Shown piece after piece: positions 1 to 64,000 of a stretch of 64,000 bases of DNA. Made by a program: the position numbers and the translations under genes. Under the pieces are notes generated by a model. It was not told where the DNA came from, made no database searches, and worked only from the letters and a program-made list of their open reading frames with translations. Position 1 is the stretch's first letter. Every line of letters starts with the position of its first letter. The DNA is taken from contig CP092079.1 in the NCBI GenBank assembly GCA_022226955.1, positions 1,891,053-1,955,052 on the forward strand. The letters run 5' to 3'. The stretch is from Nitrospira sp. (GTDB taxonomy: Bacteria > Nitrospirota > Nitrospiria > Nitrospirales > Nitrospiraceae).

Positions 1-620
1 GCGTAGTAGTGAGAGCACACCGCTGCGCTGAGGCCTCCCCACACGCCAAGGAGCGACCAGGGCCGCTCCTTCCCTTCTGCGGCGGAGGCCCAGCAGACCC
101 ACGCGATCGCCGCGAACCCCAGCACGAGTCCGTAGGGCCTGGCTTCATAACTGTAGAAGTGTGCGTTGGTGACAAGCAGGCACAGCATCGCCATGAATCC
201 ATAGAGCGCTGAACTCCGGCGATTGACGAGCAGGAATAGGCACACCGCCGCCACCCACACTCCGACTATTTCAGGCAGACGCAAGGCCCACTCGTTCACG
301 CCGAACAAAAACATCGACCATCGAGACAGCACATAGAACGGGAAGGGACTCTGGTCCGCCCCCGTAAGCAGCGCCGCCCAAATACCGGATAGTGTCGGCG
401 CCTGGGCGATAAAATAAGTGAACAGCTCGTCATTCCACATGGGCTTGCGCATGGCCAGCACACTAGCCGCCGCAAAGTAGACCAACGAGAATACTCCGAG
501 CAGCAATCCCCAGCGCCTCTCGCACACATCCCGCACTGTTTCCGCCATACCGTCAAGCCATTGCACCGCCCGACTAAGCATCCCGGCCTGCTCCACCGCC
601 GGCCTCTCAACGGGCTTCAT
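1..620 (-). CDS. GT39-like membrane glycosyltransferase, partial (cut by left edge)
   Basis: The minus-strand frame is open from an ATG at 620 to the window edge, about 206 residues, so the C-terminus is missing. The N-terminus is followed by a membrane segment (GVFSLVYFAAASVLA), then a WNDELFTYFIAQAP stretch with paired acidic residues typical of the first periplasmic loop of GT39/PMT-type enzymes, which move a sugar from a polyprenyl-phosphate donor at the membrane. Further on is LFGVNEWALRLPEIVGVWVA, another family-typical stretch. It overlaps the end of the preceding GT39-like gene by 14 bases, so translation is probably coupled. The acceptor is unknown; the neighbours suggest a surface glycan or glycolipid. 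Confidence 0.75.
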   Translation of the reverse strand, partial: MKPVERPAVEQAGMLSRAVQWLDGMAETVRDVCERRWGLLLGVFSLVYFAAASVLAMRKPMWNDELFTYFIAQAPTLSGIWAALLTGADQSPFPFYVLSRWSMFLFGVNEWALRLPEIVGVWVAAVCLFLLVNRRSSALYGFMAMLCLLVTNAHFYSYEARPYGLVLGFAAIAWVCWASAAEGKERPWSLLGVWGGLSAAVCSHYY

Positions 621-2436
621 GATGTTCCGCTCCAGTCAAAGTATTCTGAAAGAGACTGCGTAGCACCCCATCCTGTTCAGGCTGAACCGCAGCGGCTACC
701 GGATGAAGGCGTTCATAAATGGCGAAGGCCTGCTCGTGCCGATCTCCCGTCTCTGTCGTGACGTCATCGCTGTACACGCGTTTCCAGCGCTCAGGGAATC
801 GCTCGACCACCCCTTTTGTAAAACGCTGACTATCGATCGCGAGCCCCTCATCCAGAACGAGATAGGTCACCGGAACGGATTCCAAGAGTTGCTGGGCCTT
901 GAGGGGGTCGGATTCGAACGGCGGCATGACCACCTTATTCCCTGTCCGGAGATGGACCCAGTGAGGCATCGATACCGCGATGATGTCATCAGCTTCGGCA
1001 TGCGCCAGCAACCAATCCACACCCGCATCGAGAGCCCGGTACGAATCCATGTAGAAAAACAAGCGATAGTCGACCGCCTCGCCCTCTCGGGTGTGATACC
1101 GTGCCTCAAGATGTCGCTTCGTATACACGGCCACGGTCGTCGCAACCTGCTGCAAGCAGATTCCTGCCACCATCAACCCGGCGACAACTCGCATGACGCC
1201 ACCCCATCGTACTGACGGATACTGCCATGATTGTTTCAAAACCCAAGCGACCGCAGCACAGAGAGCCAGGGCCAGTATGGGAACGGTTGGGCCCAGGTAT
1301 CGATTAAATTGCTCAGGCCATGGGGTGAGACACACCAATGATATGGACGCAAGGGCGCACAACGGGATAAGCCGCTGTCCATTCATGGCCAAGACGGCTA
1401 TCCCAAACAGAACAAAGCATCCCAATACATAGAGTGGAATATTGACGACCCACGGCGGCCCCAACTCTATTCCGACCCGCTTTGAAACCTCCTCCCATTC
1501 TGCTTCCCATACCCGCTTCATCGAACTCACAGACTCACCGATATATCGGGGGACCACGAAGATATTGCTGAAAAACCGCCCGGCTCGATCGCCAATGGTG
1601 GAATAGCCCAGGGCCGGATCAAAGGGATCGTTCAACGACACGTTCCTGGCATAGCTGACGTTGTAAAACATATAGTCCGCACGCTGATAGGCATAGGCGG
1701 GGTGCTGATACCCTGCACTCGTTTCAACCGACTGCACATACGAAAACCATCCAAGAACGGGAAGGGCTGCGACGACAGTCCGAATAAGCGCCGTCTTCCA
1801 TTGTTTTCGGACCAGCCCTTCGCCGATCCACGCCGCAAGCAGGGCAATCCCAGCCGTACGCAACGCGAACGCGGCAACCGCAATGGCCCCGGCCCATGCG
1901 GATGAGGAAGCGTGCGCGTCACGGCTATGGACGAGAAGAAACCCGACCGTGAGAAGACCGTAGAGCATGTCCGGGAAACACAGGTCGGACAAAAAATACG
2001 TATGCACATTCAACAAGGCAACGACGGTCCCCCAAAATGCCAAGGCACTCGAAAGATGTTGCCGCATGAGCGCATGGATCGCGAAGATATAGACCACGAA
2101 AGCAGCGCAGGAGGAGAATCGAAGCAGACGGCCAACGACCAGCGGATCACTTGTTCCAAGCACGAGTTGATGCGCCGCAATGATCAACGGAAGAAGCGGA
2201 GGGTACTGATTGGCCTGAATCTCGCCAGGCTCGTTGAGCAGCCGATATCCTTTCCCCTCGGCGAGCGAGGTCCCAAGCACATAGTACACGCCACCATCCC
2301 AACGAAAATCGATCGGCCCCTGAAAGCGAGGGAACCACAACGCGACGACCAGCAAGCCGAGAATGGCATATAGCGTTCGTTCTTTGCGCACCTCACGCCG
2401 CAATGAATCCCACATAATTCTCACACGTGGCGTCAC
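607..2436 (-). CDS. GT39/ArnT-like membrane glycosyltransferase
   Basis: This is a 609-residue polytopic membrane protein. After a short cytoplasmic N-terminus and the first membrane segment it has RWDGGVYYVLGTSLAEGKGY and then NQYPPLLPLI. This is the arrangement of GT39/ArnT-type enzymes, where an acidic residue in the first periplasmic loop is catalytic and the donor is a polyprenyl-phosphate sugar. About ten hydrophobic segments fill residues 20-430, and a soluble domain of ~170 residues follows. The start is GTG (2436) with AAGG upstream; an ATG at 2415 is possible. It lies 18 bases after the 98-residue membrane protein gene and overlaps the next GT39-like gene, all in one minus-strand operon. 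Sugar and acceptor cannot be read from sequence. Confidence 0.8.
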   Translation of the reverse strand: MTPRVRIMWDSLRREVRKERTLYAILGLLVVALWFPRFQGPIDFRWDGGVYYVLGTSLAEGKGYRLLNEPGEIQANQYPPLLPLIIAAHQLVLGTSDPLVVGRLLRFSSCAAFVVYIFAIHALMRQHLSSALAFWGTVVALLNVHTYFLSDLCFPDMLYGLLTVGFLLVHSRDAHASSSAWAGAIAVAAFALRTAGIALLAAWIGEGLVRKQWKTALIRTVVAALPVLGWFSYVQSVETSAGYQHPAYAYQRADYMFYNVSYARNVSLNDPFDPALGYSTIGDRAGRFFSNIFVVPRYIGESVSSMKRVWEAEWEEVSKRVGIELGPPWVVNIPLYVLGCFVLFGIAVLAMNGQRLIPLCALASISLVCLTPWPEQFNRYLGPTVPILALALCAAVAWVLKQSWQYPSVRWGGVMRVVAGLMVAGICLQQVATTVAVYTKRHLEARYHTREGEAVDYRLFFYMDSYRALDAGVDWLLAHAEADDIIAVSMPHWVHLRTGNKVVMPPFESDPLKAQQLLESVPVTYLVLDEGLAIDSQRFTKGVVERFPERWKRVYSDDVTTETGDRHEQAFAIYERLHPVAAAVQPEQDGVLRSLFQNTLTGAEHHEAR

Positions 2437-2454
2437 CAGAGGCCTTGGGTCACA

Positions 2455-2751
2455 CTACTTCTTGCGGGCATCCACCACCGCATTGTAAATGCGCCCAATT
2501 AGCCACCCGATCGCCCCTCCTGTAATCGCCCCATACAGCAATCCGACAAAGGCTCCGCCCCACGTTACGGAATAGCCAATAAAATAGTTCGACAGGAGCT
2601 GAAGATGCTGTCCCGCATGAGGACCATCTTTCAGGACCAACCACACCGTCATCGCGAAGAGCCCCGCTCCCCCAATCAGCCCGCCAACCACAGCCAGCAC
2701 ATCCGCCTTGATCTGCGCGAGCGTGTGACTCAGTTCTTCCGTCTGTTTCAT
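2455..2751 (-). CDS. Small two-helix membrane protein, paralogue of the C-terminal domain of the adjacent FAD protein
   Basis: This 98-residue protein has two hydrophobic hairpins (residues ~20-40 and ~58-85). Its core, LLSNYFIGYSVTWGGAFVGL, clearly matches [20 protein letters not shown] near the C-terminus of the FAD oxidoreductase encoded just upstream (2783-4633). The two are homologous modules, one free and one fused. An ATG at 2751 is used here; a GTG twelve bases upstream is an alternative. I do not recognise a named family. It may be a membrane anchor or partner for a glycan or lipid enzyme. Confidence 0.7.
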   Translation of the reverse strand: MKQTEELSHTLAQIKADVLAVVGGLIGGAGLFAMTVWLVLKDGPHAGQHLQLLSNYFIGYSVTWGGAFVGLLYGAITGGAIGWLIGRIYNAVVDARKK

Positions 2752-2782
2752 GACAGTCGTCACCGCCTTTCTTCCGAATAGC

Positions 2783-4633
2783 TTACATTTTATCGAGGAG
2801 ATGGCGCCGGTCGTCGCGTTCATCGCGCCACCGCACCATCTTTGCGTAGAGCGTAAGCATCCCGTTTCTGAGCCAGGCGGCCACGCTCCCCACCGCAAAT
2901 CCCAACAGCCCGCCCTCGAATAACCCGATGATCGCACCGGGCCAGGTGACATCGAATCCGAATAGGTAGTTTCCAAGCAACGACAATGTGGGGCCGGGCG
3001 CAGGCCCGCCCCTAAGCAGCAAGACAACCGAGGCCATGAATATCCCAAGCCCGCTCACCACGCCGACGGCGACCCCCAAGGCAAGCGGGTCTATTTTCGC
3101 AAAGGCGACTTCGATCACGGCGTCTTCAGTCTCCTCTACCGCCGCATCCGCGACATCGACCGAAACGGCGACCCGCGCCGGCACAAGCCGGTCCCCGGCA
3201 TTCGACTGAGCCTCCCGGCCTTCTTCGTGGTATTCCTTTTCCGTATTGACTGCCCACACATCGCGCTTGTCTCCGAGAATGTTCCCTGCCGCATAGACGC
3301 CGGTTAGCATAGAGTGGTCCTGATTGTTATAGCGATGGAGGCCGTTCCGCCCGATGGTTTGCAGGTTCGAGAAGGTCTCTAGATAGCGACGGATCGTGGC
3401 GACGCTCTCTTGGTATGTCTGGTCATAGACCGGGTACGCCTTCTCCATGCGAACCACGGTCCCGTCTCTGACATCCCGCGGATCGATGAGGCCGATTTGG
3501 GCGCACTCCCGGATGCCCAGCTCAATGAGGCGCTCGTCCGGCCACGTCCACATCTCGTCCGTGTCCCACAAGAAGTATTCCAATCCCAGTGAGGTCCGTG
3601 AGGCGTCCGGCACCATATAGGGACTCCAGTTTTTGTAGTTCTGAATCCGCCCGAGCTTGACCTCCGGTGAATGGACATACAGCCAGTTATCGGGGAAGAC
3701 CGACTCGCGGTCGATGACCAGCACCACGGTCAGATAGTCTCGGTACCGGAGCGACTGCGCGGCCCTGAGCACATCCTCGGGCGGCAGAGGATCCAGGGCC
3801 TGCATCAATTCACGCAACGGCATCGTCGACACAAAATGCCGGCCGTCGTACTCCAGCGACTCGCCCGCGAGGCCCCGGCCCTGAACACAGTCAACCACGC
3901 CATGACGGTGCCGGACACGCTCCACCTTCACCCCTTGGATCGTCTGGGACCCCTGGCCTTCAATCAAGCTGCGGCACCGTTCCCACATCAACCCCGGGCC
4001 AAACCGAGGATAGTGAAACTGCTCGATCAACGAGGTCAGCGTCGATCCATCCATGCCCTGCTTGGCGCCAAACAACGCATTTCTCACGGCTTGTTTCAGG
4101 GAAAGGTTCTTGATGCGTTGGGCGGCCCAGTCCGCTGAGATTTCGTGGCACGGAATCCCCCAGACTTTCTCCGTATAGGTCTTGAAGAAAATGCTGTAGA
4201 GCCGGTACCCGAACCGGTTGGAGACCCACTGCTCAAATGTTTTTTCATCGTGGATATGGAAGAACTTGGCCTTGATATAGCTGAGTCCGATCAGAAACGA
4301 TTCCACCGGGCCAAGGCCGGCCAGCGCATTCATCGGCTTGAGCGGGTAATCGAAAAAATGCTGGTTGTAGTAGATGCGCGAGATGCGCGGACGGAGCAGA
4401 AACTCTTCTCCGAGGATTTCGTGCCACAGTTCATTGACGAGAGGGATTTTGGAAAAGAACCGGTGCCCGCCGATGTCGAACCGGTACCCGCGATAATTGA
4501 CGGTCTTTGAAATTCCCCCGACCTGGTCGCTCGCCTCGAGCACGGTGGACGTCATGCCACGTTTGCCTAACTCATAGGCGGCCGTGAGCCCGGCAGGTCC
4601 TGCCCCGATGATAACGGAAGACTCTCGGCTCAT
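2783..4633 (-). CDS. FAD-dependent amine-oxidase/UDP-galactopyranose-mutase-like oxidoreductase with C-terminal membrane domain
   Basis: The 616-residue protein opens with the dinucleotide-binding motif [20 protein letters not shown] and an acidic residue (E) at the end of beta-2. It continues with [21 protein letters not shown], as in the protoporphyrinogen-oxidase/UDP-galactopyranose-mutase superfamily. The FAD domain ends with [19 protein letters not shown] around residue 450. A linker rich in acidic residues and a two-helix membrane domain (~515-590) follow; this domain is homologous to the next small gene. It overlaps the glycosyltransferase gene upstream by four bases (ATGA). Proteins of this type in polysaccharide loci probably reduce or isomerise a lipid- or nucleotide-linked sugar; the substrate is not known. 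Confidence 0.8.
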
Positions 4634-5706
4634 CCGCGTTTCTCCATTCGTAGTCCAGGTCGTGATTCAGGTTCCCGCGATTCTGACGGTAAAGGCGCGG
4701 CGGCCTTCTCGAAGCCCTGGCCGTGGCCAACCAGGTGACGCAACGTCCCAACCGCGAATGCCGCCCCGCTGTATAGGAAATACAACCAGTGCCACGGGAT
4801 GGACTGCGCTGCGAAGCGGAGCCCTCGCTTCTCCAGGAAAAATCGGTAGAGCCGAATATTGAGGATAAAGAGCGCCAGCCCCATGACAACTGCCGCGACC
4901 AAGAGAGTTGGCTGCCAGGGAGCCAGCAAGGTCGCTCCCAGAAGGCCATAGACCAGCATGACGCTCACGCGTCCTGAGATGCCGATATTCAAGTCATTCA
5001 CAAAACCCCGGTGCCGATGGATCAGCTCCGTCCATGGCACGGCCCGCTGAAAGAAATCGGCCCGCAACATCGATGCAATGGTCCAACGCTTCCAATGTTT
5101 CACCTGAAGCGATTTACAGAGCCGGATCCTGTGACCGGCTCGTTTGAGGCGATACCCCAACTCGATGTCCTCGATGGAGGGCTTGCGATACGATTCATCA
5201 AACCCGCCCATCGCGAGAAAGACCTCCCGCCGGATCGCTCCGCAGGCCCCCCAAAACGTTGAGGCCTCATCCCGGCCATTCTGATGAACGTAGTGATGGA
5301 GCAGATTGCGGTACTGGGAGAGAAAATTCGATTCTCCCGGTTGATCGTCATATGACCCGATGATCGCGGCCACATCAGCATGTCGAGCAAAGATGTTTCT
5401 TGACCGCTCGATTACATTTTCAGAGACAGTTACATCGGCATCGATGAAAAAGAGCAGGTCCGATTTTGCCTTCGATGCGCCAAGATTCCTGGCACGGCCT
5501 GGCCCTCCCGGCTGAGGAAAGCGGTAGACGGTCGCGCCGGCCGCCTCTGCGTACTGCGAGGAACCGTCCGTATCCCCGTCGCCGATCACGATGATCTCAT
5601 CCGGACAAGGATCCGCGCGCCTGATCGACTCCAGGCTCGCACGAAACCGTTCGCCCCCGTTGTATACAGGAACAATGACCGCGACGGTTACAACAGAAGA
5701 AGACAT
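4630..5706 (-). CDS. Family 2 glycosyltransferase
   Basis: The 358-residue protein has a GT-A fold at its N-terminus: [19 protein letters not shown], then [13 protein letters not shown] and the metal-binding FFIDADV. The acceptor region has [19 protein letters not shown] and the catalytic ED of [17 protein letters not shown]. Residues ~240-330 hold membrane-associated hydrophobic segments. GT2 enzymes transfer a sugar from a nucleotide-sugar or polyprenyl-phosphate donor on the cytoplasmic face. The gene lies between the GNAT-type transferases and the FAD oxidoreductase, separated from the former by 183 bases in which I see no gene. It probably adds one residue of the surface glycan made by this cluster. 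Confidence 0.88.
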
Positions 5707-5889
5707 TACGAAACTTGTTTCCTTAGTTCATCGTGCCTAGCTGTATATTTTCCGCATGACGAAACGCATAGCGGCCACAGGCAACGGTTCGCCCTCCGCC
5801 AACCAGAAGGCCTCGTTGAAGTGTTAGCGCGAAGCGTAGAGGAAGGAGGCGCGGACAACAAGCCCCCCTTCAGTACGGGAATATCCAAC

Positions 5890-7113
5890 TCATGGGGGAA
5901 ACCTGTGATCCTCCTCGCGGCCTGATGGGCCAGAATGCATGGGACGATCACCTCCGGCACCGTCTTGGAGCATCCCTCCCGCAACGGCCGTCTGCTCGGT
6001 TCGCAACGACGGCATGACGAGAAGCCCGGCATCGGTCAAGCGGTACCAGTGTCGAAGACCATCCACCCATAGCATCTGCGGATGAGACGGCTCGTCGCCA
6101 ACGAGCGCGGAGAGTCCCCCTTCGTCGCGGAATATCAGCGGAGTCCGAGCCAGAAACTCTTTCACGACATCGGAAGGACGACTCCACCGGACGAACAGAT
6201 CGTAATAGCTATCGGTCTTCTCGTGTAGGTGGGCGCCCCACTTGCTCTTATATCGCAAGAGGCCGTCCGAGAGCGTCGGACGACTGCCTCGGAAATCCAC
6301 GACGCGACAACCGCGCTGCTGCGCCAGGTTGATGATGAAATAGTACAGTGCCGCGACCGCGCCTTCTTTGACGAGTTCGAGATCTCCAGCCAGCGTTCCC
6401 AGCGCCAATAAATCCACAGTGTCTTCCTTGGCTTCGAAAAGGATGCCCGCAACCCGGCGCCCATCCCGCTGCAGCCATAAGATCCCGCCGCGCCGCACAC
6501 GGCGCCGCAAATCCCGGACCGCCCGAACGGCGGTCAATTCACCGTGGCGCCCGTGCGAGAACGGCGTATAAAACGAGTCATAAAAGGTATCGAGATCCTC
6601 GCGACCGTCTGACAACACAGGCTGGTACCCATGCCTGCGCACAAGAGTCATGTCTCGCCGGATGCTTCCGCCGCTTCGCACATGACGCTCGAGATCGCCG
6701 GTCACGACCAGCCTGGTCCCCACCCATTCTGGAACCGCCAGATACTCCTTCGTGAATATCCGCCGGCCTGAGAGACGATCGACACGAGCGATCGTCAGGT
6801 CCACTGATGGCCGGAGCCGATTCAGGAAGCCCGGCAGTTCCCGCATCCCGATCCGGCCGAGCATCTCACGGGTCGGCTCCCCCGCGAAAAATCGCCGCGG
6901 CAAGTAGTGGGCCCACGGCTCCTCTCCGACGATGAGCAGCGAGCCTTCCCGGCCGGTTCCCTGTGTCACCCCGCGCAACAAGACCGCTGGCACCTTCGAG
7001 ATACCAGACCAACTCATCAGAAACAGCCCCTGCCTGGTCGCACACTCTCGCGCTCGGTCGGGCAGGTAGAGGACCGCCCGCTCGGCAAGGAGGCGAGCCC
7101 CCTTAGTCAACAT
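5890..7113 (-). CDS. GNAT/FemAB-like transferase (first of a tandem pair)
   Basis: About 407 residues when started at the ATG at 7113, which aligns with the N-terminus of the paralogue upstream. Earlier in-frame starts lie inside that gene and read as another frame of it. The central part has EYLAVPEWVGTR, the RRHGYQP / FYDSFYTPF region and FRGSRPTLSDGLLRYKSKWG, matching the paralogue closely. The middle resembles the acyl-CoA N-acyltransferase fold of PF13480 (GNAT/FemAB-like) proteins found in exopolysaccharide loci, which transfer an acyl or aminoacyl group to a glycan or lipid. The C-terminal ~50 residues are unlike the paralogue. Donor and acceptor are unknown. Confidence 0.75.
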   Translation of the reverse strand: MLTKGARLLAERAVLYLPDRARECATRQGLFLMSWSGISKVPAVLLRGVTQGTGREGSLLIVGEEPWAHYLPRRFFAGEPTREMLGRIGMRELPGFLNRLRPSVDLTIARVDRLSGRRIFTKEYLAVPEWVGTRLVVTGDLERHVRSGGSIRRDMTLVRRHGYQPVLSDGREDLDTFYDSFYTPFSHGRHGELTAVRAVRDLRRRVRRGGILWLQRDGRRVAGILFEAKEDTVDLLALGTLAGDLELVKEGAVAALYYFIINLAQQRGCRVVDFRGSRPTLSDGLLRYKSKWGAHLHEKTDSYYDLFVRWSRPSDVVKEFLARTPLIFRDEGGLSALVGDEPSHPQMLWVDGLRHWYRLTDAGLLVMPSLRTEQTAVAGGMLQDGAGGDRPMHSGPSGREEDHRFPP

Positions 7114-8288
7114 CGTCGGCTTTCCGTTCGGCATGATTGCGAGGCTCGCACGCCGGCGGCAGAACCAGCCGGACGGACCTCTACCGCAGACATCTCTCGA
7201 TACTCGCTGCCGCAGAGGCGATACCACCGCTGAAGGCCGCCAACCCACAAGTCCTGTTCGTTCGGACGTGCGTTCCCGAGAAGCGCGGAAAATCCTCCGC
7301 TCTCCCGAAAAATAAGCGGCGTATGCGACAGAAAATCCATGGCAACATCGGATGCCTGTCCCCACCGGATAAACAAGTCATGATAGCTATCGGTCTTGTC
7401 ATACAGCGACGCACCCCACTTGCTTTTGTATCGCAAGACTCCATCGGTCAACGCCGGCCGACTCCCCCTGAAATCTATCGTTCGGTACCCCTCATTGCAC
7501 GCCATGCCGACCACAAAGTAATACAGCGCGGCAATGGCGCCTTCTTTCACGAGCGTAAGGTCCCCGTCCCTGGCTCCCACCGCCAAGACATCCAGCGAAC
7601 GCCCCTTTGTTTCAAACAATAGGGCGGAGACCGCTTGTCCTTCGCGTTGATTCCATACAATCCCCCCGCGCCGCGCCCGGCGTCGCAGGTCGTCCGCCGA
7701 CCGCATGACCAGCAACTCCTGATAGCGAGCTTTCGACAACGGAAGGTAGAACCTCTGATAGAACGACTCAACGCCCTCATCCCCTAACGACACCACGGGT
7801 TGAAACTGTTGCCGACGAATTCGCCTCACATCTCTTTGGATATTGCTGCTGCTCCGCACCAACGCATCGACATTGTCCGGAACCGTCATCCGTGTTCCCA
7901 CCCATTCAGGCACCGCAAGATAGTCTCGGGGGAATATCCGCTTCCCTGTATGACGGTCGACACGAGCGATCGTCATATCAACCGACCCCTGAAGCCGCTC
8001 CAAGAACTGCGGTAACGACCGGACCGGCACCAGCCCTAGCGATTCACGCTGCGCCTCACCGGTAAAGAACCGCTGGGGAAGGTACTGGACCCACGGATCG
8101 TCGCCGGCCACAAGAAGCCGGCGAATTTGTCCGGCCTGTCCCATAGGGCCGTGCCATAACGTCACCGTTGTTTTCCGCAGCCCGGACCGGTTTACGATGG
8201 AGAGTCCGTAGCGGGTCAACGCCTCTTGCGTCTGCTCTGGCAACCTAGAAACAAGCGTGTGGGCAAACGACCTGGCCCATTCATTCAT
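7107..8288 (-). CDS. GNAT/FemAB-like transferase (second of a tandem pair)
   Basis: The 393-residue protein is a full-length paralogue of the product of 5890-7113. It shares RFFTGEAQRESLG, YLAVPEWVGTR, FRGSRPALTDGVLRYKSKWG and LIFRESGGFSALLG. A ribosome binding site (GAGGCGGAG) precedes the ATG at 8288, and the gene starts nine bases after the methyltransferase gene ends. Its 3' end overlaps the paralogue's start by a few bases. The PF13480-type acyltransferase fold is inferred from pattern, not computed. Retention of two diverged copies side by side suggests two acceptors or two positions on one glycan. Confidence 0.75.
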   Translation of the reverse strand: MNEWARSFAHTLVSRLPEQTQEALTRYGLSIVNRSGLRKTTVTLWHGPMGQAGQIRRLLVAGDDPWVQYLPQRFFTGEAQRESLGLVPVRSLPQFLERLQGSVDMTIARVDRHTGKRIFPRDYLAVPEWVGTRMTVPDNVDALVRSSSNIQRDVRRIRRQQFQPVVSLGDEGVESFYQRFYLPLSKARYQELLVMRSADDLRRRARRGGIVWNQREGQAVSALLFETKGRSLDVLAVGARDGDLTLVKEGAIAALYYFVVGMACNEGYRTIDFRGSRPALTDGVLRYKSKWGASLYDKTDSYHDLFIRWGQASDVAMDFLSHTPLIFRESGGFSALLGNARPNEQDLWVGGLQRWYRLCGSEYREMSAVEVRPAGSAAGVRASQSCRTESRRC

Positions 8289-8297
8289 TGCTCCGCC

Positions 8298-9125
8298 TCA
8301 CTTCTTGACACAACGCACCGCAACATAGTTTCCCGTGAGAAAGCGAGTAGGCCACGCAGAGAGCCGTTCCCACTTCATCAGCCACAGAAGAAACCGCTGG
8401 TGCGTCGGAGTCGCACAGCGTGCCTGTACCGTTCGCGCGACTCGCACGGCGGCTACCCGTGGGCAATGCAGGATCGCCGTCATTTCCGCCACCTCCAGTC
8501 CGGCACGCGCCAACATCTTCCGGAGTTCGGCCGGCCTGCAGCTCACGCCCACATAGTAGGGAACGATTCCCATGCGATGAAGCCACCTGAAAGGCAGCAG
8601 GTTGCGCAGCGCCAGCAACGGGTTGGCCATGTTGTCAAGCGTCAGCAAGAGCTGCCCCCCTGGGCGCAAGACACGTTGAAGCTCGCACAGGCTCGTTTCA
8701 ATCTCCTGCAGCGCCCCGAAGTGATCGAGCGTGGAGTTGGATATCACGACATCGAAACAGCCGTTCCTGAACGGTAGCCGACGCACGTCGGCGCATATCG
8801 CGCCACTGGGCGAGGGCTGGCTCGTTCGCAGCAATGCCTGTGAGATATCCATCCCCACCACGGCGCGCGCCCGCAAGCGCAAGAACGAAAGCAACCCTTC
8901 GCCGACCGCTTCATCGAAAAGATCCGTTTTAAGGATCCGTTGATCCGGTCGGTCCGGCAGCCAATCGGCCAGCAACGCCGTATTGACTCGATCGCTGTGC
9001 TTCCGCCACAGCGAGTCGGGTGTGGTCCGCGCCCATTCAAGAGCCACTTGATCCCAGTAGGGCTGCGGCTTCTCATCGAAACCGGTCACACACCCTCCCT
9101 GCGGCCGAGCCGTTCGCCGCACCAC
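8298..9125 (-). CDS. Class I SAM-dependent methyltransferase
   Basis: The 275-residue protein has a Rossmann methyltransferase core. There is a degenerate motif I (DLFDEAVGEGLLSFL), an acidic motif II residue in VVGMDISQALL, ADVRRLPFRNGCFDVVIS (post-motif II/motif IV) and LRPGGQLLLTLDNM (post-motif IV). The layout matches ubiE/COQ5-like methyltransferases of PF08241 type. The N-terminal YWDQVALEWA stretch is common in methyltransferases of glycan clusters. A GTG twelve codons in is an alternative start. It sits between the SGNH hydrolase and GNAT genes, so a sugar, lipid or phosphonate head group is the likely substrate. Confidence 0.82.
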   Translation of the reverse strand: MVRRTARPQGGCVTGFDEKPQPYWDQVALEWARTTPDSLWRKHSDRVNTALLADWLPDRPDQRILKTDLFDEAVGEGLLSFLRLRARAVVGMDISQALLRTSQPSPSGAICADVRRLPFRNGCFDVVISNSTLDHFGALQEIETSLCELQRVLRPGGQLLLTLDNMANPLLALRNLLPFRWLHRMGIVPYYVGVSCRPAELRKMLARAGLEVAEMTAILHCPRVAAVRVARTVQARCATPTHQRFLLWLMKWERLSAWPTRFLTGNYVAVRCVKK

Positions 9126-9168
9126 TGCGCCCGACCGCGCCCATGGCCTTCGCCGCCTTCGTGATCGA

Positions 9169-10350
9169 TCACGAAGGGCCCTGCATCGAGCAGACGCTCT
9201 CTGTAATCAAGCCTCCCGCCACACGATGGCCATCCGCGTTCCAGTGGCCATCTCCCATCGTGGCGTTGGCGAATCCGTGCAGAAACGTCTGGCGGGCCGA
9301 CGCATAAGCCGCCATGGGTTCGGCAAGACCCGTCCACTGCGCCCGCTTCCGTTCGGCCCACGACGCGAGGCGCCGATCTGGATAGAGCAGGTCCGGAACC
9401 CCTAGAGCTTCGGCATACTGCCTGCGCTGTCGGGGGTCGGGGTGGACTTGCATGGGATTGGAGAGCGTCACCAGCAGAAATTGAGCGCCATGGAGATCGG
9501 CGTCTTTCCGGATCTCGTCCAATAACGCCTCTGTGACCCGCCAGGCATCCTTCCATGCGTCCTCTCGAGGCTCCTGGTAAACGAAGGATTCCAGCGGCAT
9601 CTGAGTCGCGGCCGTTTCCAATGGACGGTCCGCTCGAACGGCACGCTCTCGCACAAAACCCGAGAGCCGATATTTAGCTTCTCTCACGACCTGTAGCACC
9701 CGTGAAAACTCGAATAGCTTTGACGTCAGCGGGATCGATTGCATTCGGTAGGTCAGTGTCTGCCGAAATCTCGTATCGGCCGACAACGCTCCGTCCTGGA
9801 TGGCGAAATACGGCCGCATCTGGTCCCCCGACAGCGCGAGAGAGTTGTCCCGTATGTCGTTGCCCGTGAAGAATGCCAGCACGATGAGATCCGGCGCGTA
9901 GTCCCACACTTTGTACTGAAGCAGCAGCCGCTCCTGCGCAGTGCCGTAACCGGACACGCCGAAGTTCAGGACTTCGATCTTCCGAGGCTTGAGGGCCACG
10001 CACTCTCCGAGCTTCTCCTCGGCAATTGCCCAGTAGGTCTGCGAGATCGGGACCTGCAGCGCTTCTGTATACGAGTCACCGATGACGGCAACTCGAAACG
10101 TCCCAGAAGGTTTCTCTTTCGTATGTTCATGATCGCGAAACCCTGCGCTGCTGATTTGAATGTAGGCGCGGCCTTCTTTTTCCCACCATCCCTCGGCGTA
10201 TGGCTTGTGGGCATAGCCGACGATGGGATCGGGGATATAGAAGTAGGGATAGGAAATACCTGCCACTCTCAGCCCTACCTCTAGGATGATGAATCCAATG
10301 AGTCCCCCGCTAAGAATCAACCCAAGATTGACCACCCAACGTCGGTTCAT
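9169..10350 (-). CDS. Membrane-anchored SGNH/GDSL hydrolase family protein
   Basis: The ATG at 10350 gives a 393-residue protein that begins with a signal anchor (LGLILSGGLIGFIILEVGL); an ATG 51 bases upstream only adds a polar tail. The SGNH blocks are present: VIGDSYTEAL (nucleophile Ser, ~residue 90), FGVSGYGTAQE (Gly block), FTGNDIRDN (Asn block, ~162) and DGHWNADGH (Asp/His block, ~373). The catalytic domain should face the periplasm. Proteins like this in glycan loci add or remove O-acetyl or other ester groups. The gene is followed 43 bases later by the methyltransferase gene. Confidence 0.82.
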   Translation of the reverse strand: MNRRWVVNLGLILSGGLIGFIILEVGLRVAGISYPYFYIPDPIVGYAHKPYAEGWWEKEGRAYIQISSAGFRDHEHTKEKPSGTFRVAVIGDSYTEALQVPISQTYWAIAEEKLGECVALKPRKIEVLNFGVSGYGTAQERLLLQYKVWDYAPDLIVLAFFTGNDIRDNSLALSGDQMRPYFAIQDGALSADTRFRQTLTYRMQSIPLTSKLFEFSRVLQVVREAKYRLSGFVRERAVRADRPLETAATQMPLESFVYQEPREDAWKDAWRVTEALLDEIRKDADLHGAQFLLVTLSNPMQVHPDPRQRRQYAEALGVPDLLYPDRRLASWAERKRAQWTGLAEPMAAYASARQTFLHGFANATMGDGHWNADGHRVAGGLITESVCSMQGPS

Positions 10351-10534
10351 GACCTGCCTGGCAAGAAGAGAACATGTTCTTGTTTTTGGACCGAGCGGCA
10401 ACAGGGAAAGTGTAAGTTAGGCCTGCTCCGTTCTCAAGTACCACTCTGCTAGGGCACGCCCCTACGAAAGGATAAAGGACTCGCCGTCGCAATGCAGAAT
10501 CACACTTGCGGTCAACAGGACTATACGACCGTCC

Positions 10535-11560
10535 TTAGTCCGTCGCGGAGTCGCCGCCGCGTTGTGTTGGAGAATTGTCGGGGGAACCAGTCACTCTGCC
10601 CAGCATGGCTAGGCACGCCAGCCCAATCCCGATCCAGACCAGCTCGCGAAAGCGCCGCAGGAGCGCAAAGGTAATCCCCGCCACATCCGAATAGCCGAAG
10701 GCTTGGAGCAACAGCAGATTGCCGCCGTCTTGCGCGCCCAGGCTACCGGGAATGAAGAACGTCCCGCCTTTGATAAACACGGAGAGCGCCCCGATGGAGA
10801 TCGCCGACCATAGATTGGCCGGGCCGCCGAGATAGTAAATGATGACGAACACTTCCAGCGCCTCGGCCAGCCATCCCAGAAAATACAGACCGGTCGATGC
10901 ATAGAAGGTTGCCCGATGCCGGGTATAGAAATTCAGGATCGTCCGATCCAACTCACGCAACGTCTCCTCTCGCGCTTCGAGAAACCCGATTCGGAAACCG
11001 AGCGCTCGCACAGCTTCCAAGATCCAGGTAAAGAGGCCGCGTCGTTGCACAAACACAAACGCCATCGTCCCGAACGCCAATAGGCCGACGCTCAACAGCC
11101 CCGCCGCCACCACGCGCCCCGACGAACTCTGCGCACCCAATATCCAGAAACCCAGCGCGATCCCCAACAAAATGAACAGCACTTGCGCAATCGTCATGGT
11201 CGTCTTGGCAATGACGACGGAGGCCAGTCCCTCCACCATCGGCACACCGGACTTTTGCAGCAAATAGGCTTTGAGCGGCTCGCCGCCGACATAGGCTGTC
11301 GGCGTGGTCATATTCACCACTTCGCCAGCGGTACGTACGGCAAAGACCCGCAGGAACGAGACCCGCTGCCCAGCTGGGCCGAGCGTAATCTTCCAGCCAT
11401 AGGCTTCAACGGCGTACATGAGCAAGGAAGGGAGCAGAATCACGCACAACGCCACGGGGCCGAGCCTGGTTGCCGCCTCGTAGATATTTCCGAGACCGAT
11501 GTGCCAGACGATGAGACTGAGCGTGAGGCAGCCGACGAAAAGTAGAAAGAGCCTAAGCAC
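10535..11560 (-). CDS. UPF0104 / lysylphosphatidylglycerol-synthase-type membrane protein (flippase-like)
   Basis: The 341-residue protein has about eight membrane helices. The conserved region VNMTTPTAYVGGEPLKAYLL (~85-105) is typical of the UPF0104/AglD/MprF N-terminal family (PF03706). Members are linked to flipping or modification of lipids and polyprenyl-linked sugars. It overlaps the CDP-alcohol phosphotransferase gene by eight bases, which suggests it handles the lipid made by that enzyme. The 184 bases between this gene and the SGNH gene hold no gene that I can support. Confidence 0.8.
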   Translation of the reverse strand: MLRLFLLFVGCLTLSLIVWHIGLGNIYEAATRLGPVALCVILLPSLLMYAVEAYGWKITLGPAGQRVSFLRVFAVRTAGEVVNMTTPTAYVGGEPLKAYLLQKSGVPMVEGLASVVIAKTTMTIAQVLFILLGIALGFWILGAQSSSGRVVAAGLLSVGLLAFGTMAFVFVQRRGLFTWILEAVRALGFRIGFLEAREETLRELDRTILNFYTRHRATFYASTGLYFLGWLAEALEVFVIIYYLGGPANLWSAISIGALSVFIKGGTFFIPGSLGAQDGGNLLLLQAFGYSDVAGITFALLRRFRELVWIGIGLACLAMLGRVTGSPDNSPTQRGGDSATD

Positions 11561-12974
11561 GAGAAATCGCTGACGGACGAGTCACCCATACCATCAAGAT
11601 CGCAAACACCAGCGAGCCGGCTGACGCCATCCAGAGAAACCAGTCCAGCTTGCCCACGACCGCCGCAATCAGCACGATGACGGAGAAGTCTCGGCTAGCC
11701 ACATTTTTCAGCATGAATTCAGACCAGGCCGCGTGAACCGAGGTCCTCCACCGGCTCGCCGATTTGATCTTCTGCGCCCGGGTGACCAGGGCGAATGACA
11801 ACGCGTTGCCAAGCACGGCCATCGCGCCCAGCACAAGAAACGTCTCCGCATCGTCCGGCCCGGCCTGCCGATACAGCCCGACGGCAATCCCTGCGAAGAT
11901 GGCCATATGCACCACGTTATCCATCGCGATGTCGAGCCAGGCGCCGAACGGAGATTCGGTGAAGGTGAGACGGGCGACTTCGCCATCGCAACAGTCGATC
12001 ACCGCGGCGCACTGAAACAACAATGCCGCCACAACGGCAGACTGATAGGTTCCAACGCCAAACCCCACGGCAGCCAAAAGCCCCACGAATGTCGCCACCA
12101 TGGTAATGACGTTAGGCGAGGCGCCGACGGCCAGGAAGATCTTGGTCAGCCAGCGAGAGACTTTGCGATTGAAGTAGCGATCGACGAATCCTTCGAACTC
12201 GCCCTTGAGCGACGAGAAGAGTTTTCGTTCCGCGACAAGGACATCGGCCTGAGTCCGCACATCCTGATACCACTGGGAGGGATGCCCGTCTGTCCGCATG
12301 ACCCGCACCCGTCCGTCAATCGCCGCCCGCTCGACCCATCGGCGAATCGGCACGGCACCGGAAGGAACGTGAATGTCCTGCGCCGCCGCCATGAGGCCCG
12401 CCGGCAACACTAACAAATCCGTCGCCACCAGCGTCGCCTCGTCGGCCCGGGGCGCTCCGAGCGCCACCAACCGCTCAGCCTGCACTTTCACCGAAACCCG
12501 CCGATCGCCCAGCCCGCGCTGCACCGCTGGTTGCGCCACGAGAATGGCTTGGCCTTCCTGCACTTTCCGGCGCAGGCTTTCGATCAGGCCACGAGAGAAA
12601 ACCCCTCGCACACTCGCAATCAGGCAAAATCCTGGTACTTCCGCCGCCATTGCTTCCCAGGTGCGCGGATCGTCGAGCGGAAACTCCCGGATCGGCATCC
12701 ACCGGACCGGGATCGTGACGCGCGGGCCACGGCCTAGCGCCTGTTTAAGCTGATCTTCTTCAGGACCGGCTAATACGATCAACTGCCGGATCCCGGCGCG
12801 TTGCAGCGTCAGGACGGCACGCTGAAACAGCCCGATTCCCACTACCTGGGTCAATGGGCCGGCGCTGCCCGGCACCCGATCAAGGGATTCGCCAAACACA
12901 CTGACCGACGGCAGCAGAATGGCTGTCGCCAGGCCCTGCACATCCGCGTGATGCTGGAGGAGGCTTTCACTCAT
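11553..12974 (-). CDS. CDP-alcohol phosphotransferase with N-terminal nucleotidyltransferase-like domain
   Basis: The 473-residue protein has two parts. Residues ~15-230 resemble a nucleotidyltransferase fold (FQRAVLTLQRAGIRQLIVL) but lack the usual LAAGxGxR signature, so this half may be inactive. Residues ~290-470 are a polytopic CDP-alcohol phosphotransferase with the full signature, D-x2-DG-x2-AR-x8-G-x3-D-x3-D (DCCDGEVARL ... GAWLDIAMDN). Such enzymes displace CMP from a CDP-alcohol, or a CMP-phosphonate, onto a lipid or polyol. The architecture recalls the inositol-phosphate cytidylyltransferase/DIPP synthase fusions. With a separate nucleotidyltransferase and AEP-type genes downstream of the promoter, a phosphonolipid product is plausible but unproven. 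Confidence 0.85.
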   Translation of the reverse strand: MSESLLQHHADVQGLATAILLPSVSVFGESLDRVPGSAGPLTQVVGIGLFQRAVLTLQRAGIRQLIVLAGPEEDQLKQALGRGPRVTIPVRWMPIREFPLDDPRTWEAMAAEVPGFCLIASVRGVFSRGLIESLRRKVQEGQAILVAQPAVQRGLGDRRVSVKVQAERLVALGAPRADEATLVATDLLVLPAGLMAAAQDIHVPSGAVPIRRWVERAAIDGRVRVMRTDGHPSQWYQDVRTQADVLVAERKLFSSLKGEFEGFVDRYFNRKVSRWLTKIFLAVGASPNVITMVATFVGLLAAVGFGVGTYQSAVVAALLFQCAAVIDCCDGEVARLTFTESPFGAWLDIAMDNVVHMAIFAGIAVGLYRQAGPDDAETFLVLGAMAVLGNALSFALVTRAQKIKSASRWRTSVHAAWSEFMLKNVASRDFSVIVLIAAVVGKLDWFLWMASAGSLVFAILMVWVTRPSAISRA

Positions 12975-13032
12975 GGGGCCACTCGCTGCTCGTGATTCGT
13001 CTTGCGCACAACCGACGGACCATAAGAACCGA

Positions 13033-13752
13033 TTAGAGTCTTGGCAAAATCTCTCGCTCGGCCTTCGTCACGTCTTCCGGGAAATCGATCTCGGTCCAGG
13101 GCAACCCGCCGATCTTTTCATGGCCGACCTTTACGTCACGGAAGAAATCGATCAGGGCGTCTTCATACTCCATCTGCCAGGCTTCCCGATCCACAAACTT
13201 TCTGAGCGACGCGACCATATGCGGCGAATCGGCATGCCGCACCCTGAGAAATCCCACACCTTCCCCGGCATACTCATAGCGCGCCGGCATCGTTTTCGTC
13301 AGTGCGATCACTCGGCCGCCCTCGACCACGACCATGCATTCTTCACCGGTCTGCTTCACGGAGTCGTCCATCAGCAACGCATTCTCGAAGGACGACTGCA
13401 CCAGCCGCTGTAGGATTTCACGGTGAAACAACACATCCGCATCCATCACAATCGTATCGTCGGTGAACGCGGTCCGGGCAATCCACAAGGACGAGATACT
13501 CCCGCGATGAAACTGCTCGTTCACCAGAAAATTGACTCGAACCCCGCAGGAGTCTGATTCGACCGCGGCGCGAATCATCTCCTGCTTGTACCCCACCACG
13601 ATGTCGGCCTGGCGAATCCCCACGCTCGCCAGCAACGTCAAATACCGATGCAGCAGCGTCTGTCCACCGATCTTGATGAGACACTTCGGATGATGTTGCG
13701 TGACGGGCCACAGCCGCTTGCCGACTCCTGCGGCGAGAATGATCGCCTTCAT
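13033..13752 (-). CDS. Sugar/phosphonate nucleotidyltransferase, PntC/LicC-like
   Basis: The 239-residue GT-A fold protein has the nucleotide loop ILAAGVGKRLWPVTQHHPK, then CLIKIGGQTLLHRYLTLL, and a metal-binding Asp in VMDADVLF (~101-108). The short length and PKCLIKIGG pattern resemble the CTP-dependent cytidylyltransferases for phosphocholine (LicC) and 2-aminoethylphosphonate (PntC). Its four-base overlap with the AEP-type transaminase gene supports the second role: activating 2-aminoethylphosphonate to CMP-AEP for the phosphotransferase encoded next. Sugar-1-phosphate nucleotidylyltransferase is the alternative. Confidence 0.8.
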   Translation of the reverse strand: MKAIILAAGVGKRLWPVTQHHPKCLIKIGGQTLLHRYLTLLASVGIRQADIVVGYKQEMIRAAVESDSCGVRVNFLVNEQFHRGSISSLWIARTAFTDDTIVMDADVLFHREILQRLVQSSFENALLMDDSVKQTGEECMVVVEGGRVIALTKTMPARYEYAGEGVGFLRVRHADSPHMVASLRKFVDREAWQMEYEDALIDFFRDVKVGHEKIGGLPWTEIDFPEDVTKAEREILPRL

Positions 13753-14855
13753 GCCGGCTTACAGGCCTGCTCGAACGCGTCGAGAAATCCGGTCAACTGC
13801 GCCTCGGTCAAGGCTCCCATATTGGCCACGCGGAAAATCTTGCTTTCCAGCTGGCCCTGTCCCGCGTAAATGACATAGCCCTGCTTTTTGAGGCGATCGT
13901 GCAACTGGTCGTAGGTCACTCCGTCAGGAAGCGAATAGGCGGTAATCGTGTTCGACTGGCGCTCCGCGGTCAGCAACGGCTTGATTCCGAGTTTCGCCAT
14001 GCGCGCGCGAATCAGCGTCGAAGCCTTTTTATAGCGCTGAATGCGGTTGGCCACGCCTTCTTCCAGCAATTCGCTCAGCGCTTCGTCAAACCCATAAAAC
14101 GCCTGCACCGCCGGGGTGAACGGAATCGTGCCGCGGCCGTGATCGTCCACATAGTGCGTCAGATGGAGATACCACGACCGCTTGGGATATTGGCGCATCC
14201 GCTCCAGGAACCCTTTGCGCACCAGCACGAACGAGACGCCGGGAAATCCCTGAATGCATTTGCCAGCCGTGCCCGCCGCCATATAAATATGCGACCCGGC
14301 GACATCGATCGTCTCCCCACCCAGCCCACTGACCGAGTCGAGAATGAACGCGCGGTTCTGGCTATCGACCACTTCCGCGATCTCTTTTACTGGATTGATC
14401 AGGCCCGTGGTGGTTTCGTGATGGACCATCGCCACCGCATGCACTTCTTGATGCTGCCGAAGCGCCAACCGGAGACGCTCGGGATCCGGCCTGGCGGTCC
14501 ACTCGTACTTCAGCTCGGACACGCCCAACCGGTGCAACCCCACCATCTGGGACAAGCGCTCGCCATACACGCCGTTGTTCAGCACCAGCACCCGCTTCCC
14601 GTGCGGGACGGCGGACATCAACGCCGACTCGACGGCGGCGGTGCCGGACCCCGTAATGAGCACGGCGGCATAGTCGGCCTCCGCGCCCGGCACAAAGGCC
14701 TTCAGCAGCTTGTCTTGGATCCGAAGCTGCAACTCGGTGAACTCCGATTCCCGATGGCAGATATCCGGCTGCAATAATGCCTGCCGCACCCGCTCGGATA
14801 CATTGACAGGGCCTGGATTCAATAAGATCACGTCTTCCCCTTCCCTATCCTTCAA
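13749..14855 (-). CDS. 2-aminoethylphosphonate--pyruvate transaminase-like aminotransferase
   Basis: This 368-residue class V PLP aminotransferase begins with LLNPGPVNVSERVRQAL, the family-typical N-terminus of AEP transaminases, and has ITGSGTAAVESALMSAVPHG in the cofactor-binding region. The catalytic Lys lies in GTAGKCIQGFPGVSFVL (~residue 200), which parallels the NKCIQG motif of PhnW/AEPT. The enzyme interconverts phosphonoacetaldehyde and 2-aminoethylphosphonate. Next to a phosphonopyruvate decarboxylase the biosynthetic direction is likely. It overlaps the decarboxylase beta gene by eleven bases and the nucleotidyltransferase gene by four. Confidence 0.85.
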   Translation of the reverse strand: MKDREGEDVILLNPGPVNVSERVRQALLQPDICHRESEFTELQLRIQDKLLKAFVPGAEADYAAVLITGSGTAAVESALMSAVPHGKRVLVLNNGVYGERLSQMVGLHRLGVSELKYEWTARPDPERLRLALRQHQEVHAVAMVHHETTTGLINPVKEIAEVVDSQNRAFILDSVSGLGGETIDVAGSHIYMAAGTAGKCIQGFPGVSFVLVRKGFLERMRQYPKRSWYLHLTHYVDDHGRGTIPFTPAVQAFYGFDEALSELLEEGVANRIQRYKKASTLIRARMAKLGIKPLLTAERQSNTITAYSLPDGVTYDQLHDRLKKQGYVIYAGQGQLESKIFRVANMGALTEAQLTGFLDAFEQACKPA

Positions 14856-15426
14856 TCGCCTTCATAAACCGTTTCGTAATGTCCGGCGGCTCATGGAGCA
14901 CCCGCCCGGCGTCTTCGGCGAACTCATTGACCTTGATCAACAGCATGCTCGGCCCGTCTTTCTTCAGCATGTCTTTAAACTCGTAGACGAGATCCTCGCG
15001 ATCGAGCACGCGCTCCACATTCACATAGCCGGCCGCTTTGGCGACTTTCTCCAGCGGCACCACGTTGGAAATCGTCGGCTGGTTGCCGGTGGTGCCGTAC
15101 ACTTCGTTATCGAACACCACATGAATGAAATTCTTCGGCTTCAACGCGCCGACCGTCGCCAGCGTGCCCATGCCCATCAGCACATTGCCGTCGCCGTCGA
15201 AGGTGATGACCTGCTTATTGGGCTTGGCCAGGGCCACACCCAGCGCGATAGCCGGAGCATTTCCCATGGAACCGATCATGTAAAAATGGGTGGGCCGGTC
15301 GGCGATCTTGTGCGCTTCGCGCGACGGAAACCCGTTGCAGATGATCACCGGCTGATCCGTCAGCAACTCCAGGAGCGCGGCCAATGCCTGCGCTCGGCTG
15401 ATCAGTGTTCCTTCTTCAGGCCTCAT
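14845..15426 (-). CDS. Phosphonopyruvate decarboxylase, beta (PP-domain) subunit
   Basis: Starting at the ATG at 15426, the protein has 193 residues and overlaps the alpha gene by ATGA. Longer in-frame starts fall inside the alpha gene. It contains the thiamine diphosphate PP-domain signature: IGSMGNAPAIALGVALA, then FDGDGNVLMGMGTLATVG and, after a gap, HVVFDNEVYGTTGNQPT (GDG...N). The pattern is that of the C-terminal half of phosphonopyruvate decarboxylase. It binds TPP-Mg together with the alpha subunit to turn phosphonopyruvate into phosphonoacetaldehyde. Sulfopyruvate decarboxylase (ComE) is a close relative and the main alternative. Confidence 0.82.
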   Translation of the reverse strand: MRPEEGTLISRAQALAALLELLTDQPVIICNGFPSREAHKIADRPTHFYMIGSMGNAPAIALGVALAKPNKQVITFDGDGNVLMGMGTLATVGALKPKNFIHVVFDNEVYGTTGNQPTISNVVPLEKVAKAAGYVNVERVLDREDLVYEFKDMLKKDGPSMLLIKVNEFAEDAGRVLHEPPDITKRFMKAIEG

Positions 15427-15920
15427 GGATGCAACCCTTTCACGACACCCTTGGTAATGACCAGCGCCACGGGAATGCGCTGCTTCATAAAGGTCTCGGC
15501 GACCCACTTAAAATCTTCGACGGCGGTTTTCTCCGTCAGAGTCCGGTGCGGAATCTTCATCGTATCGAGAAATTGCGGCATGACGTCGCCCATCACCAGA
15601 TGCTCCGGCGCGTCCTTACCCCCTTGGCCTCGCCAGGAGACGATCAGAATGCAGGGCTGCCGGTAGATCATATTCAACGAGATCAGCGTATTGAGCGAGG
15701 TGCCGAGCCCGGAGTTCTGCATCAAGACGGCAGGAACTTTCCCCGCCATATAGGCGCCGGCGGCCATCCCCACCGCTTCGTCTTCCCGCACGGCCGGCGT
15801 ATAGAGCCGCCGCACCATCAGTTCTGCAATAATGCCGCCCAGAATCGAATCGGGAACTCCGGTAAAGAAGTCGACCCCCATATCCTGAAGCGCCTGAACG
15901 AATGCATCGCTTTCAATCAT
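15423..15920 (-). CDS. Phosphonopyruvate decarboxylase, alpha (Pyr-domain) subunit
   Basis: The ATG at 15920 gives a 165-residue TPP-enzyme Pyr domain. It has DMGVDFFTGVPDSILGGI, the cofactor-activating Glu in REDEAVGMAAGAYMAG, LMQNSGLGTSLNTLISLNMI and SWRGQGGKDAPEHLVMG. The WRG...D-x-P-x-H...G pattern is the one I associate with phosphonopyruvate decarboxylase rather than ComD sulfopyruvate decarboxylase. Single-chain Ppd enzymes are about 380 residues, so here the enzyme is split in two. The gene is first in the cluster, about 70 bases after a strong promoter. Longer in-frame starts (to 16289) read through the promoter and are rejected. Confidence 0.82.
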   Translation of the reverse strand: MIESDAFVQALQDMGVDFFTGVPDSILGGIIAELMVRRLYTPAVREDEAVGMAAGAYMAGKVPAVLMQNSGLGTSLNTLISLNMIYRQPCILIVSWRGQGGKDAPEHLVMGDVMPQFLDTMKIPHRTLTEKTAVEDFKWVAETFMKQRIPVALVITKGVVKGLHP

Positions 15921-15992
15921 CTCGCTCCCGATCGTTGTTCGATGTCGATATGCGGAACTGGCCGCCACACAGCCCGACCCAAAAGTCCGCGC

Positions 15993-16022
15993 ATTATAAG
16001 ACAGGGCTGCACGCATTCTCAA
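15993..16022 (-). promoter_or_regulatory. Sigma70-type promoter of the phosphonate/glycan cluster
   Basis: On the minus strand TTGAGA (16017-16022) and a perfect TATAAT (15993-15998) are separated by 18 bases. Transcription would begin near 15986, giving a leader of about 65 bases before the decarboxylase alpha start. No other convincing promoter was seen among the closely packed genes down to the left edge, so this one may drive the whole cluster. Confidence 0.6.
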
Positions 16023-16109
16023 CAAACCGTCCGGTTGCGCCGGTCTCGGCACCGTGGTAGCGTGGGGTGCGGACGTCGAGAGATTGCTTTTGGGATACGG
16101 CGCGCGATC

Positions 16110-16634
16110 ATGACGAACCAGCTGCTCCGCCACCTCCTCCTCGGACTTGTCTGTGCGTCCAGCGCGCTCCATGCGTGGCCGGTCTCCGCGGTCCCGATGA
16201 TCAACGACCCGAAGGGGTTTCAAAATATTGAGTGGGGCGCCGCGCTGGCCGGACGCGACGATGTCGCGCCGGCGAGAACCGGCTCCCATATCTCCGAATA
16301 TCGTTCGATGGCCGGCCCGGCAATCTTCGCCGGAGCGGAGATGACCAGCATTCTCCTGCTCTCAGTCGACGACCAATTCGCCCGCGTGACCATTCGCTAT
16401 CAGGGCGAGCAGACCCACGCGCAAGTCATGAAGTTTCTCGAAACGCAATTCGGGCCGTTGGAGCGCATCCCCGGGCAGATGGCGCGGGGGCTGAATCAGC
16501 AATACAATTGGAGAGGGCCTGAAACAGAAATCAATGTCACCTATCAAGCGAACACGGAGCGCGGATTCATCTTCATCGACAGCCGCACCTTGGCGCCGCG
16601 TTTCAACGATCACATCACCGACTCGGCCGAATAA
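16110..16634 (+). CDS. Exported protein of unknown function (first of a tandem pair)
   Basis: The ATG at 16110 gives 174 residues with a signal peptide (LLLGLVCASSALHAWPVSA). The mature protein starts with VPMINDPKGFQNIEWG and contains VTIRYQGEQTHAQVMKFLE, FGPLERIPGQ and ERGFIFIDSR. The product of the next gene shares all of these, so the two are tandem duplicates. I do not recognise the family. The compact alpha/beta pattern suggests a small periplasmic protein. Longer frames upstream run into the opposite-strand decarboxylase gene and are not real. Confidence 0.75.
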   Translation: MTNQLLRHLLLGLVCASSALHAWPVSAVPMINDPKGFQNIEWGAALAGRDDVAPARTGSHISEYRSMAGPAIFAGAEMTSILLLSVDDQFARVTIRYQGEQTHAQVMKFLETQFGPLERIPGQMARGLNQQYNWRGPETEINVTYQANTERGFIFIDSRTLAPRFNDHITDSAE

Positions 16635-16650
16635 AGGAACCTGACTGACT

Positions 16651-17166
16651 ATGCGCCGCGTCCCATCGCGCCTGGCTACCATCCTCTTCGTCATTCTGCT
16701 TCAGACGGCGCTGGCGCTCGCCGTGCCCATCGTCAACGACCCGAACGGGTTCGAAGGTCTTCCCTGGGAGTCTACGATCGCGGAAGGCGACCGGTTCGCC
16801 AAAGTTGAAGAAGCCGGACCGCTGCTGTCCTATGAGCTCAAGAGCGGTCAGCCGACGCTCGGCACCATCCCGGTCGAAGTCTTGCGCTTCACCACATTCG
16901 AGGGCAAATTCGGCCGTGTGCTCATCCGCTATCGCGGCAAAGAGACACACGAGCAAATCCTGGCCTACCTGCAAGCCCAATATGGGCCGCTCGATCGCAC
17001 GCCGGGGCAGATTTCAGTCGGCCCTATCCGCGTCTATGCCTGGCATGGCTTCGACACGGAGATCACGCTCCGGTACGAATCGCGAATGGAACGCGGGATC
17101 ATCTTTTTCGAAAGCCGCATCCTGCGCGAAAAGCTTTCGGAAGGAAATTCCGGCACGGTGTTTTAG
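16651..17166 (+). CDS. Exported protein of unknown function (second of a tandem pair)
   Basis: This 171-residue protein has a signal peptide (LATILFVILLQTALALA) and then VPIVNDPNGFEGLPWES. It shares VLIRYRGKETHEQILAYL, YGPLDRTPGQ and ERGIIFFESR with the product of the preceding gene, 16 bases upstream. The NDPxGF start, the RY(R/Q)G(K/E)xTHxQ block and the ERGxIFxxSR end define the pair. The function is unknown. The following 229 bases up to the first PilZ gene hold no gene I can support. Confidence 0.75.
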   Translation: MRRVPSRLATILFVILLQTALALAVPIVNDPNGFEGLPWESTIAEGDRFAKVEEAGPLLSYELKSGQPTLGTIPVEVLRFTTFEGKFGRVLIRYRGKETHEQILAYLQAQYGPLDRTPGQISVGPIRVYAWHGFDTEITLRYESRMERGIIFFESRILREKLSEGNSGTVF

Positions 17167-17395
17167 CGCATTGCCTGCCAGCCTGCGCAAGGATTCGCCT
17201 AATCCCTGGTAATTCCATATTCTTTGCAACATACTGCCCTCTATTGCGTCGCACCCCTCCTGAACGGCGAAGCGCTCCCATCTTCCAGGGGAGGAATCCT
17301 GGTCTAACAGGGGATTTTCGGTGATAGCGCACTGGCGTACAGTACAACGGCGTACTAACCGATAAAGGCCCACATACCGGTTTCCGGAGGTGCTC

Positions 17396-17812
17396 ATGAA
17401 ACGGCCGTCATCGCCTTCCACAAAGCCCTTACGATCCACCCCTTTGGGTCTGGACAAGCGCTATTCCGAGCGAGTGGCCATCATCTGTCCGGTGCAGTAC
17501 GCGGGAGAAGTCTTAACCCAACCGCACAAGGGCGAAGGAGTCACGAAAGACATTTCGCTCGCCGGGTGCAAGATGATCAGTGAACATCCCGTCACCCGGG
17601 GAACCTTATTGTCATTGACGATTGCGCTGCCCGACGGGGACGCTCCGTTGAAGCTCACCTCGGTCCATGTCGTATGGGTATCGGGCTGTCATTTCGCCGT
17701 CCGCTTTATGCAGCTCGGCCAATCCGACCGTAAACGCATTCAAGCCTTCCTCTGGAAAAATATTACTCACGACACGGTTCACAACCAACGGGCTCGCTTC
17801 CGACTGGTGTAA
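17396..17812 (+). CDS. PilZ-domain protein 1
   Basis: A ribosome binding site GGAGG (17386-17390) sets the ATG at 17396 as the start; an in-frame GTG at 17390 overlaps it. The 138-residue product is a single PilZ domain. The c-di-GMP-binding motifs are RYSER (RxxxR, ~residue 23) and DISLAGC (D/N-x-S-x-x-G), followed by beta strands including VHVVWVSGCHFAVRF. It probably senses cyclic di-GMP and acts on a partner protein. It opens a run of four PilZ genes on the same strand. Confidence 0.85.
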   Translation: MKRPSSPSTKPLRSTPLGLDKRYSERVAIICPVQYAGEVLTQPHKGEGVTKDISLAGCKMISEHPVTRGTLLSLTIALPDGDAPLKLTSVHVVWVSGCHFAVRFMQLGQSDRKRIQAFLWKNITHDTVHNQRARFRLV

Positions 17813-18022
17813 CAGAAACCGCGATCGCGTCGGCCATCTGCCTGCCAGTTCAATCCGGCAACCTCTCCTCAAATCGACTCAATCCCGTCACTCGAATTCC
17901 CTCATCCTCACTCGCATTTCTTCCATAAACATCCATCAGAAATCTGCCCCGTTGCGAATCGACCGTGACATCGACTGTGCTCCTTCTTGAACGGACACGA
18001 GCCCTTCAAATACCCCCCTTCA

Positions 18023-18113
18023 GCGGGTGGCTAGATCCCCCGCCTAGGGGGCTGTCAAACAGCCTGACTCACGATAGGGTTACACCATCGAGCCAGTGCT
18101 AATAGCCACCCGT
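18023..18113 (+). promoter_or_regulatory. Candidate multibranched structured RNA element before PilZ gene 2
   Basis: A perfect 10-bp outer helix pairs 18024-18033 with 18103-18112. Inside lie three hairpins: 18037-18041 with 18047-18051 (CCCCC/GGGGG), 18052-18055 with 18059-18062 (CTGT/ACAG), and a longer arm from 18064 to 18096 with four short helices (CTG/CAG, CTC/GAG, GAT/ATC, GGT/ACC). The fold ends 29 bases before the PilZ start. It does not match the GEMM c-di-GMP riboswitch consensus I know. It could be a cis-regulatory RNA, an attenuator or a remnant repeat. The rest of the gene-free stretch 17813-18141 shows nothing else clear. Confidence 0.4.
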
Positions 18114-18141
18114 ACGAGACTGGAAAGAGAGACCTCGCACA

Positions 18142-18513
18142 ATGAGTTGGTGGAAATCGGATACGACCGCCTCAGTCTCACACTCCGCCTTAACGGGAAC
18201 GGAACGGCGCCGGGATCCGCGCATCGGCACAAGATTTACCGTGCGCTATTCGGGAGCCGACGGCCGGAAAATCGTGATGGGTCACGCCGTCATCGTCGAT
18301 CTGAGCCAGCAGGGATTCGGCCTGACCGGCAGCCGTGGCCTGAAACGAGGGATGGAGCTGGCGCTCTTTCTCGAACTCCACGAGTCAGACCGCCCGCTGT
18401 GCATTCCCCAAGTCCAGGTACTCTGGGTAAGCGGGATCCACTGCGGCATCCAGCTCCCACCGAAGAAGAGCCGAACAATGGATTGGATGGATACCCTGCT
18501 GGACGGCCGCTAG
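18142..18513 (+). CDS. PilZ-domain protein 2
   Basis: The 123-residue single-domain PilZ protein has an ERRRDPRIGTRFTVRYSG start containing RxxxR (RRDPR, ~residue 23) and the second motif DLSQQGFGLTG, then VQVLWVSGIHCGIQL. The ATG at 18142 is preceded by a weak purine-rich stretch and by the structured element at 18023-18113. It is probably a c-di-GMP-responsive adaptor. It lies 36 bases before PilZ gene 3, so the two are likely co-transcribed. Confidence 0.85.
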   Translation: MSWWKSDTTASVSHSALTGTERRRDPRIGTRFTVRYSGADGRKIVMGHAVIVDLSQQGFGLTGSRGLKRGMELALFLELHESDRPLCIPQVQVLWVSGIHCGIQLPPKKSRTMDWMDTLLDGR

Positions 18514-18548
18514 GCCCTGCCGCCGGCACGGCATGAAAGGATCCAGTG

Positions 18549-18944
18549 ATGAAACTGTACCCTGTCCAGCATGCACCAGAAGGGCTCAATCACTCTGCAA
18601 CTGAACGACGTGACATCGACCGCATCCCGCTCTCGTTTAGCCTGATGTATTCCGGGGCAAATGAAACCCGCGCCATCCTGGGCCATGGCACAGTCATCGA
18701 CATGTCCCGGGAAGGATTGGGCCTTCGAGGCAGCCAACCAGTCAATGTCGGCATGGATCTCCTTCTGCTTCTCTCACCGTCCGATACGAAACACCCGCCC
18801 GTTGTTATTCAAGCTCAAGTCGCATGGATCGACGAACACCGGTTCGGCCTGCGGTTCACACAGAGCCCGGCCACTTCAGCACTCTGGCTTCAGCGGTTTC
18901 TCCGGTCATTCTTTCACATGCCTCGCGCCAGCAAGAGCGCCTAA
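18549..18944 (+). CDS. PilZ-domain protein 3
   Basis: This is a 131-residue single PilZ domain. ERRDIDRIPLSFSLMYSG supplies RxxxR (RDIDR) and DMSREGLGLRG the second c-di-GMP motif, followed by AQVAWIDEHRFGLRF. AAAGG at 18536-18540 fits the ATG at 18549; a GTG just before it is less likely. The C-terminus is basic and helical (LWLQRFLRSFFHMPRASKS). It sits between two other PilZ genes in a compact tandem array. Confidence 0.85.
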   Translation: MKLYPVQHAPEGLNHSATERRDIDRIPLSFSLMYSGANETRAILGHGTVIDMSREGLGLRGSQPVNVGMDLLLLLSPSDTKHPPVVIQAQVAWIDEHRFGLRFTQSPATSALWLQRFLRSFFHMPRASKSA

Positions 18945-18957
18945 TGGGAGCCCCACA

Positions 18958-19389
18958 ATGTCTTTAGCCGCCGCACCGCAACACCACCTATCCCGAACGG
19001 ATCAACGACAGACCTATCGCATCGCGACAAGCAGACCTCTGCGATACGCGCCGCGCCAGACAACCAGCCGGATCGGCCAGGCCCTCCTGCTTGATCTCTC
19101 CGATGTCGGGTGCCGCATCGAGAGCGCCAGCCTTCTCGCGATGGGAGAACGGCTAGCCCTGGTCATCGAGCTTCCTCAACCCGTGCTGATCACGGATGCG
19201 CAGGTCGTGTGGGCCGATGGATCCCGGTACGGGCTGAGCTTTGCGCGGGTCAGCCCCCTCGAACGGTCGCGCCTTCGCCGGTTTCTCTGGAAACATCTCC
19301 CCGATGCCGCCATGAGCGATCTGCTTCCGCTCTTTGCCGTGATCGAAGAGCCGCACCATTCGCAGAGACACCCCCACCGGCCGCGTTAA
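18958..19389 (+). CDS. PilZ-domain protein 4
   Basis: The 143-residue protein starts at the ATG at 18958 after GGGAG. The PilZ motifs are RQTYR (RxxxR, ~residue 17) and DLSDVGCRIES, followed by AQVVWADGSRYGLSFARV and a helical LRRFLWKHLP segment also present in PilZ protein 1. It closes the tandem PilZ array. The gene ends 90 bases before the TetR gene, with a TetR-type operator in between. Confidence 0.83.
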   Translation: MSLAAAPQHHLSRTDQRQTYRIATSRPLRYAPRQTTSRIGQALLLDLSDVGCRIESASLLAMGERLALVIELPQPVLITDAQVVWADGSRYGLSFARVSPLERSRLRRFLWKHLPDAAMSDLLPLFAVIEEPHHSQRHPHRPR

Positions 19390-19451
19390 CCCGACCCCGC
19401 CGCCAATCGCCTCATTGCTTGTCTTCTCCAATCCGGCCATGCTACTTCTTT

Positions 19452-19465
19452 AGTGAGCACTCACT
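19452..19465 (+). promoter_or_regulatory. Palindromic operator, probable TetR autoregulatory site
   Basis: AGTGAG-CA-CTCACT is a perfect 6-bp inverted repeat with a 2-bp centre, 14 bases before the TetR start codon. A further CTCA half-repeat follows directly. This spacing and sequence type is common for TetR/AcrR repressors of RND pumps. Binding here would block expression of the regulator, adaptor and pump genes together. Confidence 0.55.
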
Positions 19466-19478
19466 CACCAAGAAGATT

Positions 19479-20129
19479 ATGCTGCGAACACCCCGACCGC
19501 CCAGACAATCCAGCCAGGAACGCCAGGCCAGCCTGATTCAGGCCGCCACGAGGCTGTTCGCTAAGAAAGGCTTCAACGGCACCACCACAAAAGAAATCGC
19601 CAAGGCTGCCGGCATCAGTGAAGCGCTGGTCTTCAAGCACTTCCCAACCAAGCGCGCGCTCTATGCCGCCATTCTCGCAGAAAAAGTGACGATCAACGAG
19701 CTGCTTGGCGCCATCGAAGCCTCCGCCAAAAAACGGGACGACCGGCGCGTGTTCACCCTGATCGCCGGCTATCGGATTCGCCCCGGCGCCGACCCGACGC
19801 TCTTGCGGCTCTTGCTATTCAGCGCGCTCGAAGGCCACGAACTGTCCGACATGTTTTTCGGCAAGCACCACAAAGTCTTCTACGACCGCCTCGCGGCCTA
19901 TATTCAGGCGCGGGTCGAAGACGGTGCCTTCCGTGAGGTCGATCCTCTCCTGGCGGCCCGCGCCTTTATCGGCATGGTCGTGCATCACCGCCTGTTGCAT
20001 GAAATCTTCGGCGTGAAAATGGATCGATCGCACGACGATACGGTCTCGACTTATGTGGACATCTTTCTCCAAGGGCTCGTCGCGCCGCCTGCAACCAGCC
20101 GCGCAAGAAAATCGAGGGCCCGGACATGA
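19479..20129 (+). CDS. TetR/AcrR-family transcriptional regulator
   Basis: The 216-residue protein has an N-terminal TetR helix-turn-helix: RQASLIQAATRLFAKKGFNG, then TTKEIAKAAGISEALVFKHF (~30-60). The C-terminal ligand domain is variable. The ATG at 19479 follows the palindromic operator. It overlaps the RND adaptor gene by ATGA, so it is translationally coupled to the pump it most likely represses. Inducing compounds are unknown. Longer in-frame starts lie in the PilZ gene and are rejected. Confidence 0.9.
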   Translation: MLRTPRPPRQSSQERQASLIQAATRLFAKKGFNGTTTKEIAKAAGISEALVFKHFPTKRALYAAILAEKVTINELLGAIEASAKKRDDRRVFTLIAGYRIRPGADPTLLRLLLFSALEGHELSDMFFGKHHKVFYDRLAAYIQARVEDGAFREVDPLLAARAFIGMVVHHRLLHEIFGVKMDRSHDDTVSTYVDIFLQGLVAPPATSRARKSRART

Positions 20130-21361
20130 AGTCGCTGAAACAACACCCGTTCGTCATTCTCGGCGTGATTATTTTCTTTGCGATTACGGCGCTGGTGGTC
20201 TTCCGTCTAAGCAGCGGCGCCAAAACCGACGGCAAAAAGGCTCGTATTATCACAGTGGGAATCGCCACTCCCCTGAAACAGGATCTCCCCATCCGCCTGG
20301 CTTACACCGCCGACATCATTCCCAATCAGGTGGTGAACCTCTTCTCCCGTGTCGATGGGTACATCGCCAAAATTCACGTGGATAAAGGGGATCACGTGAA
20401 AGCCGGGCAATTGCTGGTCGAAATCGACCACACCGACTATCAGCATGCGGTCAATCAAGCCAAGGCCAACCTCGCGGCGGCCAAAGCCAAAGTCACGCAG
20501 CAACAAGCGGCCGTCCGCAACGCGACGCTGATGCTCGACCGGATGCAAGCGCTGATCAAGGATCAATTTGTGTCACAGCAAGACTTGGATAACGCCCAGG
20601 TGAACTTCGACGGCGCCGCGGCCGCACTGGAGTCCTTGCAGGCCCAAGTCAAGCAAATGGAGGTCGCGCTCGCCCAGGCGGAAACGAATCTGGCCTATTC
20701 CTACATCCGCGCGCCCTTTGCCGGGTATGTCGCGGAGCGCAATCTCGATCCGGGCGCCAACGTCACGAGCGCCACCGCCAGCACCTCGATCAATTCGCGC
20801 GGCATCCTGAGCCTGCATGAGATCGACACCGTGCGGATTCTGATCGAAGTGGTGGAAAAGGATATTCCACTCATCCACATCGGCCAAAAAGCGGACGTCC
20901 GCGCCGAAGCCTATCCCGATCGCGTGTTCGACGGAACCGTCACGCGCATCGTCCAGGCGCTCAATCGCGCCACGCGCACCATGACCGTCGAAATCGATTT
21001 GCCCAACAAGGACCGCGCATTAAAAGGCGGCATGTTCGCCCGCGTCGAAGCGCTGGTGGGCACCCACCAGCAAGCCGTGCAAATCCCGATCGACGCGGTC
21101 AGCCGGCTGGAAGACCTGCAATATGTCTACATCGTGCGGGATGGCAGCGCCCGGCGGGTGAATGTCGAAATCGGCGCGCGCGAGGGAAATCGCGTGGAAG
21201 TGACCAAGGGACTGGCTGGCGACGAACAGATCATCGTGTCGGGCAAAGATCTCGTACACGACGGCACTCCCGTGCAAACGCAATCGCTCGCGCCCAATGT
21301 GCCAGATGAATCTCCTGCGCCGACACCAGTCTCACCAGCTCCTGCCAAAGGCAAAGGATAG
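20126..21361 (+). CDS. RND efflux periplasmic adaptor (membrane fusion protein)
   Basis: The 411-residue protein has an N-terminal membrane anchor (FVILGVIIFFAITALVVF), then a barrel-sandwich/lipoyl motif VDGYIAKIHVDKGDHVKAGQ and a long helical hairpin (residues ~105-180, rich in A, K and Q). The second lipoyl half is TNLAYSYIRAPFAGYVAERN, followed by a beta-barrel domain and a Pro-rich C-terminal tail. It links the inner-membrane pump to an outer-membrane channel. The pump gene follows nine bases later. No TolC-type channel is encoded in the window. Confidence 0.92.
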   Translation: MKSLKQHPFVILGVIIFFAITALVVFRLSSGAKTDGKKARIITVGIATPLKQDLPIRLAYTADIIPNQVVNLFSRVDGYIAKIHVDKGDHVKAGQLLVEIDHTDYQHAVNQAKANLAAAKAKVTQQQAAVRNATLMLDRMQALIKDQFVSQQDLDNAQVNFDGAAAALESLQAQVKQMEVALAQAETNLAYSYIRAPFAGYVAERNLDPGANVTSATASTSINSRGILSLHEIDTVRILIEVVEKDIPLIHIGQKADVRAEAYPDRVFDGTVTRIVQALNRATRTMTVEIDLPNKDRALKGGMFARVEALVGTHQQAVQIPIDAVSRLEDLQYVYIVRDGSARRVNVEIGAREGNRVEVTKGLAGDEQIIVSGKDLVHDGTPVQTQSLAPNVPDESPAPTPVSPAPAKGKG

Positions 21362-21370
21362 GCCTGCGCT

Positions 21371-24300
21371 ATGTGGCTGACGCTCCTGGCACTCAGGAAT
21401 CGCATCGGCATCCTGATGCTGTCGCTGGCGATGGTCGTGCTGGGCGTCACCTCGCTGGAGCGGCTGCCGGTCGATCTGTTCCCCAACATCCAGGTGCCCG
21501 TCGCCTTCGTCGGCGTCATCTATAAAGGCGCGCCGCCGCTCGATATCGAACAAAGCGTCGTCTACCCCATCGAAAAGGCCGTCAGCTCCGCCTCCAATGT
21601 GGAACACGTCGAATCGTTTTCCAAGCAAGGGATCGGCGCGGTCCAGATCTGGTTCAACTGGGGCGCCGACATCAACGTCGGCCAGATGGAGGTGATGCAG
21701 CGCATTACCCAAATTCTGAACAGCCTGCCGCCCGGCATCTTGCAGCCCTTCATCGTCAAATTCGACGTCTCCAATATTCCCGTGTCGTTCGTCACCGTGT
21801 CGAGCGACGATCTCGATGAACGGGCGCTCTACGATCTGGCCTACAACACGATTGCTCCCCAGATCGAACAGATCGCCAATGTCGCCGCCGCGACCGTGGA
21901 AGGCGGAAAAATCCGCCAGATCAACATCAACCTGGACCCGGCTCTGCTCAACGCGCGCGGCCTCTCGATCCTAGATGTGGTCAAATCCGTCAAGGCCGCG
22001 AATTTAATTTTGCCGTCCGGCGACTTGAAGGCCGGCAACCTCGACTACAACGTCTTCACGAACAATCAATTCAAGACCGTCGATCCGATCCAAGACGTCA
22101 TCGTCAACGTAAACCAGCAGGGCAACCCGGTCCGCGTCCGCGATGTCGGAACGGTGACCGACTCCTCCGACATCCAAACCAACATCGTCCGCACCGACGG
22201 CGCCAGAGCCGTGTATCTCCGCGTCAACAAGCAGCCCATCGCCAACACGGTGGAAGTCGTGGATGCTCTGCGCGCGGCGCTTCCCAAAATGATCGGCATT
22301 CCGCCGGGCGTGAAACTCGGCATCTCCTTCGATCAATCCGTCTATATCCGCCAATCCATTCAGAACCTGATCGAACAGGCCTTGCACGGATCGCTGCTGG
22401 CGGCCGCCGTCATCCTCATTTTCCTGCGCAATCTGACCAGCACCCTGATCATTTCCGTTTCGATCCCGCTGTCGATCCTCGTCACCTTTATCGTCCTCTA
22501 CTTCACCGGCCAGACGCTGAACGTCTTTACCCTCGGCGGCCTGGCCTTGGGCATCGGCCGCCTGGTGGACGACTCCATCGTGGAATTGGAAAATATCCAG
22601 CGCCATTTGAACCACACCCCGCGCCGCTGGGATGCGATTCTGGAAGCCGCTCGCGAAGTCGCCATGCCGATCTTCGCCTCGACCGTCACAACCGTAGTCG
22701 TTTTTCTACCCATGTTCTTCGTCGTCGGCATCGCGCGGCTGCTCTTGATTCCTTTGACCGTCACGATTGCCATCGCCCTCTTCACCTCCTTTTTCATCTC
22801 GCGCACGGTCACCCCGGCGCTCTGCTACAAGTTCCTGAAGCCGGAGCAGGAAGCGCACCGGTCGATGCCGGCCTGGTTCGTACGCATCATGGACTGGAGC
22901 CGGGATCGCTACGAATCGCTGGATCGCCGTTATGAAGGCTCGCTGCGCTGGGTGCTCGCCCACCGCCGCACCTTCATCGCCGCCATCGTATTGATCTTCA
23001 TCGGCTCGCTCATGCTGCTCCCGATGATCGGCACGGAGTTCCTGCCGGTCTCGGACGAAAGTCAGTTCCGCATCGTGCTGCGCGCCCCGGTTGGACAGCG
23101 CGTCGAAAAGACGGAACAGCAAGTCGCCGAAGTCGAGCGGGTGCTCAGAGAAAACATTCCGCCCGATGAATTGGAAACGATGGTCTCCAGCACCGGCGTC
23201 CTCGCCCAGGGCCGCTCATCCCTCTTCAATCCCAATACCGGCCCGCATACCTCGGTCATTTCCGTCTACCTCACTCCGCCCGACAAGCGGAAGCGGAACC
23301 AGGTGCAGGTCATGAACGACGTGCGGCCGAAAATCATCAAGCTCTTCCCCGGCGCCGCGATGTTCTTCGATCCAGGCGGGCTCGTAAAGCGGGTGACCAG
23401 TTTCGGCTCGCAAAAATCGATCGACGTCGAGATTTACGGCTATGATTTTGAAAAGGCCCGCGGCGTGATCCGCCAGGTCGAAGACGCGATGCACAAGACC
23501 GCGGGGATTGCCGACATCGAAGTAAGCCGGGAAGAGAACTACCCGGAGATCAACGTGGTGGTGGACCGGGAAAAAGCCGCACTGCTCGGCATCAGCGAAA
23601 CCGACGTGGCCAACGCCGTGCTGTTCTCGCTCAACGGAAACGGACAGACGGACCCGATCATCTACACCGATCCACAGAACGGCAACGAGTACTACATCAG
23701 CGCCTGGCTGGCCGAAGAACATCGCAAGGATCTGACCGATCTGGAAAACATTTTATTGACGACGAAGGCCGGCCAGCCGGTGCTGCTCAAGAATGTGGCG
23801 GCGCTGAAGCTGAATGCCGGGCCGGTGAAGATCGACCGGAAATATTTCCAGCGCGTCGTGCATATTACGGCCAACCCCACCACACGACCTTTGGGCGCCA
23901 TTGCCGACGACCTGGAAGCGGCCTTCGCCACGCTCCAACTGCCGACCGGGTTCACCATCAAATTGGCGGGGCAAATCCAGCAGCAGCGGGAAACCTTCCA
24001 GGGCCTGCAATTCGCGACCGTTCTCGCGCTGGCGCTGGTCTACATGGTCATGGCGGCGCAATTCAAATCGCTCATCGACCCTTTCATCATCATGTTCTCG
24101 GTGCCGATGGGTTTCCCCGGCGTGATCCTGATCCTCTTCTTAACCAACACTACGCTCTCGACCACTTCGATGATGGGGATCATCATGATGCTCGGCATCG
24201 TCGTGTCGAACGGCGTGCTCCTCGTCGATTACACCAACGTCCTGCGCCGCAAAGGCCATGCATTGGCGGACGCGGTCATCACGGCCTCTCGCACCCGCTT

Positions 24301-24556
24301 GCGGCCGATTCTCATGACCTCGCTTGCCACCGTCTTCGGGCTGCTGCCGATGGCGATCGGCTGGGGCACCGGCGGAGAAACCAACGCCCCGCTCGCGCGG
24401 GCCGTCGTGGGAGGGCTCAGCGTCTCGACCTTGCTAACGCTCTTCCTCGTGCCGACGATGTATATGATATTTGAAGAATGGGTCCCGAGGAAGTTCACCG
24501 AAGAACCGTCAACCGCCGCGCCTGCGCCCACCAGCCCGCTTCCGGCATTGGAGTAG
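21371..24556 (+). CDS. RND efflux pump permease (HAE1/AcrB family)
   Basis: The full-length 1061-residue RND transporter has twelve membrane helices and two large periplasmic loops. The N-terminus (ALRNRIGILMLSLAMVVLG) and PVDLFPNIQVP are family-typical. TM4 carries the proton-relay acidic pair in GIGRLVDDSIVELENI (~395-410). The second half has GIIMMLGIVVSNGVLLVDYT. The usual GLAIGLVVDD is here GLALGIGRLVDD. Lying behind TetR and adaptor genes, it should export hydrophobic toxicants or drugs using the proton gradient; the substrate cannot be inferred. Confidence 0.93.
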   Translation: MWLTLLALRNRIGILMLSLAMVVLGVTSLERLPVDLFPNIQVPVAFVGVIYKGAPPLDIEQSVVYPIEKAVSSASNVEHVESFSKQGIGAVQIWFNWGADINVGQMEVMQRITQILNSLPPGILQPFIVKFDVSNIPVSFVTVSSDDLDERALYDLAYNTIAPQIEQIANVAAATVEGGKIRQININLDPALLNARGLSILDVVKSVKAANLILPSGDLKAGNLDYNVFTNNQFKTVDPIQDVIVNVNQQGNPVRVRDVGTVTDSSDIQTNIVRTDGARAVYLRVNKQPIANTVEVVDALRAALPKMIGIPPGVKLGISFDQSVYIRQSIQNLIEQALHGSLLAAAVILIFLRNLTSTLIISVSIPLSILVTFIVLYFTGQTLNVFTLGGLALGIGRLVDDSIVELENIQRHLNHTPRRWDAILEAAREVAMPIFASTVTTVVVFLPMFFVVGIARLLLIPLTVTIAIALFTSFFISRTVTPALCYKFLKPEQEAHRSMPAWFVRIMDWSRDRYESLDRRYEGSLRWVLAHRRTFIAAIVLIFIGSLMLLPMIGTEFLPVSDESQFRIVLRAPVGQRVEKTEQQVAEVERVLRENIPPDELETMVSSTGVLAQGRSSLFNPNTGPHTSVISVYLTPPDKRKRNQVQVMNDVRPKIIKLFPGAAMFFDPGGLVKRVTSFGSQKSIDVEIYGYDFEKARGVIRQVEDAMHKTAGIADIEVSREENYPEINVVVDREKAALLGISETDVANAVLFSLNGNGQTDPIIYTDPQNGNEYYISAWLAEEHRKDLTDLENILLTTKAGQPVLLKNVAALKLNAGPVKIDRKYFQRVVHITANPTTRPLGAIADDLEAAFATLQLPTGFTIKLAGQIQQQRETFQGLQFATVLALALVYMVMAAQFKSLIDPFIIMFSVPMGFPGVILILFLTNTTLSTTSMMGIIMMLGIVVSNGVLLVDYTNVLRRKGHALADAVITASRTRLRPILMTSLATVFGLLPMAIGWGTGGETNAPLARAVVGGLSVSTLLTLFLVPTMYMIFEEWVPRKFTEEPSTAAPAPTSPLPALE

Positions 24557-24588
24557 CCTTTAGACCGGCTTCTTCAGGCCTCTCTCGC

Positions 24589-25443
24589 CTACGACTCGAC
24601 CTCTTCCTCCGGCGTTTCCAAACTCGTGCGGCCGAGCGTGCCGTCGCGGTAGTCGGCTAAGAGAATTCTCGCCGCCTTGTCTCGATCCAACGCCCCGCCG
24701 CTTCCGGCAAGCAGGCAGCCGCGCTTTCTGGCAATGGCCTCGATCACGTCCGCATTCGTCAGTCCCTCAACCGCAAATCCATAGCGGGCCGTCAGCCTGG
24801 CGGGATAGCGCGCGAGTAACTGCCCGGCGAGGAATTCAGCCACCGTTTCATCATCCACCACTGCATGGCCGACCGCGTTGATCGTCGCCAGCAGCAGACC
24901 CGTCTGCGGATCTTCAATCGTTCCCCATAAGAGCCCCGGCGAGTCGATAAGAGCCATCTTGTCGTTCAGCTTGTGGCGCTGCTGAACTTTGGTCACCGCC
25001 GGTTCGTCGCCGACACGGGCGATGCGCCGTTTGAGCAGCGTATTCATCAGAGTCGATTTGCCGACATTCGGAACGCCCATAATCAACATGCGCAACGGTT
25101 TCACGATGCTATTGCGATGGGGCGCGATCTGTTGGCACAAGCGGGGAATCTTCGCCGCATCGCCTGAATGTTTGCAGGACAGGGCCACCGCCGTCACGCC
25201 CTCTTGCCGGTTATACCGGTCGAGCCAGGCCTTCGTGACAACCGGGTCGGCAAGATCCGCCTTGTTGAGGACCTTCAGACAGAGGCGCTGCCGGGGCAGT
25301 CGCAGCTCTTCGATTAACGGATTGCAGCTGGCCCGAGGGACACGCGCGTCCAGCACTTCGACGATGACATCGATCGCCTCCATCGTCTTGGCCGCTTCTT
25401 TGCGCGCCACATTCATGTGCCCGGGGAACCACTGTATCGACAT
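24589..25443 (-). CDS. rbgA: Ribosome biogenesis GTPase RbgA/YlqF
   Basis: The 284-residue circularly permuted GTPase begins with IQWFPGHMNVARKE, the family hallmark. The G motifs are permuted: G4 NKAD (~59-62) comes before G1 GVPNVGKST (~122-130) and G3 DSPG (~171). The C-terminal region is the helical RNA-binding domain. RbgA helps late assembly of the large ribosomal subunit. The gene converges with the RND pump gene 33 bases away. The start is ATG at 25443. Confidence 0.93.
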   Translation of the reverse strand: MSIQWFPGHMNVARKEAAKTMEAIDVIVEVLDARVPRASCNPLIEELRLPRQRLCLKVLNKADLADPVVTKAWLDRYNRQEGVTAVALSCKHSGDAAKIPRLCQQIAPHRNSIVKPLRMLIMGVPNVGKSTLMNTLLKRRIARVGDEPAVTKVQQRHKLNDKMALIDSPGLLWGTIEDPQTGLLLATINAVGHAVVDDETVAEFLAGQLLARYPARLTARYGFAVEGLTNADVIEAIARKRGCLLAGSGGALDRDKAARILLADYRDGTLGRTSLETPEEEVES

Positions 25444-25571
25444 GACGGCTGGTCTTTCTGGTTAAGAGAACGAACCCTCAGCGTCGCAGAGTGGAGCAAG
25501 GGCCGTCAAGCGCAGACTCCGCGCATCCGGCTTGCTGAGATGGGAACGGCGAGACACCCGCCAGAAGGGGA

Positions 25572-25907
25572 TCAGGAACCGAGGGTAGGAAATAGCGATT
25601 TGAGCTGCATGGCCAGGCCCATATCGCCACTCGCGCGGAGACGGCCGGTCATGACGCTGGCCGGCACATTGAGCTTGCCGTTGAGCAACTTCAAACAATC
25701 CTCGCCGGTCATGGAGATCGTGACCTGTGGATCCGCATGCACGCCGGACTGCACCGTACACACCCCGTCCTTCACTTGTACCGAGTACTGTCCACCCTGG
25801 TCACCGCTCAGATCGAACTGATAGACGGCCGTAACATCTTCGGCGGCGTCCCGGTCGAGCGAGGCCGGCAACAACTGGAAAAACTCGGCAATGGTGGTGG
25901 GTTTCAT
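25572..25907 (-). CDS. SCP2 sterol-binding-domain protein
   Basis: The 111-residue protein is a single SCP2 domain: AVYQFDLSGDQGGQYSVQVK, then the beta strands of VTISMTGEDCLKLLNGKLN and the C-terminal ASGDMGLAMQLKSLF. Stand-alone SCP2 proteins bind lipids or acyl chains. The gene lies downstream of an AdoMet-decarboxylase-like gene on the same strand, but a strong hairpin separates them. Confidence 0.88.
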   Translation of the reverse strand: MKPTTIAEFFQLLPASLDRDAAEDVTAVYQFDLSGDQGGQYSVQVKDGVCTVQSGVHADPQVTISMTGEDCLKLLNGKLNVPASVMTGRLRASGDMGLAMQLKSLFPTLGS

Positions 25908-25934
25908 GCGAGAGCGATCGTTCGGGAGATGACA

Positions 25935-25966
25935 GCGAGGGGGCCGCGAATGGACAGCCCCCTCGC
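25935..25966 (-). terminator. Strong hairpin 3' of the AdoMet-decarboxylase-like gene
   Basis: 25935-25944 (GCGAGGGGGC) is perfectly complementary to 25957-25966 (GCCCCCTCGC) with a 12-base loop. It lies 26 bases after the stop codon of the minus-strand gene. There is no T-run, so it is either a Rho-independent terminator lacking a U-tract or a 3'-end stabilising hairpin. Confidence 0.45.
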
Positions 25967-25992
25967 CAGTTCACAGAAAGATTTCGACCTGT

Positions 25993-26433
25993 CTAGTATC
26001 GAAGCGTGACCGTCGCCATGCTCCGGCGCGCGCCGAAGAATTCCTTCGAGAAGGATTCGACGACTGCGGGGTCGTACCCTTTGCAACTGAAAATGTCGAG
26101 ATAGGCGTTGTTGGTGTCGTTGGCAAAATGGCCGCCGATCAACGAGGTCGAGATCAGCTGCACCATGGAGTAGCCGGCCACACGACCTTCGCCGAAATTC
26201 ACGACCTGGCACTCGCCAAAACGCTTCATCCCGATGAGCTCGCACAGCTCAACGACGTAGCGCTTGATGTGGTCAGCATCACGGATGAGGTCGGGATTGC
26301 AATCTTGGAGATCGACGGCGGTGCAGAGGCCCCATGCTTTGCCGGGTCCGACCATGTCTTGGACAGGCAGCGACGCGGCGGCAGGGGTATTCGTTGGTAA
26401 GATTGACGACTCGGATCCAGCCGAGATGCTCAT
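25993..26433 (-). CDS. Divergent S-adenosylmethionine-decarboxylase-fold protein
   Basis: From the ATG at 26433 (AAAGG upstream) the product has 146 residues. AVDLQDCNPDLIRDADHI, FGEGRVAGYSMVQLI and NNAYLDIFSCKGYDP follow the order of bacterial AdoMet decarboxylase (SpeH/SpeD). The processing motif ESHLSIHTWPE, whose Ser becomes the pyruvoyl cofactor, is replaced by STSLIGGHFANDTN, so the usual Ser is not at the cleavage position. Polyamine synthesis by the normal mechanism is therefore doubtful. Related pyruvoyl decarboxylases with other substrates, or a non-catalytic role, are alternatives. The minus-strand TATAGT near 26490 may be part of its promoter. Confidence 0.7.
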   Translation of the reverse strand: MSISAGSESSILPTNTPAAASLPVQDMVGPGKAWGLCTAVDLQDCNPDLIRDADHIKRYVVELCELIGMKRFGECQVVNFGEGRVAGYSMVQLISTSLIGGHFANDTNNAYLDIFSCKGYDPAVVESFSKEFFGARRSMATVTLRY

Positions 26434-26569
26434 GGGTAAAGGCCTTTCTGTTAAAGGATAAAGAGACTCGCGCGACACATTTTTTGCACTATACCATGAA
26501 GTTTTTTCAGTGAGACGCCGTGCGAAAAAATTTTTTAGCTCTGGCCACCTGGGACGCTTCCCACGCCGG

Positions 26570-26599
26570 TTGACAAGGTTCACACCCCTCGGTGACAAT
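26570..26599 (+). promoter_or_regulatory. Putative promoter placing the zinc-ribbon start at the transcript end
   Basis: A perfect TTGACA (26570-26575) is followed after 18 bases by GACAAT (26594-26599; 4 of 6 consensus). Transcription would begin at about 26606-26611, at the ATG at 26610. The earlier ATG at 26598 would lie inside the -10 box. The resulting mRNA would be leaderless. Confidence 0.45.
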
Positions 26600-26609
26600 G
26601 CGCCCCACC

Positions 26610-26807
26610 ATGAGCAACCCATCGACTCCAGCCGCGACTCCGACCGCATCCGCCGCCTCGCTCCCGGACCGGCTCTGCACCTGGTGCAAAGTGCCGATGA
26701 AGAAGCGCCTGGTCGGCGGCGCGCAATTCGTCCACTACACCTGCCCGAAATGCGTCTTCCAGCACACGACCCGCTTGAGCCCGAAGCTCCCGCCGGTCAA
26801 GCACTAA
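26610..26807 (+). CDS. Small zinc-ribbon protein
   Basis: The 65-residue product (69 from the ATG at 26598) has a Pro/Ala/Ser-rich N-terminus and then a four-cysteine zinc ribbon, CTWCKVPM ... YTCPKC. No ribosome binding site is seen at either ATG. The later one is preferred because the promoter-like sequence would place transcription there. The function is unknown; such ribbons often bind nucleic acid or a protein partner. Confidence 0.65.
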   Translation: MSNPSTPAATPTASAASLPDRLCTWCKVPMKKRLVGGAQFVHYTCPKCVFQHTTRLSPKLPPVKH

Positions 26808-26895
26808 ACACCCTCTCGGCTGTTTCTCCCAAAGCTTAAGTGGAATGACTCCCGTCCTCTTTTATCGCTTCCAAGATTCCGCTAGAGTGCCGCCT

Positions 26896-28866
26896 GTGAC
26901 CACCCGCTCGCACCACCGCCACCCTGCTTACTGGCTCTGGGCAAGTCTTCTTCTCAGCGCCGCCCTTTCCGCCTGTCACACCGTCCCGACCAAGACCTAT
27001 GAGATTCGCCAGCGGGCCTTCACCTATCAGCCTGAGACTCTGGTTCAGGATTATCAGGAAGAATACGCCTACATCCAGGAGCGCCGCGCCACTGTTGCTA
27101 CTGGACAGTCCCACAGCGTATCGGCCAATCCCCCGACTGCGACCACGGTTCCGCCGCAGCTGACCGGCCTGGCCTTCTCCGGCGGCGGCATCCGCTCCGC
27201 GACGTTTCACCTCGGAATGCTTCAATCCCTTCACGACATGCAGCGCCTGCCGAAGATCGACTACCTCAGCACCGTCTCAGGAGGATCCTATATCGCGGGC
27301 TGGATGCTCGCACACTTGGGTCAGGAGCAGGACGACGCCTATGGGAATCTGGTCCAGACCATGGATCAAGGGAAACTCCTCGATCCCCACCAGGACTTCA
27401 TCGCCCATCTGCGGCACCACTCAGGCTTTATTAAGGAAGGCGGGTTCTGGGAAGGGCCCAGGCTCATGTGGGGCTATGCCTGGCGGTTGCTCCCCTATTA
27501 TCTCTGGGATCTGGTGCTGCATATCAAAACCCCGCCGGAAATCGGCAACGAACTGCACCTCTTTACGCCCTATGAAGACCGCATCCAGCTCACCTACCTG
27601 CGCGGGAAGCAGGAAAGCCCGCTGGTCCGGCTGAACCGGAAAGACGCCGACGCGCCGTACCTGATTATCAACGGCAATCTGGTGAACCGGGGCCGGCCCC
27701 GCGCGTTTGAAACCGAGACGAACCGTCCCTATCGGGACAACTACAACTTCGAGTTCACGCGCGACTACACCGGCTCCGACGGTCTGGGCTATATCCAGAG
27801 CGCCGGCTTCGGTCTGCCGGTGGTTCAAGCACAAACCGACGAGGGCACGCCTGCCTGGTTCAATCCACGGAAAGTCGTCGTCGAAGACCTGACCGAAGGG
27901 ACCTGCCATAAGCCGCGCGCGGAACGCATTCGCGCCGACGCCTGCGTCCGACTCTCTCAAGCCATGACGGCTTCCGGCGCCGGGCTGGACCTGGACAGCC
28001 TGGTCGAAGAATGGTATCGGAACGACATCGCACGCCTGCTGTTCCGGTTCGGCACAGCTCCCTTCAATATCAACAACGAATTCCAGACATGGAACTACGC
28101 CCGCCGATTCAATACCCCGATCACTACCGTCTGGGACTATTTCCTGATGATGACCATCCAGCGGATCTGGCCGGATACGAAAAGCCGGTGGATCGAGATC
28201 ACCGACGGGTCGTTCTACGACAACCTGGGCGTCCAAACCCTCCTCCGCCGCCAAGTCAGCCATGTGATCGTGGGCGATGCCACGCTGGACACCACCTGGC
28301 AATACGACTACCTGCACAATTTACAAAAACGGATGAAGAGTTATTTCGGCGAGGGTGTCGAATGGTGCGGCGAGATTCCAGAGGCGCATGAAATTGTCTG
28401 GTACCGGCGCTTTTGGGTCAAACGCCCCGACGGCACCCCGACCGTCATTCACTATCTGAAACCCTACGCCTACAACACCGAACTGTTTAAAAAAAATCCG
28501 TCGTTAGCCGCACCGGGCAAGATCTTCGTCAGCGCCGATCCGGAAAGCGGCCGGCCATTAGCCGACGCGCTGCTGGCAAGCTCCCCGACAAATCCGACTC
28601 ACCTGGATGGAGACCGGCTGCTCTCGATGATCGACGACGAACAGGCCCGCGAGCGGGCGCAGCTCGCCATCAAGAAAGTCACGAAAATCGTCGAGGCGCC
28701 GGAGGGAAAGGAGTTTCCGCAGACCAGCACCGTATTTCAGTGGTATGAGCTGGAAGAATTCGAAGCCTACCGGCATCTAGGCTATCTGATGGGCTGGGCC
28801 TATCTCTCGAATCTGGAATTGTCCGAAACGGAACTGACCCCTGCGGCAACCTGCCGTAAGTTATAG
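26896..28866 (+). CDS. Patatin-like phospholipase lipoprotein
   Basis: The protein has about 656 residues from the GTG at 26896. An ATG at 26845 would give 673 residues with an unusually long signal region. The GTG gives a normal lipoprotein signal ending in LSAALSAC. The patatin/cPLA2 elements are the oxyanion loop FSGGGIRSATFHLGML (~95-110), the nucleophile Ser in TVSGGSYIAGW (~128) and the Asp motif ITDGSFYDNLGVQTLLRR (~435), as in bacterial patatin families with a DG-x-x-x-NLG signature. It likely cleaves phospholipid acyl esters at the outer membrane. The C-terminal ~170 residues show no recognised domain. A TAGAGT box lies seven bases before the GTG. Confidence 0.85.
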   Translation: MTTRSHHRHPAYWLWASLLLSAALSACHTVPTKTYEIRQRAFTYQPETLVQDYQEEYAYIQERRATVATGQSHSVSANPPTATTVPPQLTGLAFSGGGIRSATFHLGMLQSLHDMQRLPKIDYLSTVSGGSYIAGWMLAHLGQEQDDAYGNLVQTMDQGKLLDPHQDFIAHLRHHSGFIKEGGFWEGPRLMWGYAWRLLPYYLWDLVLHIKTPPEIGNELHLFTPYEDRIQLTYLRGKQESPLVRLNRKDADAPYLIINGNLVNRGRPRAFETETNRPYRDNYNFEFTRDYTGSDGLGYIQSAGFGLPVVQAQTDEGTPAWFNPRKVVVEDLTEGTCHKPRAERIRADACVRLSQAMTASGAGLDLDSLVEEWYRNDIARLLFRFGTAPFNINNEFQTWNYARRFNTPITTVWDYFLMMTIQRIWPDTKSRWIEITDGSFYDNLGVQTLLRRQVSHVIVGDATLDTTWQYDYLHNLQKRMKSYFGEGVEWCGEIPEAHEIVWYRRFWVKRPDGTPTVIHYLKPYAYNTELFKKNPSLAAPGKIFVSADPESGRPLADALLASSPTNPTHLDGDRLLSMIDDEQARERAQLAIKKVTKIVEAPEGKEFPQTSTVFQWYELEEFEAYRHLGYLMGWAYLSNLELSETELTPAATCRKL

Positions 28867-28869
28867 CGC

Positions 28870-29199
28870 TCAGCGCCGGCCGCGAGCAAAGCTGTTCTGC
28901 GCGTACTCGTCAAGAATATGGGCCAGCCGTTCACGATCCTCCGGGGTAATCGACGCGATCGTCGCGCCGAACTTCGGAGACCGCACATGGATCACTTGTA
29001 GACCACACCTCAACGTTCCTCCCTGCTCAAAATCGATCGCCAGCTGAAGCGCATCGCCATTCTTCACAAACAGGCGGCTTTCGATCTTGACGCCGGTTTC
29101 GCTGACGTCCAGCACGGTGCATGGCGCCGAGAGTGCGCCGCGCTGCAACCGGCCGGCGCGGCCGACCTCGATGCGCGATCCTTTTCGTTTGAAACCCAT
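28870..29199 (-). CDS. PilZ-domain protein 5
   Basis: The ATG at 29199 has GGAGG nine bases upstream and gives 109 residues. Earlier in-frame starts lack a ribosome site. RIEVGR (RxxxR) and DVSETGVKIES are the PilZ c-di-GMP motifs, and LQVIHVRSPKFGATIASI provides the last strands. It is a stand-alone PilZ protein that converges with the patatin gene (three bases apart). A copy of the dispersed palindromic element lies upstream. Confidence 0.8.
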   Translation of the reverse strand: MGFKRKGSRIEVGRAGRLQRGALSAPCTVLDVSETGVKIESRLFVKNGDALQLAIDFEQGGTLRCGLQVIHVRSPKFGATIASITPEDRERLAHILDEYAQNSFARGRR

Positions 29200-29276
29200 A
29201 GCAGTTGCCCTCCTGCCATGGAAGCATAGCAAGCGAGGAGACAACTCCCAAGAAAATTACCGTATAGCGCTAACCG

Positions 29277-29393
29277 GATGCTGAAAAAGACCACCAGCGG
29301 CGTTCTCACTTCACTCAGAGGCTCAACGTACCGCAGCGTACGCCTCGCCTCTTCGCTCGCTACGGCCTTGCTGGACGGTCTTTTTGATCATCC
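29277..29393 (-). repeat. Dispersed palindromic element, copy A
   Basis: The 117-base imperfect palindrome has outer arms GATGCTGAAAAAGACC (29277-29292) and GGTCTTTTTGATCATC (29378-29393). Internal arms lead to a GTAC-GCTGCG-GTAC tip. The same plan occurs at 32106 and 45041 in the opposite orientation. The outer stem differs in sequence from those copies but remains paired. It lies between the DUF1499 gene and PilZ gene 5 and contains no open reading frame worth noting. Confidence 0.75.
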
Positions 29394-29465
29394 TTGATGG
29401 TATGGGAATCATTATGCTGCATGTTATCCTTATGTTTTTCCCTCGCCGAGTTTTTCCACAACCGA

Positions 29466-29840
29466 CTAGAGCTTCTCGTTGGCGAGAGCCCGAATCTCTT
29501 CCATCCGCTTCCGATTCACCCCGAAGTCTCCATACCCAGTGCGTGAGGCGGAACGGAAATGAATGGTCTTGCTTTCGTCGTCGAACAGAAACTCCACATC
29601 GTCGACGAACCGAAGCAACAGGCTGGTAAATTCGTAATGCAGATACGACTCGTCCTCTTTGACAAGCTTGGTGCGAGGCATGGCCTGAACAATGGCTTTC
29701 AACGCCTCCTTCGCCTCCACCCGCGATTTGCGATAGCAGAGCGGCGCAATCGCATGCCCGTCGTCCGTAGCTTGAGTGGACACACAGTTGGGGCTGGCAG
29801 GGCAGGGACGGAGTCGCTTAGCGGTCTCGATCGGAGTCAT
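29466..29840 (-). CDS. DUF1499 domain-containing protein
   Basis: The 124-residue protein begins with LRPCPASPNCVSTQA, the DUF1499 signature, and continues with RFVDDVEFLFDDESKTIHFR and SASRTGYGDFGVNRKRMEEI, both family-typical. The function of DUF1499 is unknown. The ATG at 29840 overlaps the toxin stop codon by ATGA, so it is translationally coupled to the toxin-antitoxin genes. Confidence 0.88.
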   Translation of the reverse strand: MTPIETAKRLRPCPASPNCVSTQATDDGHAIAPLCYRKSRVEAKEALKAIVQAMPRTKLVKEDESYLHYEFTSLLLRFVDDVEFLFDDESKTIHFRSASRTGYGDFGVNRKRMEEIRALANEKL

Positions 29841-30094
29841 GATGCAATCATCCTGTCATAGTCGGCATGTGTGCCAATCCAAAACCAGGTAATGCCGTCG
29901 AGGATGTCGAAGCCAAGAACGCGATAGTGGTCGCCGACTCGCGCTGACCATAACACGCCAATTCGCTTGAGATGAAGAGAGGGATGTCGCGGATTGGATT
30001 TTAGAAGCTGGAAGTTCTTGTCGGCCAGTGTTCGAACATCTTCGGGGAGAGCGTGATACGCGGCCCAGAACCGTGATGACGCGGCATGCTTCAC
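29837..30094 (-). CDS. RelE/ParE-type toxin
   Basis: The 85-residue protein has the RelE/ParE fold pattern: SSRFWAAYHALPEDVRTLAD, LLKSNPRHPSLHLKRIG, then strands WSARVGDHYRVLGF and TWFWIGTHADYDRM. Such toxins are mRNA interferases or gyrase inhibitors. It is preceded by a small acidic antitoxin gene with a four-base overlap (30091-30094) and overlaps DUF1499 at its other end. Confidence 0.8.
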   Translation of the reverse strand: MKHAASSRFWAAYHALPEDVRTLADKNFQLLKSNPRHPSLHLKRIGVLWSARVGDHYRVLGFDILDGITWFWIGTHADYDRMIAS

Positions 30095-30291
30095 AGAGGC
30101 CGTGTTTTCCCCTGTTCGTGCTCTGTGCGGGCCTCGGCCATCAGCTTATCGAGCTTCCCAGCCTTCAGATCAGATTCAATCTGCTGATCCCATACTCGCG
30201 CATCGAACTCGAGGAACCAAGCCCGAAACTGGGCCAGATCTCCTGGAGAAAGGTTTGAGACGGTGCGCTCAAGCTGTTCAATCTCACTCAT
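30091..30291 (-). CDS. Antitoxin of the RelE/ParE-type pair
   Basis: The 66-residue helical, acidic protein has SEIEQLERTVSNLSPGDLAQ and FRAWFLEFDARVWDQQIESD, followed by a charged C-terminal tail suited to wrapping a toxin. GGAGG lies six bases before the ATG at 30291. It is first in the three-gene overlapping unit of antitoxin, toxin and DUF1499. The family is assigned from context and shape. Confidence 0.72.
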   Translation of the reverse strand: MSEIEQLERTVSNLSPGDLAQFRAWFLEFDARVWDQQIESDLKAGKLDKLMAEARTEHEQGKTRPL

Positions 30292-30330
30292 GACAATCCT
30301 CCAAGCTAGGCGCTGAAATTGTACACGAGT

Positions 30331-30606
30331 TTACGGTGATTGTCTCATGCTGGCCCGGCCTCGATTGCGAAGCAGCGCAATGACCAGACGCTGTTCAGGC
30401 ATGATGGCAGGATCCACAAAAGTGACACCGCTCTCCACTCGAATAATTTCTTTGGGAAAATGCTCAACCTGCTTGGCCTTAAGCGGCGCCTCATCTCCCT
30501 GACGCAGAGAGATCCTCGTGTTGCAGACAACACAGTCGCCATTTTACACAGATAACCCTTCGCCTTCTCGCTCCTCTAGCAATTTGATGCCATTAATACG
30601 TTCCAT
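30331..30606 (-). pseudogene. Broken FKBP-like peptidyl-prolyl isomerase gene
   Basis: One minus-strand frame from the ATG at 30606 to a TAA at 30331 reads MERINGIKLLEEREGEGLSV, an in-frame TAA (30544-30546), then NGDCVVCNTRISLRQGDE and HFPKEIIRVESGVTFVDP. Apart from the stop it reads as a continuous FKBP-like N-terminal region of a type I recall from Nitrospira. The C-terminal core of the isomerase is absent (the frame ends in ...RASMRQSP). It therefore looks like a truncated relic with a nonsense mutation. A sequencing error could explain the stop but not the missing end. Confidence 0.5.
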
Positions 30607-30648
30607 TATGACCTATTATGATCAGCTAGGCCTTTGCAAAAGCGACGA

Positions 30649-30930
30649 TCATGCCACTCGCAAAATCATTGCTGCAAAGACTAATAGAACCACTCCCGTC
30701 GATGCCAAGGCCAACCACAATCGCACAAGTTGGCGGCGATGGCATACCGACACGCCCCAAGCGAACAACGGCAACCAAATAAGGAGCGTGATAGAACCTA
30801 GCAAAATATTCCCCCTAGAGAGCTGATAGATCGCAAAAATCGGAGGACTCCACAGTGCCATTAAGGCTACGGGCACAATTGTGTCCGTGAGCAACCACCA
30901 GGAGGAATGATTTCTCGCGCTACGCGTCAT
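30649..30930 (-). CDS. Small membrane protein of unknown function
   Basis: The 93-residue protein has three hydrophobic stretches (~12-33, ~43-60, ~70-92) separated by short polar loops (CHRRQLVRLW). A GGAGGA lies inside the gene rather than upstream of it, and the start ATG at 30930 lacks a clear ribosome site. No family is recognised. It lies 14 bases after the DUF2914 gene stop and may belong to the same transcript. Confidence 0.5.
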   Translation of the reverse strand: MTRSARNHSSWWLLTDTIVPVALMALWSPPIFAIYQLSRGNILLGSITLLIWLPLFAWGVSVCHRRQLVRLWLALASTGVVLLVFAAMILRVA

Positions 30931-30944
30931 AACATGCCCCCGAT

Positions 30945-32054
30945 TTAGTAGATCACCGTCTTCATAGCCTTCTGCACTTCGCGTTGCTCCTCTACGCGCA
31001 CCGACACGCGGCCGACGATGCGGCCGTCTTCGGTTTCGACATCCACGCGCCAGTCGCCCGGATCGAGGCGCTGTTTGACGGTGTAGGCGCGATACCCGCC
31101 GTCGCGGCCGCCGGAGATCTTGATGGGAATTTTATCGGCATGCGTGAAGGGCTTGCTGCTGTTCGGCCGGAAATACCAATGGTGATAGACGGTCGTGTCC
31201 AGCGCCACCGGCGCGAAGACGGCGGTGAAGCAGTAGATCGGCTCACCGGCAGGAAAAGGGTTCTCCGACCGTTTCCAGATTTCGTACCACTTCCGATCAT
31301 AGGTGAGCAGGAAGTGATCGCCCTGCCGCTGTACATTGCGATAGATGCCTCCGAACTCCATCGAAAGCGGCACCGGCGGAATCCAGTTCAGGAAGTAAAA
31401 GCCCACCAGCAGTCCGATGAGTGCAAAGGCCGGAGCCGTGACCTTGACGGCTTCGCGTTTCGAGCGATCTGGATTATTGCGATAGATCAAGTGGACGACG
31501 CGAAAGGTGACCGCCGCGGTCAATCCGGCGCCCGCGAGGAAAATGGCCGCGTTCATCAGCCCGGTCATGACCGGGAGAAAGAACGTGAAGAAGGCGAAAC
31601 AGACCAACGCATAGAGGCTGATCAGCAAGCGCAGGCTGGACAGCCGGTCGCGCAGAAACTCGTTCACGATCAGCAGAAGAATCAGCAAGGCAAAGAAGAT
31701 CGCGCTGCTCGTCAAGGTCGCACTGCGCGAATAGAAAATGGCATAGGCGCTGAACAGCCCGCCCAAGAGAAACTGCACGGCCATCGGATAATAGGGCCTG
31801 GCGCGCAGCATCCAGCGCGCAAAGGGCGAGAGCGAGGCCAGCTGCGCGCGATCCGGCGCCGGTTCGATCCCCAACCGTCCAGTCAGCACAATGAGCACGC
31901 CCAGGAGCAGCAAATAGGTCAGCAACAACAAGTTATCTTGCAACCGGTCGATGCGGGTGAGCGTGAGGGTGTCGTAGGAGACGCCAGAGAGAAAAAACAC
32001 CGCCGGCATGAAGGGTTTGGCGAGAATCGCCTTAAGGCTCTGTGCCGGAGACAT
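30945..32054 (-). CDS. Membrane protein with C-terminal DUF2914 domain
   Basis: The 369-residue protein has eight or so membrane helices (residues ~15-240) followed by a periplasmic domain. There GGRDGGYRAYTVKQRLDPGD and WRVDVETEDGRIVGRVSVRV match the DUF2914 signature. WYFRPNSSKPFTHADKIPI precedes it. The function is unknown; the last domain looks like a small beta-sandwich. A copy of the dispersed palindromic element ends up directly upstream of this gene on the transcript. Confidence 0.8.
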   Translation of the reverse strand: MSPAQSLKAILAKPFMPAVFFLSGVSYDTLTLTRIDRLQDNLLLLTYLLLLGVLIVLTGRLGIEPAPDRAQLASLSPFARWMLRARPYYPMAVQFLLGGLFSAYAIFYSRSATLTSSAIFFALLILLLIVNEFLRDRLSSLRLLISLYALVCFAFFTFFLPVMTGLMNAAIFLAGAGLTAAVTFRVVHLIYRNNPDRSKREAVKVTAPAFALIGLLVGFYFLNWIPPVPLSMEFGGIYRNVQRQGDHFLLTYDRKWYEIWKRSENPFPAGEPIYCFTAVFAPVALDTTVYHHWYFRPNSSKPFTHADKIPIKISGGRDGGYRAYTVKQRLDPGDWRVDVETEDGRIVGRVSVRVEEQREVQKAMKTVIY

Positions 32055-32105
32055 GATGCCTACCGTTTCGCATCTTCATAGGATTGTCAAACTTTGCGAG
32101 AAAAC

Positions 32106-32228
32106 GGACGGCTCAAAACGATCATCCAACAAGGCCGCAGACAAGAAACAGCCGGAGGCGTACCCTCTGGGGTACGTTGAGGATTGTTTCGAGTTGAGAA
32201 CGAAGTTGGGGATCGTTTTCAGTCGTCC
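32106..32228 (+). repeat. Dispersed palindromic element, copy B
   Basis: The 123-base palindrome has outer arms GGACGGCTCAAAACGATC (32106-32123) and GATCGTTTTCAGTCGTCC (32211-32228). A second stem is GAAACA/TGTTTC and the tip GTACCC-TCTG-GGGTAC. The core GGAGGCGTACCC and GGGTACGTTGAGGAT are identical in copy C. It begins right after the stop codon of the neighbouring gene. Confidence 0.78.
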
Positions 32229-32229
32229 G

Positions 32230-33291
32230 CTAAACAAACGCGGGAAGCGGCGCATACGCGACCGGATGCCCGATCAGACGTTCCAGCCATGGCCCCATAG
32301 CCTCTTCCTTGATCGGCGCCCGGTTGAGGCGGGCTTCGATCTGGAACTGCCCGTTCAGTCCGACGATGCCGATGATCGCCGACGCATCTTCCCCTTCGGG
32401 CAAGATCGTCTGCGTCTGAAACTCACAGAGCGTGGCGTACAAGCGGCCATCCGGCTGGATCGCTTCCAACACTTCAGGCAGCTCGTCCAGCGGACAATGG
32501 ACCGAACAGCGGTAGGCAAAACGGGCACCCGGCTCAATAGCGGCGAAATCGGTCAGCGCCTCTTCGGAAAATCCCGTCAGGTAGGCGCGCACTCCGGCAG
32601 GCTCCGGAGCGAACGTCGCCGCCAGCTTGCTGGCCGGCACGAGGAACTCAAAAGAGTCGGGCGTGTTGTACTCGAATTGGCAGGGGCCGAACGCATCGGG
32701 CCAGGAACAGAAAAACGGCGTCGCGGGATCGGCCGGACGCAAGATGACTTGCTGCTTCTCGATCAACGTTTCAATCGGCAGGTCTAGGATGGCAATGGCA
32801 TCGAGGAAGGCCGCCCGCCGCTCGTCCAGCCATTCCGCGCGGTCGCCGTCGGCCCGCGTTTCGCCCGGCGTAATCACCTCTGTCGTCTGCAGGCGAATGC
32901 GCAGGAAGGAATGGGCGTGACGGAAGCCGAGCCAGAACATGCCGCGCGGCTCATGCCGTCGCAACGGCTCGCGAATGCGCCAAGGATGGCTCACCGAACA
33001 ATAGGCGCCGACATCCTGATAGCGCTGGAAGACCGTATGATAGGCCCCGGCCAGCAGAAAAAAATCGCCCCGCCACCCCTCGCGCGCATGCACAAACGTG
33101 ACGTCTTCCGTGGCCCAGGGATCGAGCTGATCGAAGGCGTCCGGCGCGGAGACGGTCCATTCCTCGACATAACAAATGACGTCCTGCGCGGGCACTGCCG
33201 GCTTGAGGCCCAGCGCGGCCAGCCGTTCGCCGACCGCCAGAACCTGGCCGAACGTCAGCGGGGTCGTTGTTTCCCAGCGCCGCTCACGCAC
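32230..33291 (-). CDS. Hypothetical protein, 353 residues
   Basis: The start is GTG at 33291 with GAGGGAGA eight bases upstream. The protein is soluble, has no signal peptide and is rich in aromatic and acidic residues (DVICYVEEWTVSAPDAFDQL, FRHAHSFLRIRLQTTEVITP). The N-terminal half has an alpha/beta character and the C-terminus ends in PWLERLIGHPVAYAPLPAFV. I do not recognise a family. A homogeneous coding pattern and the lipoprotein gene 30 bases upstream support it as a real gene. Confidence 0.65.
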   Translation of the reverse strand: MRERRWETTTPLTFGQVLAVGERLAALGLKPAVPAQDVICYVEEWTVSAPDAFDQLDPWATEDVTFVHAREGWRGDFFLLAGAYHTVFQRYQDVGAYCSVSHPWRIREPLRRHEPRGMFWLGFRHAHSFLRIRLQTTEVITPGETRADGDRAEWLDERRAAFLDAIAILDLPIETLIEKQQVILRPADPATPFFCSWPDAFGPCQFEYNTPDSFEFLVPASKLAATFAPEPAGVRAYLTGFSEEALTDFAAIEPGARFAYRCSVHCPLDELPEVLEAIQPDGRLYATLCEFQTQTILPEGEDASAIIGIVGLNGQFQIEARLNRAPIKEEAMGPWLERLIGHPVAYAPLPAFV

Positions 33292-33321
33292 GCGTCCGAA
33301 TCTCCCTCGCCTCCACTGCGC

Positions 33322-33969
33322 TTAATGGGCTGGCCGCAATGCCCGGTCCACGATCATCGTATCCGCGACAAATCGGTCAATGCCGTCTTGCAATGTCGCC
33401 GCCAACAACTCTCGTGCATCGTCCTCGGAAAACCAGAAGACCGTGGTCCGTTGCGCGCCCTCGACACTCCGAATCGTCGCGCTGTTATCCCCGACATTGC
33501 GCGCCTGAAGACTGAGCTTGTTGCTGGCGCTGAGGACCGTCGAAAACACCCGGCTCTTGGCCGTCACCGAAAACTCCGCGATCTGGCCACTGATAATGAT
33601 GTCGGCATCCGGCACCTCCGCGCGGGGGCCGACTTGCACCTTCCAGGGGCGTCCCCGCCAGCCGCGGCTCTTCAGACGATCCGCCAGCGCCTGCGCGATC
33701 ACTTCTCCCGGACGATCCCCGACCACATTGAACACCGTCTCGCCGCCCCAGAGATGCGTCCGCTGCCCCACCCGCGTCTTGTCGTCGCGGCGATCTTCCA
33801 GCGGTTCAATGACAATCTTGACTGGCTCCTGCTCAGAAGACGGAGCCGCGATCGTTGGCGTCCGAACTTCGAGATGACGCGTCTCTCCCTTCCCCACACA
33901 TCCGGCCATCACGGCCATGACTCCGACCAGACTCACTCCCATCACCTGTCTTAGCATCATTGATTTCAC
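33322..33969 (-). CDS. Lipoprotein of unknown function (YajG-like layout)
   Basis: The start is GTG at 33969 with GAGGAGG five bases upstream. The 215-residue product has a lipoprotein signal ending in VMAVMAGC. The mature part (IVIEPLEDRRDDKTRVGQRT, EVIAQALADRLKSRGW, DADIIISGQIAEF) has the pattern of outer-membrane lipoproteins that set a parameter list against a repeated subunit, as in YajG-type proteins. The assignment is by layout only. It probably sits in the outer membrane and shares a transcript with the 353-residue protein gene. Confidence 0.7.
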   Translation of the reverse strand: MKSMMLRQVMGVSLVGVMAVMAGCVGKGETRHLEVRTPTIAAPSSEQEPVKIVIEPLEDRRDDKTRVGQRTHLWGGETVFNVVGDRPGEVIAQALADRLKSRGWRGRPWKVQVGPRAEVPDADIIISGQIAEFSVTAKSRVFSTVLSASNKLSLQARNVGDNSATIRSVEGAQRTTVFWFSEDDARELLAATLQDGIDRFVADTMIVDRALRPAH

Positions 33970-34061
33970 GGACGCCTCCTCACGCTAAACATATGTTGCG
34001 CCGACGCTAGCTCAGTCTACCCAAGTTGGCAGCAGGAGACAATTCCAGAAACACCGAGCCG

Positions 34062-34682
34062 TCAGACCGCCATAATCGGCAACAGCGATCGAAACGCTTC
34101 ACGGCTCAGGTCAGGGAGCAACCCAGCTTGCAGCCGGGAATCGGTCATCGGCACGAATCGCACAATCTTCATGAACCGCCGCTCGGCCAGCACCGACGCG
34201 ATCTGCGCCTTGCGATCATGTGTGATCGGCAGCGTATAGCCTTCCCCCCGCTTCCACTCCCACAACGTCGGGGCCAGCGACAGTTCCAATTCCTGCCCCG
34301 CCACCTGATGAAACCGGTCGACGACATGTTTTCTGTACTGTTTGATTCCCTCCCCCTCGAGAATCAACGCGCAGGCCACATGATGCCCCCACCAGAACAA
34401 CGTCCGGAAGGTGAACTTGTTCGGCCCGTCGAAATGCTTTGGATAATCGAGATATTGATAGGGGAACGATTCGAGCTGTTCGCCTTTGACAAACTGATGC
34501 GCGCGAGGATTAAACCCAGGCGGTGCGATCAGGCTGATCTGGCGCAACTCTTCCGCCAACCCCGCATAGGTCGCATTGAGCTGCGCCCGCACCTTCGCTG
34601 AGATCCGCTCTTTCTTGCGAAAGAATTGCGCATCCACGACAAGGGCGGCCTCTTCATCGGTGAACGAAAGCGCGACAGTCAT
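34062..34682 (-). CDS. Hypothetical protein, 206 residues
   Basis: The 206-residue soluble protein has no signal peptide. It carries LSFTDEEAALVVDAQFFRKK at the N-terminus, an internal KHFDGPNKFTFRTLFWWGHH with aromatic residues and His pairs, and LPITHDRKAQIASVLAERRF. No family is recognised. The coding pattern is homogeneous and the ATG at 34682 is well placed, 38 bases before the next gene's end. Confidence 0.6.
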   Translation of the reverse strand: MTVALSFTDEEAALVVDAQFFRKKERISAKVRAQLNATYAGLAEELRQISLIAPPGFNPRAHQFVKGEQLESFPYQYLDYPKHFDGPNKFTFRTLFWWGHHVACALILEGEGIKQYRKHVVDRFHQVAGQELELSLAPTLWEWKRGEGYTLPITHDRKAQIASVLAERRFMKIVRFVPMTDSRLQAGLLPDLSREAFRSLLPIMAV

Positions 34683-34720
34683 GGGTAGAGATCACTGCGA
34701 AGCAGGCCAATGATGATGGG

Positions 34721-35098
34721 TTACTTCTGACGCATTTCAAACTGAGCGACCGACAGGTCATAGTGGAGCCGGCAATCGGCGCAGCGGATCAACACCCGGT
34801 CTTCAAACACATCCATCTCACGCAACGACAGCGCCGGGCGATGGGCGGCAATACAGGCTTCCAGCTTCGCCAGCGCCTCAGCCTCACCGGCCACGACGGG
34901 AACCGCTGCGTCCGGCTGGTTCGGCATCGCCGCTGATTGAGCTGCCACAGAAGCGCAGTGTACATGATGCGCGGACCGGCAAGAGCTGCACAGCAACACC
35001 ACCGTGCGATCGTCGGCTATCCGTTTCACGGTGACGCACAACGGATGAACGGACCAGCATTGCTGGAGAAACGCGCCGCTGCGTATGACCTGGGCCAT
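34721..35098 (-). CDS. Small cysteine-rich protein
   Basis: The 125-residue protein has one CxxC (LLCSSCRSAHHVHC) and a second (IRCADCRLHYDLSV), giving a probable zinc site of four Cys with additional His. AAGGA precedes the ATG at 35098. The middle is Ala/Pro-rich and likely a flexible linker. The function is unknown. It is one of two small zinc-ribbon-like genes in this stretch, the other at 35464. Confidence 0.6.
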   Translation of the reverse strand: MAQVIRSGAFLQQCWSVHPLCVTVKRIADDRTVVLLCSSCRSAHHVHCASVAAQSAAMPNQPDAAVPVVAGEAEALAKLEACIAAHRPALSLREMDVFEDRVLIRCADCRLHYDLSVAQFEMRQK

Positions 35099-35128
35099 GG
35101 ACTATCCTTATGATGCCAGTCGCACCGA

Positions 35129-35467
35129 TTACAGCTTCCAGAGCACCAGCATCACCAACACTCCAACGAGATACGGAATCGCGCAGGAATACAACAGAAC
35201 GGCTTTCGCCCGTTCCGGCGACACCTGACGCGCCAGCTGTTCCTTGTAGACAAACTCGTAGGAGAGAATCACAACCGTCAGTGTCAGTGCCAGCGTGCGG
35301 CTCGTCCGCGGCCAAGTATATTGACCGCTGATGATGAAATTAGAGGTAAAGAATCCCGCAAAGAGCAGGACCAGCGGCGCCAGCGCCAGCCGGATCGCTT
35401 CAGAAAAATAGGTGTGCCACTCGGTGCGAGAGGGAACTGGATTCAACGGAGTATTGGAGGTAGTCAC
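35129..35467 (-). CDS. Small membrane protein, 112 residues
   Basis: It begins with GTG at 35467, overlapping the upstream gene's stop by GTGA. The three membrane helices lie at ~25-48, ~52-72 (LALTLTVVILSYEFVYKE) and ~88-110 (YLVGVLVMLVLWKL), with a charged loop between. No family is recognised. The overlap implies co-translation with the zinc-ribbon protein upstream. Confidence 0.6.
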   Translation of the reverse strand: MTTSNTPLNPVPSRTEWHTYFSEAIRLALAPLVLLFAGFFTSNFIISGQYTWPRTSRTLALTLTVVILSYEFVYKEQLARQVSPERAKAVLLYSCAIPYLVGVLVMLVLWKL

Positions 35468-35754
35468 GACCCGACGGCAGCCGGAGTCTCATCCTTCGAA
35501 GGTGAAGGAGAGGGGATGCTTTCTTGAGGCGCGCGGCAGGCCTTGCACACACGCGGACGGGCTTTCAGGAACGACACCTTGCCGCTGGCAAGACAACTAT
35601 AGTGAACAAACTCGTCGCAAGAAGCACAGCGGGACCAACCGCCGGTCAAGAAGGTCTTGTTCCGATAGAGACCTTCCTTGCAGACCTTGCAGTGCCGAGG
35701 CTCAATCCCCAGCAACATCGGCTCCCAATCTCCGCCGCCTTTTCGAATGCTCAT
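35464..35754 (-). CDS. Small double-zinc-ribbon protein
   Basis: Starting at the ATG at 35754, the 96-residue product has CKVCKEG, CASCDEFVHYSC and CKACRAP: four CxxC-type pairs plus a His, enough for two zinc sites (a RING- or PHD-like arrangement). An ATG 39 bases upstream is an alternative start. Its stop overlaps the membrane protein gene downstream by four bases. The function is unknown. Confidence 0.6.
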   Translation of the reverse strand: MSIRKGGGDWEPMLLGIEPRHCKVCKEGLYRNKTFLTGGWSRCASCDEFVHYSCLASGKVSFLKARPRVCKACRAPQESIPSPSPSKDETPAAVGS

Positions 35755-35841
35755 CGTGGAAGGAGTATAGCGAAGCAGGGGAAGGAAAAACAAGGAGATG
35801 ATGTGAGAGATACCCTCAATTGAGACAGGCGGGCTCGACTT

Positions 35842-37323
35842 CTAAAAGTGGAATGCATAGGCAGCTCCGCTTTGAGGAGCGGAATTGTCCAGTTGGTTTC
35901 CATCAACTACGGTTGCACCACTTGCCTCAAGCGGCGCCCCGATAACGACCCAACTCTCACTTAACGCAACTGAAGTCCCAAACATATCGACCCCCGTATT
36001 GGAGGCCTTCACATAGGCCTCCTGACTCCATACCCCCGAGTTCCTCTTAAACACATAGGCGGCACCGCTATTTACGGCAGAATTATCAGTCTGGTTGCCA
36101 TTAATCCCCGTGGTGGGACTCTCTTCCGCCCATGCCCCCACCACCAGCCTGTCACCGTTCAATGCAACCGCACTTCCAAACACATCTGGGCCATCAGTAT
36201 TGGAGGCCTTCACGTAGGCCTGCTGAACCCATGCGCCACGTGCTCTTATGAATACATACGCCGCCCCGCTGTGAGGTACAGTATTGTCTATCTGATTTCC
36301 ATTGATCCCTTTAGCTGAACTACTTTCACCCACAGCCCCCACCACCAGCGTATCGCCACTTAGAGCCACAGAGAAACCGAAGCCATCATTGGCATCAGTA
36401 TTAGACGCTTTGACGTAAGCCTGCTGGGTCCATATCCCACCCGCCCTTGAAAAAACATAGGCCGCGCCACTTTGAGACGCGGTATTGTCTGCATAGTTCC
36501 CATTGATCCCAACGGCAGCACTTGCCTCAAGCGGTGCGCCGACTACTAATGTATCGTTATCGATAGAAACTGCGCTCCCAAACCAGTCTCCAGTCTCAGT
36601 GTTTGCCCCCCTCAGTAATGCTTCTTGGCTCCAACTCCCGCCAGACCGAAGAAATACATATACGGCATCGCCCATAAATGCTCCAACGGCAAGCGTCTCG
36701 TTGCTAAGCGAGACCGCCGAGCCAAATCCATGGCCAGATGTGGTATTCGAAGCCTTTAGATAGGCTTGCTGCATCCACACATTGCCGACGCGCTCAAACA
36801 CATATACGGCCCCACTGTCAGTCGCCCCATTATTATCCTGGGAACCATTCGCACCGATTGCAGCACTATCCTCAAGCACAGCACCAACGGCCAAGGTGTT
36901 TCCGCTTAACGCCAAGGAATACCCAAACCAATCATTACTCTGAGCGTTCGACGCTTTGAGATATGCCTGCTGAGCCCAGCCCGTCTGAGTTTTGACAAAT
37001 ACATACACCGCTCCACTCGCAGGAGCAGTGCTGGCAACTTGACTTCCGTTAATCCCCGTACTTGCGCTTTGCTCCAAAAGAGCTGAAACAACTACGGTAT
37101 CCCCACTCACAGCAACTCTATAGCCAAAACGATCACCCGTCCCTGCGTTCGAAGCTTTGAGATACCCCTGCTGAACAAGTTGCGCCACTACTTGTTGCGA
37201 GGTCTCAAGCTCAGCCCCTGAACAGGCGCTAATACTCAATAGCAAACCGACTGCGAGTAATCTGCAAAACCATGGCCCTCGGCTAGATTTCTTCGATGAT
37301 AGACATATCCGACCAATAATCAT
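35842..37323 (-). CDS. Seven-repeat FG-GAP beta-propeller lipoprotein
   Basis: The 493-residue protein has a lipoprotein signal ending in LLLSISAC and seven repeats of about 60 residues. The consensus has AYVKASNTD, FGxSVALSGDTLVVGA, then GINGNQxDN and SGAAYVF. Seven repeats fit a seven-bladed FG-GAP/integrin-like propeller on the cell surface. GAGAGG precedes the ATG at 37323, and a minus-strand TATAAT lies at 37362-37367. Base composition is visibly less GC-rich than the flanks. Such proteins may bind a ligand or adhere; the repeats prevent a sharper guess. Confidence 0.8.
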   Translation of the reverse strand: MIIGRICLSSKKSSRGPWFCRLLAVGLLLSISACSGAELETSQQVVAQLVQQGYLKASNAGTGDRFGYRVAVSGDTVVVSALLEQSASTGINGSQVASTAPASGAVYVFVKTQTGWAQQAYLKASNAQSNDWFGYSLALSGNTLAVGAVLEDSAAIGANGSQDNNGATDSGAVYVFERVGNVWMQQAYLKASNTTSGHGFGSAVSLSNETLAVGAFMGDAVYVFLRSGGSWSQEALLRGANTETGDWFGSAVSIDNDTLVVGAPLEASAAVGINGNYADNTASQSGAAYVFSRAGGIWTQQAYVKASNTDANDGFGFSVALSGDTLVVGAVGESSSAKGINGNQIDNTVPHSGAAYVFIRARGAWVQQAYVKASNTDGPDVFGSAVALNGDRLVVGAWAEESPTTGINGNQTDNSAVNSGAAYVFKRNSGVWSQEAYVKASNTGVDMFGTSVALSESWVVIGAPLEASGATVVDGNQLDNSAPQSGAAYAFHF

Positions 37324-37514
37324 GCTAGCCCTCTCATTAATCCTTTTCAGTTAGCATTCATATTATATATCAACAACTCCTTTTCAGCACGCGACTACCA
37401 CGCACACCGGCCATGCCTCGGGCGTCCTCCAGTAGCTCTTCAACAAAATCGACCCTACAAACATGCCATCAAACTGGTCTCGAACATCGCTGCCCAACTT
37501 CGGCTATCCCCTGT

Positions 37515-37543
37515 TTGACTCCCCCTAGACCTTTTGTTACTCT
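37515..37543 (+). promoter_or_regulatory. Candidate promoter of the ispA operon
   Basis: TTGACT (37515-37520) and TACTCT (37538-37543) are separated by 17 bases, and the start codon at 37587 lies about 37 bases beyond the expected transcript start. The -35 box is good and the -10 box weak. Confidence 0.35.
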
Positions 37544-37586
37544 CCCCCAAAATACAGAACTGATAGCAACCACCCCCTTTATCTCC

Positions 37587-38477
37587 ATGAACATTAAGGA
37601 CTATCTCGAACAGAAGCGGATCGCGGTGGATCGCTTTTTGGATGACGTGAGCCCGCTAGCCACAACGCCACCGACAGCGTTGCATGAGAGCATGCGCTAT
37701 AGCCTGATGGCGGGCGGCAAGCGGGTGCGGCCGATTCTGACGATCGCCGCGGCGGAAGCCTTGGGGACGACACCACCCGGACTGATGGCCGTCGCCTGCT
37801 CGCTGGAATTCATCCATACCTATTCGCTGATTCACGACGACCTGCCCTCGATGGATAACGACGACTTCCGCCGCGGAAAGCCGACGAATCACAAGGTCTA
37901 CGGCGAGGCGATGGCAATTCTCGCCGGCGATGCCTTGCTGACGATGGCCTTTGATCTGTGCAGCCGGCCCGACCTGATGAAGGGCTGCGATCCCGTGCGG
38001 CAGGTCCGCCTGATCCAGGAACTGGCCTACGGCTCTGGCAATGTGGGCATGGTCGGTGGTCAGGTCTTCGACATTCAAGCGGAGAATAAAGACATCGATC
38101 TGCCGACGTTGCAGAACATTCACAAGCACAAGACCGGCATGCTGATGCGCGCGGCGGTGCGAATGGGCGCAATTGCCGCCGGCGCGACTGATCGACAGCT
38201 CGATGACATGACCGGCTACGCCGAGGATATCGGCTTGGCGTTCCAAATTGCCGACGATGTTCTCAACGTGACGGGCACTCGCGAAGAGCTCGGCAAAAAT
38301 CCGAACACGGATGCCGAACGCGGCAAGAAGACCTATCCAACATTTTACGGTGTAGACGGGGCCAAGAAACTGGCCGACGACTGCGTCACACGCGCGATTA
38401 CCCGTTTGTCCTCCTTCGGGCCATCGGCAGATCCACTCCGCGAGATCGCGCAATACATCACGTCACGGAAGAACTAG
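37587..38477 (+). CDS. ispA: Farnesyl/geranylgeranyl diphosphate synthase
   Basis: The 296-residue trans-isoprenyl diphosphate synthase has a first Asp-rich motif DDLPSMDND (~85-93), a form with four residues between the paired acidic groups, and a second DDVLNVTGT (~222). GGKRVRPILTIAAAEALG and RRGKPTNHKVYGEAMAILAG are family-typical. It condenses isopentenyl diphosphate with DMAPP/GPP to make FPP, possibly GGPP. Longer in-frame starts are in low-complexity sequence and are rejected. It is first in a set with hpnA and a carotenoid gene. Confidence 0.92.
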   Translation: MNIKDYLEQKRIAVDRFLDDVSPLATTPPTALHESMRYSLMAGGKRVRPILTIAAAEALGTTPPGLMAVACSLEFIHTYSLIHDDLPSMDNDDFRRGKPTNHKVYGEAMAILAGDALLTMAFDLCSRPDLMKGCDPVRQVRLIQELAYGSGNVGMVGGQVFDIQAENKDIDLPTLQNIHKHKTGMLMRAAVRMGAIAAGATDRQLDDMTGYAEDIGLAFQIADDVLNVTGTREELGKNPNTDAERGKKTYPTFYGVDGAKKLADDCVTRAITRLSSFGPSADPLREIAQYITSRKN

Positions 38478-38518
38478 CGCTGGTCGCTTCGCTCAGCTCC
38501 CAGCACTCGGCATTTCCT

Positions 38519-39502
38519 ATGAAAGCTCTCGTCACAGGCGCAACAGGATTCGTCGGCGCGGCAGTGGTCCGCGCGTTAATCAAAGCCGGGGTCGAGGTCC
38601 GCGTGCTCGCCCGCCGCGACAGCGACTTTTCTAACTTGCAGCAATTCAAGATCGACGGCGTCTATGGCGACCTGCGCGATAAGGACTCGCTGCGCAAGGC
38701 CCTTGCCGGTTGCGGGCAGTTGTACCACGTCGCCGCGCACTACGCTCTCTGGGCCAGAAACCCGGCGATCTTCTACGATGTCAATGTGACCGGCACAAAA
38801 AACCTGCTGGAAGCCGCGCGAGACGTCGGCACTGAACGCATCGTCTATTGCAGCACCATCGGCGCCATTGGATTGCCGCCCGGCGGCGGGCTCGGCACGG
38901 AAGACACGCCCGTCTCGCTCGCCCAGATGGCTGGCCATTACAAACGCTCCAAATATCTGGCCGAGCAGGAAGTCCTGCGGCTGGCGAAGCAGGGACTGCC
39001 GGTCGTCATCGTGAATCCCAGTGCGCCGGTCGGCGAAGGCGATGTGAAGCCGACTCCCACCGGACAGATGATCGTCGAATTCATGAAAGGCCGCATGCCG
39101 GCCTATATTGAAACGGGCATGAACATCGTCGATGTCGATGACGTGGCCGCCGGACACCTGCTGGCCATGCAAAAAGGACGGATCGGTGAGCGCTATATTC
39201 TCGGCACGAAGAACCTGATGTTGCGGGACATCTTCGAAATCTTGAGCCGGCTCACCGGCGTCAAGATGCCCTCGGTGAAACTCCCGCGAGAGATCGTTCT
39301 CCCTCTCGCCTATTTGAATCTGGCCTTCTCCTGGGTCACCGGCATTCCCCCGCGCATTCCACTGGAAGGGGTGAAGATGGCCAAATACAAAATGCACTAC
39401 GATTGCAGCAAAGCCATCCGCGAGCTTGGCATCCCGCAAACGCCGCCGGAAATCGCGCTCGAAAAAGCGGTGCGATGGTTCCGCGACCACAAGTACGTTT
39501 GA
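38519..39502 (+). CDS. hpnA: Hopanoid-associated sugar epimerase HpnA
   Basis: This 327-residue extended short-chain dehydrogenase has a Rossmann motif GATGFVGAAVVRALI (7-21), a GDLRDKDSLRKAL stretch and the catalytic YKRSK (Tyr ~141, Lys ~145). LARRDSDFSNL and the NPSAPVGEGD-type segment match HpnA. HpnA lies in hopanoid clusters and is thought to make the side-chain sugar. Here it follows ispA, 41 bases apart, with no squalene-hopene cyclase in the window. Confidence 0.88.
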   Translation: MKALVTGATGFVGAAVVRALIKAGVEVRVLARRDSDFSNLQQFKIDGVYGDLRDKDSLRKALAGCGQLYHVAAHYALWARNPAIFYDVNVTGTKNLLEAARDVGTERIVYCSTIGAIGLPPGGGLGTEDTPVSLAQMAGHYKRSKYLAEQEVLRLAKQGLPVVIVNPSAPVGEGDVKPTPTGQMIVEFMKGRMPAYIETGMNIVDVDDVAAGHLLAMQKGRIGERYILGTKNLMLRDIFEILSRLTGVKMPSVKLPREIVLPLAYLNLAFSWVTGIPPRIPLEGVKMAKYKMHYDCSKAIRELGIPQTPPEIALEKAVRWFRDHKYV

Positions 39503-39514
39503 GGCCCTGTTACT

Positions 39515-40339
39515 GTGGAGATCATCGCCCTCTTTTTCAAGACCATCCTCTTCCGCCCCTACGTTTTCACCTTCCTGGCAGCGTTTTTATTTGCGGCCAT
39601 CCAATTGATCGGCTGGCCGCGAACCTGGCGCTTCTGGCTGATTAGCTGGGCGACCGCATTCATCTGCGAATATTCCTCGACACGCAACGGCATCCCCTTC
39701 GGCTGGTATCACTACAACGGCTCAACTGTTGGACAGGAGCTATATTTCTCCAATATCCCGTTCATGGATTCGATCTCGTTCAGTTTTCTGCTCTACGCCG
39801 CCTATTGTCTGACATTGTGCTTCCTTCTTCCGAACGCGGCCTCGTCCGGTGCGCCGGGCTGGCTGACGCCGTTACGATTCGACCGCGACGCGCGGACCGG
39901 CTGGAGCGCCCTGCTGGTCACGGCGCTCTTTTTCGCCTTCATCGACATAGTTATCGATCCCGTTGCCTTGCGCGGCGATCGCTGGTTTCTCGGGAAAATC
40001 TATTATTATCCAGATCCCGGCACGCACTTCGGTGTGCCACTGGCCAACTACGCCGGCTGGGCCGTGGTGGGACTGATCTCACTAGCAATCTATTTCCAAC
40101 TGGATCGCCGCCTCCCGCCGCTCGGAACAATCGAAAATGGTTCTGCGACCCCTCGCCTCCTCCTGGGCGTGGGGCTCTACTACGGCGTGCTGGCCTTCAA
40201 TCTCGGCATGACCTTCTGGATCGGAGAGGATCTCCTCGGCATGACCGGCATGCTGATGTATATCCCCGTCACAGTCCTGTTACTGGTTCGCCTGCTCCGC
40301 TGTCCGATCGCCGCCTCCGGTGACCGGTCCGGTCAGTAG
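39515..40339 (+). CDS. Carotenoid biosynthesis-type membrane protein
   Basis: The 274-residue polytopic protein starts at GTG 39515, 12 bases after hpnA. Conserved features of the carotenoid biosynthesis/CruF-like family (PF04240) are STRNGIPFGWYHYNG, FMDSISFSFLLYAAYCL, FIDIVIDPVALRGDRWFLG and PLANYAGWAVVGL. Family members hydrate or modify the ends of C40-C50 carotenoids. The particular reaction is not determined here. It is placed with isoprenoid genes. Confidence 0.82.
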   Translation: MEIIALFFKTILFRPYVFTFLAAFLFAAIQLIGWPRTWRFWLISWATAFICEYSSTRNGIPFGWYHYNGSTVGQELYFSNIPFMDSISFSFLLYAAYCLTLCFLLPNAASSGAPGWLTPLRFDRDARTGWSALLVTALFFAFIDIVIDPVALRGDRWFLGKIYYYPDPGTHFGVPLANYAGWAVVGLISLAIYFQLDRRLPPLGTIENGSATPRLLLGVGLYYGVLAFNLGMTFWIGEDLLGMTGMLMYIPVTVLLLVRLLRCPIAASGDRSGQ

Positions 40340-40384
40340 CATTGCCCGGCAAGACTTTGTATAGTGAAGAATACGAGGCCGCTG

Positions 40385-41005
40385 ATGCGCACGAAACTCA
40401 TCGCGATACTGGTCATTGGAATCGTCGGGACCCTGGCGTTGCTGGCCTGGTTCGGCTATCAATCGTTCACGACCGGATTCAGTGCCAAAGCCGAACCCAA
40501 TGCGCTTGAAGTGTTGCTGGCCCGGCAAGTTCGCTATCTGGCCATCCCCCTCGAACAACGCAATAAACCGAACCCTGTTCCCATGACCCCGGAGGTGCTG
40601 CAAGACGGCCTGGCGCACTTTGCCGATCACTGCGCCACCTGCCACGCAAACGACGGCAGCGGCCAGACGCCGATCGGAAAGAATGTCTACCCGAAAGCGC
40701 CGGATATGCGTGAGTCGCCGACTCAAAATATGTCGGACGGCGAGCTCTTCTGGGTGATTCATAATGGCATTCGCTTCACAGGCATGCCGGCCTGGGGCGA
40801 GGGCGACCCTGAGCAAGATCTCGACAGCTGGAAGCTGGTGCATTTCATCCGACATCTGCCCAAACTCACGCCGCAGGAGTTGGAGACGATGAAGTCGCTC
40901 AACCCCAAGTCGCAACATGCGGCCGACGAAGAAGCATCGTTCGATAAATTTCTCCAAGGCGATGACTCGGCTGCCACATCGGCAGGGTCCGGTCATCATC
41001 ACTAA
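40385..41005 (+). CDS. Membrane-anchored monohaem cytochrome c
   Basis: The ATG at 40385 follows GAGG by six bases; a GTG seven codons upstream is less likely. The 206-residue product has an N-terminal anchor (LIAILVIGIVGTLALLAWF), one haem motif CATCH (83-87) and a probable axial Met in RFTGMPAWG. This is a class I cytochrome c domain (~75-165) in the periplasm, with a His-rich tail. It presumably carries electrons; its partner is unknown. Confidence 0.85.
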   Translation: MRTKLIAILVIGIVGTLALLAWFGYQSFTTGFSAKAEPNALEVLLARQVRYLAIPLEQRNKPNPVPMTPEVLQDGLAHFADHCATCHANDGSGQTPIGKNVYPKAPDMRESPTQNMSDGELFWVIHNGIRFTGMPAWGEGDPEQDLDSWKLVHFIRHLPKLTPQELETMKSLNPKSQHAADEEASFDKFLQGDDSAATSAGSGHHH

Positions 41006-41033
41006 TCCTTTTCAAAAGGAGCTGGCACCGACA

Positions 41034-41372
41034 ATGATTCGACATCTTCTATTGGCTTTTGCGCTTATATTCACATCTTCCGCTGCTTGGGCCCACGGTT
41101 CGGGCCAGCATGTGATGGGCACCGTCACCGCGATCGATGGCACTCATATCGAAGTGAAAACCCCCAAAGGCGCGACGGTCTCCGTGCAACTGACCAAACA
41201 GACGCATTTCAAGGAAAAGGGCAACCCGTCATCGACTGAGCCGCCGGCGATCGGCGATCGCGTGGTGATCGAAGCGACAAAGGACAAAAAGGCGCTGACC
41301 GCGACGGAAGTGCATTACTCCGCAGCGAAAAAAGTCACGGCGCCGCCACCGGCACCCGCAGCGGCGCAATAA
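41034..41372 (+). CDS. Small exported protein (DUF5666-like)
   Basis: The ATG at 41034 is preceded by AAAGGAG. The 112-residue product has a signal peptide (LLLAFALIFTSSAAWA). Its mature part has VMGTVTAIDGTHIEVKTPKG and AIGDRVVIEATKDKKALTAT, a small OB-like beta-barrel pattern seen in DUF5666-type proteins, and an Ala/Pro tail. It sits 28 bases after the cytochrome c gene. The function is unknown. Confidence 0.7.
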   Translation: MIRHLLLAFALIFTSSAAWAHGSGQHVMGTVTAIDGTHIEVKTPKGATVSVQLTKQTHFKEKGNPSSTEPPAIGDRVVIEATKDKKALTATEVHYSAAKKVTAPPPAPAAAQ

Positions 41373-41384
41373 GAGACTTCCGGC

Positions 41385-41840
41385 ATGGAGAGAGTTCAGA
41401 TATCCCGATTCGCACAGGCCTCGCCCTTTCACGGAGGGATGCAGGCGGCGCTCATCCGTGTGCTGATAACCGGCCTGGCCGTTTTTCTCGCCGTTGCCAT
41501 CGTCCCCGGCATCGAGGCGTCGACTCTGACGGCAGGCGTGGCCGCCGTCCTGGTCCTGACCTTTCTGAATCTCATCCTGAGGCCGATTCTGTTGATCCTC
41601 ACGCTCCCTCTGATCATCCTGTCACTGGGACTCTTCCTCGTCGTCGTGAACGCCCTGCTGCTGGAATTCACGGCCTACCTGGTAAAAGATTTTACAGTGT
41701 CGGGATTTTGGCCCGCCGTCGGAGGCGCTTTGGTGATCAGCATCGTCACCAGCATCCTAAGCGTGCGCCGCCTCGACCCGCCGCCGGTCGAACAGGTCAT
41801 CGTCGAGCGCCGCGCCCCAAAGATTATCAATCCAGACTAA
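41385..41840 (+). CDS. PF04020-type four-helix membrane protein (phage-holin-like family)
   Basis: The 151-residue protein (or 133 from the ATG at 41439) has four membrane helices. LTFLNLILRPILLILTLPLI and LGLFLVVVNALLLEFTAYLV match the PF04020 family, once named mycobacterial 4-TM phage holin. It is now seen in many non-phage contexts. No phage genes are nearby. The Pro-rich C-terminus (RRLDPPPVEQVIVERRAPK) is cytoplasmic. The role is unknown. Confidence 0.82.
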   Translation: MERVQISRFAQASPFHGGMQAALIRVLITGLAVFLAVAIVPGIEASTLTAGVAAVLVLTFLNLILRPILLILTLPLIILSLGLFLVVVNALLLEFTAYLVKDFTVSGFWPAVGGALVISIVTSILSVRRLDPPPVEQVIVERRAPKIINPD

Positions 41841-41859
41841 ACTATCTAGCCTCGTGTCA

Positions 41860-41888
41860 TTGCATCACCCCTCCATCGTTGCTAGAAT
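41860..41888 (+). promoter_or_regulatory. Candidate sigma70 promoter of the GAF sensor kinase gene
   Basis: TTGCAT (41860-41865), a 17-base spacer and TAGAAT (41883-41888) lie 28 bases before the ATG at 41916. Transcription would start near 41895, leaving a 5' leader of about 20 bases. Confidence 0.45.
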
Positions 41889-41915
41889 GCGGTCCCTTAA
41901 TCGAGAACGCCACCC

Positions 41916-43745
41916 ATGACCATGCCCGCGACCCAATCGAAACAGAACGCCGAAACCCATTTACAACGGACGCTGAATACCGCTCTGAACGACTTGGGAG
42001 CAGAGTCGGCGCTCGCCGCGATTTTCCACCAGGAGCAAGGGCCACTTGTCAGCCACGCCACCCGCGGCTTTACCCCGCGCGATGTGCAGACCATCCTGCG
42101 GACGCTCTCGGCCCAAGCCGCAATGGTCCAATCCGCGCCACAAGATCAGGAAGCCGGCCGCACAATCCGGCTGCGCCTCATTACACCAGGCGCGAAGTCG
42201 CTGCTCGGCATGCCGCTTCGCTATCGCCAGCGCACGTACGGCTTTCTCGTGATCGCCAGAAAAGAAAACGCCACCTTCGCCAAGAAGGAAAAAGGCCTGA
42301 TCGAACAGGCTGGCGACGACATTACGAAAGCATTGGAGCGCGAAGGCCTGTTCGACATGAACGTGGTGCTCAGCCGCCCCTACGTGTCGCGTGAGCCAGC
42401 GCCGGCCACGCCGGCAGTCGCTGAAATATTTACCGCGCCGACGGCGCAATTCACGCCTGAATTGGAAGAGAAAATCATCAAGGTACTGGAAGAGGCGAAT
42501 CAATACACTGCGTATGACCGGGCCTGGGCCTGTTATTACGATCCTCTGGCTGGCAGCATGGAAGTGCTCGGCATAGCCGGCGACCAAAAAAGCGAGAAGG
42601 ACAGCAAGAAAGACATGCGCGCCGGACACCGGCTCACACTCGACAGCTCGGCATCCGGCTGGGCCGTCAGGCACCGAAAGCCGCGAGTCGATCACGATCT
42701 CGCCTCGACTCAAGGGCGCTTCCTCGACCATAAGCACCTCTACAAAGACCGGTTCGTCTCCTCGCTCGTGGTTCCGTTTTTCGTCCGCGGACAGGTCGGC
42801 GGAACGCTGACCCTCGGGTCGAAGGAAGCCTCGCGCTATCAGGCCACCGATGCCCGCACGTTGGAGCCGGTCATTCTGAAACTGGCCGACCTGCTTCAGG
42901 CTCCGCCTGCGCCAATGGCCGCACCAGTGGCCCAACCGGAAGCCGGAGCCGAGAGCGCCACCGCCCCTACGGCAACGCCGACCATCTTGGAACCGGCGAT
43001 CCGCAAACAAGAGCGGCAAGCCGCCATCGGAGAATTCAGCGCCTTCCTCGCCACGGAAATCCGCGAGCCGATCGGCGCCATCCGGTCCCAGCTGGAAGAA
43101 GTGACCGCCGAAGGCATTCTCGATTTTGACCCGCAAACCCGCGTGGAAAACGCCATGCGCGATTTGATCCGGGTAGAAGCCATCCTGAACGAAATTCTCG
43201 ATTTCGCGAAGCCGCTGGAACTGAACCGGCGGCTCTGCCGCATTCCAGAAGTGCTCGAAAGCGCGCTGGTGGTGGTGGGCACCGACTTAGAAGTGACCCG
43301 CATCCAGGTCACGAAAGACTACGCGACGCAGATCGCTCCTGTGCGCGGCGATGAAGCCAAGCTCCAGCAGGTCTTCCTGAGCATCTTCAAGAACGCCGGA
43401 GAAGCCATGACTCCCGGCGGCCACCTGTATATCCAAGTCACGCAACATCGCGCCGGCCGCGGCATTGAAGTGCAGATCCTGATCAAGAACGACGGCTCCC
43501 CCATTCCGCCTGAAATTCTCGACAAGGTCTTCGAGCCCTTCTTTACGACGAAGCGTTCCGGCACCGGCTTGGGTCTCGCAACCGTCAAGAAAATCATCGA
43601 AGAGCATGGTGGATCGATCACCATTGCCAGCGCCCCCGGCGAAGGGACCACGCTGACGATTCGCCTCCCCGGAGTCAGCCGAGGTCCGGCCTTCCGCCAC
43701 CGTGGACGCAGCCGGCGTCCGGCTGCTCGCCGTCCTACCGCCTAG
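41916..43745 (+). CDS. GAF-domain sensor kinase-like protein lacking the H-box histidine
   Basis: The 609-residue soluble protein has an N-terminal GAF-like domain (~10-145), a second GAF domain (~180-330), an Ala/Pro-rich linker and a kinase region. In the dimerisation helix the family H-box (normally HEIRNPL) reads [11 protein letters not shown], with Thr380 at the position of the phosphorylated His. The ATPase half is intact: [10 protein letters not shown] (N box), [11 protein letters not shown] (F/G1) and [11 protein letters not shown] (G2). It may therefore act as an ATP-binding regulator or act on another protein. No response regulator gene is adjacent. Confidence 0.82.
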
Positions 43746-43858
43746 GCCGGCGACAGGACACCAAAGAACCGCGGATCGAATGCGGACTGGCCGCTCGCAT
43801 TCGCCCATTCAAAAGCGATAGACCGCTTCTACTATATCCTCACGACTCTCTTTCTCGC

Positions 43859-43888
43859 TTGACAGGGATACCCCCCCATCGCTATGAT
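43859..43888 (+). promoter_or_regulatory. Sigma70 promoter of the exported-protein gene at 43971
   Basis: A perfect TTGACA (43859-43864) and TATGAT (43883-43888) are spaced by 18 bases. Transcription would begin near 43895, giving a leader of about 75 bases, in which AAGGAG lies seven bases before the ATG at 43971. Confidence 0.6.
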
Positions 43889-43970
43889 TCCCCCCACTTG
43901 ATTCGGCCTAAAAAATTCAATTGTTCTTAAACGTATTTTCTCCAGTCACCATTTTTCAAAGGAGTAGGGT

Positions 43971-44336
43971 ATGAAGCTCGTACTCGGCACTATTGCGACG
44001 TTGTCCGGTGTGCTCTTCACGTTGTCGTTGGCCTCTGCAAACCCCTCATTGCTCCCCAAGCATGAAGGCTATCCGATGAAGAACAGCGGAAGCCCCGTCA
44101 ATGGCCAGCCCACCGCCAATGACCCGGGTCAATCCGATGCCCGCGGCGAAGCAACCCTGCTCAAGTCCGCGGACTCCATCAAGAGCTCCCGGCAGAATTT
44201 GACCAAGACCGATAATGCCAGGATCGTCGAGAGCGCCGGAGCTGGACAGCTTCCAAAGGTACAAGGTCCGCAGATCCAGATTGCTCCCCCGGTGACCTCA
44301 GCCACCAAGATTGGCGCGGATCGCAAGATCGAGTAG
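43971..44336 (+). CDS. Small exported protein of unknown function
   Basis: The 121-residue product has a signal peptide (GTIATLSGVLFTLSLASA). Its polar, low-complexity mature part contains SLLPKHEGYPMKNSGSPVNG and DSIKSSRQNLTKTDNARIVE and ends in VTSATKIGADRKIE. No family is recognised. The gene has its own strong promoter and is followed by a clear terminator, so it is a monocistronic unit. Confidence 0.7.
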   Translation: MKLVLGTIATLSGVLFTLSLASANPSLLPKHEGYPMKNSGSPVNGQPTANDPGQSDARGEATLLKSADSIKSSRQNLTKTDNARIVESAGAGQLPKVQGPQIQIAPPVTSATKIGADRKIE

Positions 44337-44356
44337 TCGAAACTGTAGTGAATCTC

Positions 44357-44403
44357 GAAACGGGGTCGTCGTAGCTATACGACGGCCCCGTTTCTTTTTT
44401 TCT
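44357..44403 (+). terminator. Rho-independent terminator after the 121-residue exported protein gene
   Basis: The stem GAAACGGGG pairs with CCCCGTTTC, and an inner GTCGT-AGCTAT-ACGAC helix closes the loop. A run of eight Ts follows the stem directly. It lies 20 bases after the stop codon. Confidence 0.88.
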
Positions 44404-44430
44404 CGCCTCAGCGCTTCTGAAACTAGCCCC

Positions 44431-45024
44431 CTAGGCTCCTGCCACTCGACGCCGCCCCGCACTTCCCCCAGGCTTCGGCTTCAACGCCGCCTGCCATCGA
44501 AACCGCCAGGGTTTCTTGGCCCAAATGCCGGCATAGTCAATCCCGATTCTCGGAAGCGCAGCAACCTGCTTGCGTAAAATCCGGCCACCCCGATCTTCGA
44601 ACCACAAACCTTCTTGAGTGGTCAGATCGAGCCGGTTCAAACTCCGGTCAATCTGCAATGCGCGGCAAAGCCGACCTGGACCATCGATCAATTGCCCATC
44701 GATTTCAATCGCCCGAATCAACACGGCCGCGGGAAACTCTTCCCGTTCCGTCACCACATTCAAGCAGTGATACATCCCGTAGATGAGATACACGTACGCC
44801 ATGCCACAGGGACCGAATAGCACGTCCGTTCTTTGCGTTCTCCCTTTGGATGCATGGCAGGCCTTATCCTGAGGACCGACGTACGCCTCCACCTCGATAA
44901 TACGTCCGGCAATTTCACGCCCGTCAAGTGCACGCACCAAATATTTGCCGATGAGTGAACGGGCAACGTCAACCGTCGAACGATTGAAATAGTCTCGTGA
45001 GAGTAGCTTATGCTTTGTATTCAT
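44431..45024 (-). CDS. DNA-3-methyladenine glycosylase (AAG/MPG family)
   Basis: The 197-residue AAG-type glycosylase has RSLIGKYLVRALDGREIAGR, the catalytic Glu in IIEVEAYVGPQDKACHAS, MAYVYLIYGMYHCLNVV and DGPGRLCRAL, all conserved in the family. It excises 3-methyladenine and other alkylated or deaminated purines. The ATG at 45024 is used. A dispersed palindromic element lies immediately upstream, after the TonB receptor gene. Confidence 0.9.
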   Translation of the reverse strand: MNTKHKLLSRDYFNRSTVDVARSLIGKYLVRALDGREIAGRIIEVEAYVGPQDKACHASKGRTQRTDVLFGPCGMAYVYLIYGMYHCLNVVTEREEFPAAVLIRAIEIDGQLIDGPGRLCRALQIDRSLNRLDLTTQEGLWFEDRGGRILRKQVAALPRIGIDYAGIWAKKPWRFRWQAALKPKPGGSAGRRRVAGA

Positions 45025-45040
45025 ATGGTCTAACTATACA

Positions 45041-45160
45041 GTTGCTCAAAACACTCTTCCAACAAGGCCGCAGGCGACGCACGAACCGGAGGCGTACCCT
45101 CTGGGGTACGTTGAGGATTTGTGCGAGCCGAGAACGCCGTTGGAGAGTGTTTTCAGCAAC
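45041..45160 (+). repeat. Dispersed palindromic element, copy C
   Basis: The 120-base palindrome has outer arms GTTGCTCAAAACACTCT (45041-45057) and AGAGTGTTTTCAGCAAC (45144-45160). A second stem is CGCACGAA/TTTGTGCG and the tip GTACCC-TCTG-GGGTAC. The core is identical to copy B, but both stem sequences differ and stay complementary. It lies four bases beyond the TonB receptor stop codon. Confidence 0.78.
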
Positions 45161-45163
45161 CTG

Positions 45164-47215
45164 TCAAAAATACCAGGCTAAGCCGCCCATAACCATCCGT
45201 GGATTACCCGGTACAAAATGAATATCCGTAACGGCAGCCGGTTCATTGCGGAGCTGGGAGGCGAAGGCAAACGTCGCCTGCTCCCATTTCGTGTTGAAGA
45301 GATTCTGGATGAACAGGAACGCCTCCAGACGTCCATGGGACAGCTTGATCGGCAATTGATACCGCTCCGATAAATCGAAGTCGATCCAGGCTGGCGACTT
45401 GATGCTGCGGTCTTCGATCAACGGTCGCACGCCGAGGTAGGTCGCCTGCAATTGTGACGTCAGCCCTTCGGGCCATTTTAAGAGGAGCGCGCCATAGGCC
45501 GTCACTTCGGGAGCCAGGGGAATAGCATCGCCATTGCGGAATTCCGCCTTGGTCCAGGTGACGCTTCCGTTGAAATACAGCGGCCCCCACACCTGCCCGC
45601 GCGCGGCGACTTCCACGCCTTCTCGCGTGGTCGCTCCGCGAATTTCCGTTGTGCCTTCATCGCCGACAAAAACGAGCTCCGATTTCAGGTCAAGACGCCA
45701 GAGCGTGGCAATCAGTTCCAACCCCTCGGAGCCGAACGGTTTCGACCGCACCCCGATTTCATAGCTCCTGGCCCGCGCCAACGGTGACGATCCCAGCGCC
45801 ACCGCTGACCGTGCATCGTTGCTGTGATAGCCCTCGCCATAATTCAGGAACAATTCTGTGCTGGCCCAAGGCCCCAGGACCACATTCATCTTCGGCAACA
45901 CAATGCTCGAACTCTTCCGGCCCGCCGGTTGTTCAGCGCACGTGGCGCAACGATTACGAACATCAAAGGTAAACGTTTCACTCCGAAGACCGCCGGCCAG
46001 CCTGAGCCAATCCGTCGGCTGCACCTCCGCCTTGACGAAGGGAGCATAGGACGCTTCAAAAATATCGCTATCCGTCGTCACCCCCGTCACCGCCCGCCTC
46101 GTTTGCGTGCCAAGTCTGGCATGAATGTCGTCTACACGGCTTTGCACACCGATGGTCCCGATGCTGGGGATGCCGAACACCTCCCCTCGCTGCTTGTATC
46201 CGAGATCGCCTCCGTACATCACCCGGCGGTCGGCTTGGATAATTCCATCGCCGTTGACCGGGTCGTTCTGGAAGAAGGTGAAATTCGTATAGAGATCGAA
46301 TCGGTAATACTGCGCATAGGCGTTGGCAAAAAACTCTCCGCCTGTCGTCGTGTCGTAGTGGTATTTCAAATGCGCCGTCGTGCGCAGCGTCTTGCCGCCT
46401 TCCGACGGATCGATTGCCCCGAAACGATCAATGGTGCTGTCATGAACGGCCCGCAACGGAATCTCACCGGACGCATTCCAATGCGCCTGGTGAAACGTGG
46501 TTTTGAGGCTGAGCTCGTCCCGGCCGGTCAGGTTCGTCGTCGCCTTGCCGAACAGGTTGGCGCGAAAATACCGGTTATCGTATTCAAACGGCCCGTTCGT
46601 AAAATAGCCTTCGGCGGCAAACAGCGTACGAATCTTGTCCTTTGTCGGCGAGAACATCAGCAAGTAGCGCTGCGTGTCGAATTGGCCGCCCGCCCCCTGC
46701 ACTACGCCCTCATTGACCATCTCACGTGTTTTGAAATTCACCGCCCCAGCCGTGGTGAAATCGCCGTACTCGGGCAGATACGCCCCCTTGTTCACCTCCA
46801 AGCCCTCAATGGTTTCCGGAATAATGAAGTTGAGGTCGGTATAGCCCTGTCCGTGCGCATGGGAACGCATATTGACCGGCATCCCATCGGCAAAGAACCC
46901 CACATCGGTGCCGTGGTCGGCATCGAAGCCGCGCAGAAAATACTGATCGGCCTTCCCCGCGCCGCCGGAGTGCTCGACCGCGAGAAACCCTGGGATCAAT
47001 CGCAGCACCTGGGCCGGGCGGCCTTGCGGCTGAAGCAGATATTCTTTGTCGGGAATAAACTGCTGCGACGAGGCCGCCACCGGCCGCTCGCCGATCACAG
47101 ACACCTCCGGCACTTCCAATTCAGGCAGATCCGGGTCATGGGCCTGCGCCGATTCCCCTACGCCCAGCACAACGACTGCCGTCAGTATCCAGAGCGAAAC
47201 GCGTCTCATCTCCAT
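45164..47215 (-). CDS. TonB-dependent outer-membrane receptor, probable nickel receptor
   Basis: The 683-residue receptor has a signal peptide (LWILTAVVVLGVGESAQA), a TonB-box-like region near LEVPEVSVIGERPV, a plug domain (~50-165) with RLIPGFLAVEHSGGAGKADQ and RGFDADHGTDVGFFADGMPV, and a 22-strand barrel ending in MVMGGLAWYF with a terminal aromatic residue. The gene follows DUF3842 and nikR on the same strand, so it probably imports a nickel chelate. Its GAGGAG ribosome site supports the ATG at 47215 or 47209. Siderophore or other metal import is the alternative. Confidence 0.88.
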   Translation of the reverse strand: MEMRRVSLWILTAVVVLGVGESAQAHDPDLPELEVPEVSVIGERPVAASSQQFIPDKEYLLQPQGRPAQVLRLIPGFLAVEHSGGAGKADQYFLRGFDADHGTDVGFFADGMPVNMRSHAHGQGYTDLNFIIPETIEGLEVNKGAYLPEYGDFTTAGAVNFKTREMVNEGVVQGAGGQFDTQRYLLMFSPTKDKIRTLFAAEGYFTNGPFEYDNRYFRANLFGKATTNLTGRDELSLKTTFHQAHWNASGEIPLRAVHDSTIDRFGAIDPSEGGKTLRTTAHLKYHYDTTTGGEFFANAYAQYYRFDLYTNFTFFQNDPVNGDGIIQADRRVMYGGDLGYKQRGEVFGIPSIGTIGVQSRVDDIHARLGTQTRRAVTGVTTDSDIFEASYAPFVKAEVQPTDWLRLAGGLRSETFTFDVRNRCATCAEQPAGRKSSSIVLPKMNVVLGPWASTELFLNYGEGYHSNDARSAVALGSSPLARARSYEIGVRSKPFGSEGLELIATLWRLDLKSELVFVGDEGTTEIRGATTREGVEVAARGQVWGPLYFNGSVTWTKAEFRNGDAIPLAPEVTAYGALLLKWPEGLTSQLQATYLGVRPLIEDRSIKSPAWIDFDLSERYQLPIKLSHGRLEAFLFIQNLFNTKWEQATFAFASQLRNEPAAVTDIHFVPGNPRMVMGGLAWYF

Positions 47216-47335
47216 AACTCCTCATTCCCAACGCTATGGACGGATGAGACGCCCACGATGATCGAACGACAGCCGGCTCATCGACTGGCGCAGACCCTCG
47301 TGGCCTCGCAACTCAACATATAGAGAAACAGACGA

Positions 47336-47761
47336 TCAGGCTTGGCAGGCTGCCCGCGCTAAGGATCCGACTCGCACGAGCGAGCGGTCGATCAACATCT
47401 CCAGGGTCCGATCTTCGGTCCCCACGATCTCCACCTGCGCCCGATTCAAGGGCAACAATACCTTCTTGGCCTTCGCCGCAAGAATCGCCTGCACAATCTC
47501 AGGAGTGACTTCGCCCAGCATGGCGCCGGGCAGCATCATATTCAACGACGCCACAATGACATCGACGGTCGGAACCCTGCGCGCAATCGCCTGCGGCCCA
47601 GCCGCCACCTGCCCGGCTCCGGCCTGCTTCATCGCATCGGCGGCCGCCACGTTCGTCCCCAATGCGACAATCTGGCATTCCGGTCCCAAGGTTGCCCGCA
47701 ACCCCGCCACCAGCCTGCACCCCAGTCCGCCACCGCGCCCATCGATGACACAGACTTGCAC
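47336..47761 (-). CDS. DUF3842 family protein
   Basis: The 141-residue protein starts at GTG, three bases after nikR ends. It begins with VCVIDGRGGGLGCRLVAGLR, a Rossmann-like nucleotide-binding start, and has LGTNVAAADAMKQAGAGQVA and VLLPLNRAQVEIVGTEDRTL, typical of DUF3842. The function of the family is unknown. Being between nikR and a TonB receptor gene links it to nickel homeostasis. Confidence 0.82.
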   Translation of the reverse strand: MQVCVIDGRGGGLGCRLVAGLRATLGPECQIVALGTNVAAADAMKQAGAGQVAAGPQAIARRVPTVDVIVASLNMMLPGAMLGEVTPEIVQAILAAKAKKVLLPLNRAQVEIVGTEDRTLEMLIDRSLVRVGSLARAACQA

Positions 47762-47764
47762 GGA

Positions 47765-48181
47765 CTAATCCAGCCCTTTGCCGGTAGTGGTCATCGTTAA
47801 CTTGCCGTGCTTCACGCCCTTCACACTCACGAGCGCATCGGCGATCTTTCTGATTTCCGAGCCTTTCCCCTTCACCACCAGCACTTCCAGGCAATGATCG
47901 TGGTCCAAATGCACGTGCATGCCGGAGAGAATCTTTCCGTGATAGTCGTGCTGGATATCGGTGAGCTTGCTCGTCAAGTCGCGGACATGGTGGTCGTAGA
48001 CGAACGTGATCGTCCCGACCGTTTCACGATTCCTACCCCATTCTTCCTCCACCAACTGATTCCGAATGAGATCCCGGAGCGCCTCCGACCGAGTCGCGTA
48101 TTGCCGCTGTTGAATGTGGCGGTCGAAATCTCCCAGCAGCCGCTGATCGAGCGATACCCCGAATCGAACCAATTTATCCAT
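47765..48181 (-). CDS. nikR: Nickel-responsive repressor NikR
   Basis: The 138-residue protein has an N-terminal ribbon-helix-helix ([32 protein letters not shown]) and a C-terminal ACT-like nickel domain with [20 protein letters not shown], conserving the HVH...C ligands. A further ligand His lies in the IQHDYHGK segment. It senses Ni(II) and represses nickel uptake genes. The operator-like site in front suggests autoregulation and control of the DUF3842 and TonB genes downstream. Confidence 0.92.
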
Positions 48182-48199
48182 CGCACGCCTCCCGCGCCA

Positions 48200-48226
48200 G
48201 TGTTACGAATATTATTTTCATAGCAC
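48200..48226 (-). promoter_or_regulatory. NikR operator-like site
   Basis: GTGTTAC-N13-ATAGCAC (48200-48226) is an imperfect inverted repeat located 19 bases upstream of nikR. It is close to the GTGTTAC-N13/14-GTAACAC consensus known for Geobacter NikR (5 of 7 positions in the second half). Nickel-NikR bound here would shut down the nikR-DUF3842-TonB unit. Confidence 0.55.
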
Positions 48227-48322
48227 CATAAGGCCGGACAAATCAACCGGCTTGAATCCACTCACACATGATACGAGGACACAGCAGGAAACGGATGGTT
48301 GCCGTGGACGGAACGCGCGCTA

Positions 48323-49225
48323 TCAGAGCAGCTGGTTCTGAGGTGAAGAAATCACGAGCAGCACACACCCTTCGGCAGTCGACGTCTCATGATGTTCCGT
48401 GCCGGCTTCCGCGCGATGATAATCCCCCACCGCCATCTCGCGGCCGGCAATGGAACACCCGCCTTGCAGCACATACAGCTCTTCCATCTCCGTATGTCGA
48501 TGCGGTGGATACCGAGTCCCTGGAGCAAATCGCAACAGGGCGGTCGCTCTCCTGGAAACCAAATCGAACGACAGCGCCTTGGCCGCCACGCCAGGCGCAA
48601 TCTCCTGCCAGACGCCTTCCGCTGCCTTGATGAAAGCGAGACCCTGTTCATGCCGCCCCCCCTTCGCCTCGTCTGGCGTGGCACTCGACCGGTCGGAAAT
48701 CGCCAGAGTCCGCAGCAGGGTGCGCAGCGCATGCCAACACAACCGAAACGAGACGCACAGCGTTACGAACGCATGCCGCCACGCAAACGCCACGCGGCGA
48801 GACCATGCAGTGTCGGCAGGCACTTTCTTCAACCTCAGCGCCGGGCCGCTGGCATCTCGCTGGAGGTCCGGCCGGCCTTCTAGGCGAGCCATCAGCCGAT
48901 TCTTGACCGACGCCTGAGGGGACACCGGAACAGCCGCCGATGCCACCAGGCTGGCGGCCAGCTCGAACTGGCGGGCTTCCCGCTCAGCGTCCGCCGTTAC
49001 CATCGCTACCAGCCGCGCGCGCAACGCCGGAGAAGGCATCACGGGAGCGACGGCACCGGTCAATGCATCGGCAGCGGCGCGGTAGGCCGCCACCGTCTGC
49101 AGCGCGCGTGCAGCCTCGCCGTCTTGAACCCCGGCCAGCGCTGCAGCGAGACCCTCCTGATCCAATCCTCCAAAGGCCAGGACAATCGCCCGATCTTCCC
49201 ACTCTTCTGGTAATGATCGATCCAT
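48323..49225 (-). CDS. ChrR-like cupin anti-sigma factor
   Basis: The 300-residue protein (ATG 49225, TGATG overlap with the sigma gene) has a helical N-terminal half and a C-terminal cupin with RYPPHRHTEMEELYVLQGG (two His and a Glu for metal binding) and a later EHHETS. This is the ChrR layout. The N-terminus (AAALAGVQDGEAARAL) follows the helical anti-sigma pattern but shows no HxxxCxxC zinc motif. It should hold the sigma factor inactive until a signal, such as singlet oxygen, peroxide or metal, changes the cupin. Confidence 0.78.
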   Translation of the reverse strand: MDRSLPEEWEDRAIVLAFGGLDQEGLAAALAGVQDGEAARALQTVAAYRAAADALTGAVAPVMPSPALRARLVAMVTADAEREARQFELAASLVASAAVPVSPQASVKNRLMARLEGRPDLQRDASGPALRLKKVPADTAWSRRVAFAWRHAFVTLCVSFRLCWHALRTLLRTLAISDRSSATPDEAKGGRHEQGLAFIKAAEGVWQEIAPGVAAKALSFDLVSRRATALLRFAPGTRYPPHRHTEMEELYVLQGGCSIAGREMAVGDYHRAEAGTEHHETSTAEGCVLLVISSPQNQLL

Positions 49226-49827
49226 CACGGCGCCAACTCCGCCTCATAGGGCGCGAGAGCTTCGCGCAATTTCATCATGCCTAATCTGACGCGCGTCTTT
49301 ACGGTCCCCAGAGGCAGTCCCAGCTTGTCCGCGATATCGCTATGGCTCAACCCATAGAAATAGGCCAAGGCAATCGCCTGCCGCTGTTCGTCGGTCAAGA
49401 GCGCCAGCGCTCGCCGCACATACCGCTGGCGCTCCTGCCTCTGCGCATCCTGCTCCGGCGTGTCGCCAGCGCTGGCAAACAAATGAGCGGCATCCAGCGG
49501 TTCCATGCGCCCATGTTCCGCCGCACCGGCACGGAACCGGTCGATTGCCCTCGTCCGGGCGAGTGTCATCAACCAGGCACCAGGCGCGCCGCGCGCCCGG
49601 TCGTAGGTATGCGCCTGGCGCCAGACCTGCGTGTAGACATCCAGCGTGACTTCTTCGGCTGCCTCTCGATTATTGAGAATTTTGAACGCCAGCCCAAATA
49701 CTTGGGGGCTCGTGCGGTCGTACAAGGCAGCCACGGCGGCTTGATCGCCCTCCGCCGTCCTCGCAATCAACTGCTGCCATTCCTGCTCTTGATCCAATCC
49801 GGCCGTTTCCGGCGACATGAGCGACAT
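49225..49827 (-). CDS. ECF RNA polymerase sigma factor
   Basis: The ATG at 49827 follows GGGAGGG and gives 200 residues. Region 2 has ALYDRTSPQVFGLAFKIL and NREAAEEVTLDVYTQVWRQA, and region 4 has LTDEQRQAIALAYFYGLSHS and DIADKLGLPLGTVKTRVRLG. It belongs to the ECF11/SigK-like type that is often paired with ChrR-like anti-sigma proteins. The likely target is the divergent operon starting at 50057, which has a matching promoter-like sequence. Confidence 0.9.
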   Translation of the reverse strand: MSLMSPETAGLDQEQEWQQLIARTAEGDQAAVAALYDRTSPQVFGLAFKILNNREAAEEVTLDVYTQVWRQAHTYDRARGAPGAWLMTLARTRAIDRFRAGAAEHGRMEPLDAAHLFASAGDTPEQDAQRQERQRYVRRALALLTDEQRQAIALAYFYGLSHSDIADKLGLPLGTVKTRVRLGMMKLREALAPYEAELAP

Positions 49828-49963
49828 AGACCCTCCCCTTCCCATCTCTACGAGAACAGCGCCGCGATCGGATTGCCCATCGCGGACCATTCTACGCCCG
49901 TTCGATGGCGGCCATGCACAAGCCTCATTGACACAGCCCTGCTCCACATCCGCTTCAGGAAGA

Positions 49964-49993
49964 GATCCAACCGCGCATCGGCCTGCGTAAGGG
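49964..49993 (+). promoter_or_regulatory. Candidate ECF (sigma-E type) promoter of the DUF4331 operon
   Basis: AGATCC (49964-49969) and GTAAGG (49988-49993) are separated by 18 bases, close to the TGATCC...GTAAG-type promoters used by ChrR-paired ECF sigma factors. Transcription would begin near 50000, 57 bases before the lipoprotein start at 50057. Confidence 0.45.
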
Positions 49994-50056
49994 ACAACAG
50001 ACTGCCGGCAGCAGGCTCATTTAACCGTAGCTATTTTACATGAGGAGGATTCTGGC

Positions 50057-50281
50057 ATGAACACATCGTCCGCATTCGCAACGCTCGGGCTGATCTGCGC
50101 CGCCGGACTCTGGTCCGGATGCAGCGGCAGTGATAGCAGTCCTATCGTCGCCGCCGGTCCGGCGGCCGCGTCAGTCGATGACCGGCGCACACCGCAAACT
50201 GACGCGCTCACGGGCGCCGAGCAGGCGCTGGCGACACAAGCCGAGTCCGAGCCTGCCCCACCCACACGACCGGATTTATAA
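50057..50281 (+). CDS. Small lipoprotein
   Basis: The 74-residue product has a lipoprotein signal (ICAAGLWSGC) and a short, acidic, Ser/Ala/Pro-rich mature part. GAGGAGG lies just before the ATG at 50057. It is the first gene of the DUF4331-TPR-HupE set. A small GCCGCC-GACAA-GGCGGC hairpin (50287-50303) follows before the DUF4331 gene and may set the ratio of the two products. No family is recognised. Confidence 0.65.
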   Translation: MNTSSAFATLGLICAAGLWSGCSGSDSSPIVAAGPAAASVDDRRTPQTDALTGAEQALATQAESEPAPPTRPDL

Positions 50282-50323
50282 CCACCGCCGCCGACAAGGC
50301 GGCTTTGTCAGCAAGGAGGTTTT

Positions 50324-51802
50324 ATGCGCTCGCTGCTCCGTTCATTCACACTCACAACGCTGGCTTTCATGGCGGCGGCCCCGGCATTCGCCGCCAGCCA
50401 TCGGGAAGCGCCGCTCATCGCCAACGATCCGGCCGCCGACATCACCGACTTCTACTTCTTCAGAAGCTGGAACGATCCGGACAAAGCCGTGCTCATCATG
50501 AACGTGATCCCCGGCCAGGAACCTGGCTCCGGTCCTAACTACTTTAACTTCGCCGACGATGTGCTGTACGAGATTCACATCGACAACAATAAGAACAACG
50601 TCGCGGCGAATATCGTCTATGCCATCCGGTTCAAGACTGAATTCCGCCAGCCGGCGAACGTGTTTCCGCTCTCCTATGCCGCCTTGCCGCCGATTACGAG
50701 CTTGACAGGAGCCGGATCGGAAGGCTTGCTGCTGCGCCAAACCTACACGGTGACGGAAACCCGCTATGGCCTGCCGTCACGGGAGCTTGGCACAGGAACG
50801 ATGTACGCAGTGCCGTCGAACGTCGGTCCACGCACCACGCCGAACTATGAACAGCTCGCGGCCAAAGGAATTTTCCCGCTGAAGAATGGCGGGCGGGTCT
50901 TCGCCGGACAGCGTGACGAAACGTTTTACATCGATCTCGGGGGCACCTTCGACACCCTCAATCTGCACATCTCGCCGATTCTCTCTCCGTCCGACGACGC
51001 CAACGATGCCCTGCTCGTGGGCGCCGCGCGAGATACCTTCAGCGGATTCAATGTGAATACGATTGCGCTGGAAATCCCCATCCGCGACCTCATCGGCCCA
51101 AACGGCAATACTCTGCTCGGCGCCTACGCCAGCACCAGCCGCCCGAAAGTCACCGTCATCAAGAACGGCGGCAATCGCGACAACTCCTCGCGGTTCGTCC
51201 AAGTCGCGCGCATGGGCAATCCGCTCGTGAACGAATTGATCATTGCGACCGACCGGAAAGACAACTGGAATGCCACGGACGCGGAAGACGAAGCCGCGTT
51301 CCTGTCGTACTACTGCAACTCGGCGCTCGCCACGGCACTGAATACGGTCTTCGGCACCGGCTTCCCAACCGCCAACCGTGAAGACCTCGTCAATGCCCTG
51401 CTGCGCTATAGTCCTGGCCCGCCGGTCTGCGGCAGCGGCAAAACAAACGAAGACTTGTCCGACCTGTTGCGCGTGGATGTGAATGTGCCGCCCACCGCGG
51501 CCGCGAATCAGAAACGGCTGGGCCCGCTGGCCCACGATGCCAGCGGCAACGCCACGCCGGATAAAGCGGGATGGCCGAACGGCCGCCGGCCGAACGACGA
51601 CGTGACCGATGTCGCCCTGCGCGTCGTGGGCGGGATTCTCATCAACTCCGCCACGCCCTATCTCGGCGACGGCGTGAACGTCAACGTCGGAGCCGTTGGC
51701 GGCAACCTCACGGGGAACGGCGTCTCCACCGCGTTCCCCTTTCTCCCAACTCCTTTCGATGGACGCGATCGCCGCCACATCGATCCAGGCGAGTCCCAGT
51801 AG
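50324..51802 (+). CDS. DUF4331 domain-containing exported protein
   Basis: The 492-residue protein has a signal peptide (LTTLAFMAAAPAFA) and then SHREAPLIANDPAADITDFY, the hallmark start of DUF4331 proteins. Further family segments are YFNFADDVLYEIHIDNNKNN, FAGQRDETFYIDLGGTFDTL and PNDDVTDVALRVVGG. DUF4331 is large, periplasmic and of unknown function; His and Asp clusters suggest metal binding. AAGGAGG lies five bases before the ATG. In several bacteria it is found with TPR and HupE-type genes, as here, which suggests one functional unit. Confidence 0.9.
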   Translation: MRSLLRSFTLTTLAFMAAAPAFAASHREAPLIANDPAADITDFYFFRSWNDPDKAVLIMNVIPGQEPGSGPNYFNFADDVLYEIHIDNNKNNVAANIVYAIRFKTEFRQPANVFPLSYAALPPITSLTGAGSEGLLLRQTYTVTETRYGLPSRELGTGTMYAVPSNVGPRTTPNYEQLAAKGIFPLKNGGRVFAGQRDETFYIDLGGTFDTLNLHISPILSPSDDANDALLVGAARDTFSGFNVNTIALEIPIRDLIGPNGNTLLGAYASTSRPKVTVIKNGGNRDNSSRFVQVARMGNPLVNELIIATDRKDNWNATDAEDEAAFLSYYCNSALATALNTVFGTGFPTANREDLVNALLRYSPGPPVCGSGKTNEDLSDLLRVDVNVPPTAAANQKRLGPLAHDASGNATPDKAGWPNGRRPNDDVTDVALRVVGGILINSATPYLGDGVNVNVGAVGGNLTGNGVSTAFPFLPTPFDGRDRRHIDPGESQ

Positions 51803-51885
51803 TCCTCCGCCGCCGGATCGCGTGCGGGCGCGGCACAAGTGCCGCGCCCGCCAACACCCCATCTTATAAGCCCGAGGCTCCGCTG

Positions 51886-53079
51886 ATGACCCGGTCGCGA
51901 TGCACAACTCTGTTCACCCTGCTCATCTCGCTCGCACTGAGCCACAACACCCTGGCAGTTGCCACCCCCTATCGTCCATCGAATGAATCCCAGGTACTTG
52001 AACAACTCCGCGTCAACGCCGCCGATCCAACAGCGCGGGAGATTCGATCACTCCGAACTCGCCTGGCGGCAGAGCCCCACAACATCGCGCTCGCCACTGC
52101 GCTGGCCACACGCTACATTGAACGGAGCCGGGCAGAGGGAGACCCGCGCGACATGGGGCATGCCCAGGCCATCCTCAGTCCCTGGTGGGACAAGCCAGCC
52201 CCCCCGCCGGCCATCTTGCTCTTGCGGGCGATGATCAGACAGCATGCCCATCAGTTCGACGCGGCGCTGGCCGATCTAGATGCGGCGTTGCAGTCGCAAC
52301 CGGCCAGCGCGCAGGCCTGGCTGACCAAGGCGGCGATTCTTCAAGTGCAGGCACGCTACGACGACGCGCGCCGCGCCTGCCAGCCGCTGGCGCGTGTCGC
52401 CGCCCGCCATGTGTTGCTCGCCTGCCTCGGCGATATCGCAGGCCTGACCGGCCAAGCCGCCGCAAGCCAGGCGCTCTTCCACGGATTGCTCGATCGTCCG
52501 CAGATCTCAGGCCGTGAACGACTCTGGCTCTCGACGATACTAGCGGAGCTCTCCGCGCGCGCCGGTAACAGTTCCTCGGCGGAACGCTATTTCACCGCGG
52601 CATTGCAGGCGGGCGTGAGAGACCAGTACCTGCTGGGCGCCTACGCCGATTTCTTGCTGGATCAAGGCCGCTATCGAGACGTCCTGCGCCTGCTTCAGGC
52701 TGAGACAAAAATCGATGGCCTGCTCTTGCGGCTCGCACTGGCCGAGCACGCGCTGGGCCTGGAAGCCGCCGGCGATCATGCCTCGTTGCTTGCGGCGCGA
52801 TTCGCCGCCGGCCGTGAGCGCGGCGCGTCCGCGCATGCGCGGGAGGAAGCGCGGTTCGCGCTGGTCTTGCTCCAAGATCCACAACAAGCGCTATCGCTCG
52901 CCCGAGCCAATTGGACCGTCCAGCGCGAGCCTGCCGATGCCAGGATTCTGCTCGAAAGCGCACTGGCTACTGGAGATCCTCAGGCGGCTGAGCCGGTCCT
53001 TGACTGGCTCAGCCGCAATCGGATTGAAGACCAGCGCCTTCGCCAACTAGCCCAGCAGCTTCAGAGGCACGCTCGATGA
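51886..53079 (+). CDS. Exported TPR-repeat protein
   Basis: The 397-residue protein (ATG 51886, GAGG upstream) has a signal peptide (LFTLLISLALSHNTLA) and a helical repeat solenoid. Examples are LRAMIRQHAHQFDAALADLD followed by AALQSQPASAQAWLTKAAIL, giving seven or more TPR-like units over residues ~50-395. It is probably a scaffold in the periplasm. It overlaps the HupE-type gene by ATGA, so translation is coupled. Confidence 0.8.
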   Translation: MTRSRCTTLFTLLISLALSHNTLAVATPYRPSNESQVLEQLRVNAADPTAREIRSLRTRLAAEPHNIALATALATRYIERSRAEGDPRDMGHAQAILSPWWDKPAPPPAILLLRAMIRQHAHQFDAALADLDAALQSQPASAQAWLTKAAILQVQARYDDARRACQPLARVAARHVLLACLGDIAGLTGQAAASQALFHGLLDRPQISGRERLWLSTILAELSARAGNSSSAERYFTAALQAGVRDQYLLGAYADFLLDQGRYRDVLRLLQAETKIDGLLLRLALAEHALGLEAAGDHASLLAARFAAGRERGASAHAREEARFALVLLQDPQQALSLARANWTVQREPADARILLESALATGDPQAAEPVLDWLSRNRIEDQRLRQLAQQLQRHAR

Positions 53080-54200
53080 AACCGCTCCTGCTAGCGCTTA
53101 TACTCATACTCTTCGTCCAACCGGCCTGGGCCCACAAATCCAGCGACAGCTATCTGTCGTTGCGCCTGCACGACCACCTGATCGAAGGCCAGTGGGATAT
53201 CGCCTTGAGGGACTTGGACGATGCGATCGGATTGGATCGGGACGACGATGGGGCGATCACCTGGGGCGAAACGAACGCCCGCCATGCCGCCATCGCCGCC
53301 TACGCGCTCTCGCGCCTCACGCTGACCGCCGGGGGAACGACCTGCGCCACCGCGGTCACCGATCACCTCATCGACCACCATACAGACGGCGCCTACGCGG
53401 TGCTGCGGTTCACTGCCGTATGTTCATCGACTCGCGCGCCGCTGGCCGTCGACTACCGCCTCCTCTTCGATCTCGACGCCCAGCACAAGGGACTGCTCCG
53501 TCTGGCGCACGCACACAACACTCGAACGGCGATTTTCAGCCGAGACGTTCCTGCGCAAACATTCCCACTGGATACTCCCTCCGCCTGGCCGGAAATTCGG
53601 CAATATCTGCGCGAAGGTATCTGGCATATCTGGACAGGATTCGACCATCTGCTCTTTCTACTTACGCTGCTGCTGCCCGCGGTGCTCGTTCGCGTGAACG
53701 ACCGCTGGCAGGCGGTCGAGACGTTTTCTTCCGCCGCGCGTGAATCCGCCGCCATCGTCACCGCCTTCACGGCCGCCCACTCTCTCACCTTGAGCCTCGC
53801 CGCGCTGGACATCGTTCATTTGCCATCCCGCCTGGTTGAATCGACCATTGCAGCTTCGGTCATCCTCGCAGGGGTCGCGAATCTCTATCCGGAAATCGCT
53901 CAGCGTCGCTGGCCAGTCGCCTTCGCGTTCGGCCTCATCCATGGGTTCGGATTCGCCGGAGTCCTGTCGGATTTTGGGTTGCCGCAAGATGCCCTGCTGC
54001 TCAGTCTCGTCAGTTTCAACGCCGGCGTCGAGATCGGCCAACTCGCCATCGTGGCCCTGTTTCTTCCACTGGCCTATGGCATCCGCCAGTCGTCGTCCTA
54101 CCAGCCACTCATCGTCCGAGCCGGATCGGTCATCATCATTCTGATCGCCTTTGTGTGGCTGATTGAGCGGGCACTCGCCCTCAAGCTGCTTCCCGCCTAA
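53076..54200 (+). CDS. HupE/UreJ-family membrane protein with EF-hand in the exported domain
   Basis: The 374-residue protein has a signal peptide (LALILILFVQPAWAH) and a periplasmic domain. A perfect EF-hand loop there runs from Asp54 to Glu65 (DRDDDGAITWGE: D-x-D-x-D-G-x-I-x-x-x-E). The C-terminal half has six helices with GIWHIWTGFDHLLFLLTLLL, TAAHSLTLSLAAL and AFAFGLIHGFGFAGVL, typical of the HupE/UreJ_2 family (nickel/cobalt transport-like). It may import or sense a metal in calcium-dependent fashion. Its partners are the TPR and DUF4331 proteins. Confidence 0.87.
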   Translation: MKPLLLALILILFVQPAWAHKSSDSYLSLRLHDHLIEGQWDIALRDLDDAIGLDRDDDGAITWGETNARHAAIAAYALSRLTLTAGGTTCATAVTDHLIDHHTDGAYAVLRFTAVCSSTRAPLAVDYRLLFDLDAQHKGLLRLAHAHNTRTAIFSRDVPAQTFPLDTPSAWPEIRQYLREGIWHIWTGFDHLLFLLTLLLPAVLVRVNDRWQAVETFSSAARESAAIVTAFTAAHSLTLSLAALDIVHLPSRLVESTIAASVILAGVANLYPEIAQRRWPVAFAFGLIHGFGFAGVLSDFGLPQDALLLSLVSFNAGVEIGQLAIVALFLPLAYGIRQSSSYQPLIVRAGSVIIILIAFVWLIERALALKLLPA

Positions 54201-54233
54201 ACGAAAAGCCATGCGGAGCATCTAGGGCCGTCG

Positions 54234-55643
54234 CTACTCGCCTTGGATGGGGATGTACAGTGCGTTGCCCTGCCGGTTGACGAGCAGGAGCGCGAGGTCG
54301 GTAGGCTTGAGCGGATCGGCGAGGCGTTGAAACGTGGCGAAGTTGTGAATAGCCTGGCGGTTGAGTTCGAGCACGACATCGCCCGGTTGCAGGCCTGAGG
54401 ATTCGGCGAGGCTGCCCTCTTCGATATCGGTCACCACCACGCCGCTGTTCACGGACAGATCCATCTGCCGGGCGAGCGGCGGGGTCACATCGTCAAACAC
54501 AACGCCAGCCAGTGGATGCGTGGTGGAAGCCGTAGTGGCGGCCGGGGTTTTCTTCGTCCGTTCGCGCGGCGCTTCCTGCACTGTCAACTCCGCCTGATAG
54601 ACTTTGCCGTCGCGAATCAGGTCCAGCCGATGCTTGCTGCCGATCGACGCTTGCGCCACGAGGTTGCGCAGCTGCCCACTGTCCATCACGTCGCGGCCGT
54701 CGAACCGCACAACGACATCGCCGCGCTTGAGTCCGGCTTTCTCGGCCGACCCCTTCGCTTGCAGGTCGGTCACGATTGCGCCTTTGACGTCCGGCAGCCG
54801 GAATATCTTTCCCAACGACGGGCTCACGTCTTGCGTCGAGGCACCGAGAAATCCCCTGACGACCCGTCCTGTCTTGATCAAGCTCTGCATGGCGGTCCGC
54901 GCCATGTTGCTCGGAATGGCAAACCCGACGCCGACACTGCCGCCGGTTGGGCTCGCGATGGCTGTATTAATCCCGACCAGTTCACCGTTGACGTTCACCA
55001 GCGCGCCGCCTGAATTGCCGGGATTGATCGGCGCATCGGTCTGAATGAAATCCTCGAAATCGGCCACGCCGACGTCCGCCCGCCCCACGGCACTAACGAT
55101 GCCGAACGTCACCGTCCGGCTGAGCCCGAGTGGATTGCCGATGGCCAGGACAAACTCTCCGACCGCCAGTGTATTGGAATCCGCCCAAGGCACCGTCGGC
55201 AGATTTGTCGCGTTGATCTTGACGACGGCCACGTCGGTCTTCGAATCGGTAGCCACCACTCTCCCTTTATATTGCCGCCGGTCGGCCAGAATCACTTCCA
55301 CATCCACCGCGTCGGCGACAACATGGTTGTTGGTAACGATGTAGCCGTCCGGCGAGACGATCACGCCGGAGCCCTGCCCGTACTGGCGGCGCGCCGGCGG
55401 CTCTTTGAACAGGCCGAACGGGAGCGTTTCGTCGCTGAATGCCTGATCGCGCACCATCACCGTGGAGGCGATGCTCACAACAGCGGGAATGACCTTAATC
55501 GCCGTCGCTTTCACCTGGTTCTGCAAGTCCTGTCCGTTGGCCACGAGCAGCAGGTGAGACACCGCCTGAACCGGGCCGGCCGCCAGCAGGATTCCCATGA
55601 ACAGGCTCGCGGCCAGGGTCATCATAGAAGTCGTTCGATTCAT
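54234..55643 (-). CDS. HtrA/DegQ-type periplasmic serine protease with two PDZ domains
   Basis: The 469-residue protein has a signal peptide (LAASLFMGILLAAGPVQA). The trypsin-like triad is His106 (NNHVVADAV), Asp ~137 (KTDVAVVKI) and Ser ~209 (GNSGGALV). Two PDZ domains follow (~265-350 with LQAKGSAEKAGLKRGDVVV, and ~375-465 with IEEGSLAESSGLQPGDVVLE). It degrades misfolded envelope proteins or acts as a chaperone. It stands alone on the minus strand, next to the HupE gene convergently. Confidence 0.93.
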   Translation of the reverse strand: MNRTTSMMTLAASLFMGILLAAGPVQAVSHLLLVANGQDLQNQVKATAIKVIPAVVSIASTVMVRDQAFSDETLPFGLFKEPPARRQYGQGSGVIVSPDGYIVTNNHVVADAVDVEVILADRRQYKGRVVATDSKTDVAVVKINATNLPTVPWADSNTLAVGEFVLAIGNPLGLSRTVTFGIVSAVGRADVGVADFEDFIQTDAPINPGNSGGALVNVNGELVGINTAIASPTGGSVGVGFAIPSNMARTAMQSLIKTGRVVRGFLGASTQDVSPSLGKIFRLPDVKGAIVTDLQAKGSAEKAGLKRGDVVVRFDGRDVMDSGQLRNLVAQASIGSKHRLDLIRDGKVYQAELTVQEAPRERTKKTPAATTASTTHPLAGVVFDDVTPPLARQMDLSVNSGVVVTDIEEGSLAESSGLQPGDVVLELNRQAIHNFATFQRLADPLKPTDLALLLVNRQGNALYIPIQGE

Positions 55644-55722
55644 AGCAGTCTTTCGCGGCTATCTATTTTCTGGAAAGGTGAAATGCCGTGGCCAGCGTAC
55701 CATGCAGGAATACCGAGCGCAC

Positions 55723-58269
55723 TTATAATTCGATATGCCGTAACCGAAGGGCGTTCGAAATCACCGACACCGAACTGAGGGTCATGGCGGCGCTGGCGAT
55801 CATCGGACTCAGCAACAACCCGGTGAAGGGATAGAGCACCCCGGCGGCAATCGGCACACCCAGCAGATTGTAGGCAAAGGCGAAGAACAGATTTTGCCGG
55901 ATGTTTCGCATCGTCGCGACACTCAGGCGGCGCGCCCGAACGAGCGCCTGCACATCGCCATTCAACAACGTCATGCCGGCATGCTCTATCGCAATGTCGG
56001 CCCCAGTCCCCATGGCAATCCCGACATCGGCCAGCGCCAAGGCCGGCGCGTCGTTCACGCCGTCTCCCGCCATCGCCACGACCCGGCCGCCGGCTTTGAG
56101 TTCACGAACGATGTGCCCTTTCTGTTCCGGCAACACCCCGGCCCTCACCTCATCGATCCCAAGTTGTTTGGCCACGGCCTGCGCGGTGCGCTCATGGTCC
56201 CCGGTCACCATGACCAACCGAAGCCCATCGGCTTTCAATCGCTGAATGGCGTCCGCCGAGGAGGCCTTGATCGGGTCGGCGGCCCCTAACAAGCCGGCCG
56301 CCTTCCCATTGATCGCCACAAACATGACCGTCTGCCCCCGTTCGCGAAACGCGGCCGCTTCTTCCTCCAATACCTCTAGAGTCCGCCCCACCACACCGCC
56401 GCGGTCGCTCAAGAATGCCGCGGTCCCAATCGCCACCGACTGGCCGTCGACGATGCCGGTCACACCCTTTCCGGTAACGGCTAGAAACTCCTTCACTGAA
56501 GCCAACGCGATGCCGCGCGCCCTCGCACCGGAGACAATGGCCTCGGCCAACGGATGTTCACTGCCCTGTTCGAGGCTGGCGGCGCAGCGCAACACATCTC
56601 GATCGCTATAGGGCGGCACAAACCGGACCGAGGCCAGCACCGGCCTCCCTTCGGTCAATGTGCCGGTCTTGTCGAAGACGATCGTATCCACACGTCCGAG
56701 GACTTCCAACGCTTCCGCGTTCTTGACCAACACCCCAGCCGTCGCGCCGCGCCCGGTTCCCACCATAATGGACATCGGTGTCGCCAGACCCAACGCGCAG
56801 GGACAGGCGATGATGAGCACCGCCACGGCATTCACCAGCGCATAGGCCAGCTTCGGTTCCGGCCCGAGCCAGATCCAAGCCACGGCGGTCAGCACAGCTG
56901 CGCCCACGACGAGCGGAACAAAATAGCCGGCGGCCGCATCGGCCACTCGTTGGATCGGCGCCCGGCTCCGCTGCGCGTCGCTGACCATCTGCACGATGCG
57001 CGCGAGCAGCGTATCGCGACCGACCTTCTGCGCCTGCATTACCAAACTGCCGGTCCCATTCATCGTGCCGCCGGTCACCATCGAACCAACGGTCTTCTCC
57101 ACTGGAATCGATTCGCCGGTCATCATGGATTCATCGACGGCAGAACCGCCATCGACCACCCTGCCATCGACGGGAATACGCTCGCCAGGCCGCACTCGCA
57201 ACCGGTCGCCGATCTGCACCTGATCGAGGGGAATATCGACTTCCCGGCCATCCCGCACAACCCGCGCCGTCTTCGGAGCCAATCGCAACAGCCCCTTGAT
57301 GGAAGAAGACGTCTGGCTCCGGGCGCGAAGTTCCAGAATCTGGCCGAGCAGCACCAGCACCGTAATCATCGCAGCCGCTTCAAAGTACACCGCGACGCCG
57401 CCGCCATGCTGATGAAAGGACGCCGGCAACCACTCAGGAATGACCGTGCCGACGGTGCTGAATCCATAGGCGGCGCCAGTACCGATGGCGATCAGCGTAA
57501 ACATGTTGGGCGCCCGATTGACGATCGAAGCCCACCCGCGCTGAAAAAACGGAAACCCACCCCATAGCACGACTGGCGTCGCCAGCAGCCATTGCACCCA
57601 ATTCAATCGCGCGCCGCCCAGCCACTGATGCAGCGGTTGTCTCGGAATCATATCCGACATGGCAAGGATCATCACCGCCACCGCCGGACCGAGACTCCAC
57701 CAAAACCGGCGGCTCATATCGTCGAGCTCCGGATTCGGCCCCTCTTCCATCGTCACGATCTTCGGCTCTAGCGCCATCCCGCAAATACGGCATGCGCCTG
57801 GCTTCGTCTCAAGGATCTCGGGATCCATCGGACAGATGTATTCGACTGCCGCACCAGCTGGGACCGCAACCTCGCGAGCAGGGCGCTGGTCAGGCGGCAA
57901 CACGTAGTAGGCGGGATCGTTCTTGAACTTCGTCAGGCAGCTCGTCGCACAGAAATAATAGGTCTTCCTTTCATGGACGTGCGAGCCAGCCGCGGTTTCC
58001 GGCTGTACCGTCATGCCACAGACCGGATCGAGCGCACCGCCGGCGGCAGGCACCGCCGGCATCATCATCGGGAGCGGTTTTCGCGCAGTGGAAGAGATTG
58101 GCATTGTGAGAAGAGGAGCCTGAACCTTTTGCAAGGCCTTCTCGGGATCGGCACTGAACCGATCCAGACAGGAGGTCGCGCAAAAATAGTACGTCTGCTC
58201 CCGGTACTCAAACCGGCCGGCCGCCTTGTTCGGATCGACCGTCATGCCGCAAATTGGATCGATCGCCAT
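55723..58269 (-). CDS. P1B-type copper-transporting ATPase with two YHS domains
   Basis: The 848-residue protein has two N-terminal YHS/TRASH domains ([20 protein letters not shown], ~1-45; [20 protein letters not shown], ~80-125) and a heavy-metal-binding segment [20 protein letters not shown]. The ATPase core has [15 protein letters not shown] (~488), DKTGT (~530), SEHPLAEAI (~568) and GDGVNDAP (~736). The CPC motif fits Cu+ export. The YHS domains replace the usual CxxC HMA domains and may take metal from a reduced chaperone. A DsbA-like gene is next. Confidence 0.93.
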
Positions 58270-58299
58270 CTTCCCTCGAAAAGCACTAAGCCTGAGGTG

Positions 58300-58341
58300 C
58301 TGAGTGCTTGGGGTTCAGGCTCTCCCCACCTCAGCACTCAG
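58300..58341 (-). repeat. Inverted repeat between the copper ATPase and DsbA-like genes
   Basis: CTGAGTGCT (58300-58308) pairs with AGCACTCAG (58333-58341), extended by GGGG (58310-58313) with CCCC (58324-58327). It sits upstream of the ATPase start and 12 bases after the DsbA-like gene stop on the minus strand. It may end the DsbA transcript or sit in the ATPase leader; it lacks a T-run. Confidence 0.4.
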
Positions 58342-58352
58342 GACTTTCGCAT

Positions 58353-59003
58353 TTACTTCTTCTTGTCTGCATCCAGAATGCTATGGATGACCAATTTCAA
58401 ATTATCCGGATCGATCTGCTCGACTTTGATATTGCCATCGATCAAGACCGTCGGCGTCTGCTGCACCTTGATGCGCTCGCCCCATTTCTTGCTCTCTTCT
58501 AACGCCTTGGCTGGCTTGCCGCTCGCCATCCCTTCTTCAAACGCCTTGGGATCGAGGCCAACTTCCTTGATCAGGACTTCGCGCAGCGCACGATCCAGCA
58601 CACCGGTCACTTTTTCGGTATGAATCGTCCGGAAGAGGACCTTCTTCATCTCATCGCCCTTGCCCATGGTTCTGGCCTGCTCATACATATCGAACGGCGT
58701 CGGCAATTTCCCTTGGAAGACCGGGAATCCCACCATCGTAACTTCGAGCTTGTCGCCGAATTCCTTCTTGAGAAGCGCCACGCCCTCGCCGTCGAAGCGG
58801 TGGCAATGGGGACAGTAGAAATCGGCAAATTCGATCATCTTCACTTTTCCCGGCTGATGCGTGGACTTTTCGTCCTTGAGGATTTCGAACTTCCCCTTTA
58901 ACTCAGGCGCCGCCGCCGAAACTCCCGCGAAAGCGCCCAGCGCCAGAACGGCGCCCACGACCGCGAGCGCGCCACGCCATCCCCACTTGCTGCTATGCGT
59001 CAT
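58353..59003 (-). CDS. DsbA-family periplasmic thiol-disulfide protein
   Basis: The ATG at 59003 with AAGGAG six bases upstream gives 216 residues with a signal peptide (VVGAVLALGAFAGVSAAA). The thioredoxin-like active site is CPHC (~63-66) in FADFYCPHCHRFDGE, and the cis-Pro is in VQQTPTVLIDGN. The helical insert between them is typical of DsbA. It oxidises or isomerises thiols of exported proteins, possibly those around the copper ATPase encoded next. Confidence 0.87.
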   Translation of the reverse strand: MTHSSKWGWRGALAVVGAVLALGAFAGVSAAAPELKGKFEILKDEKSTHQPGKVKMIEFADFYCPHCHRFDGEGVALLKKEFGDKLEVTMVGFPVFQGKLPTPFDMYEQARTMGKGDEMKKVLFRTIHTEKVTGVLDRALREVLIKEVGLDPKAFEEGMASGKPAKALEESKKWGERIKVQQTPTVLIDGNIKVEQIDPDNLKLVIHSILDADKKK

Positions 59004-59086
59004 GTCCTGCTCCTTTCGAAATTGTCTACCCATGCGCTCCATTATAACGGATACCCGCGCCACCTGCCCTCTGTTATACTGGGCCT

Positions 59087-59620
59087 ATGCGCAGACGCCA
59101 CCTCTTCTTCCTTAGCGCGCTGCTCCTTGGCGCCACCGGCTGTGCGGCGAGCCACGAGTCCGCCGACAGCGCCCAGCCCCCCCAGATCGCGTTTGCACAG
59201 ATCAAAGCCGCGCCCGATTCGTATAAAAACCAAACCGTCACTTGGGGTGGGGAAGTCTTGAACGCGCGGCGCCTGAAGGAGGGAACCCGCATCGAGATCC
59301 TGCAACTCCCGCTCAACTCGTCGCTCCAGCCCACGACGGAACTGAATCAGTCGCAGGGCCGTTTTGTCGCGCTGCAACGGGAATTCCTCGATCCCGCCAC
59401 CATTCCAGCGGGAACGTTTGTCACGGTCACCGGAGACATCGCCGGCTCCATCACCCTGCCGCTGGACGAAACAGACTATGCCTACCCAATCGTCGAGCTC
59501 AAAACCATGAAAGTCTGGGTGCGGACAGAAGAACAACCGGTCCGCATTCGGCCATACATGGGACCGGGTCCATACTGGGGGCCCTATTGGTCTCCCTACT
59601 GGAGACCCTGGCCCTATTAG
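59087..59620 (+). CDS. Slp-family outer-membrane lipoprotein
   Basis: The 177-residue protein has a lipoprotein signal ending in LLGATGC and an Slp-like domain: YKNQTVTWGGEVLNARRLKE, then GRFVALQREFLDPATIPAGT and TVTGDIAGSITLPLDETDYA. The C-terminal tail is rich in Pro, Trp and Tyr (PYWGPYWSPYWRPWPY). Slp proteins are starvation- or stress-induced. A TATACT box lies six bases before the ATG, and no ribosome site is seen, so the mRNA may be leaderless. Confidence 0.85.
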   Translation: MRRRHLFFLSALLLGATGCAASHESADSAQPPQIAFAQIKAAPDSYKNQTVTWGGEVLNARRLKEGTRIEILQLPLNSSLQPTTELNQSQGRFVALQREFLDPATIPAGTFVTVTGDIAGSITLPLDETDYAYPIVELKTMKVWVRTEEQPVRIRPYMGPGPYWGPYWSPYWRPWPY

Positions 59621-59629
59621 TGATGCGCC

Positions 59630-60697
59630 TTACCGGAACGTCGATCCGACGATCCGCTCCACCCGATCGTCCCGCCCGCCGAGCTCCCGATACTTGCGAT
59701 ATTGCGCCAGCGCGCGCGGCATATCTTTCCGGTGCAACTCATAGAAGACACCGAAGTTATAGTGCGCTTCGGCATACTCCGGCTTCAACGCCACGGCCGC
59801 GGCATACTCGCGCTCCGCGTCGTCCAGCTGTCCCATGCTCGTGTAGACCACGCCTAAACTTAAATGCGCCTCCGCATAGGCCGGCTGATACCGAAGCACT
59901 TCCAAAAATTCCCGCTCGGCTTCGGTAGATTTCCCCTGGCTGCGATAGATAAAGCCCAAATTGTAGTGCGCATCAACCAGCTCCGGCTTTGCCGCCACCG
60001 CCTGCTTGTAGGCGTAGGCCGCTTCCACCAGATCGTTCCGCTTTTCCGCCATCCGCCCAGTCGCATACCAGGCATCGGCATGTTTAGGATGAGCTTTCGT
60101 CAGCCGGGCCAACATCTCCGCCGCGGCCTTTGTCTCGCCGGCATGATCCTGCAGCCTCGCGAGAGAAAAGAGCCCGTCGGCATGCGACGGCTGAATCGCC
60201 AACAGCCCTTGGTACGTCTTGATTGCGGACGGCATGTCCCGCTGCGACTCATACAGTTTGGCCAGATCTAGATAGGACTCCGCATGCTTGGGATCGGCTT
60301 CAATCGCCTTTGTCAGCGCCTGCTGCGCCTCGGCTTGCTTGCCCTGCGCGGCATAGACTTCGGCGAGATCGTTGAGCGCCTCGGCGAAGGCCGGCTTCAC
60401 TTTGAGCGCGCGCACAAATGCCTCCGCCGCTTCGGACGGTTTTCGGCTTTTCAACAAGACGAGTCCCTGGAGATGAAGCGCCTGGGGGGACGCAGGATTG
60501 AGATGTAGCGCCTTCTGCACCGCCTCGTCTGCCGCTTTGAGGTCGCCGCGCGCCAGCGCGGCGCGTGTCAAATCCAGCTCATGCTGAGCCACATCCTGAG
60601 AGGACGCGACGGAAACGGAATGGGAGACAGGGGAAAAGAAGCATGCGCAGCAGAAACCGAGGACGGTCGCAACCTGAATTCGGCGGCCTGCAATCAA
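59630..60697 (-). CDS. Exported TPR-repeat protein
   Basis: The 355-residue protein has a signal peptide (VLGFCCACFFSPVSHSVS) and eight or nine canonical TPR units, such as AEALNDLAEVYAAQGKQAEA, AESYLDLAKLYESQRDMPSA and VDAHYNLGFIYRSQGKSTEA, over residues ~35-330. The repeats have the TPR consensus (W/L-G-Y-A-F-A-P). It is likely a periplasmic or outer-membrane scaffold. It converges with the Slp gene, nine bases away. Confidence 0.85.
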   Translation of the reverse strand: MIAGRRIQVATVLGFCCACFFSPVSHSVSVASSQDVAQHELDLTRAALARGDLKAADEAVQKALHLNPASPQALHLQGLVLLKSRKPSEAAEAFVRALKVKPAFAEALNDLAEVYAAQGKQAEAQQALTKAIEADPKHAESYLDLAKLYESQRDMPSAIKTYQGLLAIQPSHADGLFSLARLQDHAGETKAAAEMLARLTKAHPKHADAWYATGRMAEKRNDLVEAAYAYKQAVAAKPELVDAHYNLGFIYRSQGKSTEAEREFLEVLRYQPAYAEAHLSLGVVYTSMGQLDDAEREYAAAVALKPEYAEAHYNFGVFYELHRKDMPRALAQYRKYRELGGRDDRVERIVGSTFR

Positions 60698-60792
60698 GGC
60701 GTGCCCCCCTTCCGCGAAAAACGATTCTCATCGGACTATAAACGGGCCGCAGGAGGGAAATCAATGCGCGGGCGGGACACAGCCGAACGACG

Positions 60793-60821
60793 GAGAGCGG
60801 CGCCAAAACGGCGCCGCTCTC
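60793..60821 (-). terminator. Perfect 12-bp hairpin 3' of the 158-residue protein gene
   Basis: GAGAGCGGCGCC (60793-60804) pairs without mismatch with GGCGCCGCTCTC (60810-60821) over a five-base loop. It lies 15 bases after the stop codon of the minus-strand gene. No T-run follows; a structure this stable is a good candidate for termination or 3'-end protection. Confidence 0.55.
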
Positions 60822-60836
60822 GCAACAACCATGCGC

Positions 60837-61313
60837 CTACTTGATCAACAACAGCCTTCCACTGGCGCCAGTGGGATTGAGATGATCCCCGTACATAAAC
60901 ACACTGCCGGCCGCGTACAACAGATCGCTCGTCGGGATGCCGATATATTTCGTCTCTCCCGCCTTGAGCACAATCTTCACGTTCAAAACCGTCGGCGCCG
61001 ATTGATTCTCCGCTGCCGTCATCTTAAATCCTCGTTCCACGGCAGACTTGTTGGTCACCCGGACCAACACCGGCGTGCCCGGCCGGTTCTTCATGTCCAA
61101 TACCGAGGTCGGCGGATACAGAATCTTCAACGCCCCGACTTCCGTCGCATAGATGTCGAGATCGACCGGCAATTCCTTGAACGCCTGGCCGACGACCGAC
61201 CCGGTCTCCAAATCGCCGACTTCGACACCGCCCGATTGCAACGCCCAGGCGCCTGGACTCATGGCCGCCACAGACACCCATCCAATACAGCCGATGATAA
61301 CTCTGTGCAACAT
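60837..61313 (-). CDS. Exported protein of unknown function (158 residues)
   Basis: An excellent GGGGAGG lies six bases before the ATG at 61313, better than the ATG at 61328. The product has a signal peptide (IIGCIGWVSVAAMSPGAWA) and a beta-rich mature domain with KELPVDLDIYATEVGALKIL and KNRPGTPVLVRVTNKSAVER, then GETKYIGIPTSDLLYAAG. The layout recalls a small immunoglobulin-like fold. No family is recognised. It may be co-transcribed with the gene at 61332, which encodes another exported protein. Confidence 0.65.
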   Translation of the reverse strand: MLHRVIIGCIGWVSVAAMSPGAWALQSGGVEVGDLETGSVVGQAFKELPVDLDIYATEVGALKILYPPTSVLDMKNRPGTPVLVRVTNKSAVERGFKMTAAENQSAPTVLNVKIVLKAGETKYIGIPTSDLLYAAGSVFMYGDHLNPTGASGRLLLIK

Positions 61314-61331
61314 ACAGAACCTCCCCATAGG

Positions 61332-61676
61332 TTAGAGCGATAAAGACGAACCCTGTTCAGACAACAGGCAGGACGGCAACTCGGCCTCTTGCAAGACCTG
61401 CCCGCCCGGAACCTGCTCACCCACCATCGGCACAAGCCTGCGCACTCGTTTCGTATGCTTAAGAAACCGCCCGCTCGCCACCGTCGCGACTTCGCGCGAA
61501 CCATCAGTCTGGAGTCGACCGTCCCCAATGGCGACGGAATAGAAGACAACGCATTCAAACGCTCGATTGAACACCTGTGCCCGCAGAACGTGTTCGACCG
61601 TCACGCCCTGGGCAAAACCCGGCAAGCTGAAGAGTAGGCCACTGCATAACAGACTGGCGGCAACCAGCACCGGCAT
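61332..61676 (-). CDS. Exported protein of unknown function (114 residues)
   Basis: GGAGGG precedes the ATG at 61676. The 114-residue product has a signal peptide (LVAASLLCSGLLFSLPGFA) and a mature part with VTVEHVLRAQVFNRAFECVV and FLKHTKRVRRLVPMVGEQVP. No family is recognised. It ends 18 bases before the start of the 158-residue exported protein. Confidence 0.6.
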   Translation of the reverse strand: MPVLVAASLLCSGLLFSLPGFAQGVTVEHVLRAQVFNRAFECVVFYSVAIGDGRLQTDGSREVATVASGRFLKHTKRVRRLVPMVGEQVPGGQVLQEAELPSCLLSEQGSSLSL

Positions 61677-61788
61677 AGGACGCCCTCCAACCAGGAGAGG
61701 ACGTTATAGAAGTTCGTCAAAACCCTGTCTACCGATGGACGCTCACGATTGCCAACTAGTGCTACAGATGACAGATTCATGGACTCGG

Positions 61789-62961
61789 CTAGACCGTTCG
61801 CTCCCCCAGCGCCTGAACCACTTCCAACCGCGCGGCCCGCACCGCCGGGATGAGCCCGCCGACGACCCCCATGCCCACGGCGAACAGCACGCCTTGTCCG
61901 GCCATGCCTGGAGACAGCTGAAACCCGAACACCAGTTCGGTTCCTGTCTCCCAGTTCACCGTAGAGATCGTAACGGAATTCAGCAGGGCAGCGCCCACAA
62001 CGCCTAGCAGGCCGCCGACAAGGCCAAGTCCGATCGATTCGAGCAGAAAGGCCTGAAGGATATTGCGGCGGGTAAACCCAAGCGTGCGGAGCGTGCCGAT
62101 TTCGGTCGTGCGATGGGCAACCGACGCTGACATGGTCATCGCCGCCCCGAGAATCGCGCCAACGCTAAACACCACGGTTAAAAACAGTCCCGTCACGCGA
62201 ATCATTCTCGCCAGCCCCTCAGCCTTCCCTTCGTAGTACTCCGGTTCACGCTTCACCGAGATCTTAAAACGGGGATCGCTCTCGAGCCGGGCTTTGAAGG
62301 AGGGCAACGCCTCCGGGTAGGCCAATCGGACCGTGATGGACGAAAACCCCGTGCGATGGAACGTGGCCATGAATTGCTCCGCATCGCCCCAGACCTCGGA
62401 TTCAAATCCACTGCCCGCCGCCTCGAAAACGCCCACCACCGTCCACTCGCGATGGCCAAACCGCAGGGTCTCATGCAAGCGGGCCGTCGGAAACTGCTTG
62501 GCAACCTGCGCGCCAACAATCACTTCCGTCGTGCCCGGCGCCCAGGCTCGGCCTTGAGTGATCCGCACCTTCGGTCGAACGGCGAAGGCCACGGGGGAGG
62601 ATCCGCGCAGCGAGAGACTGGCCAAGCTGCCCTCTGCCGGCTTGCGCAAGGTTAGCTGCAGAGCGATCTCGCTCACCGCCGCCGACTGGAGATCGGCCAA
62701 CTGCACGATCTCAGGCTGAGAAGCCAGAATCTTGGCCTGGTCGCGCACAAGACGGCTTTCGATTTCCGACAGCGCGCCTTTGCTTAACAAGATGGCATTG
62801 GCCGGATCCCCAGTCTTTCCCATGGTCTGTTCCAACCCATGCGAGAGCATCAGAACCGCCACAAATACGAACACCACAAGCCCTAAGCCGGCCACGGTCA
62901 GCGACGTCGTCACGCGGCGAGCCCATAGATTGCGCAGACTGTACGCTCCCCACACCATCAT
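61789..62961 (-). CDS. MacB/FtsX-type ABC transporter permease
   Basis: The ATG at 62961 (GAGG upstream) gives 390 residues. It has an N-terminal helix (VTTSLTVAGLGLVVFVFVAV), a large periplasmic domain (~50-260) and three C-terminal helices with MTMSASVAHRTTEIGTLRTL and GFTRRNILQAFLLESIGLGL, typical of FtsX/MacB permeases. Longer in-frame starts are rejected because the preceding gene's product ends inside them. Such permeases move lipids or peptides, or work mechanically on the envelope. The ATPase is not seen here. Confidence 0.88.
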   Translation of the reverse strand: MMVWGAYSLRNLWARRVTTSLTVAGLGLVVFVFVAVLMLSHGLEQTMGKTGDPANAILLSKGALSEIESRLVRDQAKILASQPEIVQLADLQSAAVSEIALQLTLRKPAEGSLASLSLRGSSPVAFAVRPKVRITQGRAWAPGTTEVIVGAQVAKQFPTARLHETLRFGHREWTVVGVFEAAGSGFESEVWGDAEQFMATFHRTGFSSITVRLAYPEALPSFKARLESDPRFKISVKREPEYYEGKAEGLARMIRVTGLFLTVVFSVGAILGAAMTMSASVAHRTTEIGTLRTLGFTRRNILQAFLLESIGLGLVGGLLGVVGAALLNSVTISTVNWETGTELVFGFQLSPGMAGQGVLFAVGMGVVGGLIPAVRAARLEVVQALGERTV

Positions 62962-62975
62962 ACTGCCTCGCCGAG

Positions 62976-64000
62976 TTATCCTCGATGCCGCAATCCGTCC
63001 AGCGTCGTCATACGGATCAGACGAATCGCGGGCCACACCGCCGCACACACACCCACCGTCAGCATCATGCTCAGACAGACCCCGACCGTCTCGAATGTCA
63101 TATCGTACGACGACACGGTTCCACCCCCGGCCACCATCGCGGCATACAATTGCGCCGCCGGATACAACAACCCCAATCCAAGACCGGCCCCGCTGACGGC
63201 TATCAACAGGGACTCCCCCAACACCAGCCCCACTAAATGACGCGGGCGAAAGCCCAGCGTCTTCATTACGCCGTATTCCCGAGTGCGCTCACGCACCGCC
63301 ATCGCGAGCGCATTGATGAGCACCAACACCGCAATCCCATTCATGACCACGGAGAGCCAATACAAACCCTGCAACAATGCCCCCGAGCGCGCGACCCAGC
63401 CGGCGATAAAGGCCTGCTCCATCTCGGTTCTCGTCTCGGCAAACGAATTGGCAAAATTCGCGTCGATCGCTGCAGCGACAGACTGCGCGCGCGCTCCCGG
63501 CACCATGCTGGCCACATACCACCCCACCTGATCGCCCCGCTCCGGCGCCTCCTTCTTCAGCCTCTCGTTGGCATAGGCCCAATGCAGATAGAGCTCTCCG
63601 TTCCCCATGACATTTGGATTCGTACTCCGGAAGATCCCTCGCACCACCACCTCCCAGTCGCCCGGATACGCAGTGCCCTTGAGCGGAATCACATCGCCGA
63701 CCTTCCAGCCGAATCGAGCGGCCAGTTTGTTCCCGATGATGCAGCCGCGCCGGTCTTGCAAAAGCGCCAGCCGCGCATCTTCATCGAGAACGATCTCTGG
63801 ATACGTCTCGAAAAAGGTCGCCATATTTTCGGCAAACGACCCGAACGACTCTTTGGCATCGCGATACAGGCCGCCGAACACATTGCCGTAATGCACCAAC
63901 CGGACGCCGTGAATGACGGCGATGCGCTCTTTGTACGAGACTGGCAACGTCAGCGCATCCGACATCGCATGGACCGTGATCAACCGGTCTTTGGACGCCG
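62976..64000 (-). CDS. MacB/FtsX-type ABC transporter permease, partial (cut by right edge)
   Basis: The minus-strand frame is open to the window edge, so the N-terminal helix is missing. It contains SYKERIAVIHGVRLVHYGNV, a periplasmic domain, and the C-terminal helices with MAVRERTREYGVMKTLGFRP and LVGLVLGESLLIAVSGAGLG. It is followed 14 bases later by a second permease of the same family, so they probably form a heterodimer. It reads ASKDRLITVHA at the edge, matching the region after the first helix. An ATP-binding gene probably lies beyond the window. Confidence 0.85.
   Translation of the reverse strand, partial: ASKDRLITVHAMSDALTLPVSYKERIAVIHGVRLVHYGNVFGGLYRDAKESFGSFAENMATFFETYPEIVLDEDARLALLQDRRGCIIGNKLAARFGWKVGDVIPLKGTAYPGDWEVVVRGIFRSTNPNVMGNGELYLHWAYANERLKKEAPERGDQVGWYVASMVPGARAQSVAAAIDANFANSFAETRTEMEQAFIAGWVARSGALLQGLYWLSVVMNGIAVLVLINALAMAVRERTREYGVMKTLGFRPRHLVGLVLGESLLIAVSGAGLGLGLLYPAAQLYAAMVAGGGTVSSYDMTFETVGVCLSMMLTVGVCAAVWPAIRLIRMTTLDGLRHRG

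Follow-up and report, generated by a model that had tools for sequence, protein, structure and literature searches.

The window analysed here, a 64,000-nt stretch of contig CP092079.1 from the nitrite-oxidising bacterium Nitrospira sp., encodes an ECF sigma factor and a cupin protein on the minus strand that face an operon for a lipoprotein, a DUF4331 protein, a TPR protein and a HupE permease on the plus strand (Table 1). A Pfam profile search recovered every gene named in the original prediction where it had been placed, and gene positions and Pfam scores bear out both the facing arrangement and the ATGA overlap of the TPR and HupE genes (53076-53079). The genes named then are part of the system, but its left boundary had been set too early, leaving out nikR, a DUF3842 gene and a gene for a TonB-dependent receptor, all on the minus strand, which appear to belong to the same regulon. 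A copper-type P-type ATPase, named by its sequence motifs, is encoded near the module (55723-58269), and urease and a Ni-Fe hydrogenase are encoded in the same genome.

Table 1. Features of the locus, with positions in the window
Feature	Position	Strand	Basis
Outer-membrane receptor, TonB-dependent, 683 aa, encoded at the end of the nikR operon	45164..47215	-	Pfam barrel and plug
DUF3842 protein	47336..47761	-	PF12953, 137 bits
NikR nickel-responsive repressor	47765..48181	-	NCBIfam equivalog NF003381
Putative NikR operator GTGCTAT-N13-GTAACAC	48200..48226	-	Conservation, strict pattern
Candidate ECF promoter element of the nikR operon, ATCC-N17-CGTA	48272..48296	-	Motif conservation
Putative cupin anti-sigma factor, 301 aa; gene overlaps the 3' end of the sigma gene	48323..49228	-	PF12973
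ECF sigma factor, 200 aa, start re-assigned	49225..49827	-	PF08281/PF04542
Candidate ECF promoter element of the sigma-cupin operon	49849..49873	-	Motif conservation
Candidate ECF promoter element of the lipoprotein-DUF4331-TPR-HupE operon, overlapping the site predicted originally	49965..49989	+	Motif conservation
Small lipoprotein, 74 aa	50057..50281	+	Lipobox LWSGC
DUF4331 protein, exported (cleavage between AFA and ASHREAP), 492 aa	50324..51802	+	PF14224
Exported TPR protein, 397 aa	51886..53079	+	PF14559 at cut-off
HupE/UreJ_2 permease with N-terminal Ang-1-type domain	53076..54200	+	PF13795, model against 9gce

Alignment of upstream regions yielded an element, ATCC-N16/17-CGTA, that precedes the sigma gene, the lipoprotein-DUF4331-TPR-HupE operon and nikR-DUF3842-receptor, and is kept at all three places across Nitrospira. 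In 37 loci, it occurs at 34 sites before nikR, 31 before the sigma gene, 25 before the lipoprotein gene and 9 before an inserted globin gene, against a chance level of 0.17 sites per kb in the retrieved loci. Genome-wide scans by pattern found 1-7 sites of a stricter form per genome (0-1 for the reversed control), those away from the locus lying nearly all within ORFs. The promoter previously proposed for the operon, AGATCC-N18-GTAAGG, is present and unusual, with a single match in 64 kb where 0.00 are expected, but ATCC-N16/17-CGTA is the conserved form, with two more copies in the window, which precede the sigma gene and nikR; a search of relatives with the promoter as first written ([N]GATC[N]-N15-20-[N]TAAG) gave a match at this position in the window but in no relative. 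The conserved elements are probably binding sites of the module's own sigma factor, including autoregulation of the sigma-cupin operon. The sigma gene most likely starts at the ATG at 49827, which follows AGGGGAGGG, rather than at the GTG at 49947 further upstream: the gene's own promoter element (49849-49873) falls in the interval between these two codons, and homologues measure about 200 aa.

Gene order is kept in most of about 35 Nitrospira loci. Far from being unlinked in relatives, the DUF4331 and cupin genes are both present in 29 Nitrospira genomes, both absent from 28 and discordant in 2, so that the module is gained or lost as a unit, and decaying remnants are seen. Among genomes devoid of the module, degP lies mostly directly beside nikR, and in 10 of 12 the sigma element before nikR is missing as well; the nikR upstream regions here mostly carry a TTGAC-type promoter with a palindromic NikR box, e.g., GTGCTAC-N13-GTAGCAC. 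The association between the module and the ECF element before nikR is strong (Fisher p ~2e-6, with genomes counted as independent of phylogeny). The copper-type ATPase and degP were considered as module members and rejected, both staying beside nikR once the module is absent. These comparisons fall nearly all within one genus. That the three units are unrelated and neighbours by history only is very improbable: nikR-receptor does stand alone in many genomes, but all three share the promoter element, joint gain and loss ties them together, and the sigma/cupin pair recurs beside DUF4331 in other Nitrospirales, Competibacteraceae, Rhodocyclaceae and Methylococcaceae. No instance of nikR next to DUF4331 was seen outside Nitrospira. 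Two loci (L032 and L033) have the DUF4331 operon with no linked sigma/cupin pair, and one genome (G052) has a divergent DUF4331 operon with no cupin gene.

The cupin protein matches PF12973 (ChrR Cupin-like) with 70.3 bits (cut-off 27), and its metal ligands H243, H245, E249 and H279 (H-x-H-x3-E plus a later H) are found in all Nitrospira rows aligned. The N-terminal 150 residues of the protein encoded in the window hold neither Cys nor His, and Nitrospira homologues have 0-1 Cys in this domain; thus, the ChrR/RsrA-type zinc-binding HHCC site (H-x3-C-x2-C) is absent, and the score against the NCBIfam ChrR subfamily model TIGR02451 is 34.6, short of 124.5 bits. The ChrR likeness proposed earlier stands for the cupin domain with its intact metal ligands, but does not extend to a zinc-binding anti-sigma domain. 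RpoE-ChrR (ECF11) of Rhodobacter (PMC6852236) likewise combines an ECF sigma gene followed by that of an anti-sigma factor with a C-terminal cupin, ligands kept, and autoregulation; in contrast, the Nitrospira cupin protein lacks the HHCC domain, and the likely targets are in metal uptake rather than singlet-oxygen defence. A ChrR-type regulon for redox or nitrosative stress, with a cupin that senses reactive species and an operon that repairs or protects the envelope, would fit the intact cupin and the globin lipoprotein that, in about nine relatives, is inserted behind the same promoter element (in one, with cytochrome c and DUF4394). We consider it quite unlikely: besides the missing zinc site and the low score, the regulon core comprises a receptor, TonB and a permease, not peroxidases or lipid-repair genes, and the genome has few further promoter-like sites. 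The oxidant reading of the module is thus weak, and the response to oxidants or singlet oxygen in the original prediction was not borne out.

NikR is identified by its equivalog model (NF003381, 206.5 bits, cut-off 105), its His/His/Cys stretch HVHLDHDHC and a preceding QH aligning with solved NikR 2bj1. Its putative operator, GTGCTAT-N13-GTAACAC, sits between the nikR promoter element and nikR, is kept upstream of nikR in almost every locus that bears the module, and, as a strict pattern, has its sole match at nikR in 15 of 15 genomes; the NikR signal of delta-proteobacteria is GTGTTAC-N13/14-GTAACAC (PMC545781), and the Nitrospira sequence probably binds NikR. A profile search of seven sequences found no such operator at the DUF4331 operon. 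DUF3842 lies between nikR and the receptor gene in many relatives and is missing in others. The receptor, which comprises a TonB-dependent barrel and plug (PF00593 and PF07715) and had no relative in a PDB sequence search, adjoins nikR in Nitrospira both with and without the module; in Methylovulum, a 33%-identical receptor is encoded 3' of HupE. Cleavage is predicted between AQA and HDPDLPE, giving a mature protein that starts with His, and an AHD mature start recurs in 25 of 30. Judging from the NikR operator, the receptor would carry nickel or a nickel chelate. NikR-repressed TonB-dependent nickel receptors are known from Helicobacter (FrpB4/FecA3; PMC11247825), and the likeness drawn here (a receptor under a NikR operator, energised by TonB) is one of regulation and energisation; unlike there, Nitrospira has nikR and the receptor gene in one operon with a second, ECF-type promoter element.

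The HupE protein couples a HupE_UreJ_2 membrane domain (PF13795, 164.7 bits, cut-off 24.5) to an extracytoplasmic domain whose model superimposes on Ang-1 (9gce; Z 12.6, rmsd 3.0, 133 residues aligned; Foldseek probability 1.00, E 1.1e-5), although a PDB sequence search gave only a chance-level match. The next folds are the zinc proteins ZrgA/PA4063. The predicted mature N-terminus is His20 (between AWA and HKSSDSYL, the cleavage site being read by eye), homologues have AH[KP] in 32 of 34 cases and GHK in one more, with one ORF mis-called, and an EF-hand-like loop, DRDDDGAITWGE, is present. The Ang-1-HupE/UreJ-2 'anglerase' RbAng-1a (PDB 9GCE; PMC12537917) shares the PF13795 membrane domain, the N-terminal His after the signal peptide and an exported beta-sandwich that has three helices lying between its strands 2 and 3. 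Its report makes no mention of DUF4331 and lists other neighbours (DUF4198, indigoidine-like and PfkB proteins); in the parts consulted, there was neither the sigma/cupin and NikR context nor a NicO-bearing variant. Such a variant, with a NicO-type Ni/Co permease in HupE's place, occurs in four Nitrospirota loci (L061-L064).

The DUF4331 protein spans its Pfam profile (PF14224, 352.7 bits, cut-off 27; positions 2-421 of 421). Its predicted model (pLDDT 75) had no PDB match with E below 0.001 in a structure search, and a PDB sequence search gave no relative; the best VIA-align score, Z 6.2 with immunoglobulin domains, is at a level that the VIA-align notes call common for unrelated proteins, so that we claim no more than a beta-rich fold. 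A role in metal binding or delivery is suggested by its company. No mention of DUF4331 or PF14224 was found in the open-licence papers searched, so that the claim of an undescribed system holds for this part but not for the HupE half, described in 2025. The lipoprotein is kept in Nitrospira loci at 48-84% identity, the TPR protein is 57-63% identical in most Nitrospira and 81% in the nearest, and many relatives have a dedicated tonB gene within the DUF4331 operon.

From the genes present and their linkage, the trio of promoter elements, the NikR operator, the joint gain and loss of the module and the Ang-1 fold, all computed directly, we propose, with a probability of about 0.62, that the locus is a self-contained accessory, sigma-switched, nickel-limited module for metal uptake across the envelope. 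Of the earlier suggestion of a metal-responsive system that moves or buffers a metal, a conserved, co-regulated metal-handling envelope module is retained and refined to uptake rather than buffering. We infer inward transport, nickel as the substrate and a signal that possibly is the metal-bound state of the cupin. Nickel is the likeliest metal, considering NikR, its operator, the receptor and the HupE/NicO permeases; given that nikR-receptor occurs in about 25 genomes of the genus that lack the module, the nickel link rests on the promoter element and the permease class. Alternatively, the same architecture could serve acquisition or trafficking of copper (or zinc or cobalt), with NikR control confined to the older receptor operon and another ion brought in by the module. 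This is possible but improbable: Ang-1 binds Cu (74 nM) better than Ni (220 nM) in vitro (PMC12537917), zinc proteins are the nearest folds thereafter, the DUF4331 operon lacks a NikR operator, and the copper-type ATPase is close by; however, this ATPase, like degP, lies outside the module, the sigma element stands before nikR itself, and NicO, which substitutes for HupE, is another Ni/Co family.

Under the nickel uptake scheme, the ECF sigma factor would be held by the cytoplasmic cupin anti-sigma factor and then released, and the freed sigma factor would direct transcription of its own operon, of lipoprotein-DUF4331-(TonB)-TPR-HupE and of nikR-DUF3842-receptor. With energy from TonB, the receptor would import a nickel chelate through the outer membrane; in the periplasm, the DUF4331 and TPR proteins would probably bind or deliver the metal or its complex; and the N-terminal His domain of HupE would capture the ion for passage through the membrane domain into the cytoplasm. 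Nickel-loaded NikR, on its operator downstream of the sigma promoter, would shut receptor production off. In FecI-type systems, too, an ECF sigma factor switches on a TonB receptor operon; there, the anti-sigma factor is the membrane protein FecR, whereas in Nitrospira it is apparently a cupin protein. More tentatively, the cupin might be a cytoplasmic metal-occupancy sensor devoid of a redox zinc finger and, jointly, DUF4331 a new periplasmic or released carrier of metal or metal chelate from the receptor to the Ang-type permease, so that the whole would be the nickel equivalent of siderophore uptake, switched by a sigma factor and widespread among nitrifiers and methanotrophs; this extended scenario is speculative.

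Both urease and hydrogenase make nitrifiers dependent on nickel. For DUF4331, a large bacterial family with no known function, a three-promoter regulon of NikR, receptor and Ang-type permease offers a testable job, and the locus prompts one to ask how a cupin anti-sigma factor operates when the redox zinc site is missing. Finally, genomes with and without the module in one genus provide a natural comparison for how a regulatory cassette may capture a resident operon.

ORF and Pfam scans of the window, which derives from a 3.6-Mb Nitrospira genome (closest named match Nitrospira sp. SJ32, DUF4331 95% identical), bore out the gene set of the original prediction, namely, a sigma factor and ChrR-like cupin anti-sigma facing a lipoprotein-DUF4331-TPR-HupE operon. 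The sigma gene probably starts at the position given in the table, because its own promoter element lies just upstream and its homologues are ~200 aa long. The unit extends beyond these genes. Comparison of the neighbouring genes by tblastn with 55 loci from species-representative genomes revealed a single gene order in most of the ~35 Nitrospira loci. One strand carries receptor, (DUF3842), NikR, cupin and sigma, and the opposite strand lipoprotein, DUF4331, (TonB), TPR and HupE. The tonB gene is present between DUF4331 and TPR in 18 of the 33 sequences with a readable interval, the window and distant relatives included; the window operon, like those of several other Nitrospira loci, has no tonB-like gene.

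The element ATCC-N16/17-CGTA is conserved in alignments of the region before the lipoprotein gene and is found divergently before sigma and once more before nikR. Across 37 loci, 34 copies lie at nikR, 31 at sigma, 25 at the lipoprotein gene and 9 at a globin gene inserted ahead of the latter, against an overall background of 0.17 sites per kb; its 17-base-spacer form has just one further match in the 64-kb window. In 11 whole genomes, a stricter pattern yielded 1-7 sites per genome, compared to 0-1 when reversed as a control. Away from the cluster, its matches are almost all located within ORFs, a distribution suggestive of a regulon that is small and local. Other Nitrospirales genera likewise have the element between sigma and DUF4331. 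Given this co-occurrence and the apparent autoregulation, we infer that the sigma factor of the module recognizes this element.

Features of the module in the window and in loci from relatives (L-numbers)
Feature	Sequence	Position	Remark
TonB-dependent outer-membrane receptor	window	45164-47215	minus strand
ECF element before nikR	window	48272-48296	
Sigma gene start	window	49827	probable
ECF element before sigma	window	49849-49873	
ECF element before lipoprotein gene	window	49965-49989	
DUF4331-TPR interval	window	51803-51885	no tonB-like gene
EF-hand-like loop of HupE	window	53230-53275	
DUF4331 operon, promoter elements	L032	8300-9300	linked sigma/cupin gene not found
DUF4331 operon, promoter elements	L033	8300-9200	linked sigma/cupin gene not found
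Globin lipoprotein, cytochrome c and DUF4394 genes	L034	4933-8933	between sigma and DUF4331 operon
Second sigma/cupin pair	L052	14954-16242	downstream of HupE; one genome
NicO-type permease	L061	4290-5735	
NicO-type permease	L062	12817-14253	
NicO-type permease	L063	12772-14318	two ORFs
NicO-type permease	L064	9222-10622	

The globin gene inserted in L034 carries its own copy of the element, and the globin insert recurs in ~8 further loci. A redox or NO response, for which the globin and cytochrome genes joined to the promoter in some relatives would speak, is a lesser rival explanation of the module.

Of 59 genomes of the genus, 29 contain DUF4331 together with the cupin gene, 28 contain neither and 2 are discordant. 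HupE shows the same pattern except in 5 genomes, and several of these exceptions involve incomplete assemblies or contig ends. In most module-less genomes examined, degP directly adjoins nikR, and nikR has a TTGAC-type promoter that overlaps with a palindrome, for example GTGCTAC-N13-GTAGCAC. The ECF element before nikR is retained in 2 of 12 module-less loci, one with a 29-residue cupin remnant, and cupin gene fragments persist in five genomes (G007, G013, G022, G034, G038). Several of these fragments adjoin nikR, and that of G007 contains an internal stop. From these patterns, the module seems to have been gained or lost as a single piece along with the ECF element that precedes nikR. The Fisher value for this association (2e-6) overstates the evidence because the compared species are kin. 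Co-regulation and modular inheritance of the unit appear highly probable.

Outside Nitrospira, sigma and cupin genes near DUF4331 also occur in other Nitrospirales and in one genome each of Competibacteraceae, Rhodocyclaceae and Methylococcaceae; in one deltaproteobacterial genome, only the sigma gene lies near DUF4331. Beta- and gammaproteobacteria also have the DUF4331-TPR-HupE set, as does one Rhodospirillum, and in one Methylovulum it is followed by a gene for a receptor with 33% identity to that of the window.

In the anti-sigma, each of the four cupin ligands described for ChrR is conserved without exception, but HHCC zinc ligands are absent from its N-terminal domain and ChrR models fail by profile score; the protein is not a ZAS member. 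By analogy with ChrR, the protein may nevertheless hold the sigma factor; that its cupin senses metal is an attractive guess. The DUF4331 model is beta-rich (pLDDT 75, pTM 0.79), with no significant PDB relative found, and two strictly conserved motifs, ASHREAP...DP.AD.TD close to the mature N-terminus and PNGRRPNDDV close to the C-terminus, point to a putative defined site.

What metal might be handled? The extracytoplasmic domain of HupE, in an AlphaFold model of the permease built with 16 homologues (pLDDT 82.7), best matches Ang-1 (9gce; Z 12.6), followed by the zinc proteins ZrgA and PA4063 (Z 10-11). According to its 2025 description, the Ang-1 family consists of domains that bind metal and are fused to permeases of the HupE/UreJ-2 type; the crystallized member, in which the N-terminal His is a copper ligand, binds Cu2+ at 74 nM and Ni2+ at 220 nM (PMC12537917). 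Like that member, the window HupE should have His as its first mature residue (AWA|HKSS), a feature also predicted for nearly all homologues. The main rival explanation is that the module handles copper or another metal. In L061-L064, a NicO-type Ni/Co permease occupies the HupE slot behind DUF4331-TPR, and the sharing of one slot by two Ni/Co permease families favours nickel or cobalt. These NicO-type permeases have their own exported N-terminal domain starting AHPMGN, possibly an Ang-like domain. The HupE domain also contains an EF-hand-like loop, DRDDDGAITWGE; a similar DxNxDG loop occurs in proteobacterial DUF4331 and is degenerate in that of Nitrospira.

NikR scores above the cut-off of an NCBIfam equivalog model, and its nickel-site stretch is preserved. 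Between the ECF element and nikR lies a putative operator, GTGCTAT-N13-GTAACAC, similar to the delta-proteobacterial NikR signal GTGTTAC-N13/14-GTAACAC (PMC545781) and retained by almost every relative that bears the module. The strict operator pattern was scanned for in 15 genomes and in all 15 matches only upstream of nikR; nikR-DUF3842-receptor is therefore probably the main NikR target, and a nickel chelate would be the most plausible substrate of the receptor. Like HupE, the receptor is predicted to start with His once the signal peptide is cleaved (AHD at this site in 25 of 30 homologues), directly ahead of a TonB-box-like stretch. Nickel uptake is the best reading of the purpose of the module, with a probability of roughly 0.6.
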